Part shown: positions 1 to 52,716 of the stretch, piece after piece
Numbering within the stretch: the first letter of the stretch is position 1
Layout: each line of letters begins with the position of its first letter
Assembly: GCA_023262255.1 (NCBI GenBank)
Contig: JALRBT010000003.1
Coordinates: 1-52,716, forward strand
Source of the DNA: Ilumatobacteraceae bacterium
GTDB lineage: Bacteria; Actinomycetota; Acidimicrobiia; Acidimicrobiales; Ilumatobacteraceae
Direction: 5' to 3'
Length of the DNA stretch: 52,716 nucleotides
Notes under the pieces: generated by a model
Told to the model about the DNA's origin: nothing
What the model saw: only the letters and a program-made list of their open reading frames with translations
Databases searched by the model: none
Made by a program: the position numbers and the translations under genes

Positions 1-2
1 AG

Positions 3-509
3 AACATCGAACTGCCGTTGGAGCTGAAAGGTTGGGAGAAGTCGGATCGTCGCGCACGCGCGGACGAAATGCTCCAACTGGTGCAGCTACCCGAATTCGG
101 TGACCACTATCCGTGGCAGTTGTCGGGTGGTATGCAACAACGTATCGCCATCGCTCGGGCGCTCGCGGCACATCCACCGATCCTCTTGATGGACGAACCA
201 TTCGGAGCACTCGACGAGATGACTCGCGAGTACATGCAGGGCGAGTTGCTGCGAATTTGTGCGGCCACCGGCACCACGGTGGTGTTCGTGACGCACTCGA
301 TACCCGAAGCGGTGTACCTGTCGAATCGCGTCGTCGTGATGTCGCCACGCCCCGGACGAATCACCAAAGTGGTCGACGTTGCACTCGGCGCCGATCGCAC
401 GGAGGACACCCGTAATCGAACACCGTTCTTCGAAGCCATCACCGCGGTACGCGAGGGGCTGCGCGGCATGCATGCCGCGAACGTGGGAATGGGTCACGAC
501 GACCGATGA
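3..509 (+). CDS. ABC transporter ATP-binding protein (nitrate/sulfonate/taurine-type), 5' truncated by window start
   Basis: Open frame continues to the window edge (NIELPLELKG...). Signature LSGGMQQRIAIARAL, Walker B ILLMDEPFGALD, H-loop VTHSIPEAV. ATGA overlap with next gene. Confidence 0.93.
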   Translation, partial: NIELPLELKGWEKSDRRARADEMLQLVQLPEFGDHYPWQLSGGMQQRIAIARALAAHPPILLMDEPFGALDEMTREYMQGELLRICAATGTTVVFVTHSIPEAVYLSNRVVVMSPRPGRITKVVDVALGADRTEDTRNRTPFFEAITAVREGLRGMHAANVGMGHDDR

Positions 510-1285
510 TCAAGGTTGGTGGCTCACTTGGAACCTGGTTGGGCAAGGTGCTGCCGGCGGTGGTCTTCGGTGGACTCTTCCTCGGAATCTGGGAATGGGC
601 GGTGAGATTCTTCGAACTCAAGCCGTACTTCCTCACTGCGCCGTCGGCGATCTGGGAGCAGTTCGTGAAGAACTTCCCCTTGATACGCGGTGCGGCGACG
701 GTGTCCGGAACCAATGCACTGGTCGGCCTCGTTGCCGGAACCGTGTTGGGAGTGGCGATGAGTTTCGTGCTTAGCCGCTTCAGGTTTCTCAATCAGATCA
801 TCACGCCATTGGCCGTTGCGCTGAACGCCGTCCCCATCTTCGTGCTCGTTGCGGTGCTCAACAACATGTACTCGATCACCAGTGAAGTTCCGCGCCGCAT
901 CATGGTGGCGCTCGTGGTGTACTTCATCGTGTTGGTGAACGTGGCGCGTGGACTCACCCAGGTGTCGTCGACCCACGTGGAATTGATGCGTTCGTACGCC
1001 GCCAGCGACGTCGCCATCCTGCGAAAAGTTCGGATCCCCAATGCCATTCCGTTCCTCTTCGTTTCGCTCAAGATTGCGGCCCCGGCGGCCGTGATCACCG
1101 CGTTCGTGAGCGAGTATTTCGGGGGTTCTCAGAACGGGCTGGGAAGCCGAATCTCCAGCAACATCGCGAATTCCAAGAATGCCGCGGGCTGGGCCTACGT
1201 TCTGGGGGCCTGCCTGCTTGGGCTACTGTTCTACTCATTCTCCGTAGTAATGGAGGGCCTCAACCGAAAGGGACGGGCAAGGTAA
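506..1285 (+). CDS. ABC transporter permease (SsuC/ThiX-like)
   Basis: 259 aa, multiple TM segments, EAA-like loop 'ELMRSYAASDVAILRKVRIPNAIPFLFVSLKIAAPAAVI'. Coupled to ATPase gene. Confidence 0.9.
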   Translation: MIKVGGSLGTWLGKVLPAVVFGGLFLGIWEWAVRFFELKPYFLTAPSAIWEQFVKNFPLIRGAATVSGTNALVGLVAGTVLGVAMSFVLSRFRFLNQIITPLAVALNAVPIFVLVAVLNNMYSITSEVPRRIMVALVVYFIVLVNVARGLTQVSSTHVELMRSYAASDVAILRKVRIPNAIPFLFVSLKIAAPAAVITAFVSEYFGGSQNGLGSRISSNIANSKNAAGWAYVLGACLLGLLFYSFSVVMEGLNRKGRAR

Positions 1286-1298
1286 AACAACACAACAT

Positions 1299-1316
1299 CT
1301 GAATGTTCGCATTCAG
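1299..1316 (+). promoter_or_regulatory. Intercistronic hairpin CTGAATG-TTCG-CATTCAG
   Basis: Perfect 7-bp inverted repeat with TTCG loop between permease stop and substrate-binding-protein SD/start. Confidence 0.55.
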
Positions 1317-1333
1317 AAGGGGAGAGAAAACAC

Positions 1334-2524
1334 ATGAAGAAGCGTTCAATACGGGTTGCCTTTGCGGGCATCGCCGCACTGTCACTCCTCGTAGCCGCCT
1401 GTGGTGGTAGCGATGATGAGGCAGCGGATGATGTCGCCGAGGAGACCGCGGAGGAATCGACCGACGAGGCAGCAGCAGACACCTGCACCACGCCGACACC
1501 GGTCAAGCTGCAACTGCAGTGGTTCATCCAAGCCCAGTTCGCCGGCTACTTTGCCGCGCAAGACCAGGGCTTCTATGCAGACCAGTGCCTCGACGTAACC
1601 ATCGTCGAGGGTGGTGTCGATATCGTTCCGCAAACCGAGTTGGCCAACGGCAACGTTGACTTCGCAATTTCGTGGGTCTCCAAGGCCCTCGCCAGTCGCG
1701 AAGCCGGTGCCGACATCGTGAACATCGCGCAGGTGTTCCAGCGTTCGGGAACCCTGCAGGTGTCGTTCAAGGACAAGAACATCACCAAGCCCGAGGATTT
1801 CGCCGGCAAGAAGATCGGCAACTGGGGTTACGGCAACGAGTTCGAAATCTTCGCGGCGCTCACCAAGGCGGGTCTCGACCCGGCCAAGGACGTCTCGCTC
1901 GTACAACAGCAGTTCGACATGTCAGGTCTTTTGGCTGGCGACATCGATGCTGCTGAAGCGATGACCTACAACGAGTACGCACAAGTACTCGAAGCGGTCA
2001 ACCCAGCGACCGGTGCGCTGTACACGGCCGACGACTTCAACGTCGTTTCCTACGAGGACGCCGGCGTGGGTATGTTGCAGGACGCCATCTGGGCGTCAGG
2101 TGAGCGTCTCGCCAGCGATGCTGCGTACGCAGACACCGCGGCGAAGTTCGTCGCTGCATCCCTCCAGGGTTGGGCGTACTGCCGCGACAACGTCGAGGCA
2201 TGCCGCGACATCGTGTTGGCAAAGGGTTCCAAGCTCGGCGCCAGCCACCAGTTGTGGCAGATGAACGAAGTCAACAAGTTGATCTGGCCCGCCTCCAGCG
2301 GCGTTGGCTACATCGATGAGGCTGCGTGGAACCGCACGGCAACGCTGTCGCAGGAAACCAAGAACCTCGAAGGCGGTACGGTGCTCACCGCGGCACCCGA
2401 TGCAGGGGCGTACACCAACGACATCGTGACGAAGGCACTCGACATCCTTGCGGGTCTCGGTGTGGACACGTCCGGTTCGTCGTACGCGCCGATCGACGTC
2501 ACCCTCAACGAAGGTGGCAACTAA
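1334..2524 (+). CDS. ABC transporter substrate-binding lipoprotein, NMT1/THI5-like family
   Basis: Lipobox LVAACGG; 'KLQLQWFIQAQFAGYFAAQDQGFY...VEGGVDIVPQTELANGNVDFAISW' typical of THI5/NMT1-like binding proteins. SD aaggggagag upstream. Confidence 0.9.
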   Translation: MKKRSIRVAFAGIAALSLLVAACGGSDDEAADDVAEETAEESTDEAAADTCTTPTPVKLQLQWFIQAQFAGYFAAQDQGFYADQCLDVTIVEGGVDIVPQTELANGNVDFAISWVSKALASREAGADIVNIAQVFQRSGTLQVSFKDKNITKPEDFAGKKIGNWGYGNEFEIFAALTKAGLDPAKDVSLVQQQFDMSGLLAGDIDAAEAMTYNEYAQVLEAVNPATGALYTADDFNVVSYEDAGVGMLQDAIWASGERLASDAAYADTAAKFVAASLQGWAYCRDNVEACRDIVLAKGSKLGASHQLWQMNEVNKLIWPASSGVGYIDEAAWNRTATLSQETKNLEGGTVLTAAPDAGAYTNDIVTKALDILAGLGVDTSGSSYAPIDVTLNEGGN

Positions 2525-2570
2525 ATAGGTTGACCGGACGCAGCGAGACACGCTGCAAACGTCGCACTCG

Positions 2571-2612
2571 AGGGTGCGGGTCGCAACTGCGGCCCGCACC
2601 CTTGGTGTTTGT
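2571..2612 (+). terminator. Putative intrinsic terminator after ABC operon
   Basis: Perfect 10-bp stem agggtgcggg...cccgcaccct (2571-2580/2593-2602), followed by a weak T-containing tract. Confidence 0.5.
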
Positions 2613-2637
2613 GGGCCAGTGAACCCTCGCGGGCCCT

Positions 2638-4185
2638 ATGCTTCCAAGCAGGGACGCCATGTGCATCATCTGTCAGTCGGCCACGGCGGCTGCGGCAATG
2701 ATTACGGCGTTCCTGCCGGTGGCACCAGACGTGGCAGGTCCGAACGATGGACTGGCCAGCCCGCCCGTGGTCATGACCGAGGCGGCGGAGTCACCACCGA
2801 CAATCGCTGGCAAACGTTGCGTGCGACCTCGGGTGGTGCGTACCGTCGCGGGAGTGCGGTATCGCTGCACCCCGATCGGTCGGTCATTGAAGTGGCATCG
2901 AGTAGGCACGGCCTCAGGTGCGAACTCCTCGATGCCGTCGAGTACCACGTCGGCGCCAACCACCACATCGACAACGGTGGAACCGTATCGGCAACCATCG
3001 GTGACGAGTTCATCCGCCGATCAGTGTCGGCTGCGAGACCAGAGCACTCAGCGACGAACGTTCGGACACCTTCTGGCCGGCTTTCCGGTGATCGAAACGA
3101 ACTTTGCCTCGCGCGGAGTGTTCACGTTCGCTCTCGTACCGATCGACTTCTCGGATCTTCCCGGTGATTCGGGGGTCATCGCAAGGGTGGATGATCAGAT
3201 GCAACTCACGACCGACTGGTACGACATGGTGTCCGAAGGTCGTGTGAAGATCGAGTGGCGGGTACATCGGAACTGGGTCCGAGTTCCGGGTGACTCGGGT
3301 AGCTACGCCATGAATCGATCGCGAAGCGACGACAACAAGCTTGCAAAAGCGGCGTTTGCGGCGGCGGATCCAAGCGTTGACTTCGGCGGAGTGCGCGCAG
3401 TTGCCTTCGTGCTGCCCGCCGGCCAGACCTTCATGGCCGAAGGAGTACAGGGGTTCCTGCACAGTGAGTTCGGTTCCGAGGGGGGATTCGCGACTGCGGA
3501 GGGACGCGTTTACAACTACATGATCGCCGGCGCATATTTCGACCGGCAATACAAGAATTACTGGTCGTACTGGGCGCACGAGACGGGACACATGTTCCCT
3601 CTTCCTGATTTGTACGATCAGAACACCCAGTGGTGGATCGGCAAGCAGACCGAGATCCCGGGTGGACCGTTCTCGGGTTTCGACATGATGGCGGCACAGG
3701 ACGGACCCAGCCGAACGTTGAGTAGTTGGCTGCGCTTCGTCATGGGTTGGCTCGCCGATTCGCAGGTGTTTTGCAAACCGGTTACGGAGTTGACCGAAGC
3801 CCAGGTGACGCTCGTTCCGATCGATGACAGAAAGTCCGGAGTGAAGACGGTGCTGGTGCCGCTTTCGAACTCGAAATTGTTGGTCGTGGAGTCCAGACGT
3901 GCAAATACCAAGTTCGACTGTGAGGGTACGGGTACCTCGACGCCGACCTGGCGCGCCCGGAACGGCGTCATCGTGTACACCGCGGATCTCTTGCTCGGGC
4001 ACGGCGAAGGCTTCCAGGCGCTCGTGGCGCCGGCGAGCCGTGGATTGCAGAGCCTGGCAACGTGCTCATCGCCACGGCAATACGACGCCATCCTCGAGAT
4101 TGGCGATGTAGTGACGAGCAACGGCGTACGAGTTCGAGTGCTCAGCAGCGGTCTCTACGACACCGTCGAGATAACACGACCGTGA
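2638..4185 (+). CDS. Secreted M6-like metalloprotease domain protein
   Basis: 515 aa; HETGHMFPLPDLYD aligns with the M6 HExxHxxGLPDLYD zinc motif. N-terminal 'GKRCVRPRVVRTVAGVRYRCTPIGRSLKWH' Cys motif and Ser/Thr linker. Start uncertain. Confidence 0.75.
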   Translation: MLPSRDAMCIICQSATAAAAMITAFLPVAPDVAGPNDGLASPPVVMTEAAESPPTIAGKRCVRPRVVRTVAGVRYRCTPIGRSLKWHRVGTASGANSSMPSSTTSAPTTTSTTVEPYRQPSVTSSSADQCRLRDQSTQRRTFGHLLAGFPVIETNFASRGVFTFALVPIDFSDLPGDSGVIARVDDQMQLTTDWYDMVSEGRVKIEWRVHRNWVRVPGDSGSYAMNRSRSDDNKLAKAAFAAADPSVDFGGVRAVAFVLPAGQTFMAEGVQGFLHSEFGSEGGFATAEGRVYNYMIAGAYFDRQYKNYWSYWAHETGHMFPLPDLYDQNTQWWIGKQTEIPGGPFSGFDMMAAQDGPSRTLSSWLRFVMGWLADSQVFCKPVTELTEAQVTLVPIDDRKSGVKTVLVPLSNSKLLVVESRRANTKFDCEGTGTSTPTWRARNGVIVYTADLLLGHGEGFQALVAPASRGLQSLATCSSPRQYDAILEIGDVVTSNGVRVRVLSSGLYDTVEITRP

Positions 4186-4796
4186 GTAGTGCCCGAGAGC
4201 ATTGGGATACTGCGTACGACACGAAGTCGGTTGTCGAGCGCTCCTGGTCGAGTGACGCCGAGACATCGGTTCGACTCATCACGCGGTACGCGCCAACGCG
4301 ACGCGAATCAATCGTCGATGTCGGGGCAGGGGCGTCGCCGCTTGCCACGCGATTGGTGAGCGCGGGCTACCTCGACGTGACCGTGGTCGACATCTCCCAA
4401 CGTGCCATCGATGAGGCTCGAACTTCGTCACCGATGTCGACGGCGGTCAGCTGGGTGTGTGCCGACGTTCGAACGTGGGAGCCCGAGCGAACATTCGACG
4501 TCTGGCACGATCGCGCCGTATTGCACTTCTTGTCCGACTCCGTGGAGCGCGCGGCATATGCACGACTCGCTCGCCGAACGGTGAACGGTGGCGGGCTTCT
4601 CATCGTGTCGTGCTTTGCCGAGGACGGACCCGAAACGTGCTCCGGCCTACCCGTTGCGCGCGCGACGCACGAGCAACTCAGTGCACTGTTCGATGACGGG
4701 TTCCACGTTGTCGAGCAGTTTCGCGAGGCTCACGTCACCCCGTGGGGCAGTGAACAGCCGTTCAACTGGCTGGTGTTGCGGCGCTACCCGACGTAG
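4182..4796 (+). CDS. SAM-dependent class I methyltransferase
   Basis: GTG start overlapping previous stop (GTGA). 'IVDVGAGASPLATRLVSAGYLDVTVVDISQRAI' motif I/II; 'TFDVWHDRAVLHFL'. Confidence 0.85.
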   Translation: MSSAREHWDTAYDTKSVVERSWSSDAETSVRLITRYAPTRRESIVDVGAGASPLATRLVSAGYLDVTVVDISQRAIDEARTSSPMSTAVSWVCADVRTWEPERTFDVWHDRAVLHFLSDSVERAAYARLARRTVNGGGLLIVSCFAEDGPETCSGLPVARATHEQLSALFDDGFHVVEQFREAHVTPWGSEQPFNWLVLRRYPT

Positions 4797-6127
4797 TACT
4801 TGTCGGCGATGTTCAGGGCCTCGTCGATGATGGCCAGCCCCGTTCGCAGATCCGCTTCGCTCGTGGTGCACGGTGGCACCACGTGGATGCGGTTGAAGTG
4901 CGTGAACGGCCACATGCCCTGTTGCTTGCAGAATGCGACGATTTCGGCCATGGGTTTGGAGTCCGCACCCGAGGCGTTGAACGGCACGTAGGGCGCACGG
5001 CTGTCGCGATTGGTGACGAGTTCGATCGCCCAGAACATTCCCAGCCCACGTACGTCGCCCACCGATGGGTGCTTGTCCTTCAGTCGATCGAGCTCCGGTG
5101 CAACGACGTTCTCGGCCATTTTGCGTACGTGCTCCAGCACCTTCTCTTCCTTGAAGATGTTGATCGACGCAACAGCGGCGGCACAGGCAAGCGGATGACC
5201 CATGTAGGTGAGACCACCCGGATAGACACGTTCCTTGAACGAGTCGGCGATCTTCTGGCTGATGACCACGCCTCCGAGCGGCACGTAGCCGGAGTTCACG
5301 CCCTTGGCAAAACAGATGAGATCGGGGGTGACGTGCCACTTGTTGACGGCGAACCATTCTCCGCACCGACCGAAACCAGCCATCACTTCATCGCACATCA
5401 TGACGATGCCGTACTTGGTGCACAGGTCGCGAACGCCCTGCAGGTACCCCTCGGGCGGAACCAGGATGCCGTTGGTGCCGACGACGGTCTCCAAACCGAT
5501 CATCGCAACGGTGTGCGGACCCTCGACCATGAGGACGTCCTCCAGATGTTGCAGCGCGCGTTCGCACTCTTCCTTTTCGTTCGAGGAGTGGAATGCGGAA
5601 CGATACGGATACGGACCCCAGAATTTGACGGCACCCGAGGCACCGGTTTCGTTGGGCCAACGGCGTGGATCACCGGTGAGCGCAATCGCGCCCGACGTGG
5701 AACCGTGGTACGAGCGGTACATGGTGAGGATCTTGTGGCGACCGGTGTGCAACTTGGCGAGGCGAACCGCATTCTCGGCCGCCTCGGCACCGCCGTTGGT
5801 GAAGAACACCATGTTCAAGTCGCCGGGAGCAACCTCGGCAATAAGTCGTGCCGCTTCCGAGCGCATTTCGTTGGCATGGAACGGCGCGATGGTGCACATC
5901 TTTGCCGCATACTCCTGGATTGCCTTCACCAGTTTGGGGTGCTGGTGACCGATGTTGACGTTAACGAGTTGGCTGGAGAAGTCGAGATACTTCTTTCCGT
6001 TGGAGTCCCAGATGTACGAGCCCTCCGCTTTGACGATGTCGACTGGATCGATCAGCCCCTGTGCCGACCACGAATGAAACACGTGCTTGCGGTCGTCCAG
6101 ATAGGCCCTTGTTTTTTCACTGCTCAT
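4784..6127 (-). CDS. Class III PLP-dependent aminotransferase (omega-amino-acid/taurine-pyruvate aminotransferase-like)
   Basis: 447 aa. 'FFTNGGAEAAENAVRLAK', 'MMCDEVMAGFGRCGEWFA', PLP Lys in 'DLICFAKGVNSGYVPLGGV'. Confidence 0.9.
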   Translation of the reverse strand: MSSEKTRAYLDDRKHVFHSWSAQGLIDPVDIVKAEGSYIWDSNGKKYLDFSSQLVNVNIGHQHPKLVKAIQEYAAKMCTIAPFHANEMRSEAARLIAEVAPGDLNMVFFTNGGAEAAENAVRLAKLHTGRHKILTMYRSYHGSTSGAIALTGDPRRWPNETGASGAVKFWGPYPYRSAFHSSNEKEECERALQHLEDVLMVEGPHTVAMIGLETVVGTNGILVPPEGYLQGVRDLCTKYGIVMMCDEVMAGFGRCGEWFAVNKWHVTPDLICFAKGVNSGYVPLGGVVISQKIADSFKERVYPGGLTYMGHPLACAAAVASINIFKEEKVLEHVRKMAENVVAPELDRLKDKHPSVGDVRGLGMFWAIELVTNRDSRAPYVPFNASGADSKPMAEIVAFCKQQGMWPFTHFNRIHVVPPCTTSEADLRTGLAIIDEALNIADKYYVG

Positions 6128-6156
6128 ACGGAAAGCCTACTTGTCGCTACGTTGCG

Positions 6157-7437
6157 CTACGGGTGGAGTCCACGCAATTGATGTGCATCGGCGAGTGCCT
6201 TCACGCCCAACACGGAGGCCGCCCTCCGGTAGGAGAGCGAGTGTTCCTCGGAGAACGCGTGCAAACGTTTGAACGCCGATCGCATCGTGGAAACCACGGA
6301 GGCATTCACCTCGTCTTCGTCCCACTGCAGGTGGGCGTAGTTCTGACACTGCTCGAGGTAGGAACACGTAACACCCCCAGCGTTGGCAAAGATGTCGGGC
6401 ACCACGATGACACCGCGATCATTGAGCACGTCGTCGGCTGCGGGCGTTAGCGGACCATTCGCACCCTCGATTACATACTTTGCCGTGAGTAGACCCGCTT
6501 CGCGGGCATCGATTGCATCCCCGAGTGCACAGGGCAGCGCGATATCGGAGGGCAGTGCGAACACGTCGGCAGAATGCTCGACCCCTCGTGCAATGACCTC
6601 ACCGACTCCGGCATCCACCACGCTCTCGATGCCCTGCTGCTTGGCGATGACGAGCGCGTCAACGTCAAGACCCTTCTCGCTTGCGATGACGCCACCGACA
6701 TCGGAGACTCCGACGATCCGCGCACCCCAGCCGACGGCGAGTCGCGCAGCCCACATACCGACGTTGCCGAACCCCTGGATGACGATTCGCTTCCCCTCGA
6801 TCGACGTACCTCGCGTCTGGCATGCCAGAGATGCCGCCTCCACCACGCCACGCCCGGTTGCCGAATCGCGACCGAGGGAACCCCCGAGTGCGAGCGGTTT
6901 GCCGGTCACCACTCCCGGAACCGCATGGCCGATGCCGATGGAGTACTGGTCCATGACCCATGCCATGACCTGGGCGTTGGTGCCGACATCGGGAGCGGGG
7001 ACATCCTTGTCCGGACCCAGAAAGGCGAAGATCTCGGACACGTATCGGCGGGTGACACGTTCCAATTCGCGGGGGCTCAGCAACTTTGGGTCGACTGCGA
7101 TACCACCCTTGGCGCCACCGAGTGGAAGATTCATCAATGCGGTCTTGAGCGACATCGCAGCCGCGAGCGACACGGTCTCCTCGCGATTCACCGATGGGTG
7201 GTAGCGAATACCGCCCTTGCCCGGACCACGCGTGATGTTGTGTTGAACCCGCCAACCGGTGAAACGAACGCGGGTGCCATCGTCGCGACGGATCGGAATC
7301 GACACTTCCAGTACTCGACGAGGGGCGATGAGATTTTCAATCACACCGTCCTCCAGTTGCAGCCACGCTCCCGCCTCGCGCATGCGGTACTCCACCGAGG
7401 TGAGTGACTGGTCCGCCGTGGGCTCTGGTGATGTCAT
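6157..7437 (-). CDS. Glu/Leu/Phe/Val dehydrogenase (glutamate dehydrogenase)
   Basis: 'GKGGIRYHPSVNREETVSLAAAMSLKTALMNLPLGGAKGGI' active-site region; Rossmann 'VIQGFGNVGMWAARL'. Start MTSPEP at 7437. Confidence 0.92.
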   Translation of the reverse strand: MTSPEPTADQSLTSVEYRMREAGAWLQLEDGVIENLIAPRRVLEVSIPIRRDDGTRVRFTGWRVQHNITRGPGKGGIRYHPSVNREETVSLAAAMSLKTALMNLPLGGAKGGIAVDPKLLSPRELERVTRRYVSEIFAFLGPDKDVPAPDVGTNAQVMAWVMDQYSIGIGHAVPGVVTGKPLALGGSLGRDSATGRGVVEAASLACQTRGTSIEGKRIVIQGFGNVGMWAARLAVGWGARIVGVSDVGGVIASEKGLDVDALVIAKQQGIESVVDAGVGEVIARGVEHSADVFALPSDIALPCALGDAIDAREAGLLTAKYVIEGANGPLTPAADDVLNDRGVIVVPDIFANAGGVTCSYLEQCQNYAHLQWDEDEVNASVVSTMRSAFKRLHAFSEEHSLSYRRAASVLGVKALADAHQLRGLHP

Positions 7438-7487
7438 TGCGATGAGCGGCTCCGTTGCCGCTTCACGAAATGTTAGACGATGCAAAG

Positions 7488-7525
7488 AAAACATTCCGGA
7501 AACACTTCCCACACAGGGGTGAAAC
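7488..7525 (+). promoter_or_regulatory. Candidate GlnR-type binding site (AAAAC-n6-GAAAC-n6-CACAC-n6-GAAAC)
   Basis: Four AC dinucleotides exactly 11 bp apart (7491, 7502, 7513, 7524) in the divergent region between glutamate dehydrogenase and amt-glnB. Matches the published GlnR architecture gTnAC-n6-GaAAC x2. Confidence 0.5.
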
Positions 7526-7619
7526 CTTGATGATTTAACGTGGTCGTCGCCGGGCCAACGACGTCTCCGCAGTCCATAGCCACCTCGCTCAAATGCAGCG
7601 ATATCCAAAGGAGGTCACG

Positions 7620-9400
<1,781 letters not shown>

Positions 9401-9432
9401 CGTCGAGGCCTCGTGGTGCGTCGAGACGCGAT

Positions 9433-9963
9433 TTAGCGCTTGCGACGTTCGCGCCGCGCAGCGCGCTTTGCCTCCTGCTCTGCAGCATCCGGCTTTGCGC
9501 GTACCACCGGGGCGGCGGCCGGAATCTTGAACCGGTCGTCCTCGTTGACGAGGCGACGGAAACCACCGAGCGCCACCGAGTACTGCACGGCCATGAGTCG
9601 AACGGCGTCGAGCGTGAACTTCTCGATGGCGTCGGGAATCAGCGACTGAAGATCTTCGTAGGACGGATCGTCGCTGGCATCGCCGAGCGTGTCGACGAAG
9701 TACTCGGTGCACGGCTCGCTCAACAGCACGCCGGCATCGATGATCGACTTGCGAGCCACCATGCCGGTGCGAATGTTGGCCGCAAGAGTGGTGGCGTCGT
9801 CGTACGCGCCACGACGCAGCCCGACGCCCCGCGCGAACGGATCACGCAGCGACTCGGGCAAGGCGAGCGCCAGGGCCGTGAGCGACTCGTCGGTAATCGT
9901 GGCGAAGACGGCGACATACCGCCGTTCCACCAGAATCTGATCACGGGCAAGGTTCATTGGCAC
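9433..9963 (-). CDS. Conserved hypothetical protein
   Basis: 176 aa, no motif recognised; basic C-terminus (KRAARRERRKR). Confidence 0.7.
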   Translation of the reverse strand: MPMNLARDQILVERRYVAVFATITDESLTALALALPESLRDPFARGVGLRRGAYDDATTLAANIRTGMVARKSIIDAGVLLSEPCTEYFVDTLGDASDDPSYEDLQSLIPDAIEKFTLDAVRLMAVQYSVALGGFRRLVNEDDRFKIPAAAPVVRAKPDAAEQEAKRAARRERRKR

Positions 9964-10021
9964 GATGAATCAACTCTTGACAATCGAGACAAGAAATGAC
10001 GGGGCACTACCCCGTGACAAT

Positions 10022-10225
10022 TCAGCTGATGGCTTTGACGTTGTGCGCTTCGACACCCTTGCGGCCTTGACCGAGTTCGAACTCGACCTGTTGGCCCGCA
10101 ACGAGAGTGCGGCGCCCGGTGCCTTCGATGTTGGAGAAGTGAACGAACACATCCTGCTCGCCCTCGCGAGAGATGAATCCGAAACCCTTCTCGTCATTGA
10201 AGAACTTGACGGTACCGGTTGGCAT
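10022..10225 (-). CDS. cspA: Cold-shock protein (CspA family)
   Basis: 67 aa '[35 protein letters not shown]', RNP1/RNP2 motifs. Confidence 0.97.
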
Positions 10226-10344
10226 GATTACTCATTTCTTTTTTGCTATTGGCACATCGAATGATGTGTCGTCACTCCACACTACTGAGGCACCCGACGG
10301 TTTCCTAGCCCTTCGGTGCACTTTCTGGCGGGTGATGATCGTTT

Positions 10345-11132
10345 CTAACGGGTGACCACCGCCTGCAGTTCACGCACCCTGAGCTGATGGGATGTCCCCA
10401 AGCGCAGGTCGGGCAAATGACCCGACCCGCCGAAGTTGGTGCGCCACGTTACCGACCACACCACATCAATTCGGGCTCGAAACGTGCCGCCGTCCCGTAC
10501 GGAAGAGGGAACAGGATACTCGTACATGCAATCGGTGGTGATGAATGATGAGAGCAATGGCGTCCACGGCACGCCTGGGCCGTCGCACTCGACGACGCTG
10601 TCCGAACCGTCACCCGGGTGGAATTCCAGTGCCTTCGGGGTGGCGGTGGTGGTCATCGTGAGAATGCCGCGGGGGGTGGGCACTTGCGCCGTGACCGACA
10701 CGGGAATCCACAGCGCAGGGTGCACCCAGAACCAGGTGGGGGTATTGACGACCCCTCGTAGTGGTGGTGGGGAGAACTGTTGATCCAGCAACGGCACTTG
10801 CTCTCGTACCACGTCTCGGGATGATTCGGCGATCGTCTCGGTGCTCACCTCGGGCACCCATACGAGTATCGAGTCGTCCTCTCGCGTGCACGGGTGCAGT
10901 ACCCACTGGGTGCCGTTCCAGTCGCGGGTCGTGGCACCGGTCCGTCCACCGAGCCCGTAGGTGGGCAAAGGCAGCTCCAGTCGCACGTGCTGAGCGAATG
11001 TCGTGAGTCGTACGATACGCCGGCAAAGATGTGGTCGCCGTCGACACCTGCGTCGCTTGCGTGGGTGATCGGGACTCGAGACGTCGGTAGCAGGGTGAGA
11101 AACACCACTCCGAATGTGATCGAGCGTTTCAT
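10345..11132 (-). pseudogene. Secreted hypothetical protein, apparent frameshift
   Basis: Signal-peptide start MKRSITFGVVFLTLLPTSRVPITHAS at 11132 (ATGA overlap with upstream lipoprotein gene) reads to a stop at 10845. The remaining long coding frame (ORF ending 10345) joins near 11020-11030. Confidence 0.6.
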
Positions 11133-11776
11133 ACGCCACAGAACCTTTCTGCCGGCGACCGACGCTCGACCCGCCGCGACCACAGTCGCCAGGCGTCGTC
11201 GTTGCGTGACAGTACCCACTCGACGCGTCGCGTCCAGACCGTCGCATCGAGGATGATGTCGCCGAGTTCCGTTTGAGCCATGCTCGAATCGAAGAAGATG
11301 CGTATGTCGTACTCGCACGTCGTCAAACGAACGCGGTCGTCACTCGAGGCGGAGATCGACTCGATTCGCCATTCGAGGCGACCTTCGTTCGGTTTGGTGC
11401 GCAGTTGCTCGGCTGAGTAGTAGGCGAGAGCGTCGGCAAGCCGCACGTGCTCGGGGGAATCGGGCGCGGTCGACACCGAAACGTCGCAATCCGAGGGGCG
11501 ATGGAAACACGACACCCAGTCGGTGATGAGTGATGCAAATCGTTGCTCGATTGCGGTCGTATCGAGCGACCCATCGGCTGCGGATTGATCGGGCGACGTC
11601 GTGGTCGGCTCGGCCGTTACTGCACCTTCCAATGCGAGAAGGGAATCACCGCCGAGGGCGGCGGTGTCAGCGGTGGGTTCGCCCACGTCGAAATTGAGTT
11701 GCGTCGGTGTGGCACAACCGCCGAGCATCGACGCAAGGACGATCGATGCGAAGTCCAGTCGGATACGACGTGACAT
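11129..11776 (-). CDS. Putative lipoprotein, unknown function
   Basis: Start MSRRIRLDFASIVLASMLGGCATPTQ, lipobox LGGC. 215 aa. Confidence 0.75.
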   Translation of the reverse strand: MSRRIRLDFASIVLASMLGGCATPTQLNFDVGEPTADTAALGGDSLLALEGAVTAEPTTTSPDQSAADGSLDTTAIEQRFASLITDWVSCFHRPSDCDVSVSTAPDSPEHVRLADALAYYSAEQLRTKPNEGRLEWRIESISASSDDRVRLTTCEYDIRIFFDSSMAQTELGDIILDATVWTRRVEWVLSRNDDAWRLWSRRVERRSPAERFCGV

Positions 11777-11859
11777 GAGTGGCTCCTTGTCTGCGATAGC
11801 GGGAATTGCTCGACACTCGCTGGTGCCGACAGGGAACCGAGAGTGACCTTGCCACAGGT

Positions 11860-11885
11860 GCGCACGGGAGTGCAAAATCGTGCGC
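11860..11885. promoter_or_regulatory. Inverted repeat GCGCACG-n12-CGTGCGC upstream of helD
   Basis: Perfect 7-bp arms in the divergent intergenic region 11777-11942. Confidence 0.35.
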
Positions 11886-11942
11886 CGAAATTCGCCCGGA
11901 CGAGTGGGGATGATCTTTCGGTAGAGTTCATAAACCCCAAAA

Positions 11943-14048
11943 ATGCTCGAGCACCCCGATATCCCCGCCGAACAGGCGCACATCGACCGCGCATATGCGG
12001 CCCTGGTGGATGCCCGCACGAGCGCGCTCGCCATTCGCAACCTCACCGAAGGTCAGCGGGGCGGCACCTTCCAGGAGCGCTACGAGCGCAACTACTTCGA
12101 CGAAAAACTCGTGCAAATGCTGAACAACCTCGATATCGGTGACGCCGCCCTGGTGTTCGGGCGAATCGACCGGAGCCCCCACGGCGGTGGCGACCCGGAG
12201 GCGTTCCATATCGGGCGCTTGGCGGTGGCCGACGCCGACAGCAACCAGTTGATCGTGGACTGGCGCGCCCCCGTGGCCGAGCCCTTTTACCGCGCCACGG
12301 GTCGCGACACCATGCAACTGGTTCGACGCCGTCACTTCATGATGGACGGTCGCACCCTCGTGGCAATCGAGGATGAGTTGTTCGGCGAGCATCACCTCGG
12401 CATCGGTCGGGACGAGGGATTGGAAGCCCCGAAACTTCGTGGACAGAGCACGCTGCTCGCCGCTCTCTCCAAGGGACGCAGTGGACAGCTCGGTGACATC
12501 GTCGCCACCATCCAAGGAGAACAAGACGTCATCATTCGCGCACCGAACAAGGGCGTGTTGGTGGTGCAGGGTGGTCCGGGCACCGGCAAGACGGTGGTAG
12601 CGCTCCATCGCGCCGCGTACCTGCTTTATACGTATCGGTTTCCACTCGCCGACCAAGGCGTGCTGGTGATCGGGCCGAACCGGGTGTTCTTGCGATACAT
12701 CGAGCGCGTGTTGCCGTCGCTCGGAGAGTCGGGCGTACGCGAGGCGGTGCTGGCCGACCTCGTGAAGGACGTTCGTTACGGTGCCGTCGACTCCGTGGTT
12801 GCTCGTCGGGTGAAGGGTGACTTGCGCATGGTCGACGTGTTGAAGCGGGCCATCCGTGCTCGACAGCGCCCGCTCAAGGAACACTTCGAGTTGCCGTTCG
12901 GCGGCAGCGTGCTACGTCTCGGGCCGACAGAGACTGCACGCGTCGTGAAGGAGGCGCAGCGGCGCACCAAGCGTCACAACGAGCTGTGCCGAGCAGTCGA
13001 AGGTGAACTCGTCGCCATGTTCATGCCGAGTATGCGCGACCAGGATTACACGCTTGCCACGGCACGAAGCCGGCTCCGTGAGATTCCCGAGTTTCGTGCG
13101 TTGGTGTTTCGTATCTGGCCGTCACTGGGACCGGCGGAGTTGTTGCGCGATCTCTTCGGATCACGGGCGTTGCTGAGGATTGCCGGTCGCGGCATCCTCA
13201 CCGACGAAGAAGTCGAATCGCTGTATCGACCCCGTGCAGAAACTCTTGCAGTCGCAACGTTCAGCGAAGGCGACGTCGCACTGCTCGACGAAGCCCGATA
13301 TTTGCTCGGCCCAAAGCCGCGAAAGGGGGGCGTGGTGGAGGAATCCGACGACATCGAGACCTACGGTCACATCGTGGTGGATGAGGTGCAGGACCTCACC
13401 CCCATGCAGTTGCGCATGGTGGGTAGGCGGTCGTTGAACGGTGCCATGACCGTGGTTGGCGACATCGCCCAGGCAACCGGGCCGTTCGCGCCGGGTGACT
13501 GGAGCGACGTTCTGGCGCTGTTGCCCAAGAATCGCGATGCAAGCGTGGCGACCCTGTCGGTGGGGTACCGAATTCCGCGTCAGATCATGGAGTTCGCCGG
13601 CAAGTTGCTGTCGACGGCAGCCCCCCAACAGACGCCACCGACGGCGGTGCGGGAAGGCGATGCCGAACCACGTATCGTCACGAGCACCAGAACGTCGCTC
13701 ACGTCCGACATCGTCGCTGCTGCGCGATCGTTGGTCGCCGAGTTGTCCGATGGGCGCGTGGGCGTCGTCTGTCCCGATGGACTCGTCGATGAGGTTTCCG
13801 AGGCACTTGGCGCAGCGAACGTGTCGTTCGGTCGTGCCGGGGCGTCGGGGCTCGACGCCTCGCTCACGGTTGTACCCGTGAGCGTGGTGAAGGGGTTGGA
13901 GATGGACGGTGTCGTGGTGGTGGAGCCGACCGACATCTATGAGTCGTCCGATGCCGGTCCACGAGGGTTGTACGTTGCCCTCACGCGATCGACGCAGCGG
14001 CTGGTGGTGGTGCATTCCCGCGAGTTGCCTCGCGAACTTCGCTCATAG
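11943..14048 (+). CDS. helD: HelD-like superfamily 1 helicase / RNA polymerase recycling factor
   Basis: 701 aa. N-terminal helical region, 'VVQGGPGTGKTVVALHRAAYLLYTYR' Walker A, 'IVVDEVQDLTPMQLRMV', C-terminal 'GLYVALTRSTQRLVVVH'. Confidence 0.88.
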   Translation: MLEHPDIPAEQAHIDRAYAALVDARTSALAIRNLTEGQRGGTFQERYERNYFDEKLVQMLNNLDIGDAALVFGRIDRSPHGGGDPEAFHIGRLAVADADSNQLIVDWRAPVAEPFYRATGRDTMQLVRRRHFMMDGRTLVAIEDELFGEHHLGIGRDEGLEAPKLRGQSTLLAALSKGRSGQLGDIVATIQGEQDVIIRAPNKGVLVVQGGPGTGKTVVALHRAAYLLYTYRFPLADQGVLVIGPNRVFLRYIERVLPSLGESGVREAVLADLVKDVRYGAVDSVVARRVKGDLRMVDVLKRAIRARQRPLKEHFELPFGGSVLRLGPTETARVVKEAQRRTKRHNELCRAVEGELVAMFMPSMRDQDYTLATARSRLREIPEFRALVFRIWPSLGPAELLRDLFGSRALLRIAGRGILTDEEVESLYRPRAETLAVATFSEGDVALLDEARYLLGPKPRKGGVVEESDDIETYGHIVVDEVQDLTPMQLRMVGRRSLNGAMTVVGDIAQATGPFAPGDWSDVLALLPKNRDASVATLSVGYRIPRQIMEFAGKLLSTAAPQQTPPTAVREGDAEPRIVTSTRTSLTSDIVAAARSLVAELSDGRVGVVCPDGLVDEVSEALGAANVSFGRAGASGLDASLTVVPVSVVKGLEMDGVVVVEPTDIYESSDAGPRGLYVALTRSTQRLVVVHSRELPRELRS

Positions 14049-14060
14049 CAGTCGCCGACT

Positions 14061-14116
14061 GCGTACGACGCTCACGACGCACGATGCCCGCCGCGTACGA
14101 CGCTCACGACGCACGA
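14061..14116. repeat. Tandem direct repeat, 24-bp exact core with 32-bp period (2 copies)
   Basis: gcgtacgacgctcacgacgcacga at 14061-14084 and 14093-14116, between convergent genes. Confidence 0.85.
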
Positions 14117-14148
14117 CCCACGCCGCGCGGATCAGCCAGGAGGCGTGC

Positions 14149-14586
14149 TTACGCGTCGAGCGATGCCAATGCCAGTCGCAGGAAGGACGTGGCTTTGTCG
14201 GCATCGGCGGGCCGATTGCGGTCCACCGCACTGCGGGCAAGCTCGACGACTCGTCGCAGGTCGTAGGTGAGTTGGTCGGCGAGCTCGGCGAACTGCGCCA
14301 CGATGAGTGGCTCGGCAAACGACCATGCCTCGTTGATGCGATCCAGGTGTACGCGCGCTTCGTCACGGTCGTCGTTGAACACCGCACGGCTGAGAGCGCC
14401 GATCTCGTCCTGTAGCACCATGGTGAGGTCCTCGAGTGTCGCTTGCGAAAGGTCGGTGGTAACCGCGGCTGCCTCCTGCGGTGGCAGCGTGGTTGGAGGT
14501 GCGTCGAGTTCGATGACCTCGGTTGCGCATCCGCCGGTGAACGTCGCCACGCAGAGCATGGCCGTGATGATTCGCGCGGATTTCAT
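14149..14586 (-). CDS. Putative helical lipoprotein
   Basis: MKSARIITAMLCVATFTGGCATEV lipobox; ATGA overlap with the DtxR-family gene upstream. Confidence 0.75.
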   Translation of the reverse strand: MKSARIITAMLCVATFTGGCATEVIELDAPPTTLPPQEAAAVTTDLSQATLEDLTMVLQDEIGALSRAVFNDDRDEARVHLDRINEAWSFAEPLIVAQFAELADQLTYDLRRVVELARSAVDRNRPADADKATSFLRLALASLDA

Positions 14587-15251
14587 ACCGAAACGAGCAG
14601 GCGCGCACTGACGAACTCGTCGAGCAACGCATCACGGTCCGTGTCGTCGTGCACGGTGAGACGAGTGGAACCCTCGCGGCGTTCACGCACGGTGCACTCG
14701 CGGCCCGGCACGAGGTGTTGAAGTTCCAATTGTTCCAGTGCTCCGTCGCGCTCCTCGACTTCTTCGGGAATTCGTACGACGGTGAAGCGGCTTCCCACTG
14801 CCACCTGCGCAAGTGGTGTCACCGCAACCCCCGACGGCACGGAGCCGGGGATGGGATTCCCATGTGGGCACGTGGTGGGGTTGCCGAGAATTCGCACGAG
14901 TCCCTCTTCGACGTCGTCGCTGATCACGTGCTCCCACTTGCAGGCCTCGTGGTGCGCGCGGGCCCACGGCAGGCCGATGACATCGGTGAGAAATCGCTCT
15001 GCAAGTCGATGCCGACGCACGATTTGGCTGGCAAGGTCCTCGCCCTTCGCGGTGAGAGCGAGGTGGGACGGGTTCACGGAGAGGAGCCCCGCAACCTCCA
15101 TGCGCTTGACCATCTCCGACACCGAGGCCCGCGAAACGTTCAGTCGTTCGGCAAGACGGGCCTGGATGATGTCGGCGTTGTCCTCGCGCATCTCGTAGAT
15201 GCACTCGCAGTATTCCTCGAATGCTGGATGGTGCTCACCAGCCGCGGGCAT
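14583..15251 (-). CDS. Metal-dependent transcriptional regulator, DtxR/IdeR/MntR family
   Basis: wHTH 'ARLAERLNVSRASVSEMVKRMEVAGLL'. Metal-ligand region 'RRHRLAERFLTDVIGLPWARAHHEACKWEHVIS'. Confidence 0.92.
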   Translation of the reverse strand: MPAAGEHHPAFEEYCECIYEMREDNADIIQARLAERLNVSRASVSEMVKRMEVAGLLSVNPSHLALTAKGEDLASQIVRRHRLAERFLTDVIGLPWARAHHEACKWEHVISDDVEEGLVRILGNPTTCPHGNPIPGSVPSGVAVTPLAQVAVGSRFTVVRIPEEVEERDGALEQLELQHLVPGRECTVRERREGSTRLTVHDDTDRDALLDEFVSARLLVSV

Positions 15252-15297
15252 GGCGCTCAGCGTACCCAGAGGCACACCGAGTAGGTACTCTTCGGCG

Positions 15298-18200
15298 GTG
15301 GCCACGGAGTCGGTTCTCGATCGTTTTTCTCCGGCCGTTCGAGCGTGGTTCACCGCTTCGTTCCCATCGGCAACTCCGGCACAAGCAGGCGGATTTGCAC
15401 GCATCCTCTCCGACGAGCACACACTCATCTCCGCACCGACCGGCAGTGGAAAAACCTTGGCCGCCTTCCTGGCGGCGATCGATCGCTTGGTCACGCTCCG
15501 CGAGGATGAGCCGTCGGCCACCCGCGTGTTGTACGTATCACCACTTCGTGCACTTGCGTTCGACGTGGAGAAGAATCTGCGCGCGCCGATCGTGGGCATT
15601 CGACATGCCGCGGAGCGACTGGGCATCGGGTTTCGCGAACCCGTCGTGGCGATGCGTACCGGCGACACGAGCGCACGGGATCGGCAGCGAATGGTGCGGA
15701 ACCCGCCCGACATTCTCATCACCACGCCCGAGAGCTTGTACCTCATGCTCACCTCGTCGGCTCGGTCCACCTTGGCCCGTGTCGACACCATCATCATCGA
15801 CGAGATCCATGCGATTGCGGCAACCAAGCGTGGTGCTCATCTGGCCTTGTCGCTCGAGCGTCTCGAAGAACTCACCGTGCGTCGCCCGCAACGTATCGGG
15901 CTCTCGGCGACGCAGCGCCCGCTCGAGGAGGTGGCGCGATTCCTCGGAGGTTACCGCGACGGTGCTCCGCGACCGGTTGCCATCGTGGATGCCGGTGCGC
16001 GCAAGTCGATGGACATCGAGGTGGTGGTACCCGTCGAAGACATGGGCGAGCTCGGCAAAGTCACCCGCGAACTGCGCAGCGGTCCAGCCACGGCCGCGGC
16101 GGTGGAACGCCGAACCAGTATCTGGCCCAGCATCACACCACGAATCCTTGAACTGGTGCAGCAACATCGCAGCACCATCGTCTTTTGCAACGCTCGTCGC
16201 GGGGCGGAGCGACTCGCCGCACAACTCAACGAACTGGCATCGGATCTCGGACTCGGAGACACCGAATACGTGAAGGCGCACCACGGCTCGCTGGCCCGCG
16301 AGCAACGCATCGTCATCGAGGATCAACTGAAACGAGGTCAACTGCGTGCCATCGTCGCCACCAGCAGTTTGGAACTCGGTATCGACATGGGGGCAGTCGA
16401 CCTGGTCATTCAGGTGGAATCACCGGGAGCGGTGAGCAGGGGTATGCAACGAATCGGTCGAGCCGGACACAACGTCGGTGAGGCGAGCCGTGGCAAGGTG
16501 TTCCCCAAGCATCGTCACGACCTGTTGGAAGTTGCCGTCGTGGCACAACGCATGCTCGATGCCGAGATCGAATCCACCCGGTATCTGCGCAATCCGTTGG
16601 ACGTGCTGGCGCAACACATCGTGGCACACGTAGCGATGCATCCGGACTGCAGCGTGGACTCCCTCACCGCGATGATTCGTCGATGCGCCAACTTCGCCGA
16701 GTTGTCGGATGAGGTGCGCAACAACGTGCTCGATCTGTTGGCGGGTCGTTATCCGAGCGAGGAATTCCGCGACCTCAAGCCGCGCATCGTCTGGGACCGG
16801 ATCGCCAACACGCTGCGGGCACGCGATGGCGCCCAGCGGCTCGCGGTGACCAACGGTGGAACCATCCCCGATCGTGGAATGTTCGGGGTCTTCCTGCCCG
16901 ACGGCACCCGGGTTGGCGAACTTGACGAAGAAATGGTGTACGAAACCCGACCGGGTGAAACGTTCGTACTCGGCGCATCCACCTGGCGCATCGAGGATGT
17001 GTCGTTCGATCGGGTGGTGGTGAACCCGGCACCCGGCGAGCCCGGCAAGATGCCCTTCTGGCACGGGGACCGACTTGGCCGGCCACTGGAGTTGGGCCGC
17101 GCAGTCGGTGAGTTCTTGCGCACCATTCGTGACGCACAAACGGGTGATGCCGCACCGGAGCACACGCTGACCACCCGGCATCGCTTGGATCCGTTGGCGG
17201 CAAGGAACTTGCTGCAATATCTCGACGAACAAGTCGAGGCAACCGGCACGCTCCCCGACGATCGAACCATCGTCATCGAGCGGTTCCGTGACGAGATCGG
17301 AGACTGGCGAATCTGCATCCACTCACCCTTCGGCACTCCGGTGCATGCACCGTGGGCAATTGCCATCGAACGCCGACTGCTGGAGCGACTCGGCATTCCC
17401 ATCGAAACGATGTGGGGCGACGACGGCATAGTGCTGCGTCTCCCCGAGGCGGTGGACCGCATACCTGTCGAGGAACTGCTGATCGATCCCGACGACATCA
17501 CCGATGCGCTGGTTGCTGCGGTGCCACAGACGGCGCTCTTTGCCGCACGATTCCGCGAGTGTGCCGCACGCGCCTTGCTGTTGCCACGGCGACGACCCGA
17601 CCAGCGAACTCCGTTGTGGCAGCAACGCCAACGAGCCGCCGACTTGTTGGCGGTCGCCGCCAAGTATCCGACGTTTCCGATCCTGTTGGAAACCAGCCGA
17701 GAGTGTCTGCAGGACGTGTTCGACGTGCCGGCACTACGAGACGTGCTCTCCCAGTTGCGTTCACGAGCCATTCGGTTGGTGAGTGTCGATACGCAGAAGG
17801 CGTCACCGTTTGCCCAGAGCCTGCTCTTCAACTGGATTGCCGCCTACATGTACGAGGGTGATGCGCCGCTGGCCGAACGGCGTGCCGCTGCGCTCGCACT
17901 CGACCGTGATCTGCTCAACGACCTGCTCGGGTCGGAGGAGCTTCGTGAACTCCTCGACGGGGAGGTCCTGGCCGACATCGAACTCGAACTGCAACAAGTT
18001 GCCGAATCGCGGCGTGCGAGGAGCCTCGACGAGGTGCACGACGTCCTGCGTCGGGTTGGCGACCTCACCATGGACGAATTGTCGCTGCGCTGCGAGGGCA
18101 ACGCCGCCGTGTGGATTGCCCAGTTGGTGGAACAGCGACGTGCCATCGAGCTGGTGGTGGCGGGCGAACGACGATACGTTGCCGCCGAGGATGCCGGACG

Positions 18201-19827
18201 TTTCCGTGACGCACTTGGCTGCGCTTTGCCGCTCGGGCTGCCTCAGGCATTCACCACGCCGAGCGACGCGCCACTCCAGGAACTCGTCGTTCGCTTTGCG
18301 CGAACACACGCACCGTTCGTCACACGCGATGTCGCCGTGCGTTTCGGAGTTGGCGTCGATCGCATCGCGGTGGTTCTCGCCCAGCTCGAAGCCGCACACC
18401 GAGTGGTTCGTGGCGAATTCCGTCCGTTCGGCACCGAACGAGAGTGGTGCGACACCGAGGTGCTGCGGTTGGTGCGACGACGATCGCTCGCCAAGTTGCG
18501 CAAGGAGGTCGAACCCGTCGATCAACGCACGTTCACCAGGTTTCTCGCCGAATGGCATGGAGTAACCGCTCCGATGCACGGCACCGAGGCGCTCACCGAG
18601 GCGCTCACGGCGCTGTCAGGTTCCGCCTTGGTGGCATCCACGTTGGAGACCGATGTTCTGCCGTTGCGTGTGCGCGGGTATCGAGCCGCGATGTTGGACG
18701 ACCTGTGCACCAGTGGCGAAGTGGTGTGGGTGGGGGCCGGATCACTCGGTGGAAACGATGGCCGGATCAGGCTGTTCTTTGCCGATCAACTCGGGTCGCT
18801 CTTGCCGGCTCTGGAACCACTCGACGTGCCACAGGGTGACGTGCACGATCAGATTCGCTCGGCGTTGGCGCAGCGCGGTGCGAGTTTTTGGGGACAGCTA
18901 CGCGCCGCGGTTCGCGGTGCGACCGACCCGGAGTTGTTGACTGCCCTGTGGGACCTGGTGTGGTCGGGAGAAGTCACCAACGATTCACTCACTCCGCTGC
19001 GCGCCGTGTTGCTCGGGGCACAAAGCGGTAAGAGTGCTCGTGCACTTCCGGCCACGGGCTCCACTCGACGCGCAGCGGCACGATTGGTTCGCCCCCGCCA
19101 TGTGCGAAGCGGCAACGTGAGTCGCGTGGGACCACCATCGGCGCAGGGGCGCTGGAGCCTGGTATCGCAACTGGTGGAACAGCAGTCGTCGCCGACGCAG
19201 GCGTTGCACGCCCTTGCCATGCAACTGTTGGAGCGACACGGTGTCGTCACTCGCGAAGCCGTACTGGCCGAGCACGTGCGCGGGGGATTTGCGGGCGTGT
19301 ACGGAGTATTGAAGGCACTGGAAGAACGCGGGACGGTTCGGCGGGGCTACTTCGTCGATGGCCTTGGTGCAGCGCAGTTCGCCGTTCCGGGTGCCGTCGA
19401 TCGCTTGCGGGCCTGCAAGGATCCCGATGTCCTGGCGTCGGAGCACGTGGAAGGTGCGGTGGTTCTCGCGGCAACCGATCCGGCACAGCCGTACGGTGCG
19501 AGCCTCGAGTGGCCGACGTCGTTGGGGCGCCCCACTCGCAGTGCGGGAGCCCTGGTACTGCTGCAACACGGGGATGTGCTCGGCTGGTACGACGTGCGTA
19601 GCCACCACCTGGTCACCTTCGAAAGAACGCTCGAGGCGTCCAACTGGGCGGTACTGATCGAGGCCCTCGGCAGTTTGGTGAAGGATGGACGCACGAAGAG
19701 CATCCAAGTTCGAAAGGTCAACGGTGATGCGAGTGACGACTCCACACCCGCCACCACCGCAGTGGTGGCCTTACTCGAGCAACACGGGTTCGTTCGCGGC
19801 TATCGCGGAATGGTGTTGCGCGACTGA
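15298..19827 (+). CDS. lhr: Lhr-type DEAD/DEAH ATP-dependent helicase
   Basis: About 1509 aa. 'LISAPTGSGKTLAAFLAAIDRL', 'IIIDEIHAIAATKRGAHL', 'QRIGRAGHNVG'; long Lhr C-terminal region. Confidence 0.93.
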   Translation: MATESVLDRFSPAVRAWFTASFPSATPAQAGGFARILSDEHTLISAPTGSGKTLAAFLAAIDRLVTLREDEPSATRVLYVSPLRALAFDVEKNLRAPIVGIRHAAERLGIGFREPVVAMRTGDTSARDRQRMVRNPPDILITTPESLYLMLTSSARSTLARVDTIIIDEIHAIAATKRGAHLALSLERLEELTVRRPQRIGLSATQRPLEEVARFLGGYRDGAPRPVAIVDAGARKSMDIEVVVPVEDMGELGKVTRELRSGPATAAAVERRTSIWPSITPRILELVQQHRSTIVFCNARRGAERLAAQLNELASDLGLGDTEYVKAHHGSLAREQRIVIEDQLKRGQLRAIVATSSLELGIDMGAVDLVIQVESPGAVSRGMQRIGRAGHNVGEASRGKVFPKHRHDLLEVAVVAQRMLDAEIESTRYLRNPLDVLAQHIVAHVAMHPDCSVDSLTAMIRRCANFAELSDEVRNNVLDLLAGRYPSEEFRDLKPRIVWDRIANTLRARDGAQRLAVTNGGTIPDRGMFGVFLPDGTRVGELDEEMVYETRPGETFVLGASTWRIEDVSFDRVVVNPAPGEPGKMPFWHGDRLGRPLELGRAVGEFLRTIRDAQTGDAAPEHTLTTRHRLDPLAARNLLQYLDEQVEATGTLPDDRTIVIERFRDEIGDWRICIHSPFGTPVHAPWAIAIERRLLERLGIPIETMWGDDGIVLRLPEAVDRIPVEELLIDPDDITDALVAAVPQTALFAARFRECAARALLLPRRRPDQRTPLWQQRQRAADLLAVAAKYPTFPILLETSRECLQDVFDVPALRDVLSQLRSRAIRLVSVDTQKASPFAQSLLFNWIAAYMYEGDAPLAERRAAALALDRDLLNDLLGSEELRELLDGEVLADIELELQQVAESRRARSLDEVHDVLRRVGDLTMDELSLRCEGNAAVWIAQLVEQRRAIELVVAGERRYVAAEDAGRFRDALGCALPLGLPQAFTTPSDAPLQELVVRFARTHAPFVTRDVAVRFGVGVDRIAVVLAQLEAAHRVVRGEFRPFGTEREWCDTEVLRLVRRRSLAKLRKEVEPVDQRTFTRFLAEWHGVTAPMHGTEALTEALTALSGSALVASTLETDVLPLRVRGYRAAMLDDLCTSGEVVWVGAGSLGGNDGRIRLFFADQLGSLLPALEPLDVPQGDVHDQIRSALAQRGASFWGQLRAAVRGATDPELLTALWDLVWSGEVTNDSLTPLRAVLLGAQSGKSARALPATGSTRRAAARLVRPRHVRSGNVSRVGPPSAQGRWSLVSQLVEQQSSPTQALHALAMQLLERHGVVTREAVLAEHVRGGFAGVYGVLKALEERGTVRRGYFVDGLGAAQFAVPGAVDRLRACKDPDVLASEHVEGAVVLAATDPAQPYGASLEWPTSLGRPTRSAGALVLLQHGDVLGWYDVRSHHLVTFERTLEASNWAVLIEALGSLVKDGRTKSIQVRKVNGDASDDSTPATTAVVALLEQHGFVRGYRGMVLRD

Positions 19828-20447
19828 TGTCGTGCGTCGTGCACGCGCGCCGACCCACCTTGGGTCTGGGGTTCGACGCCACGTAAACCGGCCCAGGCGA
19901 AGTTCGCCAATTGGGATCCCACGAGCCTCGGATCGAACGAATCGCCGCTGGCGATGAGGTATCGACTCACTCCTTCCGACATGCCCACCAAGGCGTAGGC
20001 CAAGCGTCGCTGATGCTCGCGATCGAGTCCCGCGTCGATGAGCGGGGCGATGGCATCGGCAACCAGCCGCTCGACCTTCCGCACCTCGAGCGCGAACTCC
20101 TCATCGTTGCGTGATCCGCTGCCGAACAACACGACGAACGCCTCGCGATTTTCCGACATCCACTCGAAATAGGCGACGATACCCCGTTCGGTTTGCGCAC
20201 GACCATCTGGTGCATGGGCGGTTGCGGCGCCGATGACCTGCAACATCCTCGACGCCAAATCCTCGATCAGCGCGAGGTACAGCGCACGCTTGGAGTCGAA
20301 GTGCTGGTACAGCACCGGTTTGGTTACACCCCCCGCCTCTGCGATGTCGTCCATGGAGGTGGTGTGGTATCCCTTCTCGGCAAACTGTCGGCGTGCAACT
20401 GTGAGAATGAGCGACCGTCGCTCGGCTGCGGGGAGGCGGGAACTCAT
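19800..20447 (-). CDS. TetR family transcriptional regulator
   Basis: N-terminal HTH 'LILTVARRQFAEKGYHTTSMDDIAEAGGVTKPVLYQHFDSKRALYLALIE'. Confidence 0.92.
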   Translation of the reverse strand: MSSRLPAAERRSLILTVARRQFAEKGYHTTSMDDIAEAGGVTKPVLYQHFDSKRALYLALIEDLASRMLQVIGAATAHAPDGRAQTERGIVAYFEWMSENREAFVVLFGSGSRNDEEFALEVRKVERLVADAIAPLIDAGLDREHQRRLAYALVGMSEGVSRYLIASGDSFDPRLVGSQLANFAWAGLRGVEPQTQGGSARVHDARHQSRNTIPR

Positions 20448-20770
20448 GATGTCGCCGTGCGGTCGCCTGATTGGGTGGCAGACGCCGTGCTCGCGGAGGC
20501 TTGCTGGTCTTCTCGCCGTGCTGCGCGGATGCCATACGTAATCACGATGCTCGGTGCCAAGATGACCGAGCCAACTACGAGCGCCGCTCCACTCACGAAA
20601 TGCAATGCGGTGGTGAGCGAGGTCCAAAGTCCTGCGAAAAACGTAACGACCGACACTGCGTAGAGCCCGTATCCGGTGCGCGACGCGATCTTGTTCCAGC
20701 GGTCGATGCGGTTTCGTCGTGCGACGACGGGGTCGTCGTCGTTTTCGGCGGGGAGTTGGTCGGAGTTCAT
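20444..20770 (-). CDS. Small membrane protein (two predicted TM segments), unknown
   Basis: 108 aa with two hydrophobic stretches; ATGA overlap with tetR gene. Confidence 0.7.
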   Translation of the reverse strand: MNSDQLPAENDDDPVVARRNRIDRWNKIASRTGYGLYAVSVVTFFAGLWTSLTTALHFVSGAALVVGSVILAPSIVITYGIRAARREDQQASASTASATQSGDRTATS

Positions 20771-20812
20771 CGGGTGAGAGTCAATCTAGGCTGAGGTGCT
20801 ATTAACGGCGAA

Positions 20813-21517
20813 TTGACAACGTCTTTGGCGACGGGTGAAACGACGTCACTTCCCGCCGAACCAGCCATTCATCTCGCTGGTGTCGTCGTGGCGCTCGGTG
20901 GATTTCCGGCGCTTGCCGGTGTCGATCTCGTCGTTCGTTGCGGTGAATTGGTTGCGCTCCGTGGTGCCAACGGCACCGGGAAGTCGACACTTCTTCGTCT
21001 GTGTGCGGGACTTGCACCGTTGACGCGCGGAAGCGCGCACGTTCTCGGGTTTGACGTGGCACGTCAGCGCGACGTCGTGCGAACGATGGTGGGATTGCTC
21101 GGGCACGACAATGGCCTGTACGCCGACCTCACCGCGAGGGAGAACGTGGAATTCGTCGCGCAACTCGTGGGGGCCGGCACGAACGATGTCGAGTCCGCCC
21201 TCGACCGTCTGGGAATCGATTCGCGCGTCGCTGCGGCGCGCGCCGGTGCATTGTCCGCCGGCCAGCGACGCCGAACGGCGCTGGCCGCACTCGTCGTGCG
21301 ACGAGCCCGACTGTGGCTCCTCGACGAGCCGCATGCCGGGCTCGATGGCCAAGCACGTGCGGAGTTGGACGGAATCCTTCGCGACGCCACTCGCAGTGGC
21401 GCCACCGTGGTGTACACCACGCACGAATTGGAGGTGCCCGGTGCGCGTATCCCGCGAACCATCACGCTCTCGGGTGGAATCGTGGCGCGCGACGTCGAGT
21501 CGGCGGATCCATCGTGA
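20813..21517 (+). CDS. ccmA: Heme exporter ATP-binding protein CcmA
   Basis: ABC ATPase (GANGTGKSTLLRLCAGL; LSAGQRRRTALAAL; LWLLDEPHAGLD), first gene of ccm operon. TTG start. Confidence 0.88.
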   Translation: MTTSLATGETTSLPAEPAIHLAGVVVALGGFPALAGVDLVVRCGELVALRGANGTGKSTLLRLCAGLAPLTRGSAHVLGFDVARQRDVVRTMVGLLGHDNGLYADLTARENVEFVAQLVGAGTNDVESALDRLGIDSRVAAARAGALSAGQRRRTALAALVVRRARLWLLDEPHAGLDGQARAELDGILRDATRSGATVVYTTHELEVPGARIPRTITLSGGIVARDVESADPS

Positions 21518-22194
21518 ACGCCATCCTCGCGATTGCCCGAAAGGACCTGCGCATCGAGTGGCGAACTCGAACGTTGCTGGCGCGCGTGATCCCGTTTGCA
21601 TTGCTGGTATTGGTGTTGTTCGCAGTTGCACTGGATAGCGAGCCGCTGCTCCTTCGGGCCGCCGCCGGTTTGGTGTGGTTGGCGATGTTGTTCGCCGCCA
21701 TGTTGCTGGTGCAACGTTCGTTCGACGTGGAGACCGCGGATCACGCCCTGGATTCGTTGATGAGTTTCGTATCGTCGCCGTCGAAAGTGTTCTTCGGGAA
21801 GGCCCTGTCGATGTTTGTGCAACTGTTCGCACTAGCCGTGGTGCTGCTCGGTGCCGCGGTGGTGCTGTACGGGGCTCGCGTCGACGGTGACAGCGTGGTG
21901 CTGTTGGTCACGGTGCTGATCACGGCGACGATCGGTCTCTCCGTCGTCGGTACTCTCTATGGCGTTGTGGTTGCCAACATGAGCGGGCGCGATTCGCTGT
22001 TGCCGTTGCTGGCGCTTCCGGTGCTGGCCCCGCTGCTGATCGGTGCGGCTCGTGCCACCGAGGCTGCCTTGGGCAGCGACACCATCGACCTGGCCAACGG
22101 CTGGGCGTGGGTGGCCCTGTTGGTGTCATATGCCGTGGTGTTCGGTTCGGCCGGGGCCGTGGCGTTCGCACCGTTGGCGCAAAGTGATTCATGA
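21514..22194 (+). CDS. ccmB: Heme exporter permease CcmB
   Basis: GTG start overlapping ccmA stop. Six-TM CcmB-like sequence, 'ARKDLRIEWRTRT', 'LPVLAPLLIGAARAT'. Confidence 0.88.
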   Translation: MNAILAIARKDLRIEWRTRTLLARVIPFALLVLVLFAVALDSEPLLLRAAAGLVWLAMLFAAMLLVQRSFDVETADHALDSLMSFVSSPSKVFFGKALSMFVQLFALAVVLLGAAVVLYGARVDGDSVVLLVTVLITATIGLSVVGTLYGVVVANMSGRDSLLPLLALPVLAPLLIGAARATEAALGSDTIDLANGWAWVALLVSYAVVFGSAGAVAFAPLAQSDS

Positions 22195-22195
22195 C

Positions 22196-22933
22196 ATGAA
22201 GACGGGCACGACGACCACTCGGGTACTTGGCATCTTCGCGCTGCTGATTACCACGTGGGTGGTGGTGAGCGCGTTCTTCCTCACACCCGCCGACGTGGTG
22301 CAAGGGGATTCGGTTCGCATCATGTATGCACACGTACCAACCGCGTGGATCGCCTACCTCGCGTTCGTTACCACCGCCGTGGCATCGGGGTTGTCGCTTG
22401 TCCGCAAACACCGAACGCTCGGATTCGATCGTGTGGCCGGAGCATCGGCGGAGGTCGGCGTTCTGTTCATGGCGATGACGCTCATCACCGGAAGTTTGTG
22501 GGGCCGTCTGACGTGGGGGACGTTTTGGCAGTGGGATCCACGACTGACGACGACGCTGTTTCTCTTCGTCACCTACGTCGGCTACCTCGCCATTCGCCGA
22601 GTCGATGTCGATCCCGTACGTCGTGCGCGCCGCAGCTCGGTGATCGCCCTGCTGGCGGTGTTGGAGATTCCGCTCGTGCATTTTTCCGTGGTGCTGTGGC
22701 GCTCGCTGCACCAGGAGGCCAGCGTGCTCAACACCGACGGGGATGTTCGATTGGACGACCTCATGTTGTTTACGTTGTTCTCGGGGGTGGTGGCATTCAC
22801 CCTGATCTTCGTGTGGCTGGTGGTGCATCGCCAGCGCCTCGCCGCGATGAGCGACGTTGAACGTTTGGTGGGTTTGGACGTCGCAATCACCGCGCGCCGG
22901 GCAGAGAGCACGGTTGGTGGGGGTGGAATTTGA
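22196..22933 (+). CDS. ccmC: Cytochrome c biogenesis / heme-handling protein CcmC
   Basis: WWD-type domain 'GRLTWGTFWQWDPRLTTTLFLF'; His-containing 'YAHVPTAW' and 'IPLVHFSVVLWRSLHQ'. Confidence 0.93.
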   Translation: MKTGTTTTRVLGIFALLITTWVVVSAFFLTPADVVQGDSVRIMYAHVPTAWIAYLAFVTTAVASGLSLVRKHRTLGFDRVAGASAEVGVLFMAMTLITGSLWGRLTWGTFWQWDPRLTTTLFLFVTYVGYLAIRRVDVDPVRRARRSSVIALLAVLEIPLVHFSVVLWRSLHQEASVLNTDGDVRLDDLMLFTLFSGVVAFTLIFVWLVVHRQRLAAMSDVERLVGLDVAITARRAESTVGGGGI

Positions 22934-23064
22934 AGGACCTCGGATTCATTCTCGCCAGCTGGATCATCACCCTCGGTTCCATCGGCGTGCTCGCGATCAT
23001 GACCCTGCGTCGCGCTCGCGAGTTGTCGTCTCGAATCCCCGACGAGCACAAGCCATGGGTGTGA
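22930..23064 (+). CDS. ccmD: CcmD-like small membrane protein (44 aa, below ORF-track cutoff)
   Basis: TTG start overlapping ccmC stop (TTGA). MKDLGFILASWIITLGSIGVLAIMTLRRARELSSRIPDEHKPWV: one TM plus basic cytoplasmic tail, in the ccmD position between ccmC and ccmE. Confidence 0.75.
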   Translation: MKDLGFILASWIITLGSIGVLAIMTLRRARELSSRIPDEHKPWV

Positions 23065-23071
23065 GATAGCC

Positions 23072-23530
23072 GTGGACCTCACACCCCGAAGCGCTCCCGA
23101 GCCCCGATCGACGTCGCGGCGACTACTGCCGATCTTGGTGGCGGTGCTGGCAACGGTGGCAGGACTCGTCATCGTGGTGATGTTCCTCACGTCGTCGATC
23201 GACTACTACTGCAACGTCGACGAGGTCGGCGTTCGCGACGGTTGCGACGACACTCGCCGAGTGCGCGTACAGGGTTCCGTCGACGAAGGAAGTCTGCAAA
23301 TGAGGGCGGGCAACACGTCGTTCGTCATGTCGTTCAACGGTGTGTCGCTACCGGTCGACTACGAAGGGGAGCCCGGCGGCGTATTCCAGGAGTGCATTCC
23401 GGTGGTGGCACACGGGAGGATCGTCGACGGCGTACTCATGGCGACTCGGATCGAGGTGAAGCACTCCAACGAGTACGAGGCGGAGAATGCCGATCGTCTC
23501 GAAGAGGCCGAGAAGTCGGCATGCTCATAG
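23072..23530 (+). CDS. ccmE: Cytochrome c maturation heme chaperone CcmE
   Basis: N-terminal TM, OB-fold-like region, heme-attachment HxxxY (H131-SNE-Y135). Confidence 0.87.
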   Translation: MDLTPRSAPEPRSTSRRLLPILVAVLATVAGLVIVVMFLTSSIDYYCNVDEVGVRDGCDDTRRVRVQGSVDEGSLQMRAGNTSFVMSFNGVSLPVDYEGEPGGVFQECIPVVAHGRIVDGVLMATRIEVKHSNEYEAENADRLEEAEKSACS

Positions 23531-25473
23531 CCAGCGTTTCGGCGCAGTTGGGTCGGGCATTCCTGCTCGTCGGTTTTCTCGCCGCGTTCTTCGGTGCATT
23601 CGCCGCCGCGGTGGGGGCACGACGAGGCGATTCCAAGACGTTGCGGCTGGTGCCGCGTTTCGTGATTCTGTCGGTGGCGATGGCGGTCGCTGCCTTCGCG
23701 GTGATGGAGTGGGCGATGATCACACGCGATTTTTCGTTGCTGTACGTGCAGAAGGTTGGCTCGAATTCGACGCCTGCCTTGTACAACTTTGCTGCAGTAT
23801 GGAGTGCACTCGAAGGATCCATCCTCATGTGGGTGCTGGTGCTCGCGGGCTACGTCGCCGCGGTTGCGTGGTGGATGCGTCGTCGATTCTCCGAACCGCT
23901 CGTGGGTTGGGCGCTGGCAGTGATGCTGGCCGTGCTGGCGTACTTCTTCTTGTTGTCGTTCGGTCCGGCGAATCCGTTCGTGGTCGGACCGCCCGGTGTC
24001 CTCGATGGACCGGGCCCCAACCCCTTGCTGCAAAATCACGTCCTCGTCATGTTCCACCCTCCGATCTTGTACCTCGGCTACGTGGGCATGACGGTGCCGT
24101 TCGCGTTCGCGTTGGCTGCACTGATCGCCGGAAAAGTCGAGGATGGATGGTTGCACCTCACCCGTCGTTGGACGGTGGCCGCATGGGGATTCCTGACCTT
24201 CGGGATTGCCCTCGGTGGCTGGTGGAGTTACGAAGTCCTCGGTTGGAGCGGTGTGTGGGCCTGGGACCCGGTGGAGAATGCATCGTTGCTGCCGTGGATC
24301 ACCGGAACCGCCTACATCCACTCGGTGATGGTGCAGGAGCGTCGTGGACTCCTGCGCGTCTGGAACGTGTCGCTGCTGATCGCAACGTTCAGTCTGACGA
24401 TCCTCGGAACCTTCCTCACACGTTCGGGTGTGTTGAACAGCGTTCATGCATTCTCTGAAAGTGACATCGGTCCGTGGCTGCTCGCGATGTTTGCCGTGGT
24501 GGTGGCGGTTTCCCTCGTGCTCGTGTTCTTGCGCGGCGATCAACTACGAGCAAGCGGAGCGGTGGACTCGGTGTTCTCGCGAGAAGGTGCGTTCCTGGTG
24601 AACAACGTGCTCTTTGCGGTCTTTGCCTTCGTGGTGCTGCTCGGAACCGTGTTCCCCCTCGTGGTGGAGGCGATTCAGCAACGCCAGATCGTGGTTGGTG
24701 AGCCGTTCTTCGACCGGCTCACGATTCCGATCGGGCTGACGATGTTGTTCATCATGGCCGTGGCTCCGGTGCTGCCGTGGCGTCGTGACGGGAGCGACCT
24801 GCTCTCGCAACGATTGCTCGGTCCGGCACTCGTCGGTGTTGCCTCGTTGACCTTCTCCGTTGCAGTCGGGGCGACCGGTCTCGCCCCACTTTTGGCCTTC
24901 GGGCTCGGTGGTTTTGCGGGGGGCAGCGCACTTCGCCATCTGGTACGTGCGGTTCGGGTGCAACGACTTCGCGGATTCGTCGGCAGGGCCAACGGAGGAA
25001 TGGTGGTACACCTCGGGGTGATCCTCATCTGCGTGGCGCTTGCCGCGTCGAACTCATTCACCAGAAGCCAGGAAATCGATCTCGTTGCCGGAAAGGTGGC
25101 GCGCTTTGCGGGGCATACGTTCGAATTGATGGACGTGGTGGAGGTGCGAGACCAGCGCAGTACGTCGGTGCGTGCGTTGGTGAGCGTGGACGGAGGAAAG
25201 GCCTATGCGCCGTCGATCACCAAGTACACGCGCATCGGCATGAACGTGGGTACTCCATCCGTTCGCACCAGCTTCAGTCACGACGTGTATCTCACGCTGG
25301 AGCCACCGGTACGACAGGATTCGGGCCAAGCGCGCATCAAGGTGTTCGTCAAACCGATGATCCTGTGGCTATGGATCGGAACCTTCGTGATGGCGTTGGG
25401 CACGGTGCTCGCCGTACTTCCCGGTCGACGACGATCGATTCACGACATTCGCGACGAGGTGATCGATCGATGA
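23521..25473 (+). CDS. ccmF: Heme lyase CcmF
   Basis: 'LEGSILMWVLVLAGY', WWD domain 'GWWSYEVLGWSGVWAWDPVENASLLPW', 'TFLTRSGVLNSVHAF'. Confidence 0.96.
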   Translation: MLIASVSAQLGRAFLLVGFLAAFFGAFAAAVGARRGDSKTLRLVPRFVILSVAMAVAAFAVMEWAMITRDFSLLYVQKVGSNSTPALYNFAAVWSALEGSILMWVLVLAGYVAAVAWWMRRRFSEPLVGWALAVMLAVLAYFFLLSFGPANPFVVGPPGVLDGPGPNPLLQNHVLVMFHPPILYLGYVGMTVPFAFALAALIAGKVEDGWLHLTRRWTVAAWGFLTFGIALGGWWSYEVLGWSGVWAWDPVENASLLPWITGTAYIHSVMVQERRGLLRVWNVSLLIATFSLTILGTFLTRSGVLNSVHAFSESDIGPWLLAMFAVVVAVSLVLVFLRGDQLRASGAVDSVFSREGAFLVNNVLFAVFAFVVLLGTVFPLVVEAIQQRQIVVGEPFFDRLTIPIGLTMLFIMAVAPVLPWRRDGSDLLSQRLLGPALVGVASLTFSVAVGATGLAPLLAFGLGGFAGGSALRHLVRAVRVQRLRGFVGRANGGMVVHLGVILICVALAASNSFTRSQEIDLVAGKVARFAGHTFELMDVVEVRDQRSTSVRALVSVDGGKAYAPSITKYTRIGMNVGTPSVRTSFSHDVYLTLEPPVRQDSGQARIKVFVKPMILWLWIGTFVMALGTVLAVLPGRRRSIHDIRDEVIDR

Positions 25474-26006
25474 AGACGGCACGAGTCGGAGCCATCGGTG
25501 TCGCCGTGGCGATGGCGATGTTCGTCGTATTGTTGCTACGAACCGACGGTGATGCCGGAGTCGGCGCACGGTCGCCGTTGCTGGGTCAGCCCGCACCCGC
25601 CGTAATCACCACCACCATCGACGATCGCTCCTTCGATTTGACCCGCCGAAAGGGTTCCTGGGTGGTCTTCAACTTCTTCAATTCCACCTGCGTGCCCTGC
25701 ATCGCCGAGCACCCGGCACTGCTCTCCTTCGTCGAGAAGGAGGCGGCCCGCAGCGACGGTGTGGAGATGTACACCGTAGTGAACGACGATGCCGACGACG
25801 CTGTACGGGCGTTCTTCGCCGCAAACGAAGGTGACTGGCCGAAACTTCGCGACAGCGATGGCGCGATCGCGGTGGCGTTCGGTGTCGCCAAGGTTCCTGA
25901 AACGTGGATCATCGATCCGAACGGGTTCGTGCGACTACGCATCATGGGTTCGGTGGTCGAGGGCGTGTTGGAAGAACAGATGGCCTCCTTGCGGGCGAGC
26001 GAGTAA
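25470..26006 (+). CDS. ccmG: Thiol:disulfide interchange protein CcmG/DsbE (TlpA-like thioredoxin)
   Basis: N-terminal TM and 'VVFNFFNSTCVPCIAEHPAL' CxxC; 'KVPETWIIDPNG'. ATGA overlap with ccmF. Confidence 0.9.
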   Translation: MKTARVGAIGVAVAMAMFVVLLLRTDGDAGVGARSPLLGQPAPAVITTTIDDRSFDLTRRKGSWVVFNFFNSTCVPCIAEHPALLSFVEKEAARSDGVEMYTVVNDDADDAVRAFFAANEGDWPKLRDSDGAIAVAFGVAKVPETWIIDPNGFVRLRIMGSVVEGVLEEQMASLRASE

Positions 26007-26011
26007 CGCAG

Positions 26012-26968
26012 GTGGAGACGGGGCGTACACGTTCGGTTCGTCGCGTGGTCTGGGGCGGCATTGCACTCGTCACCGTCGCAGCGTTGTCGTTCGGCTCGCT
26101 TCGAGACGTCGGCCCCCTCACCCAGCAAGACCGAATCGATTCGGTAACCAAGCGGATCGCATGCCCGACCTGCGACGGAGAGAGCGTGTTCGTGTCGCGT
26201 GCATCGGCGGCACAGGCCATTCGCGCGGAGGTGGCTCGACAAGTGGGTGACGGAGTTCGTTCGGACGATGAAATCGTCGCCTACATCGCCGACCGATTCG
26301 GGGGAGAAGTGTTGTTGGTGCCGCGCGGAGAAGGTCTGGATGCACTCATCTGGGTTTTGCCGGTGCTCGTCTCGGTAGTGCTCGTCATCGGTCTCGTTGC
26401 CGCGTTTCGCCGTTGGCGCCGTGTCGAACCTGTGGCACCATCACGTCGTCGCTCGTGGATGGTTGGCGTCGGCGTCGCTGTCGTGGTTGGTGTCGGAGGC
26501 GGCGTGCTGGTGGCGCGCCAAGCGGGTCAACGCCTACCGCTACAAACGGCCACCGGTGGAATAGAAGACAGCACGGCATCGTTGTTGGCCCAGGCACGAC
26601 TCGCAGGTGGTGCCGACGTCACGTCGGCGATCGAGCTTTACGGTCGTGTGCTCGAGACCGACCCCGACAACGTGGAAGCGCTCACGTACCGGGCATGGCT
26701 GATCATGTTGTCGGCCCGACAATTCGACGAATCATTGCGCAACCAGGCGTATGCATCCACCATCACCGCGCTCGGGCGCGCAATCGAGCTCGACCCCGGA
26801 TACCCCGACGCCATGTGTTTTTTGGGCATCGTGGTGTTCCGGGATGGTGGGGATGCCGCATCGGCCAAGGAGTTCATCGATCGATGTCTTGATCGCGAGC
26901 CACCAGCCGAGGTTCGTGGTCTGGTGGAGGCATTGAAGAAGGAAGTAGACGACGTACTCGGCGAGTAA
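26012..26968 (+). CDS. ccmH: CcmH-type apocytochrome c thiol reductase fused to CcmI-like TPR region
   Basis: 'RIACPTCDGESVFVSRASAAQAIRAEV' CcmH CxxC, two further TM segments, then a TPR-like C-terminus. GTG start. Confidence 0.88.
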   Translation: METGRTRSVRRVVWGGIALVTVAALSFGSLRDVGPLTQQDRIDSVTKRIACPTCDGESVFVSRASAAQAIRAEVARQVGDGVRSDDEIVAYIADRFGGEVLLVPRGEGLDALIWVLPVLVSVVLVIGLVAAFRRWRRVEPVAPSRRRSWMVGVGVAVVVGVGGGVLVARQAGQRLPLQTATGGIEDSTASLLAQARLAGGADVTSAIELYGRVLETDPDNVEALTYRAWLIMLSARQFDESLRNQAYASTITALGRAIELDPGYPDAMCFLGIVVFRDGGDAASAKEFIDRCLDREPPAEVRGLVEALKKEVDDVLGE

Positions 26969-26991
26969 CGCCGCTGCGTGCCACCAGTGTG

Positions 26992-27471
26992 TCAGTCGTC
27001 GTGGGGTGGCGGCCAAGCGTGTGCTTCGACGAAACGACCGTCCATGCGTTCCAGCACCCACACGCTGCCCTTGCCCCACTGCGGCGCATCGTCAACCCGC
27101 ATGCCGGCGGCAACGAAGTTCTCGATGATGGCCGGAATCACGTCTCCATGGCTGCATATCACCGCGCGATCGGGCAGGTCGTACAGCAGATCGAAGAGTG
27201 TGGTGTCGGCTCGGCTGGCGTCGCCGGCGAACTCCGCGAGTCGATCATCGATCGTTACATGAACATCGAGCGAGAGTGCAAGTGGTTCGATGGTTTGCAC
27301 GCACCGCAGATATGGGCTCGATACCACCACGCTCGGCGACACCGCAGCGAGTCGCTGGCAGAGATCGAGCGCCTGTACGTGGCCCGCAACCGTGAGCGGA
27401 CGATCGATGTCGTTGCCATCGAAGTCGGATCGTGAGCCCGCCTTGGCGTGTCGTACGAGGTACAAGGGCAC
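26992..27471 (-). CDS. sixA: SixA-like histidine phosphatase
   Basis: 'LYLVRHAKAGSRSD' RHA(K) motif and 'VICSHGDVIP'. Confidence 0.85.
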   Translation of the reverse strand: MPLYLVRHAKAGSRSDFDGNDIDRPLTVAGHVQALDLCQRLAAVSPSVVVSSPYLRCVQTIEPLALSLDVHVTIDDRLAEFAGDASRADTTLFDLLYDLPDRAVICSHGDVIPAIIENFVAAGMRVDDAPQWGKGSVWVLERMDGRFVEAHAWPPPHDD

Positions 27472-27530
27472 CGCGGCAACCTAGTGGGTGAAGATGAACG
27501 ACTTCCGTCGTCCTCGTGGCACACTGAGAC

Positions 27531-28142
27531 GTGGGATTTTTCGACCGTAATCGCGCGGAAGTCGAAGCGAAGGGGTTCGACCCCAAGCGTTTGCCACCGG
27601 GGCAGTACCTCACCGAGCGTTTTCCGGTGCTGCACGTGGGGGACGTACCGACCTACGCGCCGGGCGAGTGGTCGCTGCACATCGGTGGTGCCGTTGCGTC
27701 GCCCTACACATTGACCTACGAACAGTTGCTGGACTTGCCGTCGACGACGCTCACCGTCGACATCCACTGCGTAACCAAGTGGTCGAAATTCGACACCGTG
27801 TGGAGGGGTGTGCGCGTGCGCGACCTGTTCGAGCGCGCCGGCATCAGTTTCGAGGCGTCGCACGTGATGGCTCACGCCGAGTACGGCTACACGGCCAACT
27901 TGCCGCTCGCCGATGCAACTCGCGACGACTCACTCGTGGCGTACCGGTACGACGGAGCCGACATCGAGCCGATTCACGGCGGGCCGGTGCGCTTGTTCAT
28001 CCCGCATCTGTATTTTTGGAAATCAGCGAAGTGGCTACGCGGGCTCGAGGCCACCACGCAGGACGCCCCCGGCTTCTGGGAGCAGAACGGCTACCACATG
28101 TACGGAGACCCGTTCCTCGAACAACGATTCTGGGGTGACTGA
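27531..28142 (+). CDS. Sulfite oxidase-like molybdopterin oxidoreductase (MsrP/YedY-like fold)
   Basis: 'LTVDIHCVTKWSKFDTVWRGVRVRDL' Mo-ligand Cys region. GTG start. Confidence 0.9.
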   Translation: MGFFDRNRAEVEAKGFDPKRLPPGQYLTERFPVLHVGDVPTYAPGEWSLHIGGAVASPYTLTYEQLLDLPSTTLTVDIHCVTKWSKFDTVWRGVRVRDLFERAGISFEASHVMAHAEYGYTANLPLADATRDDSLVAYRYDGADIEPIHGGPVRLFIPHLYFWKSAKWLRGLEATTQDAPGFWEQNGYHMYGDPFLEQRFWGD

Positions 28143-28145
28143 GCG

Positions 28146-28895
28146 CTACCCAATGCGGTCGTGCAGGGTCGTTTCACAGAAGCGATCACCCTGAGGCAAC
28201 GAAGCGGACGTCTCGGGCGACGTTTCGCCGTACAACGTGTCGAGCATTCCCTTCACCATGCCTCGGTCGACGGCGCAAATCACCGGGTGCTCGATGGCGA
28301 CGTCTCCGAACGGACAGTGGTTGTTGATGATTCGCAATTTGTTCTGTCGCTTCTCCGCGTGCGCAGCAAATCCGTGCGCAGTCAGTGCGTCGGCAACACG
28401 CTGGAGTGCCGAGCGCAACGAGCGTTGACCGGCAGCGACATCGTCCCCCGTCAAGCCGGCGGCCATCGCGTGCCCGTACTTGCGACCTACCTCCTCGGCC
28501 ATGGCCTCGGCGGCGTCGCGAGGTAGTCGCTCGAGAGCCTCACCAAGGAGCGACAACACCAAGTCGTCGCTGCGAACGGGAAACTGCATCGGTTCGGTGG
28601 TCGTCACCGGGCTATACCGCTTGGATGGGCGTCCGGCTCCGGCGTGCTCCGCGCGCACAACTTCCACCTCGAGGTAACCCCCCGCTGCGAGCTTGTCGAG
28701 ATGATGTCGTGCCACGTTGGGGTGAACATCGAACCGTTCGGCAACCTGACTGGCGGTGACACCCTGGGCGGCATCGCGAACGAACAAGTACACCGCACGA
28801 CGCGTGGGATCACCAAATGCGGAGGTAATGGCGGATACCTGCGAGGCGAATGCGCCACCGGTCACGCTACTCGCCGCGGACTTGATGCGCGTCAC
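28146..28895 (-). CDS. SufR-like HTH regulator with C-terminal Cys cluster
   Basis: HTH 'VTASQVAERFDVHPNVARHHLDKLAAGGYL'; C-X12-C 'HCPFGDVAIEHPVICAVD' and a later Cys. Confidence 0.83.
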   Translation of the reverse strand: MTRIKSAASSVTGGAFASQVSAITSAFGDPTRRAVYLFVRDAAQGVTASQVAERFDVHPNVARHHLDKLAAGGYLEVEVVRAEHAGAGRPSKRYSPVTTTEPMQFPVRSDDLVLSLLGEALERLPRDAAEAMAEEVGRKYGHAMAAGLTGDDVAAGQRSLRSALQRVADALTAHGFAAHAEKRQNKLRIINNHCPFGDVAIEHPVICAVDRGMVKGMLDTLYGETSPETSASLPQGDRFCETTLHDRIG

Positions 28896-28917
28896 GCGAT
28901 TAGCCTAACGAGCGCGC

Positions 28918-30060
28918 ATGAGCACCCTCACTCCTGAATCCGTCATCGACGCACTGCGTCCGGTCGAAGATCCGGAGTTGCACCGCTCGATCGTGGATCT
29001 CAACATGGTTCGTGACGTGGTCATCAACGACGGCGTGGTGTCGCTCACCGTCACGTTGACCATCGCGGGTTGTCCGTTACGCAACGAGATACAAAGCCGC
29101 GTCAACGGTGCCATTCGACCGATGTCGGGCGTACGTGACGTGCAGTTGAACTTTGGGGTGATGACCGACGAGGAACGCGCCGCACTGCGGGAAAAGTTGC
29201 ACGGCTCGCCCGGTGCCACCGCGGGTAGTGCTCCCGCACAGGGTCACGCGCAGGGTCGCACCATCTCGTTCGCGCAACCCGGTTCCAAGACGCGACCGTT
29301 GCTCATCTCTTCCGGCAAGGGAGGTGTGGGTAAGAGCAGCGTCACCACCAACCTGGCCGTGGCACTCGCCGCGGCGGGTCACACGGTGGGAGTCGTCGAC
29401 GCGGACATCTACGGCTATTCCATTCCGCGCATGCTCGGTGCCGATCGCGACCCGGTGGTCATCGACGAGATGCTGTTGCCGCCGGAGAGTTACGGCGTTC
29501 GCTGCATCTCGATCGGCTACTTCGTTCCCGAGGGTCAAGCGGTGGTGTGGCGTGGTCCGATGTTGCACAAGGCACTGGAGCAGTTCCTCACCGACGTGTA
29601 CTGGGACGAGCCGGAGTTCCTGCTCATCGACATGCCCCCGGGTACCGGCGACATCGCGTTGAGCCTGAGTCAGTACCTGCCACGTGCGGAGGTGTACGTG
29701 GTGACCACTCCACAGGAGGCGGCGCAGAAGGTCGCGCGACTATCCGCGGCGATGGCCAAGAAGGTCAACATGTCGGTACGCGGCGTCATCGAGAACATGT
29801 CGTGGTTCACCGGCGACGACGGCAAGCGGTACGAACTCTTCGGTCAGGGAGGCGGAAAGATGTTGGCCGACGAACTCGGCGTGCCGCTGCTGGCACAGAT
29901 TCCGTTGGTGAACCAGCTCCGCGAGGGCGGCGACGACGGCAAGCCGATTGCAGCCATCGCACCAGGAAGTGAAGTGGGCTCGATATTCGCGGATCTGGCC
30001 AAGAAAATCGTCGAGATGCGACCGAAAAAGGTCTTCAGTCAGGCCCTGAAGGTCAACTGA
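28918..30060 (+). CDS. apbC: Mrp/NBP35/ApbC-type Fe-S carrier P-loop ATPase
   Basis: N-terminal MIP18/DUF59 domain; 'LLISSGKGGVGKSSVTTNLAVALA', 'LLIDMPPGTGDIALSLSQ'. Confidence 0.94.
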   Translation: MSTLTPESVIDALRPVEDPELHRSIVDLNMVRDVVINDGVVSLTVTLTIAGCPLRNEIQSRVNGAIRPMSGVRDVQLNFGVMTDEERAALREKLHGSPGATAGSAPAQGHAQGRTISFAQPGSKTRPLLISSGKGGVGKSSVTTNLAVALAAAGHTVGVVDADIYGYSIPRMLGADRDPVVIDEMLLPPESYGVRCISIGYFVPEGQAVVWRGPMLHKALEQFLTDVYWDEPEFLLIDMPPGTGDIALSLSQYLPRAEVYVVTTPQEAAQKVARLSAAMAKKVNMSVRGVIENMSWFTGDDGKRYELFGQGGGKMLADELGVPLLAQIPLVNQLREGGDDGKPIAAIAPGSEVGSIFADLAKKIVEMRPKKVFSQALKVN

Positions 30061-30078
30061 CCTGACACACTGGTGACC

Positions 30079-30315
30079 ATGGACCTGCGCATCGGAGTCA
30101 CCCACTCGTCACGAGACATCAGTTTGGAGATCGAGAACGACGAACCGTCGCGGGTCGCCGCACGAAAGAGCGTGGAGGAGGCACTCGCCGGGAAGGTGGA
30201 GGTGCTCTGGCTGAAGGACAAGCGCGGACGGGAGGTCGCCGTGCCGTCGGAGAAGATTGCCTTCGTCGAGTTCGGTGCCCCAGACGGGGAGCGTCGACTG
30301 GGGTTCGGAGCCTGA
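30079..30315 (+). CDS. DUF3107 family protein
   Basis: 78 aa 'MDLRIGVTHSSRDISLEIENDEPSRVAARKSVEEALAG...VPSEKIAFVEFGAPDGERRLGFGA'. Confidence 0.85.
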   Translation: MDLRIGVTHSSRDISLEIENDEPSRVAARKSVEEALAGKVEVLWLKDKRGREVAVPSEKIAFVEFGAPDGERRLGFGA

Positions 30316-31232
30316 CGCTTCGAGCGTTACTTACTCGACGACTCGTCTTCGTAACGGGAAAGGGTGGCGTCGGCAAATCCGCCGTGGCCGCGGCATTGGC
30401 GAGGCTTGCGGCCGGCGAAGGCAAGCGGGTGCTGGCTTGCGAAATGGACGACAAGGGCTCGCTCGCTGCGTACCTCGGGCGCAACGACCTGACGTTCTCA
30501 CCCGTGGAAGTGTCACCGAACCTGTATGCGATGGCAATGAACACGGAGGATTCTCTGCGCGAGTACATCCGACTGTTCTTGCGGGTTCCCGTGATCGGCA
30601 GCCTCACACCACTCGCCCGCATCTTCGATTTCGTGGCGAACGCGGCACCGGCCGTGAAGGAAATCCTGACGGTTGGCAAGCTGTGCTACGAGGTTCGTGA
30701 ACGGCACTACGACATCGTCATCGTGGACTCCGAAGCGAGCGGTCACTTCGTCGCCCAGGTGTCGGCACCGGATGCACTCGCCACCTTGGTTCGAATCGGC
30801 ATCGTCGCCGACCAGACCAAATGGATGAGCAACTTGCTGCACGACCCAGAGGTTTCCACGGTGCTCGCGGTGGTGACACCGGAGGAAATGCCCGTCGTCG
30901 AGACGATCGAATTACGGGATCGATTGGCGACGGCAACGCCAATCGATTTCGCCGGTGTGCTGGTGAATCGCATGCCCGCGGCACTCGTCGATGCCGAACT
31001 TCTGGCGACCGTGGCACCGACGAGCGGACATCTGGCCACCTCCGTGCAGGTCGGTGAGTGGCTGACCGAACGTCGGTCGAATGCCGAACTCCACGCGCGG
31101 CGACTCGCCGATGCCCTCGAACTGGGCAACGTGGAGACCATCGCCGAAGCCCCGGCCGGGACACCCTCGCCGGAACGGATCACCGACCATTTGGTGGGTG
31201 AGATGCGCCGAATCCTGGACGAGCACGCATGA
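30312..31232 (+). CDS. ArsA/Get3-like ATPase, first of a pair
   Basis: The open frame upstream of the ORF-track start encodes RLVFVTGKGGVGKSAVAAALARL, so the P-loop needs a start near CTG 30312 (CTGA overlap with DUF3107 stop). Confidence 0.82.
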   Translation: MTLRALLTRRLVFVTGKGGVGKSAVAAALARLAAGEGKRVLACEMDDKGSLAAYLGRNDLTFSPVEVSPNLYAMAMNTEDSLREYIRLFLRVPVIGSLTPLARIFDFVANAAPAVKEILTVGKLCYEVRERHYDIVIVDSEASGHFVAQVSAPDALATLVRIGIVADQTKWMSNLLHDPEVSTVLAVVTPEEMPVVETIELRDRLATATPIDFAGVLVNRMPAALVDAELLATVAPTSGHLATSVQVGEWLTERRSNAELHARRLADALELGNVETIAEAPAGTPSPERITDHLVGEMRRILDEHA

Positions 31233-32386
31233 TCGTCGCACCCGGCGGTACGAACGAAACCATCGAGCAGTTCGCTCCACTCGATCCGGAACTCTTCGAC
31301 ATGCTTGCGAAATCGAGAATGATCATCATCTGCGGGCCGGGTGGTGTCGGGAAGACCACGTCTGCCGCCGCGTTGGGGGTGGTGGCCGCCCGCCATTTTT
31401 CCAAGCGGGTGTTGGTGCTGACGGTGGATCCGGCGCGTCGGCTGGCGACTGCCCTCGGTCTCGGGACCATCGGTAACGCCGAAGTGCCGGTGGAACTCGC
31501 GGGCGCCAAGGGAAGTCTCGACATCGCGATGATCGACACCAAAGCCAGTTGGGACGACATGGTGCGTCGACACGCGCCGGACGGTGTGACCCGTGATCGA
31601 GTGTTGAGCAACGATCTGTACAAGACGTTGACGTCGCGGTTCGTGCACAGTCACGACTACGTGGTTACCGAGCGCCTGTACGACGCGCGCGAAAGCGGCG
31701 TCTACGACCTCGTCGTGGTGGACACGCCGCCGTCGCGAAGTGCGCTCTCGGTGCTGGATGCACCGCGACGCATGGAACAATTCTTCTCCAGCCGACTTCT
31801 CAAATTGTTGACCGCACCCACCCAGTCGCGACTGTTGTCGCTGGCGTCGCGACCATTCTTCATCGTTGCCGACCGAATCCTCGGCGCGGCATTCCTGTCG
31901 GACATCGCAGAGTTCTTCACGTTGTTTCGCACGATGGAGGGACCATTCGTGTCGCGGGCACGCCGGGTCGGGGCACTGTTGTCGGACCCTGCCACGTCGT
32001 ACGTCGTCGTCACCAGCCCCGAGCCGGTGGCCATGCAGGAAGCCGGCTATCTCGTGGAGGAGTTGCGTCAAAGGGGTCATCGTCTCGACGCGGTGGTCAC
32101 CAACCGACTCGTGCCGAGCCACCTCGCCACCGGGGCGGCCGAACGCGCCGAAGCGCTCATGGAGGGCAACCCGTCGCGCGATGCCAGCGATACGCCGCTC
32201 ACGACCGCCACGCGTCGAGCGTTGGCAGCCGCCGAACGCGAGATCGCAAACATCGCCAACCAGCACGCGGCCGCCCTGGCGGAGATTCGGCGGTGGGGTG
32301 CCCGGGTGTTCATGAGTGAGTCGCGCGGGGGTGACATCACTGACGTGACGTCGTTGCTCGCCCTCGGCGAGGCGCTGCGCACCTAA
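31229..32386 (+). CDS. ArsA/Get3-like ATPase, second of a pair
   Basis: 'IIICGPGGVGKTTSAAALGVVAAR', 'LTVDPARRLATALGL', 'VVVDTPPSRSALSVLDAPRRM'. ATGA overlap. Confidence 0.92.
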   Translation: MIVAPGGTNETIEQFAPLDPELFDMLAKSRMIIICGPGGVGKTTSAAALGVVAARHFSKRVLVLTVDPARRLATALGLGTIGNAEVPVELAGAKGSLDIAMIDTKASWDDMVRRHAPDGVTRDRVLSNDLYKTLTSRFVHSHDYVVTERLYDARESGVYDLVVVDTPPSRSALSVLDAPRRMEQFFSSRLLKLLTAPTQSRLLSLASRPFFIVADRILGAAFLSDIAEFFTLFRTMEGPFVSRARRVGALLSDPATSYVVVTSPEPVAMQEAGYLVEELRQRGHRLDAVVTNRLVPSHLATGAAERAEALMEGNPSRDASDTPLTTATRRALAAAEREIANIANQHAAALAEIRRWGARVFMSESRGGDITDVTSLLALGEALRT

Positions 32387-32414
32387 CCGCGAGCAGCAAG
32401 AATGGAGGTCGACC

Positions 32415-33926
32415 ATGCCGACGCTCCTCGAGCTAGCAAGCGAACACACCGAGTTGTCGGAGGACGATGTCTCGCATCTCGCCGCCCTGATTTCCGAGTG
32501 GGGAATGCTGGCCGACTTTTCCTTCGCCGACCTGTTGTTGTACGTGCCGGTTACGTCCACTGGTGGAGTCAACTGGCTCACCGCGTCGCAGGTGCGTGCA
32601 GCCACCGGCCAGACCTTGTACGAGTCGGATCTCGTCGGCGAGTTCGCCGACGACACCGATCGCCCGTTCATCGCCGCGGCAGCCCAAAGCGGGCAGATTC
32701 AACAGGGTGAGATCACCCTGTCGTACTTGAACGATCCGGTGAATATGACCGCAATTCCCGTCATGCGCGAGGGTCGAGCAATAGCCGTATTGACGCGCGA
32801 AGTGTCGTCGGTGTCCGGTCGTCGCCCCGGACAACTGGAGCGCACGTATCTTTCGATCTTCGATGACTTCGCCAACATGATCGCCACCGGATTGTTCCCG
32901 TTCGAGGGACGGGTTGCCGACTCGAGCGTGGCCCCGCGCGTCGGCGACGGAGTGGTGGTGCTGGACGGCAGTGCGCGGGTGCGTTACGCATCCCCCAACG
33001 CCGTATCGGCCCTCCACCGCATCGGTATTCGAGCCAATGCCGTGGGCCAGAGTTTGGCCGAACTGGGTTTTGCGCACGATGCGGCCCGCGCGTCGTTCGA
33101 GAGACGCGAACCCGTGGTCGAGGAACTCGACCAGGAACACGACGTCACGTTGTTGGTGCGGTCGATCCCGATCCTCAAGCGGGGTGTGCGCGCGACCAAC
33201 GTCGTCGGTGGCGTGGTGCTGATGCGAGACGTCTCCGAACTACGTCGTCGCGACCGGTTGATCCTCACCAAGGACGCCACCATCAAGGAAATCCACCATC
33301 GGGTGAAGAACAATCTTCAAACCATCTCCTCGCTGCTGCGGCTGCAGGGTCGGCGTTTGTCCTCCGACGAGGCAAAGGCTGCCATCGCCGATTCGGTGCG
33401 TCGGATTCGAACCATCGCACTGGTGCATGAAACGTTGTCGCGAGAGCCGGGCGAGGACGTTGCCTTCGTGGAGATCCTCCGACCGCTCATCCAACTGTCA
33501 CAGGAGAGCCTGCAGTCCAGCGACCGACCCGTTCGGTTCGAGGTTCGCGGTGACGCTGGTCGGCTCCCCGCCACGATTGCCACACCGCTGTCGGTGGTGA
33601 TTCTGGAACTTCTGCAGAACGTCGTCGACCACGCGTTCGGCGACAAGCGCCGTGATGGTGTGGTGCGCGTGTTTCTGGCGCGCGATCCCGATGATGACGC
33701 ACTGCACCTGCGTGTCATCGACAACGGTGTCGGTGTCGACGAACGATTCGACATCTCGCAAGCAACCGGACTCGGATTGTCGATCGTGCGAACGCTCGTC
33801 ACCACCGAACTGGGCGGAACCATCTCGATGCGTCCCGCAAGTACGACGGATCTCGTGGACGCTGCGCTCGACGACGGCAGCGGTCAGGCGGGAACCGTGG
33901 TGGACTTGCGAATTCCGACCGACTAG
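32415..33926 (+). CDS. pdtaS: Sensor histidine kinase, PdtaS-like (HisKA_2)
   Basis: 'KEIHHRVKNNLQTISSLLRLQGRRL' H-box, HATPase 'VIDNGVGVDERFDISQATGLGLSIVRTLV', N-terminal GAF/PAS-like domains. Confidence 0.9.
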   Translation: MPTLLELASEHTELSEDDVSHLAALISEWGMLADFSFADLLLYVPVTSTGGVNWLTASQVRAATGQTLYESDLVGEFADDTDRPFIAAAAQSGQIQQGEITLSYLNDPVNMTAIPVMREGRAIAVLTREVSSVSGRRPGQLERTYLSIFDDFANMIATGLFPFEGRVADSSVAPRVGDGVVVLDGSARVRYASPNAVSALHRIGIRANAVGQSLAELGFAHDAARASFERREPVVEELDQEHDVTLLVRSIPILKRGVRATNVVGGVVLMRDVSELRRRDRLILTKDATIKEIHHRVKNNLQTISSLLRLQGRRLSSDEAKAAIADSVRRIRTIALVHETLSREPGEDVAFVEILRPLIQLSQESLQSSDRPVRFEVRGDAGRLPATIATPLSVVILELLQNVVDHAFGDKRRDGVVRVFLARDPDDDALHLRVIDNGVGVDERFDISQATGLGLSIVRTLVTTELGGTISMRPASTTDLVDAALDDGSGQAGTVVDLRIPTD

Positions 33927-34219
33927 GCGATGCTGGCGCGGCGTGCCGCCGCTGCACGACGTCGCATGTCGCGACGCTCTTCCTCGCTGGTGCCACCCCA
34001 CACGCCACAGTCCTGGTTCGTGGCGAGCGCGAAATCGAGACACTCTTTGCGTACCCCGCAGTCCGCGCACACCGCGCGAGCGCGCACGAGCATGCGCATC
34101 GCTTCGCCGGTGTTGCCGATGGGGAAGAACATGTCTGGATCGATTTCTCGACAATTGGCGTTCACTCGCCAGGAGTAGTCGGCGGAACCAAGGGCGAGGC
34201 TTTGAGCGAGGATGGACAT
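33923..34219 (-). CDS. WhiB family Fe-S transcriptional regulator
   Basis: 98 aa, four-Cys cluster (NC...CADC...EC) and 'GVWGGTSEEERR' turn. Confidence 0.96.
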   Translation of the reverse strand: MSILAQSLALGSADYSWRVNANCREIDPDMFFPIGNTGEAMRMLVRARAVCADCGVRKECLDFALATNQDCGVWGGTSEEERRDMRRRAAAARRASIA

Positions 34220-34288
34220 GCGAGCGTCAGGCTAAGTGCCCGAACGGCGGAACGCAAGGGGTGACTTCGCTACCCTGACGCCACGAAC

Positions 34289-34993
34289 ATGCGCACAACC
34301 ACCCAGGTAATGGCCCATCGAGGTGCATCCAAGGCCGCTCCAGCCAACACCATTGAAGCCTTCGCTCTCGCCAGACGAATAGGGGCCCATGCGGTGGAAC
34401 TCGACGTCCGCCAGTGTGCCTCGGGCGAGTTGGTGGTCCATCACGACCCCGTCCTCACCGACGGTCGCATCATCGCGCACTTGGGCAAACATCAGTTGCC
34501 CGACGCCATCCCCACCCTCGACGAGGCGCTCGATGCGTGTGGCGAGATGTGGGTGAACGTGGAGATCAAGAATCATCGCATCGAACCCGACTTCGATGGC
34601 CGCGACGAACGAACCATGGCCGTCTTGGACGTACTACGCCGACGGGTGGGACGACACGGTGACACACAGCGCTATCTCGTGTCGTGTTTTCGAAGAAGGA
34701 CGGTGGACCGCGTGCACCAGGTGTGGCCCGAACTTCCCACCGCTTGGCTCACCGTGAAGATCGGCAACCATCGGGAGCTCGCTCGCGACCTCGCGTCGTT
34801 CGGACATGCCGCGGTGCACCCCGAAGTTTCGGGTGTTACTCGGGAGATGATCGAGACCTTCCACGCCCACGGAGTACGGGTGAACACCTGGACCTGCGAC
34901 GACCCGATTCGAATGAGCAACCTTATCGAGTGGGGCATCGACGGCATTTGCACGAACCTGCCGGACGTGGCGCTCGAACTCCTCGGTAGGTAA
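34289..34993 (+). CDS. Glycerophosphodiester phosphodiesterase
   Basis: 'MAHRGASKAAPANTIEAFALARRIGAHAVELDVRQCASGELVVHHDP' GDPD signature. Confidence 0.95.
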   Translation: MRTTTQVMAHRGASKAAPANTIEAFALARRIGAHAVELDVRQCASGELVVHHDPVLTDGRIIAHLGKHQLPDAIPTLDEALDACGEMWVNVEIKNHRIEPDFDGRDERTMAVLDVLRRRVGRHGDTQRYLVSCFRRRTVDRVHQVWPELPTAWLTVKIGNHRELARDLASFGHAAVHPEVSGVTREMIETFHAHGVRVNTWTCDDPIRMSNLIEWGIDGICTNLPDVALELLGR

Positions 34994-35045
34994 CGGCCCG
35001 GCGCTCGCACGAGTGCCAACCCGACCACCACATCGGGTGGCGCGT

Positions 35046-35969
35046 CTAGTACTCCACCAACATCGGCTTGATGAGTCGTAACGCCTCGGCATGGTGTCGA
35101 ACGGTCAGGGTGGTGGTTTCGTCGATGTAATCACCATCGAGTTGATATCCGAACGGCGCCGGAAAATCAAAGACCACCCGTTCCACGTCCTCGATCACCT
35201 CGATTCCACGGCGAGCCGCGATGCCGCCATTTCGTAGGGCTCCCCACATCGTGGACAGCATCAGCGGAGTGGTGAGTCGCCGAAACGTGACCGCAACCAG
35301 TCGCTTCTCGAGCGAGGCGGCGCGCGAGAGTTCGATCGCACGCTTCCCTACGTAGGTGTAGGGGTTGGTGTTGAGCACGATGGCGAAGAAGCCGTTCGGA
35401 ATCTTTCGGCCATCGATCTCCACCGTGAAGTGCGGAAACCTCCGGTCGTAGTCGACGAACCAGGTCTTCAACGCCGCGAAGGCGAACAACGGTTGTCCAA
35501 CGAGACGCTTGAAACTGAATGTGCGTTCCACACGTCGAACGACCTCGGCGTCGTAGCCGACACCGGCATGGAAGGTGAAGTACCTGCCATTGGCTTCACC
35601 CAGTCCAATCGGTGCAACGAGGCCACCATCGAGTCCGGCGGTAAGTTGCGTCACCGCCGTCAGCGGGTCGTTCGCCATGCCGAGGGATCGCGCGAACACG
35701 TTGGTGGATCCTCCGGGTAGCACTCCGAGCGCAGTCGAACTCCCCGAGAGTCCCGTGGCCACCTCGTTGAGGGTGCCGTCACCCCCGAAGGCCACCACCG
35801 CGTCGAGACCCCGCGTGACGGCGTCGGCCGCGAAGCGCGTGGCATGGCCACGCTCACTGGTTTCGACCACCTGCACGTCGTGATGACGGGCCAGATACTG
35901 GTGGACCTGAACGGTGTTGCGTGGGGTCACCGACGTGGCAAAGGAGTTCACCACCAGCAGGATTCGCAC
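35046..35969 (-). CDS. Diacylglycerol kinase family lipid kinase
   Basis: 'VVAFGGDGTLNEVATGLSGSSTALGVLPGGSTNVFARSLGM' DAGK catalytic motif. GTG start at 35969. Confidence 0.92.
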   Translation of the reverse strand: MRILLVVNSFATSVTPRNTVQVHQYLARHHDVQVVETSERGHATRFAADAVTRGLDAVVAFGGDGTLNEVATGLSGSSTALGVLPGGSTNVFARSLGMANDPLTAVTQLTAGLDGGLVAPIGLGEANGRYFTFHAGVGYDAEVVRRVERTFSFKRLVGQPLFAFAALKTWFVDYDRRFPHFTVEIDGRKIPNGFFAIVLNTNPYTYVGKRAIELSRAASLEKRLVAVTFRRLTTPLMLSTMWGALRNGGIAARRGIEVIEDVERVVFDFPAPFGYQLDGDYIDETTTLTVRHHAEALRLIKPMLVEY

Positions 35970-36106
35970 GCAAAAACACGGTATCTGGGTCCGGATTGCT
36001 CCTCGACACACGAGGGAACTCGCCGGTGCGACGAGGACGCAGGTCACACCACCCGTCATGACGACTTCCGCGACCGATTCTGCGTTCAGGTGACCGAGCG
36101 GTAACA

Positions 36107-36892
36107 ATGAAGGTCATGAAAATCGTCGTCTGTGTGAAGCAAATACCCGATCCCGCCACGCCCGGATCACTCGACTCGTCCACCAATGCACTGAAGCGTG
36201 ACGGCAAACTCATCCTCGACGACTCCGACGCTTACGGCGTGGAGATGGCCTTGCAACTCGCCACGGCAGCCGGTGGCGGCGAAGTGAGCATCGTTTCCAT
36301 GGCGCCGAACAACGAAACCTCGGGCATGCGGACCGCGTTGGCGATGGGTGCCGTGCGTGGAGTTCTCGTCTCGGATCCCGCACTTGGAGGTTCCGACGCA
36401 CTCACCACCGCCAAGGTCCTCGCCGCGGCGATCAACAAGGTCGGCATGCCCGACTTGGTCATCGCAGCAACGGAGAGCACCGACGGATACACGGGCACGG
36501 TGCCGGAACAGATCGCCGAAGTGCTCGGACTTCCATCGGTGACCTTCGCCAAGAAGGTGAAGGTCGAGGGTGGCACGTTGAAGATCGATCGTCAAACCGA
36601 GGCGGGTTACGACGAGGTGGAATGTCCACTGCCTGCGCTGGTCAGCGTGACTGCAGGTGTGGTCGAACCTCGGTACCCGAGCTTCAAGGGAATCATGGAC
36701 GCCAAGAAGAAGGAAATCGTCACGGTGACCGCCGCCGATCTCGGTGTGACACCGGTTGGTTGGTCGGGAGCCGGTCAGAAGGTGTCGTCGGTGACCCAAG
36801 CAGAGGCACGCAAGGCGGGCCAGGTCATCGAGGATGACGGCGAGGCATTCAACAAAATCGTTGCGTTTCTCGAAACGCTCAAGGTCATCTGA
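36107..36892 (+). CDS. etfB: Electron transfer flavoprotein beta subunit
   Basis: 'MKIVVCVKQIPDPATPGSLD...' and 'VECPLPALVSVTAGVVEPRYPSFKGIMDAKKKEI'. Confidence 0.96.
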   Translation: MKVMKIVVCVKQIPDPATPGSLDSSTNALKRDGKLILDDSDAYGVEMALQLATAAGGGEVSIVSMAPNNETSGMRTALAMGAVRGVLVSDPALGGSDALTTAKVLAAAINKVGMPDLVIAATESTDGYTGTVPEQIAEVLGLPSVTFAKKVKVEGGTLKIDRQTEAGYDEVECPLPALVSVTAGVVEPRYPSFKGIMDAKKKEIVTVTAADLGVTPVGWSGAGQKVSSVTQAEARKAGQVIEDDGEAFNKIVAFLETLKVI

Positions 36893-36906
36893 GGAGGACG
36901 ATCAAC

Positions 36907-37875
36907 ATGGCAGTGAACAACGTTTGGGTGTTTGCGCAAGGCAACAACGGCACCATCACCAGCTTCACCGCGGAATTGCTGACCAAGGCACGCAGTCTTA
37001 CCGACAACGTCTCGGCATTCGTACCCGGAGACGGTTCAGCACTCGCCGATGCGCTCGGAAAGTACGGCGCAAAGAAGGTGTACTCCACGGGTGACCTTGG
37101 GGGTCGACTCGTCGGTGTGGCGGCGTCCAATGCGATGAAGTCGGTGATCGATGGCGGGGACAAGCCTGACCTCATCCTGTTCCCGCAGAATTACGACGGT
37201 CGCGACACCATCGCGCGGTTGTCGGTGAAGCTCGGGGTTACCGTGCTCACCAACAGCATCGACATCGCAATCAACGGCGGCGACGTCGTGGCGACCACGC
37301 CGATCTTCGGCGGCAACGTGCTGTTTGCCACGGCCTTCTCCGGCCCCGGCCCGCACCTGGCATCGTTCCGACCCAAGAGCTTTGCTGCCGAGGAGAGCGG
37401 TGGCGGTGCGGCACAGGTCGTTGCCGTGACGGTGCCGGATGGCGGGGTAACGGCGGCCGCACGGGTCACCGCGGTTCACGTCGAAGAGACCAGTGGTCCC
37501 AAGTTGGACGAAGCCAACATCGTGGTGTCCGGCGGACGAGGACTGGGCGAATCAACCAATTTTGCGATGGTGGAGGAGTTGGCGAAGTTGCTACACGGCG
37601 CACCCGGCGCCTCTCGCGCCATCGTCGACGCGGGTTGGGTGCCGTACTCCTACCAAGTGGGACAAACCGGCAAAGTGGTGAAGCCCAGCGTGTACATCGC
37701 TGCAGGAATCTCCGGCGCCACGCAACACATGGTGGGCATGAAGGGCTCCAAGAACATCATCGCCATCAACAAGGACAAGGAGGCACCCATTTTTGCGGTT
37801 GCCGACTTGGGCATCGTGGGCGACGTGCACAAGGTGCTTCCAAAGTTGATCGAAGCGTTGAAGGCGCGCGGCTAA
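36907..37875 (+). CDS. etfA: Electron transfer flavoprotein alpha subunit
   Basis: C-terminal FAD motif '[48 protein letters not shown]'. Confidence 0.97.
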
Positions 37876-37897
37876 CCCGGCGACCTGTGGCGCTGGT

Positions 37898-38605
37898 CTA
37901 CACCAGCGGCCAGGGGTAGCGCCGACCGCTCTCATCCACGGGAAACCGTCGGTGTTCCAGCAGCCATCCTGCGCGGTGGGCGAGTGCCTCCACCTCGTCG
38001 CTGTCGAGGAGCGACGCCACCTCCAGTGGCACGGTGTCCGACACGCGTCGCACTGCGTCGAGCAACGGCTCGGGAATCTCCTCTCCACCGAACTCCCAGA
38101 TGACCGTTCGCAGCTTGAAGTCGGCGGAGAAACACAGACCGTGATCGATGCCCCACACGTGGCGTTGTGCATCGATCAACACGTGACCGGATTTTCGATC
38201 GGTGTTGTTCGCCACGATGTCGTAGACGGCGATGTTGCGAAATTGTTGGTGCAACTCCGGCTGATTTTCGAACAGCGTGAAGTAGTGCTGCTCGAAGTCG
38301 GCATCGATCAGCAACTGCAACGATCCTTCGCCCAGGGGTCCATCACGCAGCACGGTGACGGGGACGAAGTCGAATCCCATTGCGACGGCCAGTCGGTACG
38401 CGGCAACCTCACGTCGGTGGAGTCCCGGGGCGAAGTCCCACAGGGGACGCTCACCGCGTAACGGCTTGTAGATGGCCCGACACTCCAGATTGGCGAGCGA
38501 TACTTTCACCAGGAAGGTGGCGTTGCTGCTGTAGGGCATCCGCGTTTCCACTTCGATGTCGCCTTCGGCGAGCAGCCGATGCGGCACTAGTTCATCTTCG
38601 GGCAT
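37898..38605 (-). CDS. SCO1664-family protein (kinase-like fold)
   Basis: 'AIYKPLRGERPLWDFAPGLHRREVAAYRLA', 'AVYDIVANNTDRKSGHVLID...WGIDHGLCF'. Confidence 0.88.
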   Translation of the reverse strand: MPEDELVPHRLLAEGDIEVETRMPYSSNATFLVKVSLANLECRAIYKPLRGERPLWDFAPGLHRREVAAYRLAVAMGFDFVPVTVLRDGPLGEGSLQLLIDADFEQHYFTLFENQPELHQQFRNIAVYDIVANNTDRKSGHVLIDAQRHVWGIDHGLCFSADFKLRTVIWEFGGEEIPEPLLDAVRRVSDTVPLEVASLLDSDEVEALAHRAGWLLEHRRFPVDESGRRYPWPLV

Positions 38606-39087
38606 GCATGTCCGTCACGGTTCATTGGCAGCCCACAGAATGCACACGGTGGACGCCCCGCGCGAACGAGACGATCGGCGAGTTCACAAAACGCAACCGC
38701 TTGGGCGCGAGTAATGCGAACGCGCACGCGACTGGCGTCGAACTCCGGGTCGTCCTCGGGTGAAATCTCCTCGAACTGCAGGATGAGGTGATCGTCGCTA
38801 CGGTCGTATGCGAGACCGACACTGCCCAGCGCAAATGCCGCATCGTCGGGCTCGACGAACGGGGAGTTGCGAAGGGAACCAGGAGATACCGCGGGTGCGT
38901 CCTCCAGGGTTTTTCGGAGGAACACCGCCAAAGCGGAAATCTGCTCCTTCTCGCACTTGATGGTCAGCAGATCACCCGCGTCGCCGATTTGCAGGAAGAA
39001 CGTGCGCGCGCCGGGCAAACCAATCACGCCGGCGGTGAACGCCTCGGTGGACTCGTAGTCACGGTACAAACTCACGCTGGGCACCAC
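38587..39087 (-). CDS. DUF3090 family protein
   Basis: 'AGVIGLPGARTFFLQIGDAGDLLTIKCEKEQISALA' and C-terminal CAFCGLPM. GTG start is likely; the ORF track extends to 39123. Confidence 0.86.
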   Translation of the reverse strand: MVPSVSLYRDYESTEAFTAGVIGLPGARTFFLQIGDAGDLLTIKCEKEQISALAVFLRKTLEDAPAVSPGSLRNSPFVEPDDAAFALGSVGLAYDRSDDHLILQFEEISPEDDPEFDASRVRVRITRAQAVAFCELADRLVRAGRPPCAFCGLPMNRDGHACPKMN

Positions 39088-39091
39088 ACGT

Positions 39092-39724
39092 TCATGATGG
39101 ACGAAGTTCGCGCAGCGAACCACCCGTGGAATTGACGGTGAGCACGATCGGGGTCGTGTCGGTGTAGAGAATCGCCGTCACCGAACACGTGGAAATGACG
39201 ATGCGTTGGAACAGGTCGAGGGGCGTTCCCATGGCGTGGGCGACCGCCGCCTTGATGGGATCCGCGTGCGACACGCAGACGATCGTCTTGCCGGCGTGTC
39301 GCCGACGAAGCAGGTCGAGCGCCCCAACCATCCGTGATTGCATCTCCATGAAACTTTCGCCGTCGGGAAAACGAAACCCACTGGGAGCGCGTTGCACGGC
39401 GGTCCACTCAGGTTTGCGATAGAGACGGCGCAGCGACTGGCCGGTCCAATCGCCGAAGTTGCACTCGAGCAGGCCTCGCTCGATACGCACGGGGACGCGT
39501 AGCGCACGACTGATGGGTGCCGCTGTTTCCCGTGCTCGTTCGAGTGGCGACGAATAGATCGCGGCCACCTTGCCGAGTTCGGCGATACGTTCGGCCGCGT
39601 GTGCCGCTTGCTCCTTGCCACGCTCGGCCAGGTGCAACCCCCGGGCTCGACCCGGCAGAACCTTCCCCGTGGTGGGTGTGGTGCCGTGTCGCACCAGAAG
39701 AACGAGCGTCGGCTTGCCAGACAT
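39092..39724 (-). CDS. MSMEG_4193-type histidine phosphatase (phosphoglycerate mutase-like)
   Basis: 'LVLLVRHGTTPTTGKVLPGRARGLHLAERGKEQA', 'IVCVSHADPIKAAVAHAMGTPLDLFQRI'. Confidence 0.92.
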   Translation of the reverse strand: MSGKPTLVLLVRHGTTPTTGKVLPGRARGLHLAERGKEQAAHAAERIAELGKVAAIYSSPLERARETAAPISRALRVPVRIERGLLECNFGDWTGQSLRRLYRKPEWTAVQRAPSGFRFPDGESFMEMQSRMVGALDLLRRRHAGKTIVCVSHADPIKAAVAHAMGTPLDLFQRIVISTCSVTAILYTDTTPIVLTVNSTGGSLRELRPS

Positions 39725-39765
39725 GCGTGCTCAACCTATCCCCACATCTCGTAGCGTCACGGTTG

Positions 39766-40530
39766 GTGGGCAACGGAAGGCGTGCGACGCGCGACACGCA
39801 GGTGCGACTGCGCAACGAGATCGAGGCATGTCGGGCGTGTCCGCGGTTGGTGAGATGGCGCGAGACCGTGGCTCGCGAGCGGAAAGCCGCATACCGCGAC
39901 GAGACCTATTGGGGAAAACCAATCAGCGGGTTCGGTGACGCCGGTGCTCGCGTGATCGTGCTCGGGTTGGCACCGGGCGCACACGGAGCCAATCGAACCG
40001 GACGAGTGTTCACCGGTGACCGAAGCGGCGACTGGCTGTTTCGGGCCATGCAGAAGGCAGGCTTTGCGAACAGTGCCACCTCGCGTGCGCGCGACGATGG
40101 GCTGCGGCTCTCCGATGCCTGGGTGACGGTTGCGGTTCGCTGTGCGCCACCCGACAACAAGCCGCTACCACTCGAGAAGAAGCGCTGTGCGCCCTATTTG
40201 GAACGCGAACTCGCCATGTTGTCGAACATGCGGGTGGTGGTGTGTCTCGGGAATTTTGCCTACGTGGCAGCGTGCGATTACTTCGAAGTGTCGCCCCGGC
40301 CGAAGTTCGCGCACGGGGCAGAGATTGAGGTACCGGCCGTCGCACGGGGCACTTCGGATGGTGCACCCGGCTCATCGGTTGGTGCACACGGCTCATCGGT
40401 TGGCGGGCACGGCGCGGTAACGCTGCTGTGTTCGTATCATCCGAGCCAGCAAAATACGTTCACCGGTCGTCTCACCGAACGAATGCTCGACGGCGTCTTC
40501 TCGCGAGCGGCACACCTCGTACGCGGGTGA
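39766..40530 (+). CDS. Uracil-DNA glycosylase (Fe-S, class 5/UdgB-like)
   Basis: 'VIVLGLAPGAHGANRTGRVFTGDRSGDWLFRAM', Cys pattern 'EACRACPRL...RCAPPDNKPLPLEKKRCAPYL', 'SYHPSQQNTFTGRLT'. Confidence 0.92.
   Translation: MGNGRRATRDTQVRLRNEIEACRACPRLVRWRETVARERKAAYRDETYWGKPISGFGDAGARVIVLGLAPGAHGANRTGRVFTGDRSGDWLFRAMQKAGFANSATSRARDDGLRLSDAWVTVAVRCAPPDNKPLPLEKKRCAPYLERELAMLSNMRVVVCLGNFAYVAACDYFEVSPRPKFAHGAEIEVPAVARGTSDGAPGSSVGAHGSSVGGHGAVTLLCSYHPSQQNTFTGRLTERMLDGVFSRAAHLVRG
40360..40401 (+). repeat. Two 21-bp tandem repeats inside the UDG coding sequence
   Basis: ggtgcacccggctcatcggtt / ggtgcacacggctcatcggtt, one mismatch, in frame (GAPGSSV/GAHGSSV). Confidence 0.85.
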
Positions 40531-40638
40531 CGCATGAGGAATGTGATTTGCGCCTGAGGTACAGCGCGAAGTGTCGGCGGTCCGTTGTGGCGCCGCCTGG
40601 TGAGGTGACAGGTCGGTTCTGTCGCCGCGTGACTGGGG

Positions 40639-41823
40639 TTAGTGCGCCGCTGGCGCGGTGCCGTCGGCCTTCTTCTTTGGTGGCGGTACGCCGATCTTCA
40701 CCGTGGTTTCCGCGAAGTCGGGCCAACGGCGACGGCTCACCACGCTGAGGAGTCGAAGCAACTTCATCGCCTTCTCGTCGGTTTGGGCGGGGCGAGCGAC
40801 CACCGAACCGTCCTTGATCATTCGATTCATCACCTCTTCACCCAGTTCGGTGCGTACTACGCACAGGGTCCAGTCGTTGTCCTCGCCGATACCACCGGTG
40901 GAGATGTCGGCATGTTCCGCGGCGAAGTCGGGACACATCTTGCAACCTTCGCGTGTCCACTGGTGACATTCCTTGAGGTCGATCTCGTGGAACGATCCGT
41001 CGCGCATCCAGATCTGGAAAGCACCCTTGATGTTCATCTTCACCATGTCTTCCTTGCGCAAGCCGTACTTGGCAAGGAAGAGTTCTTCGAAGATCGCATC
41101 GTCGAACGTTTTGGAGCACAGGAGTCCGATGTTGAACAGAAACGGCTTGCCGATCTTTCCGGCCTTGCGCTTCCACATCACCGGGAGCACCGAGGATTGA
41201 CAACTCATGCCCACCAGTGCGATGCGTTGCAGACCGGCCTCGGCCGCCTCCTTGATGGCCAGGGTGTTGGCGGAGTAGGTGTACCGACTGCCCGACGACG
41301 CGAGTACTTCTTCGCGCGTGCGGGCGAGACCGGGTTTTGCCTTCCAGTTCGACCCGTCCCCGTCGAGGAAACTCGTGAGGGCCGCATCGATGTAGTCGTG
41401 TTGCAACAGCCAGATGAGCATTGCTCCGACGAAGCCGCCATCCTGACCCTTCTTGTGTGTCTCGTCATCGGCGGCACGAACCAACAACAGTTGGCGGTAC
41501 TGTCCGTACATCTCGTCGTCCTTGCGAGTGCGACCGAAGAGGTGCTGATCGGCCTCCTGCTCCCAGTTGCGGAATCGCGGACACGCCCGCGTACAGGTGG
41601 TACAGCCCTTCTCCCCGTGACCGCAATTTGTGGGACCGAGTTCCTCCTCGAGATGGAACGGCTTGTACTTGCCTTCCTCGTGTTCGTAACCGATTACATC
41701 GTGCGGGCATGAAATGACGCATCCGGCGCATCCGGTGCACAGACCGGTGTTGATGACTTCTTCGTAGAGCTCCTTCCACTGCGCAGTCCAGCGGGTGGTG
41801 GGAGGGGCTTCGGCTACCGACAC
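40639..41823 (-). CDS. Coenzyme F420 hydrogenase/dehydrogenase beta-subunit (FrhB) family Fe-S protein
   Basis: Ferredoxin-like 'CTGCAGCVISCP', 'CTTCTRACPRF'; FrhB-like 'KKGQDGGFVGAMLIWLL', 'LVGMSCQSSVLP', 'CKMCPDFAAEHADISTGGIG'. GTG start at 41823. Confidence 0.87.
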   Translation of the reverse strand: MSVAEAPPTTRWTAQWKELYEEVINTGLCTGCAGCVISCPHDVIGYEHEEGKYKPFHLEEELGPTNCGHGEKGCTTCTRACPRFRNWEQEADQHLFGRTRKDDEMYGQYRQLLLVRAADDETHKKGQDGGFVGAMLIWLLQHDYIDAALTSFLDGDGSNWKAKPGLARTREEVLASSGSRYTYSANTLAIKEAAEAGLQRIALVGMSCQSSVLPVMWKRKAGKIGKPFLFNIGLLCSKTFDDAIFEELFLAKYGLRKEDMVKMNIKGAFQIWMRDGSFHEIDLKECHQWTREGCKMCPDFAAEHADISTGGIGEDNDWTLCVVRTELGEEVMNRMIKDGSVVARPAQTDEKAMKLLRLLSVVSRRRWPDFAETTVKIGVPPPKKKADGTAPAAH

Positions 41824-41908
41824 GCCGACAACTCTACGATGCCCGTTCTCGAACAACGGACTCGCGCTCGAATCGTCGTTTGTCCTTCGGTTCCGACAGA
41901 ATACGTGC

Positions 41909-43162
41909 ATGGCATCGAGCATCATCACGTATCCCCCCGAAGTCGAGACGTTTCGTACCGAAGTACGGTCATGGCTCGAGGCCAACCTTCCCCAAGGTTG
42001 GTTCGACGAGGGATTCGAGCTGTCCGCGGAAGCGCGCAAGAAATTCAACGACGAATGGCCCGAAAAGTTGCACAAGGGCGGTTGGATTTGTGCGACGTGG
42101 CCCAAGGAGTACGGCGGCAAGGGACTCACCACGTTGCAGGGTGTGGTGCTAAACGAGGAGTTTGCCCGCGCTCGCGCCCCGATGCGAGCCGACTTCTTCG
42201 GGGACACCCTCGTGGGTCCGACGTTGTTGCAGTGGGGTACCGAGGAACAAAAAAAGGAGTTCCTGCCTCAAATCCTCGGCGGAAAAATGCGGTGGTGCCA
42301 GGGATTCAGTGAACCCAACAGTGGCAGTGACCTCGCAAGTTTGAAGACCACCGCCGTGTTGGATGGCGACGAGTGGGTGATCAACGGTCAGAAGGTGTGG
42401 ACCACCGGCGGTCATTACGCGGACTACTGCTTCCTGCTGACCCGAACCGATCCCTCCGCCCCGAAACACAAGGGCATCTCGTACCTGCTGGTGCCGATGC
42501 GCCAACCCGGAGTGGAGGTGCGCGGCATCACGCAACCCGACGGCACGGCGGAATTCTGTGAAGTGTTCTTCACCGACGCTCGTTGTCCGAAGGACAACGT
42601 GGTGGGTGGCGTGAACAACGGCTGGAAGGTCGCCAACTCGACGTTGGCATTCGAACGCGGGATGAGTGCCACCACAGGCTTTCGTCGATTCGAGGAGGAA
42701 TATCGATTGATGGTCGAAGCGGCAACGCAGAACGGTGCCATATGCAACCATCTGGTGCGACAGCGTTTGATGCAGTACTACAGCAAGATTCAGATTCTCA
42801 AGTACAACGGCCTGCGGTCGTTGGGTGCGAACCTGGCCGACAAGAAGGACTTCGGTGTCATGGCTCTCGGTGCCGCGAACAAGATGTTCTGGAGTGAAAT
42901 GCACAAGAACGCGATGGAACTGGCACTCGACATCTACGGCACGCACGCCATGCTGATCAATACCGGGCCGGAATCGGGCACCTGGCCCGGTGCACTTCGT
43001 GAGAAGCGTCGGGAGGGTTACCCGGTCAGTGCGATGATGTCGTCATTCTTCTTCTCGCGTTCCGAAACCATCTGGGGCGGAACGAGTCAGATCCAGCGGA
43101 ACATCGTGGGTGAGCGCGTGCTCGGACTTCCCAAAGAACCGCGTCCGGCGGGTGGCGAGTAG
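41909..43162 (+). CDS. Acyl-CoA dehydrogenase family protein
   Basis: 'MRWCQGFSEPNSGSDLASLKTTAVLDGDEWVINGQKVWTTGGHYADY', 'ETIWGGTSQIQRNIVGERVLGLPKEPR'. Confidence 0.96.
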   Translation: MASSIITYPPEVETFRTEVRSWLEANLPQGWFDEGFELSAEARKKFNDEWPEKLHKGGWICATWPKEYGGKGLTTLQGVVLNEEFARARAPMRADFFGDTLVGPTLLQWGTEEQKKEFLPQILGGKMRWCQGFSEPNSGSDLASLKTTAVLDGDEWVINGQKVWTTGGHYADYCFLLTRTDPSAPKHKGISYLLVPMRQPGVEVRGITQPDGTAEFCEVFFTDARCPKDNVVGGVNNGWKVANSTLAFERGMSATTGFRRFEEEYRLMVEAATQNGAICNHLVRQRLMQYYSKIQILKYNGLRSLGANLADKKDFGVMALGAANKMFWSEMHKNAMELALDIYGTHAMLINTGPESGTWPGALREKRREGYPVSAMMSSFFFSRSETIWGGTSQIQRNIVGERVLGLPKEPRPAGGE

Positions 43163-43165
43163 GCC

Positions 43166-43489
43166 ATGCAATTCTTTGCCGCCATTCAGGCAGGATTCCG
43201 CAACTACGCCAACTTCAAGGGACGCGCGTCGCGACCCGACTATTGGTGGTGGGTGCTCTTCAGCGCATTGGCACAGGCTGCGGCGTCGGGCTTCGGTGAT
43301 GCGCTGTCGAATCTCGTGTCGGTGGCGTTGCTCCTCCCCTCGATTGCAGTCGCAGTACGACGCATGCACGATAGTGATCGAAGCGGGTGGTGGATCTTGT
43401 TTCCCATCGTCAATCTGGTGTTCTTGTTGCAGCGGAGTACTGCCGGTGAAAATCGGTTCGGTCCGCCACCACCTCCACGCTTGACCTGA
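43166..43489 (+). CDS. DUF805 family membrane protein (copy 1)
   Basis: 'FRNYANFKGRASRPDYWWWVLF...AVAVRRMHDSDRSGWWILFPIVNLVFLLQRS'. Confidence 0.92.
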   Translation: MQFFAAIQAGFRNYANFKGRASRPDYWWWVLFSALAQAAASGFGDALSNLVSVALLLPSIAVAVRRMHDSDRSGWWILFPIVNLVFLLQRSTAGENRFGPPPPPRLT

Positions 43490-43504
43490 TCGATCGCCTG
43501 AGCG

Positions 43505-43999
43505 ATGTCGTTCATTTCCGCCATTCAGTCGGGGTTTCGCAACTACGCGAAGTTCAAGGGTCGTGCATCGCGCAGCGAATACTGGTGGTGGACCCTCTTC
43601 ACGTTTCTCGTGCAAATCGCCGTCTCGGGCCTTGGTGACCAGATCGGCGGAGTCGTGAGCCTGGCGATCCTGCTGCCCAGCCTTGCCGTGCAGGTGCGAC
43701 GCCTACACGACACCAATCGCACGGGGTGGTGGATCCTGTTGCCAATCGTGTCCCTGGGTGTTGCGGTGGTGGCCTTCATCGTCGACGCCGTCTCCGGTAC
43801 GACGGAGTTCTCGGACCCGTCCGCGTGGGACCCGACGGAGGTACTCGACGGGGTGTCGGGCGGGAACATTGCGGTGATTGCCGTCGCGTTGCTCGTGGCA
43901 CTCGTCACGGGAATCGCGAACCTGGTCTTCACCTTGCAGCGCAGTCAGCCGACGGAGAACCGATTCGGTCCACCACCGCCACCACGATCGCCGTCGTAA
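43505..43999 (+). CDS. DUF805 family membrane protein (copy 2, longer)
   Basis: Same core 'FRNYAKFKGRASRSEYWWWTLF...VQVRRLHDTNRTGWWILLPIVSL' and same ENRFGPPPPPR tail. Confidence 0.92.
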   Translation: MSFISAIQSGFRNYAKFKGRASRSEYWWWTLFTFLVQIAVSGLGDQIGGVVSLAILLPSLAVQVRRLHDTNRTGWWILLPIVSLGVAVVAFIVDAVSGTTEFSDPSAWDPTEVLDGVSGGNIAVIAVALLVALVTGIANLVFTLQRSQPTENRFGPPPPPRSPS

Positions 44000-44514
44000 T
44001 GCGGTACGAGGTCCACCGAACGCTACGAACGCCCGTGGGAGTGCTGCGGGTTACCGCCTGCGAGCGGGGAGTGGTCGCCATTGATCGTGTTGCACGAGCA
44101 ACCACATCGAAGCAATCGCGTGCATCGCGCGCGACCAGTGCGATGGCGGATGCATCGAAGTTGGTCCGGGCGCAGCGCCATGCGGACGTGGCGGTTCGGC
44201 AGTTGCGCGAGTACTTCGCAGGTACTCGAACAAGATTTTCCGTTCCGTTGCACATGGAAGGCACGGAGTTTCAACAGCGTGCATGGAGGACCATGCGCAA
44301 GATTCCCCATGGCTCCACCATGTCGTACGCGCAGCAAGCCCGGGCCATGGGTGCCCCCAAAGCGGTTCGGGCGGTGGGTAGCGCCAACGGTGCGAATCCG
44401 ATTCCCATCATCGTGCCGTGCCATCGGGTGATCGCCAGCGACGGGTCGCTCGGCGGATATTCGCTCGGGATGGCGATGAAACGACGTCTGCTTGCACTCG
44501 AACAGGGGAGTTGA
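43999..44514 (+). CDS. ogt: Methylated-DNA--[protein]-cysteine S-methyltransferase
   Basis: Active site 'PIIVPCHRVIASDGSLGGYSLGMAMKRRLLALE'; 'IPHGSTMSYAQQARAMGAPKAVRAVGSANGANP'. Confidence 0.95.
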   Translation: MRYEVHRTLRTPVGVLRVTACERGVVAIDRVARATTSKQSRASRATSAMADASKLVRAQRHADVAVRQLREYFAGTRTRFSVPLHMEGTEFQQRAWRTMRKIPHGSTMSYAQQARAMGAPKAVRAVGSANGANPIPIIVPCHRVIASDGSLGGYSLGMAMKRRLLALEQGS

Positions 44515-44527
44515 CGCAGGCCGCTCG

Positions 44528-45253
44528 TCAGTGCGGTTGGGTGAATCCGAAGCACTCGCGAACGTTGGCATCGCTGAGCGCCTGCGCCGGCGGCCCGTAG
44601 GCCACCACCCGCTGGGCGAGCAGCATCACCGCCGTTGCAGATTCGGCATCGTGCAGATCATGCGTGGCGAGCACCACGGTCACGCCGCGTGCACGTTCGG
44701 ATGCGATGACGTCGGCAACCGCGCGCTTGCCGCTCAGATCGAGTCCCGCCGTTGGTTCGTCGAGCAACAACACTTCGGCCTGGCGGGCCAACACCTGTGC
44801 CAGGTGCGTTCGTTGCTGCTGTCCGCCCGACAACTCGCGTAGCGGTTGGTGCTCGAATTCCACGGCACCCGTTCGCTGCATGGCTTCTGTCACGATGGAG
44901 CGGTCGGTGCTGGTGGCCCGACGGAACAGGCCGAGGTGCGCGTAGCGACCCATCGCAACGATGTCCCGCGCGCGAAGCGGCAGGGTGTGGGACGACACCG
45001 GGTGCTGCGGAAGATAGGCCACCCGACGCGGTGCCGATCCCGGACGCCGTTCGAGAACGGCAATCTCGCCGTACAGCGAGGGAATCATTCCCGCCATGGT
45101 CTTGAGCAACGTCGACTTGCCGGAGCCGTTGGTGCCGATCAACACGACGAGTTCACCGGCGTGAACCTGCAGGGAGATGTCGCGCACGACCGAATGCACA
45201 CCGTGACCGACGTCGAGGTGAGTCGCCGAGATCGTGGGTGTAGACGTTGACAT
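44528..45253 (-). CDS. znuC: Metal (zinc-type) ABC transporter ATP-binding protein
   Basis: 'LIGTNGSGKSTLLKTMAG', 'LSGGQQQRTHLAQVLARQAEVLLLDEPTAGLD'; adjacent ZnuB/ZnuA-like genes. Confidence 0.9.
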   Translation of the reverse strand: MSTSTPTISATHLDVGHGVHSVVRDISLQVHAGELVVLIGTNGSGKSTLLKTMAGMIPSLYGEIAVLERRPGSAPRRVAYLPQHPVSSHTLPLRARDIVAMGRYAHLGLFRRATSTDRSIVTEAMQRTGAVEFEHQPLRELSGGQQQRTHLAQVLARQAEVLLLDEPTAGLDLSGKRAVADVIASERARGVTVVLATHDLHDAESATAVMLLAQRVVAYGPPAQALSDANVRECFGFTQPH

Positions 45254-45254
45254 G

Positions 45255-46136
45255 TCAGTGGGTGTGCTCGTGCTGATGAGGTAGTTCTCGATGACCACGA
45301 AGTCGACGAGGAATCGTCAAGATGGCAACGAGAACGAAGAGGTACACGGACGTGAACACGATGCTGGCTCCGGCCGCAACATCGAGGTGGTAACTGGTGA
45401 GCAGTCCGAGATAACTCGAGAGCACTCCGAATCCCGTAGCGGCCAACATCATGGTGCTGACTCGTCGCGTGAGGAGTGCGCCCGTTGCCGCCGGGGCGAT
45501 CAGGAGTCCGAGCACCAACAAGGTGCCAACCAACTGGAAACTCCCGACCACTGCGACCGCCACCATTGCGAGCATCAGGGAGTGAAAGAACCGCACGGAG
45601 AACCCGGACGTACGGGCCAGACCGTCATCGAGTGACATCAGTACGAACGGCCGGTGGGCAACCACCGCCATCGAAGCAACCACGACCAGCACCACGACCT
45701 GCCACGCCAGATCGGTCGAACTGACACCCAACAGTTCCCCGAACAGTATCCGCGTGATGTCTCCCACGAACGAAGTGGACCGGGAGGTGATGATGACGCC
45801 GAGAGACAGCATGCCAACGAAGAGCAACCCGATCGCCGTGTCGGACGAGAGACGAACTCGTGAGGTAACCAGCGAGACGCCACCCATCATCACCAGCGCC
45901 CCGAGCGCCGCACCAACCACCCCGGGCACACCGAAGAGGAGCGCGATTGCAATTCCCGGTATCACCCCGTGGGCAAGTGCGTCACCGATGAACGAAAGTC
46001 CGCGCAACACCACGTAGGTACCTGCAATTGCGCAGATGATCGCCACCAGCGTGCTCCCGAGGAGGGCATTGCGAAGAAACTCGTTGCGACTGAAGGGCTC
46101 CCACAGGGGGTTCAGCAACGCCAGTGACGCGGTCAA
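45255..46136 (-). CDS. znuB: Metal (zinc-type) ABC transporter permease
   Basis: ABC-3 family 'GDALAHGVIPGIAIALLFGVPGVVGAALGALVMMG'; His-rich C-terminus HRELPHQHEHTH. TTG start overlapping znuA stop. Confidence 0.9.
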   Translation of the reverse strand: MTASLALLNPLWEPFSRNEFLRNALLGSTLVAIICAIAGTYVVLRGLSFIGDALAHGVIPGIAIALLFGVPGVVGAALGALVMMGGVSLVTSRVRLSSDTAIGLLFVGMLSLGVIITSRSTSFVGDITRILFGELLGVSSTDLAWQVVVLVVVASMAVVAHRPFVLMSLDDGLARTSGFSVRFFHSLMLAMVAVAVVGSFQLVGTLLVLGLLIAPAATGALLTRRVSTMMLAATGFGVLSSYLGLLTSYHLDVAAGASIVFTSVYLFVLVAILTIPRRLRGHRELPHQHEHTH

Positions 46137-47161
46137 CGCAGGCTCGTTGCGATGGTGGTTCCCAACGTGCGAATGAACGAGATGTAGCTCTCGGACGCAC
46201 CCAGATAGTGAGTATTGATTTCCACGAGTTGGGCTCCGGCTTGTTCGGCCACTCTGGCAGCCACCGCCGAGTTGGTGCCGAGCGACGTGAAGACCACTCG
46301 TGCATCGTGCGACCTGATGACGTCGATGACGAACTCCATGTTGCCTGCGCTCTCCTCGGCGTTGGTCGACGGGCTGGAGAGGATTGCGGCGATCACCGTG
46401 CATCCGTACCGGTCGGCGAAGTAGCTGAGTTCGTTGTGTCCGGTGACCAACTGACATTTCTCGACGGTGGAGAAGAGTTCGCTCAGTTCGGAGTCGAGTG
46501 CGACGAGTCGGTCGTCGAGCGACTCCTCGGCCGACGTGAGATCCACGCCGAGCGCATCGGAAGCCGCGCGTGCAAGTGCCGGAAGCACCTCGCGAATCGT
46601 GTGCGGACTGAGCCACACGTGGGGGTCTTCGCTGTGGTCGTGATCGTCGTGACCGTGCGACGAGTCGGCACCGGGGTGCACGTGACCGTGGTCTGAATGG
46701 TCGTTGACGTCAACGATGTCGAGCGTGGTGACGTGCTCGGCGATCGCGAAAACGGGCACACCGGAGTTGCGGGCATTCGCGAGCACGTCGTCGAGACCTT
46801 CCTCGAGATCCAGACCGTTGAACACCACGAAGTCGGCGTTGATGATTCGTTCGACATCCCGTGGTGACGGCTCGAAATCGTGGGGGTCCTGACCGTCGGG
46901 AATCACCGTGACCACGTCCGCGACACCCGCAAGGAGTTCGCGAACCACCGCGGCAAGGATGGAGTAGGTGACCACCACCGTTGGCAACGTTGCGTTGGTG
47001 GCATCGGCGTTGCCGGATGCGGCGTCGCGTGAGGCATCGCTCGTGGCGAGGTTTTCGAGCTGACTGCTCGGGTCCGATATCTCGGTGTCGCTCGAACACG
47101 ACAGCCCGAGCGCCGCCAGTGACCCTGCGAGGAGTACGGCGACGAGACGTGGTGAACCCAC
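46133..47161 (-). CDS. znuA: Metal (zinc-type) ABC transporter substrate-binding lipoprotein
   Basis: Lipobox LGLSCSS; His-rich loop DHSDHGHVHPGADSSHGHDDHDHSEDPHVWLSPHT; TroA/ZnuA fold motifs. GTG start. Confidence 0.93.
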   Translation of the reverse strand: MGSPRLVAVLLAGSLAALGLSCSSDTEISDPSSQLENLATSDASRDAASGNADATNATLPTVVVTYSILAAVVRELLAGVADVVTVIPDGQDPHDFEPSPRDVERIINADFVVFNGLDLEEGLDDVLANARNSGVPVFAIAEHVTTLDIVDVNDHSDHGHVHPGADSSHGHDDHDHSEDPHVWLSPHTIREVLPALARAASDALGVDLTSAEESLDDRLVALDSELSELFSTVEKCQLVTGHNELSYFADRYGCTVIAAILSSPSTNAEESAGNMEFVIDVIRSHDARVVFTSLGTNSAVAARVAEQAGAQLVEINTHYLGASESYISFIRTLGTTIATSLR

Positions 47162-47179
47162 GACCCAACTCTATCAGTA

Positions 47180-47192
47180 AATGAGAATCATT
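47180..47192. promoter_or_regulatory. Candidate Zur/Fur-type operator AATGA-GAA-TCATT
   Basis: Perfect 5+5 palindrome 19 bp upstream of the znuA GTG codon in an AT-rich spot. Confidence 0.55.
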
Positions 47193-47270
47193 CCTATTTG
47201 CGTTGTGCCGCCGGATGGCGGCGCGGAAGCGTAGCTCGAGGAGTCTGGTGACCGACTGCCGGGTGAACGA

Positions 47271-47885
47271 CTAGTTGCCGAGCGCCAGATTGATGGCGTC
47301 GGTCAGCGCTTCTGCCGAGATCTCCCCGCTGTTGCGCCACAGCACCGTGCCGTCGGCACCGACCAACACCATGTATGGGTAGCCCGCCAACCCGAAGGCG
47401 TTGGCTGCGGTTTGATCCTTGTTGTCGACGAGCACCGGCCAGAGCGAAGGCCACCTCTCGTTCGCTAACCACACTGACGGCGGAAAGTTGGGAGAACTTT
47501 CGTCGGTGCCGGTGGCAATGGCAATCACGTCGAGATTTTCGGGGACTAGGCCGCTGTTACTCCAGTCAACCAACACCGGTACCTCAGCTTGGCAATGTGG
47601 GCACCAGTGCGCCAGGAAGACGAGCAACATTGGTGTACCCGGGGTGGTGGACACCTGATTGCCGAGGAATCCGAAACCCTCGAGTACCGGCGCGGTCGCA
47701 CCGAGTGCTGCATCGGCACCGTCGGCGAATTTCGGCAGCGGATCGCCGTTCACGACGACGTTTTGGAACTCCGAAGCGCCTTCCAAGCTGGCGTCTTCGT
47801 CACTGCTGGACGTGAAGGCGACGACGGCGAAGATGGCTGCCAGCACCGCGACGATGCCGACGACAAGCGTGGTGATTTTGTTCAT
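47271..47885 (-). CDS. Secreted/membrane-anchored TlpA-like thioredoxin
   Basis: N-terminal TM and 'PMLLVFLAHWCPHCQAEVPVLVDW' CPHC motif; 'AGYPYMVLVGADGTVLWRNSG'. Confidence 0.92.
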   Translation of the reverse strand: MNKITTLVVGIVAVLAAIFAVVAFTSSSDEDASLEGASEFQNVVVNGDPLPKFADGADAALGATAPVLEGFGFLGNQVSTTPGTPMLLVFLAHWCPHCQAEVPVLVDWSNSGLVPENLDVIAIATGTDESSPNFPPSVWLANERWPSLWPVLVDNKDQTAANAFGLAGYPYMVLVGADGTVLWRNSGEISAEALTDAINLALGN

Positions 47886-48457
47886 GTCTGCTCCTTGATG
47901 GATTCGGGTGTGAGATCGGATTCCAGTGTCGCAGCGGAAGTCGGCGATGCCACCCACAAGAACACCAACACCGTCACGAAGGCGCAAAACGCCATGAATG
48001 CCAACGACACGAATCCGAAGACCTCGAAGTAGGGAACCGAGCACGGCGCATCGGCCGAGCATGAACCCGTGTCGAGTTGGGGCCAACGCTCTAATAGCCA
48101 GTGGTACGCCGAGATCGTCCCGCCGATGCCCGCAAGCGCGGTTGCGTACGGACGGATCGATCGGTCCTTGCGCACCGCTGCAATGACGAGCACGATCGCG
48201 AGGGCGTACATTGCGATTCGCTGGTACCAGCACAACACGCAGGGTCGATAGTTGACCGCCTCGGAAAAATACAGGCTGCCCAACATTGATACGGAAGCGA
48301 CGAGTGCCGGAACCGCCAACTGCAGTGGAGCGACGCCGGCCAGGAGCGATCGGCCCGGAGCGCCACCGAGAAGCCGGGATGCCACTATCGCGATGCTCCC
48401 GCCAAGGGCCAGCAGTGCCAGAAGGGAAAAAAAGAGCTCGAACGCTTCGTTGGCCAC
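47882..48457 (-). CDS. Disulfide bond formation protein B (DsbB/BdbC-like)
   Basis: 'YRPCVLCWYQRIAMYALA' and 'DTGSCSADAPCSVPYFEVFGFVSLAFMAF', four TM. ATGA overlap with thioredoxin gene. Start uncertain. Confidence 0.92.
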   Translation of the reverse strand: MANEAFELFFSLLALLALGGSIAIVASRLLGGAPGRSLLAGVAPLQLAVPALVASVSMLGSLYFSEAVNYRPCVLCWYQRIAMYALAIVLVIAAVRKDRSIRPYATALAGIGGTISAYHWLLERWPQLDTGSCSADAPCSVPYFEVFGFVSLAFMAFCAFVTVLVFLWVASPTSAATLESDLTPESIKEQT

Positions 48458-48528
48458 CAAAGTGAGCGTAACGATGGGCAACCGGCACGTACATGCGCAA
48501 TGCCGGTCGGGCGTGGCACGATGGAGAG

Positions 48529-48990
48529 ATGACATCCTTGCTCGACCGATTACAGGCGGATCTCTCCGCGGCGATGAAGGCCGGTATCGACGTGGAGAAG
48601 TCCACCCTGCGGATGGCGATTGCCGCCGTCAAGAATGCTGCGGTCGCCGGGGACGCAGCGGTGACCTTGACCGACGACCAGGTGTTGGGGGTGTTGCAGG
48701 CCGAGGCGAAGAAGCGGTCCGAAGCCGCCGACATATATAAGGAAGCAGGACGCACCGACGGCGAGGCCTCCGAGCGCGCCGAACTTGCCGTACTGGAGCG
48801 GTATCTGCCCACCCGACTGAGCAACGACGAACTCGAGAAGATCATCGCCGAGGAGGTGGCTATTGCATCAGCCCAAGGCGCCACGGGGCCCAAGGCAATG
48901 GGCCAGGTGGTCAAGGCGGTACGAACTCGGGTGGGATCGAGTGCGGATGGTTCGACCATCGCTGGATTGGTGAAGAAGGCGTTGGGGTAG
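48529..48990 (+). CDS. yqeY: GatB/YqeY domain protein
   Basis: 'MTSLLDRLQADLSAAMKAGIDVEKSTLRMAIAAVKNA...GPKAMGQVVKAVRTRVGSSADGSTIAGLVKKAL'. Confidence 0.95.
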   Translation: MTSLLDRLQADLSAAMKAGIDVEKSTLRMAIAAVKNAAVAGDAAVTLTDDQVLGVLQAEAKKRSEAADIYKEAGRTDGEASERAELAVLERYLPTRLSNDELEKIIAEEVAIASAQGATGPKAMGQVVKAVRTRVGSSADGSTIAGLVKKALG

Positions 48991-49048
48991 TCACCCACGG
49001 GCAAGTGGGCCATCGCTCGTGAGCGAAAACACAAAGCAGGTGAGACAA

Positions 49049-49078
49049 TTGACACCTTGTCCAGATTGCCTGTACGGT
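49049..49078 (+). promoter_or_regulatory. Candidate sigma70-type promoter TTGACA-n18-TACGGT
   Basis: Consensus -35 at 49049-49054, TAnnnT -10 at 49073-49078, upstream of the SBP gene. Confidence 0.5.
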
Positions 49079-49124
49079 GACGGGCGAGGTATCAACACTC
49101 AACAACCTCGAGGGGGAAACCAAA

Positions 49125-50876
49125 ATGAAGCATCTATTCCGAGGTGGTCGCCGCAAGGTGGCTGCCGTGATGGCGGTGGCACTCGTGGCCTCGCTGAGTC
49201 AGGTGGCACCAACCAACGCCGCCAGCAAGAAGAGTGGCGGCAAGATCACCGTTGGTGTGTTCAACCAGTTGCTAACCACCTGCTTCTCGCCGAATGCCGC
49301 GAACTCGGCGCTCGGCATCATGAAGACGGCATATGAAGGCTGGTTCGAGAAGCGGTCCGACGGCCGAATCGTGCCGTATCTCGCACAATCGATGACCCCG
49401 TCCAACAACTACAAGACCTGGACGATGAAGATTCGCCCCGGCATCAAGTTCCACGACGGTTCATCGCTCGACGTCACCGCGGCGATCGCCAACATGACGG
49501 CGACGCAAGGCATGTTCTACCTTGCGCAAGCCGCGAAGGGCATCAACGCCCGTCACACCCTCGGTTCAGGCATTCCATTTGGTGCAAACCTCAAATCGGT
49601 TACCCCAGCCTCAGCCGACTCCGTGACGATCAACTTGTGGGAGTCGCAAGTTGACTACCCGGCAACGGTCTACGCGTCGGGACGTAACTTCGTTCGCGCA
49701 CTCTCCGACCTTGGCAACGCAACGCAGTGCGTCACCGGCGGCAAGGGCACCGGACCGTTCATGTTCCAGAAGGTTTCGCCAACCGAAACCATCGTGGTGA
49801 AGAACCCCAACTATTGGCGCAAGGACAAGGACGGCCAGCAGCTGCCTTACCTTGACCAGATCACCTTCAAGTACGTGAACCAGCCATCGCAGAGAGTCAA
49901 CGGTTTGAAGTCCGGAACTCTTGACGCTGCTCAGTTCTCGTCGGCCGGTGAGGTGAAGCAGATCCTCAGCGTGAAGGCCAATAAGAACCTGAGCGTGATC
50001 GACAGCGGGTACAAGTACTACCCAATGACGATTCTCAACACCGCAATCGCGCCGTTCAACAACAAGAATGCGCGACTTGCCGTGAACTATGCGTTTGACG
50101 CCCAGGCTTATCACAAGCAGCGTCAATGCTTCAAGGGCAAGTGCATCGGCGTGGTGCCCGACTCGATGGTCGGCAAGAGCAACATCATGTACAACACGCA
50201 GGGCTTCATCAAGTTCAACCTCGCCAAGGCCAAGCAGTATGCGGCTGCATACAAGACCGAAACCAGCAAGGACCTGAGCTTCCAGCTTCCGGCCGATACC
50301 AGCGCAGAGTCGCAGGCCAACGCCAAGGCGATTCAGCAGATGATGAAGAAGGCTGGAATCACGATGACGATCCTCACCGAGGACACCGCGACCATCACGG
50401 CAAAGGCCTTCCCGACACCTGGAACCGGCTACAACAGTTATCAGGCGTATCCGACGTTGTTGTTCGAGGGTGATGGCACCGAGTTCGTGCTGCCGTTCAT
50501 TCCGGGCAACATGTTCACGTCGCCGAACAACCTGACCGTCGCCGCTCTGCGCGCCCAAGCGGGTGCTCTTGCTGCTGGCACGTTCAACGAGTTCGGCAAG
50601 CTCATCAACCCGGGTCGAAACAGCGACAAAGCACTCGACTCGTTGGTATGGAACGCATGGTTCGATACCTCATCGGCCCGCAAAGCCAAGCTTCGCGCGC
50701 TCACCAAGTACTACCAGTCGGAGGGCTTGTCGATTCATACGCCCCACATGGCGTACTTCACGGGTCTGCAGAAGAAGCTCAAGGGGTGGGATACGTTCTA
50801 CCTCGCGAGCGGTGGTCGAGGAATTCCGATGACCAACGCCGGTATCAACTACACCGGGTTGTACATCGAGAAGTAA
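49125..50876 (+). CDS. Oligopeptide/nickel-type ABC transporter substrate-binding protein (SBP_bac_5)
   Basis: Signal peptide, 'LTTCFSPNAANSALGIMKTAYEGWFEKRSDGRIVPYLAQSM...WTMKIRPGIKFHDG'. SD gaggggga upstream. Confidence 0.93.
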   Translation: MKHLFRGGRRKVAAVMAVALVASLSQVAPTNAASKKSGGKITVGVFNQLLTTCFSPNAANSALGIMKTAYEGWFEKRSDGRIVPYLAQSMTPSNNYKTWTMKIRPGIKFHDGSSLDVTAAIANMTATQGMFYLAQAAKGINARHTLGSGIPFGANLKSVTPASADSVTINLWESQVDYPATVYASGRNFVRALSDLGNATQCVTGGKGTGPFMFQKVSPTETIVVKNPNYWRKDKDGQQLPYLDQITFKYVNQPSQRVNGLKSGTLDAAQFSSAGEVKQILSVKANKNLSVIDSGYKYYPMTILNTAIAPFNNKNARLAVNYAFDAQAYHKQRQCFKGKCIGVVPDSMVGKSNIMYNTQGFIKFNLAKAKQYAAAYKTETSKDLSFQLPADTSAESQANAKAIQQMMKKAGITMTILTEDTATITAKAFPTPGTGYNSYQAYPTLLFEGDGTEFVLPFIPGNMFTSPNNLTVAALRAQAGALAAGTFNEFGKLINPGRNSDKALDSLVWNAWFDTSSARKAKLRALTKYYQSEGLSIHTPHMAYFTGLQKKLKGWDTFYLASGGRGIPMTNAGINYTGLYIEK

Positions 50877-50906
50877 ATCTCGACGTCAGCTACACGCTGA
50901 CCTCGG

Positions 50907-50957
50907 CAACGGCCGGGGGTGGGGGCGAAGGCCCTTCACCCCCGGCCGTTGGTTTTT
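50907..50957 (+). terminator. Strong intrinsic terminator/attenuator
   Basis: Perfect 15-bp stem caacggccgggggtg (50907-50921) / cacccccggccgttg (50937-50951), then gTTTTT. Confidence 0.9.
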
Positions 50958-51011
50958 GCTGGTGAAGAATTTTTCCGTGGGTGAGCTCTGGAGTAGCGTG
51001 GGTGAAACCGT

Positions 51012-51989
51012 ATGACGTCGTTGACATTCAAATTCCTGTCAGCGATGCGGCGAGTCGCACAGATCGTCGTAGTAATTGTCGGCTCTACGCTGTTCGTTTC
51101 GTTGTTGTTGCAGTTATTGCCGGTGGGCTTGGAAGAACTGTACGTCTTCGCCCTCGATGAAGCGGGGCGCCAGCAGCAGATTCGCCTTCTCCATCTCGAT
51201 GCAAACCCGGTGATGTTCTACCTCTATTGGTTGGGCGATTTCGTGCGGGGTGATTTCGGTTCGTACGTGTATCCCACCGGGGTGTTGGACCCCGTCGCGC
51301 CTCGTTTGGGGGCGGCACTGCCAATTTCCCTGCGACTCGTGGTGTACGTGCAGATCGTCGCATTGGCTATCTCCATCCCTCTTGGTATCTTCACGGCGTA
51401 CCGATCAGGACGACGTAGCGACAAGGTGATCAGTTACGGGTTGTTCACCGCTGCATCGATACCCAACTTCGTATTTGCCTTGTTGCTTGCCTCGTTCTTC
51501 GGCGTGAGCCTGGCGTGGTTTCCACCCCTCGGCTACATGGCGCCAGGGGAAAACCTCGTTGAGCATTTGCGCAGTATGGCACTGCCGGTGCTGGCATTGG
51601 CGATTCCCACTGTTGCCACCTACACGAGGCTTCTGCGCACCGACGTGATCGCGACGTTGCGCGAGGACTATGTGACCATGGCGGCTTCGAAGGGTTTGAG
51701 CAACCGTCGGATTCTCTTCACGCACGTGTTGCGTCCAAGTTCCGTCACGCTGTTTACGAGCGCGGCACTCAATATGGGGGCACTCATCGGTGGCACGCTC
51801 GTAATCGAGCAAATCTTCAGCATCCCCGGACTGGGGAGCGAGATCGGGCTGGCGATCTTCTCCCGCCAGTACTTCGCACTGCAGTCATATGTTGCAATCA
51901 TTGCAATTGGTTACGTGGTGTTCAACGGCATCGTCGATGTGGCGGTGGGATTCGTCGATCCCCGGTCGAGGGAGCGGACCAATGCGTAA
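51012..51989 (+). CDS. ABC transporter permease (DppB/OppB-like)
   Basis: 325 aa; 'YTRLLRTDVIATLREDYVTMAASKGLSNRRILFTHVLRPSSVTLFTSAALNMGALIGGTLVIEQIFSIPGLG'. Confidence 0.95.
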   Translation: MTSLTFKFLSAMRRVAQIVVVIVGSTLFVSLLLQLLPVGLEELYVFALDEAGRQQQIRLLHLDANPVMFYLYWLGDFVRGDFGSYVYPTGVLDPVAPRLGAALPISLRLVVYVQIVALAISIPLGIFTAYRSGRRSDKVISYGLFTAASIPNFVFALLLASFFGVSLAWFPPLGYMAPGENLVEHLRSMALPVLALAIPTVATYTRLLRTDVIATLREDYVTMAASKGLSNRRILFTHVLRPSSVTLFTSAALNMGALIGGTLVIEQIFSIPGLGSEIGLAIFSRQYFALQSYVAIIAIGYVVFNGIVDVAVGFVDPRSRERTNA

Positions 51990-52716
51990 CTTGTTCGCCC
52001 AGATGAATTTCCTCAGCAAATTGTCATCGGTGTGGATGGCCCTGATGACGGCGTTGGCGGTATTCGGATGGCTGATACCCCTGCCAAATCCACGTGAATA
52101 CGACCCTGAGGCATCGGCAGCCGGACTCTTCACCCCGGGGCACATACTCGGCACCGACGCCGGCGGGTACGACCTTCTATCAAATGTTGTCAATGGTGCG
52201 AGGATCTCGCTCATGATTGCCTTCATCTCCGTGGGTCTCGGCGGCCTCGTCGGTTCCGTGATCGGGATCCTTGCCGCCTATCGGCGAGGCCGACTCGACT
52301 ACTTCGTGAGCACGGGCTTCAACATCCTCCTGTCGATTCCGAACTTGGTGTTGGGTTTGGCACTCGTTGCCGTGCTGGCCACGAGCTCCGATGCGTCCGT
52401 GCCAATTGCACCAAGTCGTCGCGTCATTATCATCATCATTGCACTCACCGTGGTGATCATCCCGATTCTCGGCCGAATCGCGAGGGGCGCCACCCTCACG
52501 TGGATCAACCGTGAGTTCGTGGTTGCCGCACGGTCGATGGGCATGCGGGACAAGGACATCATCGTTCGCCACATCGTCCCCAATGTGTTGCCGGCCATCT
52601 ATTCCGTGCTGTTTCTCGCAATCGGTGTGGTCATCGTTGCAGAGGGTGCGCTCTCGTTGTTGGGGGTCGGAGTGGTCGACGGTGTGAGTTGGGGGGCGAT
52701 GATTGCGCGTGTCGCT
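51982..52716 (+). CDS. ABC transporter permease (DppC/OppC-like), 3' truncated by window end
   Basis: Own translation from ATG 51982: MRNLFAQMNFLSKLSSVWMALMTALAVFGW...HILGTDAGGYDLLSNVVNGARISLMIAFISVGLGGLVGSVIG...EFVVAARSMGMRDKDIIVRHIVPNVLPAI. Not in ORF track (no stop in window). Confidence 0.93.
   Translation, partial: MRNLFAQMNFLSKLSSVWMALMTALAVFGWLIPLPNPREYDPEASAAGLFTPGHILGTDAGGYDLLSNVVNGARISLMIAFISVGLGGLVGSVIGILAAYRRGRLDYFVSTGFNILLSIPNLVLGLALVAVLATSSDASVPIAPSRRVIIIIIALTVVIIPILGRIARGATLTWINREFVVAARSMGMRDKDIIVRHIVPNVLPAIYSVLFLAIGVVIVAEGALSLLGVGVVDGVSWGAMIARVA

Follow-up and report, generated by a model that had tools for sequence, protein, structure and literature searches.

A predicted GlnR operator between the glutamate dehydrogenase and amt-glnB genes of an Ilumatobacteraceae bacterium

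The published consensus of the GlnR operator in Streptomyces and Mycobacterium consists of gTnAC-n6-GaAAC, present twice (PMC10704036), and in its activation complex four DNA-binding domains of this regulator occupy four sites in head-to-tail order (PMC10704036). In S. coelicolor GlnR activates amtB and represses gdhA (PMC10704036). According to our analysis, a stretch of 52,716 nucleotides from an Ilumatobacteraceae bacterium (GenBank assembly GCA_023262255.1, contig JALRBT010000003.1; the whole stretch is called the window below) possesses at 7488-7525 a site which we predict, with high confidence, to be a GlnR operator activating amt-glnB and probably repressing gdh. Like the operators of Streptomyces and Mycobacterium, it has four half-sites built of 5 + 6 bp units in 11-bp phase, with GAAAC at the b-sites, and is situated before the amt and PII genes; the regulator that we assign to it is, as in these bacteria, an OmpR-type orphan. 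Unlike those operators, it retains in this genus only the AC of the a-sites, occupies a single region between gdh and amt, and is separated from the -10 element by a distance that is fixed at 10 nt family-wide. PHO boxes, the operators of PhoP and PhoB, likewise consist of direct repeats of 11 bp, which are bound head to tail and take the place of the -35 element; the half-site sequence of the present site differs from theirs, and the genes beside it belong to nitrogen and not to phosphate metabolism.

The site lies in the spacer between gdh (minus strand, ATG at 7437) and amt (TTG at 7620), and its letters in the window are AAAAC-attccg-GAAAC-acttcc-CACAC-aggggt-GAAAC. The half-sites AAAAC (7488-7492), GAAAC (7499-7503), CACAC (7510-7514) and GAAAC (7521-7525) follow each other in the a-b-a-b order and 11-bp phase of a GlnR operator, and the AC steps at 7491-92, 7502-03, 7513-14 and 7524-25 confirm the claim of the earlier note that four ACs are phased at exactly 11 bp. 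Both b-sites fit the GlnR b-site GaAAC, and the a-sites AAAAC and CACAC agree with gTnAC at the AC only; this mismatch, which had also been pointed out, is real. In many relatives the amt box starts with the full GTCAC, and for this reason the site in the window appears to be a degenerate version of a well-formed box.

The phasing of ACs taken by itself is at the level of chance (AC-n9-AC-n9-AC-n9-AC was seen 3 times in the window with 2.5 expected, which is not significant), so the case for an operator is made by the two GAAAC half-sites together with position and conservation. GAAAC-n17-GAAAC was seen twice in the window with 0.14 expected. When about 105,000 positions of the window are ranked with a matrix for which only amt boxes from other genera were used, 7488 comes first if all 38 columns are counted and second if the half-sites alone are scored. 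When the 1.65 Mb genome was scanned for the box with its -10 element, allowing up to 3 mismatches, the 7488 site was the sole exact match and one further match had 3 mismatches, the reversed control pattern giving two at 3 mismatches or fewer. The letters, the matrix rank and the conservation described below are the grounds on which we annotate 7488..7525, plus strand, as a GlnR-type operator.

Six species of the genus have retained both the phased site and the divergent arrangement of gdh and amt, and in the alignment of their intergenic regions the half-sites and both -10 elements form invariant blocks, with spacers that vary. The amt gene next to gdh is a different paralogue in three of these six species (L174, L175, L177), the operator being retained. 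In other genera the commonest box upstream of amt (or of glnB-amt) is GTCAC-n6-GAAAC-n6-GCGAC-n6-GAAAC, which is close to the published GlnR consensus, and TANNNT begins exactly 10 nt after the box in 46 of the 47 amt loci of the family, the boxes having been chosen without use of the -10 and the counts coming from related genomes, whose events are not independent. A class-wide search of 247 genomes for the box and -10 with zero mismatches returned 15 exact matches, 14 of them before amt or glnB-amt, and none for the reversed control pattern. The lone match elsewhere (L229, G151:C140:21723-21773) precedes a gene whose translation resembles a peptide-binding protein. It is by comparison of genomes that the site, its conservation and its fixed geometry are established, as is the presence of the regulator gene discussed below, and the location in a promoter of nitrogen genes is conserved among relatives too.

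Downstream of the site, amt (7620..9005, plus strand) encodes an ammonium transporter (TIGR00836, 421 bits with a cut-off of 343), and its TTG start is preceded by a ribosome-binding site, AAAGGAGG, at 7607-7614. It is followed by glnB (9062..9400, plus strand), a gene of the PII nitrogen regulatory protein recognised by P-II models with scores under their equivalog cut-offs, and on the other side gdh (6157..7437, minus strand) matches the glutamate dehydrogenase model NF041398 with 441 bits, also under the equivalog cut-off. The -10 hexamer of the amt-glnB promoter, TAACGT (7536..7541, plus strand), starts exactly 10 nt past the end of the operator, and that of the divergent gdh promoter, TAACAT (7470..7475, minus strand), belongs to a CTAACAT that is invariant in the six species of the genus. 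Neither the amt nor the gdh promoter has a consensus -35, and no sigma-70-type hexamer pair was found. With 10 bp between the end of the box and the -10, the last two half-sites of the operator occupy the amt -35 region; read in the other direction, the operator also takes in the -35 position of gdh.

We infer that nitrogen limitation would lead GlnR, an orphan of the OmpR type whose gene lies elsewhere in the genome, to bind the four half-sites, its subunits sitting head to tail on one face of the DNA. The downstream GlnR pair would stand in for the missing -35, 10 bp before TAACGT, and recruit RNA polymerase, by which amt-glnB would be activated; the missing -35, the box 10 bp from the -10 and the four-domain complex together fit an activator that replaces the -35 element. 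The bound array would cover the -35 position of gdh, and this gene would probably be repressed. Repression seems the likelier effect on gdh because GlnR represses gdhA in S. coelicolor (PMC10704036), and we consider it plausible only.

The earlier suggestion that one site could control both genes holds strongly for amt and PII; for gdh it is plausible only, since the -35 position is covered but the gene has no box elsewhere and its spacing is not rigid. It is quite possible, if not the reading to which we incline, that the site controls amt only and that gdh is a bystander which happens to lie beside amt in this genus. The distance from the box to the amt -10 is rigid at 10 nt in the family and on the gdh side one of the six species has 3 nt less between box and -10; where gdh lies away from amt, in other genera of the family, there is no box upstream of it. 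Against control of amt alone speaks that in each of the six species the box lies over the gdh -35 position, and that gdh and amt stay divergent even with a different amt paralogue.

The regulator itself could be assigned with the following evidence. An OmpR-type DNA-binding domain is found in five proteins of the genome, of which four have ordinary receiver residues and the fifth, encoded on contig C179, does not. This fifth protein is the best own-genome match when M. tuberculosis GlnR is taken as a query, its orthologue is present in single copy in 97 of 101 Ilumatobacteraceae genomes, and its best PDB matches are 8hih, 8hig and 8hml, well ahead of MtrA. In the fold search these entries are titled as a transcription complex with M. 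tuberculosis GlnR and as Saccharopolyspora erythraea GlnR DNA-binding domains, with 8HIH ranked first by Foldseek for our structure model, in which the domain arrangement is uncertain (pTM 0.62, TM-score about 0.4). Four phased half-sites suit four DNA-binding domains placed head to tail, and the M. tuberculosis complex 8HIH and the S. erythraea structures 8HIG and 8HML are the closest solved structures by sequence and the first by fold; compared with them the receiver domain is strongly diverged here. The winged-helix DNA-binding domain carries the GlnR recognition helix, its segment GG[A/T]RTVDVHVRRLRAKLG being the same as in M. tuberculosis GlnR except for one residue.

In the receiver domain the acidic pair, the phospho-Asp motif and the KP motif, present in the other four OmpR proteins, are absent, and the protein shares with GlnR the lack of a canonical phosphorylation pocket. 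It departs from GlnR at Asp-50, which is used there in homodimerization (PMC10704036) and is Ser in our species. At this position (alignment column 53) the family has Asp in genus g4 and Ser, Cys, Gly, Ala, Met, Val or Thr elsewhere. The Pfam model GlnR_1st gives the receiver domain 16 bits in our species, below its cut-off of 27, and matches 11 of 20 relatives at E <=0.01; it is a poor judge here, because a higher score (25 bits, also below the cut-off) goes to one of the genome's ordinary response regulators. No histidine kinase was found among the long frames of the 3.2-kb glnR locus, and the upstream neighbour of the gene is of the glnA type. We call the C179 protein a GlnR orthologue on its DNA-binding domain, its single copy and its gene context, a call that is not certified by Pfam. 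The earlier note had taken the spacing for the published GlnR operator architecture and had named beforehand two findings that would count against it, the absence of a GlnR orthologue and the loss of the 11-bp phasing in close relatives; an orthologue is present in a glnII-glnA-glnR cluster and the phasing is conserved, and both support the reading of the spacing.

In this cluster (contig C179, about 28074-31275) glnR is the third gene, and the order glnII, glnA-type, glnR holds for each of the 20 family genomes retrieved for it; in our genome the glnA-type frame is immediately followed by glnR. In the genomes retrieved, a related phased box lies before the start of glnII, most commonly TTCAC-n6-TTCAC-n6-GCAAC-n6-GAAAC, which after 10 nt is followed by a hexamer NANNNT, and our genome has TTCAC-n6-TTAAC-n6-ATGAT-n6-GACAC-n10-GAAACT, with no phased glnII box seen in the scan of two genomes of the same genus (L202, L203). 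Judging from this box, GlnR may control its own gene cluster. A matrix of the glnII boxes does not single out 7488 (rank 86, or 25 with the -10 added), so the amt and glnII promoters share phasing and geometry and not the letters of the half-sites. The region upstream of a separate glnA-type gene on contig C147 scored low (2.6) with the amt-box matrix. This low score weighs against the GlnR reading, as do the partial match of the a-sites and, in the regulator, the Pfam score and the Ser at Asp-50.

We regard it as improbable that another regulator of the OmpR/PhoB type (PhoP, RegX3 or MtrA type) binds the site, alone or in competition with GlnR. Sites of the PhoP, RegX3 and MtrA type are also 11-bp direct repeats, there are four other OmpR-type regulators in the genome, and the glnII boxes read TTCAC-n6-TTCAC, which the repeats of the PHO box resemble. 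In addition, the sites of PhoP and GlnR overlap at amtB, glnA and glnII in S. coelicolor (PMC10704036). However, the amt box has the published GlnR half-site GAAAC at both b positions, the class-wide exact matches precede amt or glnB-amt with one exception in 15, and GlnR is encoded in the glnII cluster, before which a box of this type also lies; all this argues for GlnR. Coincidence in a spacer richer in AT, which could be argued from the frequency of phased ACs expected in the window, is rejected, as good as certainly, by the family-wide conservation with a fixed -10 and by the class-wide search.

The transcripts of both genes have a feature of their own. In gdh leaders and in many amt leaders (L013-L040, L151-L170, L172-L187) a hairpin closed by C-G, with a loop ARCGNN, comes right after the inferred transcription start. 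In the window the gdh transcript carries AGCGGC-AACGGA-GCCGCT (7445..7462, minus strand) at its inferred 5' end, with a stem that covaries and a loop that is conserved in gdh leaders, and the amt transcript has a weak hairpin with the same loop type, GGGCC-AACGAC-GTCTC (7552..7567, plus strand), at its own inferred 5' end; of the two, that of gdh folds well, and that of amt does not and is not the minimum-energy fold of its leader. Strict matches to the ARCGNN hairpin occur in 18 of the 47 amt leaders with 0.7 expected, and the pairs of the stem covary more than in shuffled and slid controls, in counts that are biased by a partial selection of the sequences on the loop and closing pair. The gdh leaders of a second genus retain the hairpin and have no GlnR box, and an Rfam search of the leaders gave no family that matches it. 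A CCCCTAC-like stretch also recurs about 20-40 nt after the inferred start in glnII leaders (L205-L218) and several amt leaders.

An ANTAR target RNA has two hexaloop hairpins with A1 and G4 in each loop (PMC8164766). The ARCGNN loop has A1 and G4 as well, the genome encodes one ANTAR response regulator, and the leader hairpin resembles half of such a target; we do not accept it as an ANTAR target RNA, as there is one hairpin only and no second hexaloop hairpin in the leaders inspected. A second layer of control on the gdh and amt transcripts, in which the 5' hairpin would be bound by an RNA-binding regulator, possibly the single ANTAR response regulator, can be proposed very tentatively and is rather doubtful.

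The four phased ACs described here almost certainly form a GlnR binding site for switching on ammonium uptake, a known kind of switch, met in little-studied freshwater actinobacteria. Our literature search found no paper joining GlnR and Acidimicrobiia, and the predicted operator would extend the GlnR nitrogen regulon of Streptomyces, mycobacteria and their relatives to uncultured freshwater members of this class. The promoter rule of a box, 10 nt and TANNNT would let GlnR-activated promoters be found from sequence in this group. The regulator gene in these bacteria lies directly behind two probable targets, in the order glnII-glnA-glnR, and the control region between gdh and amt is retained while the adjoining amt gene differs among species.
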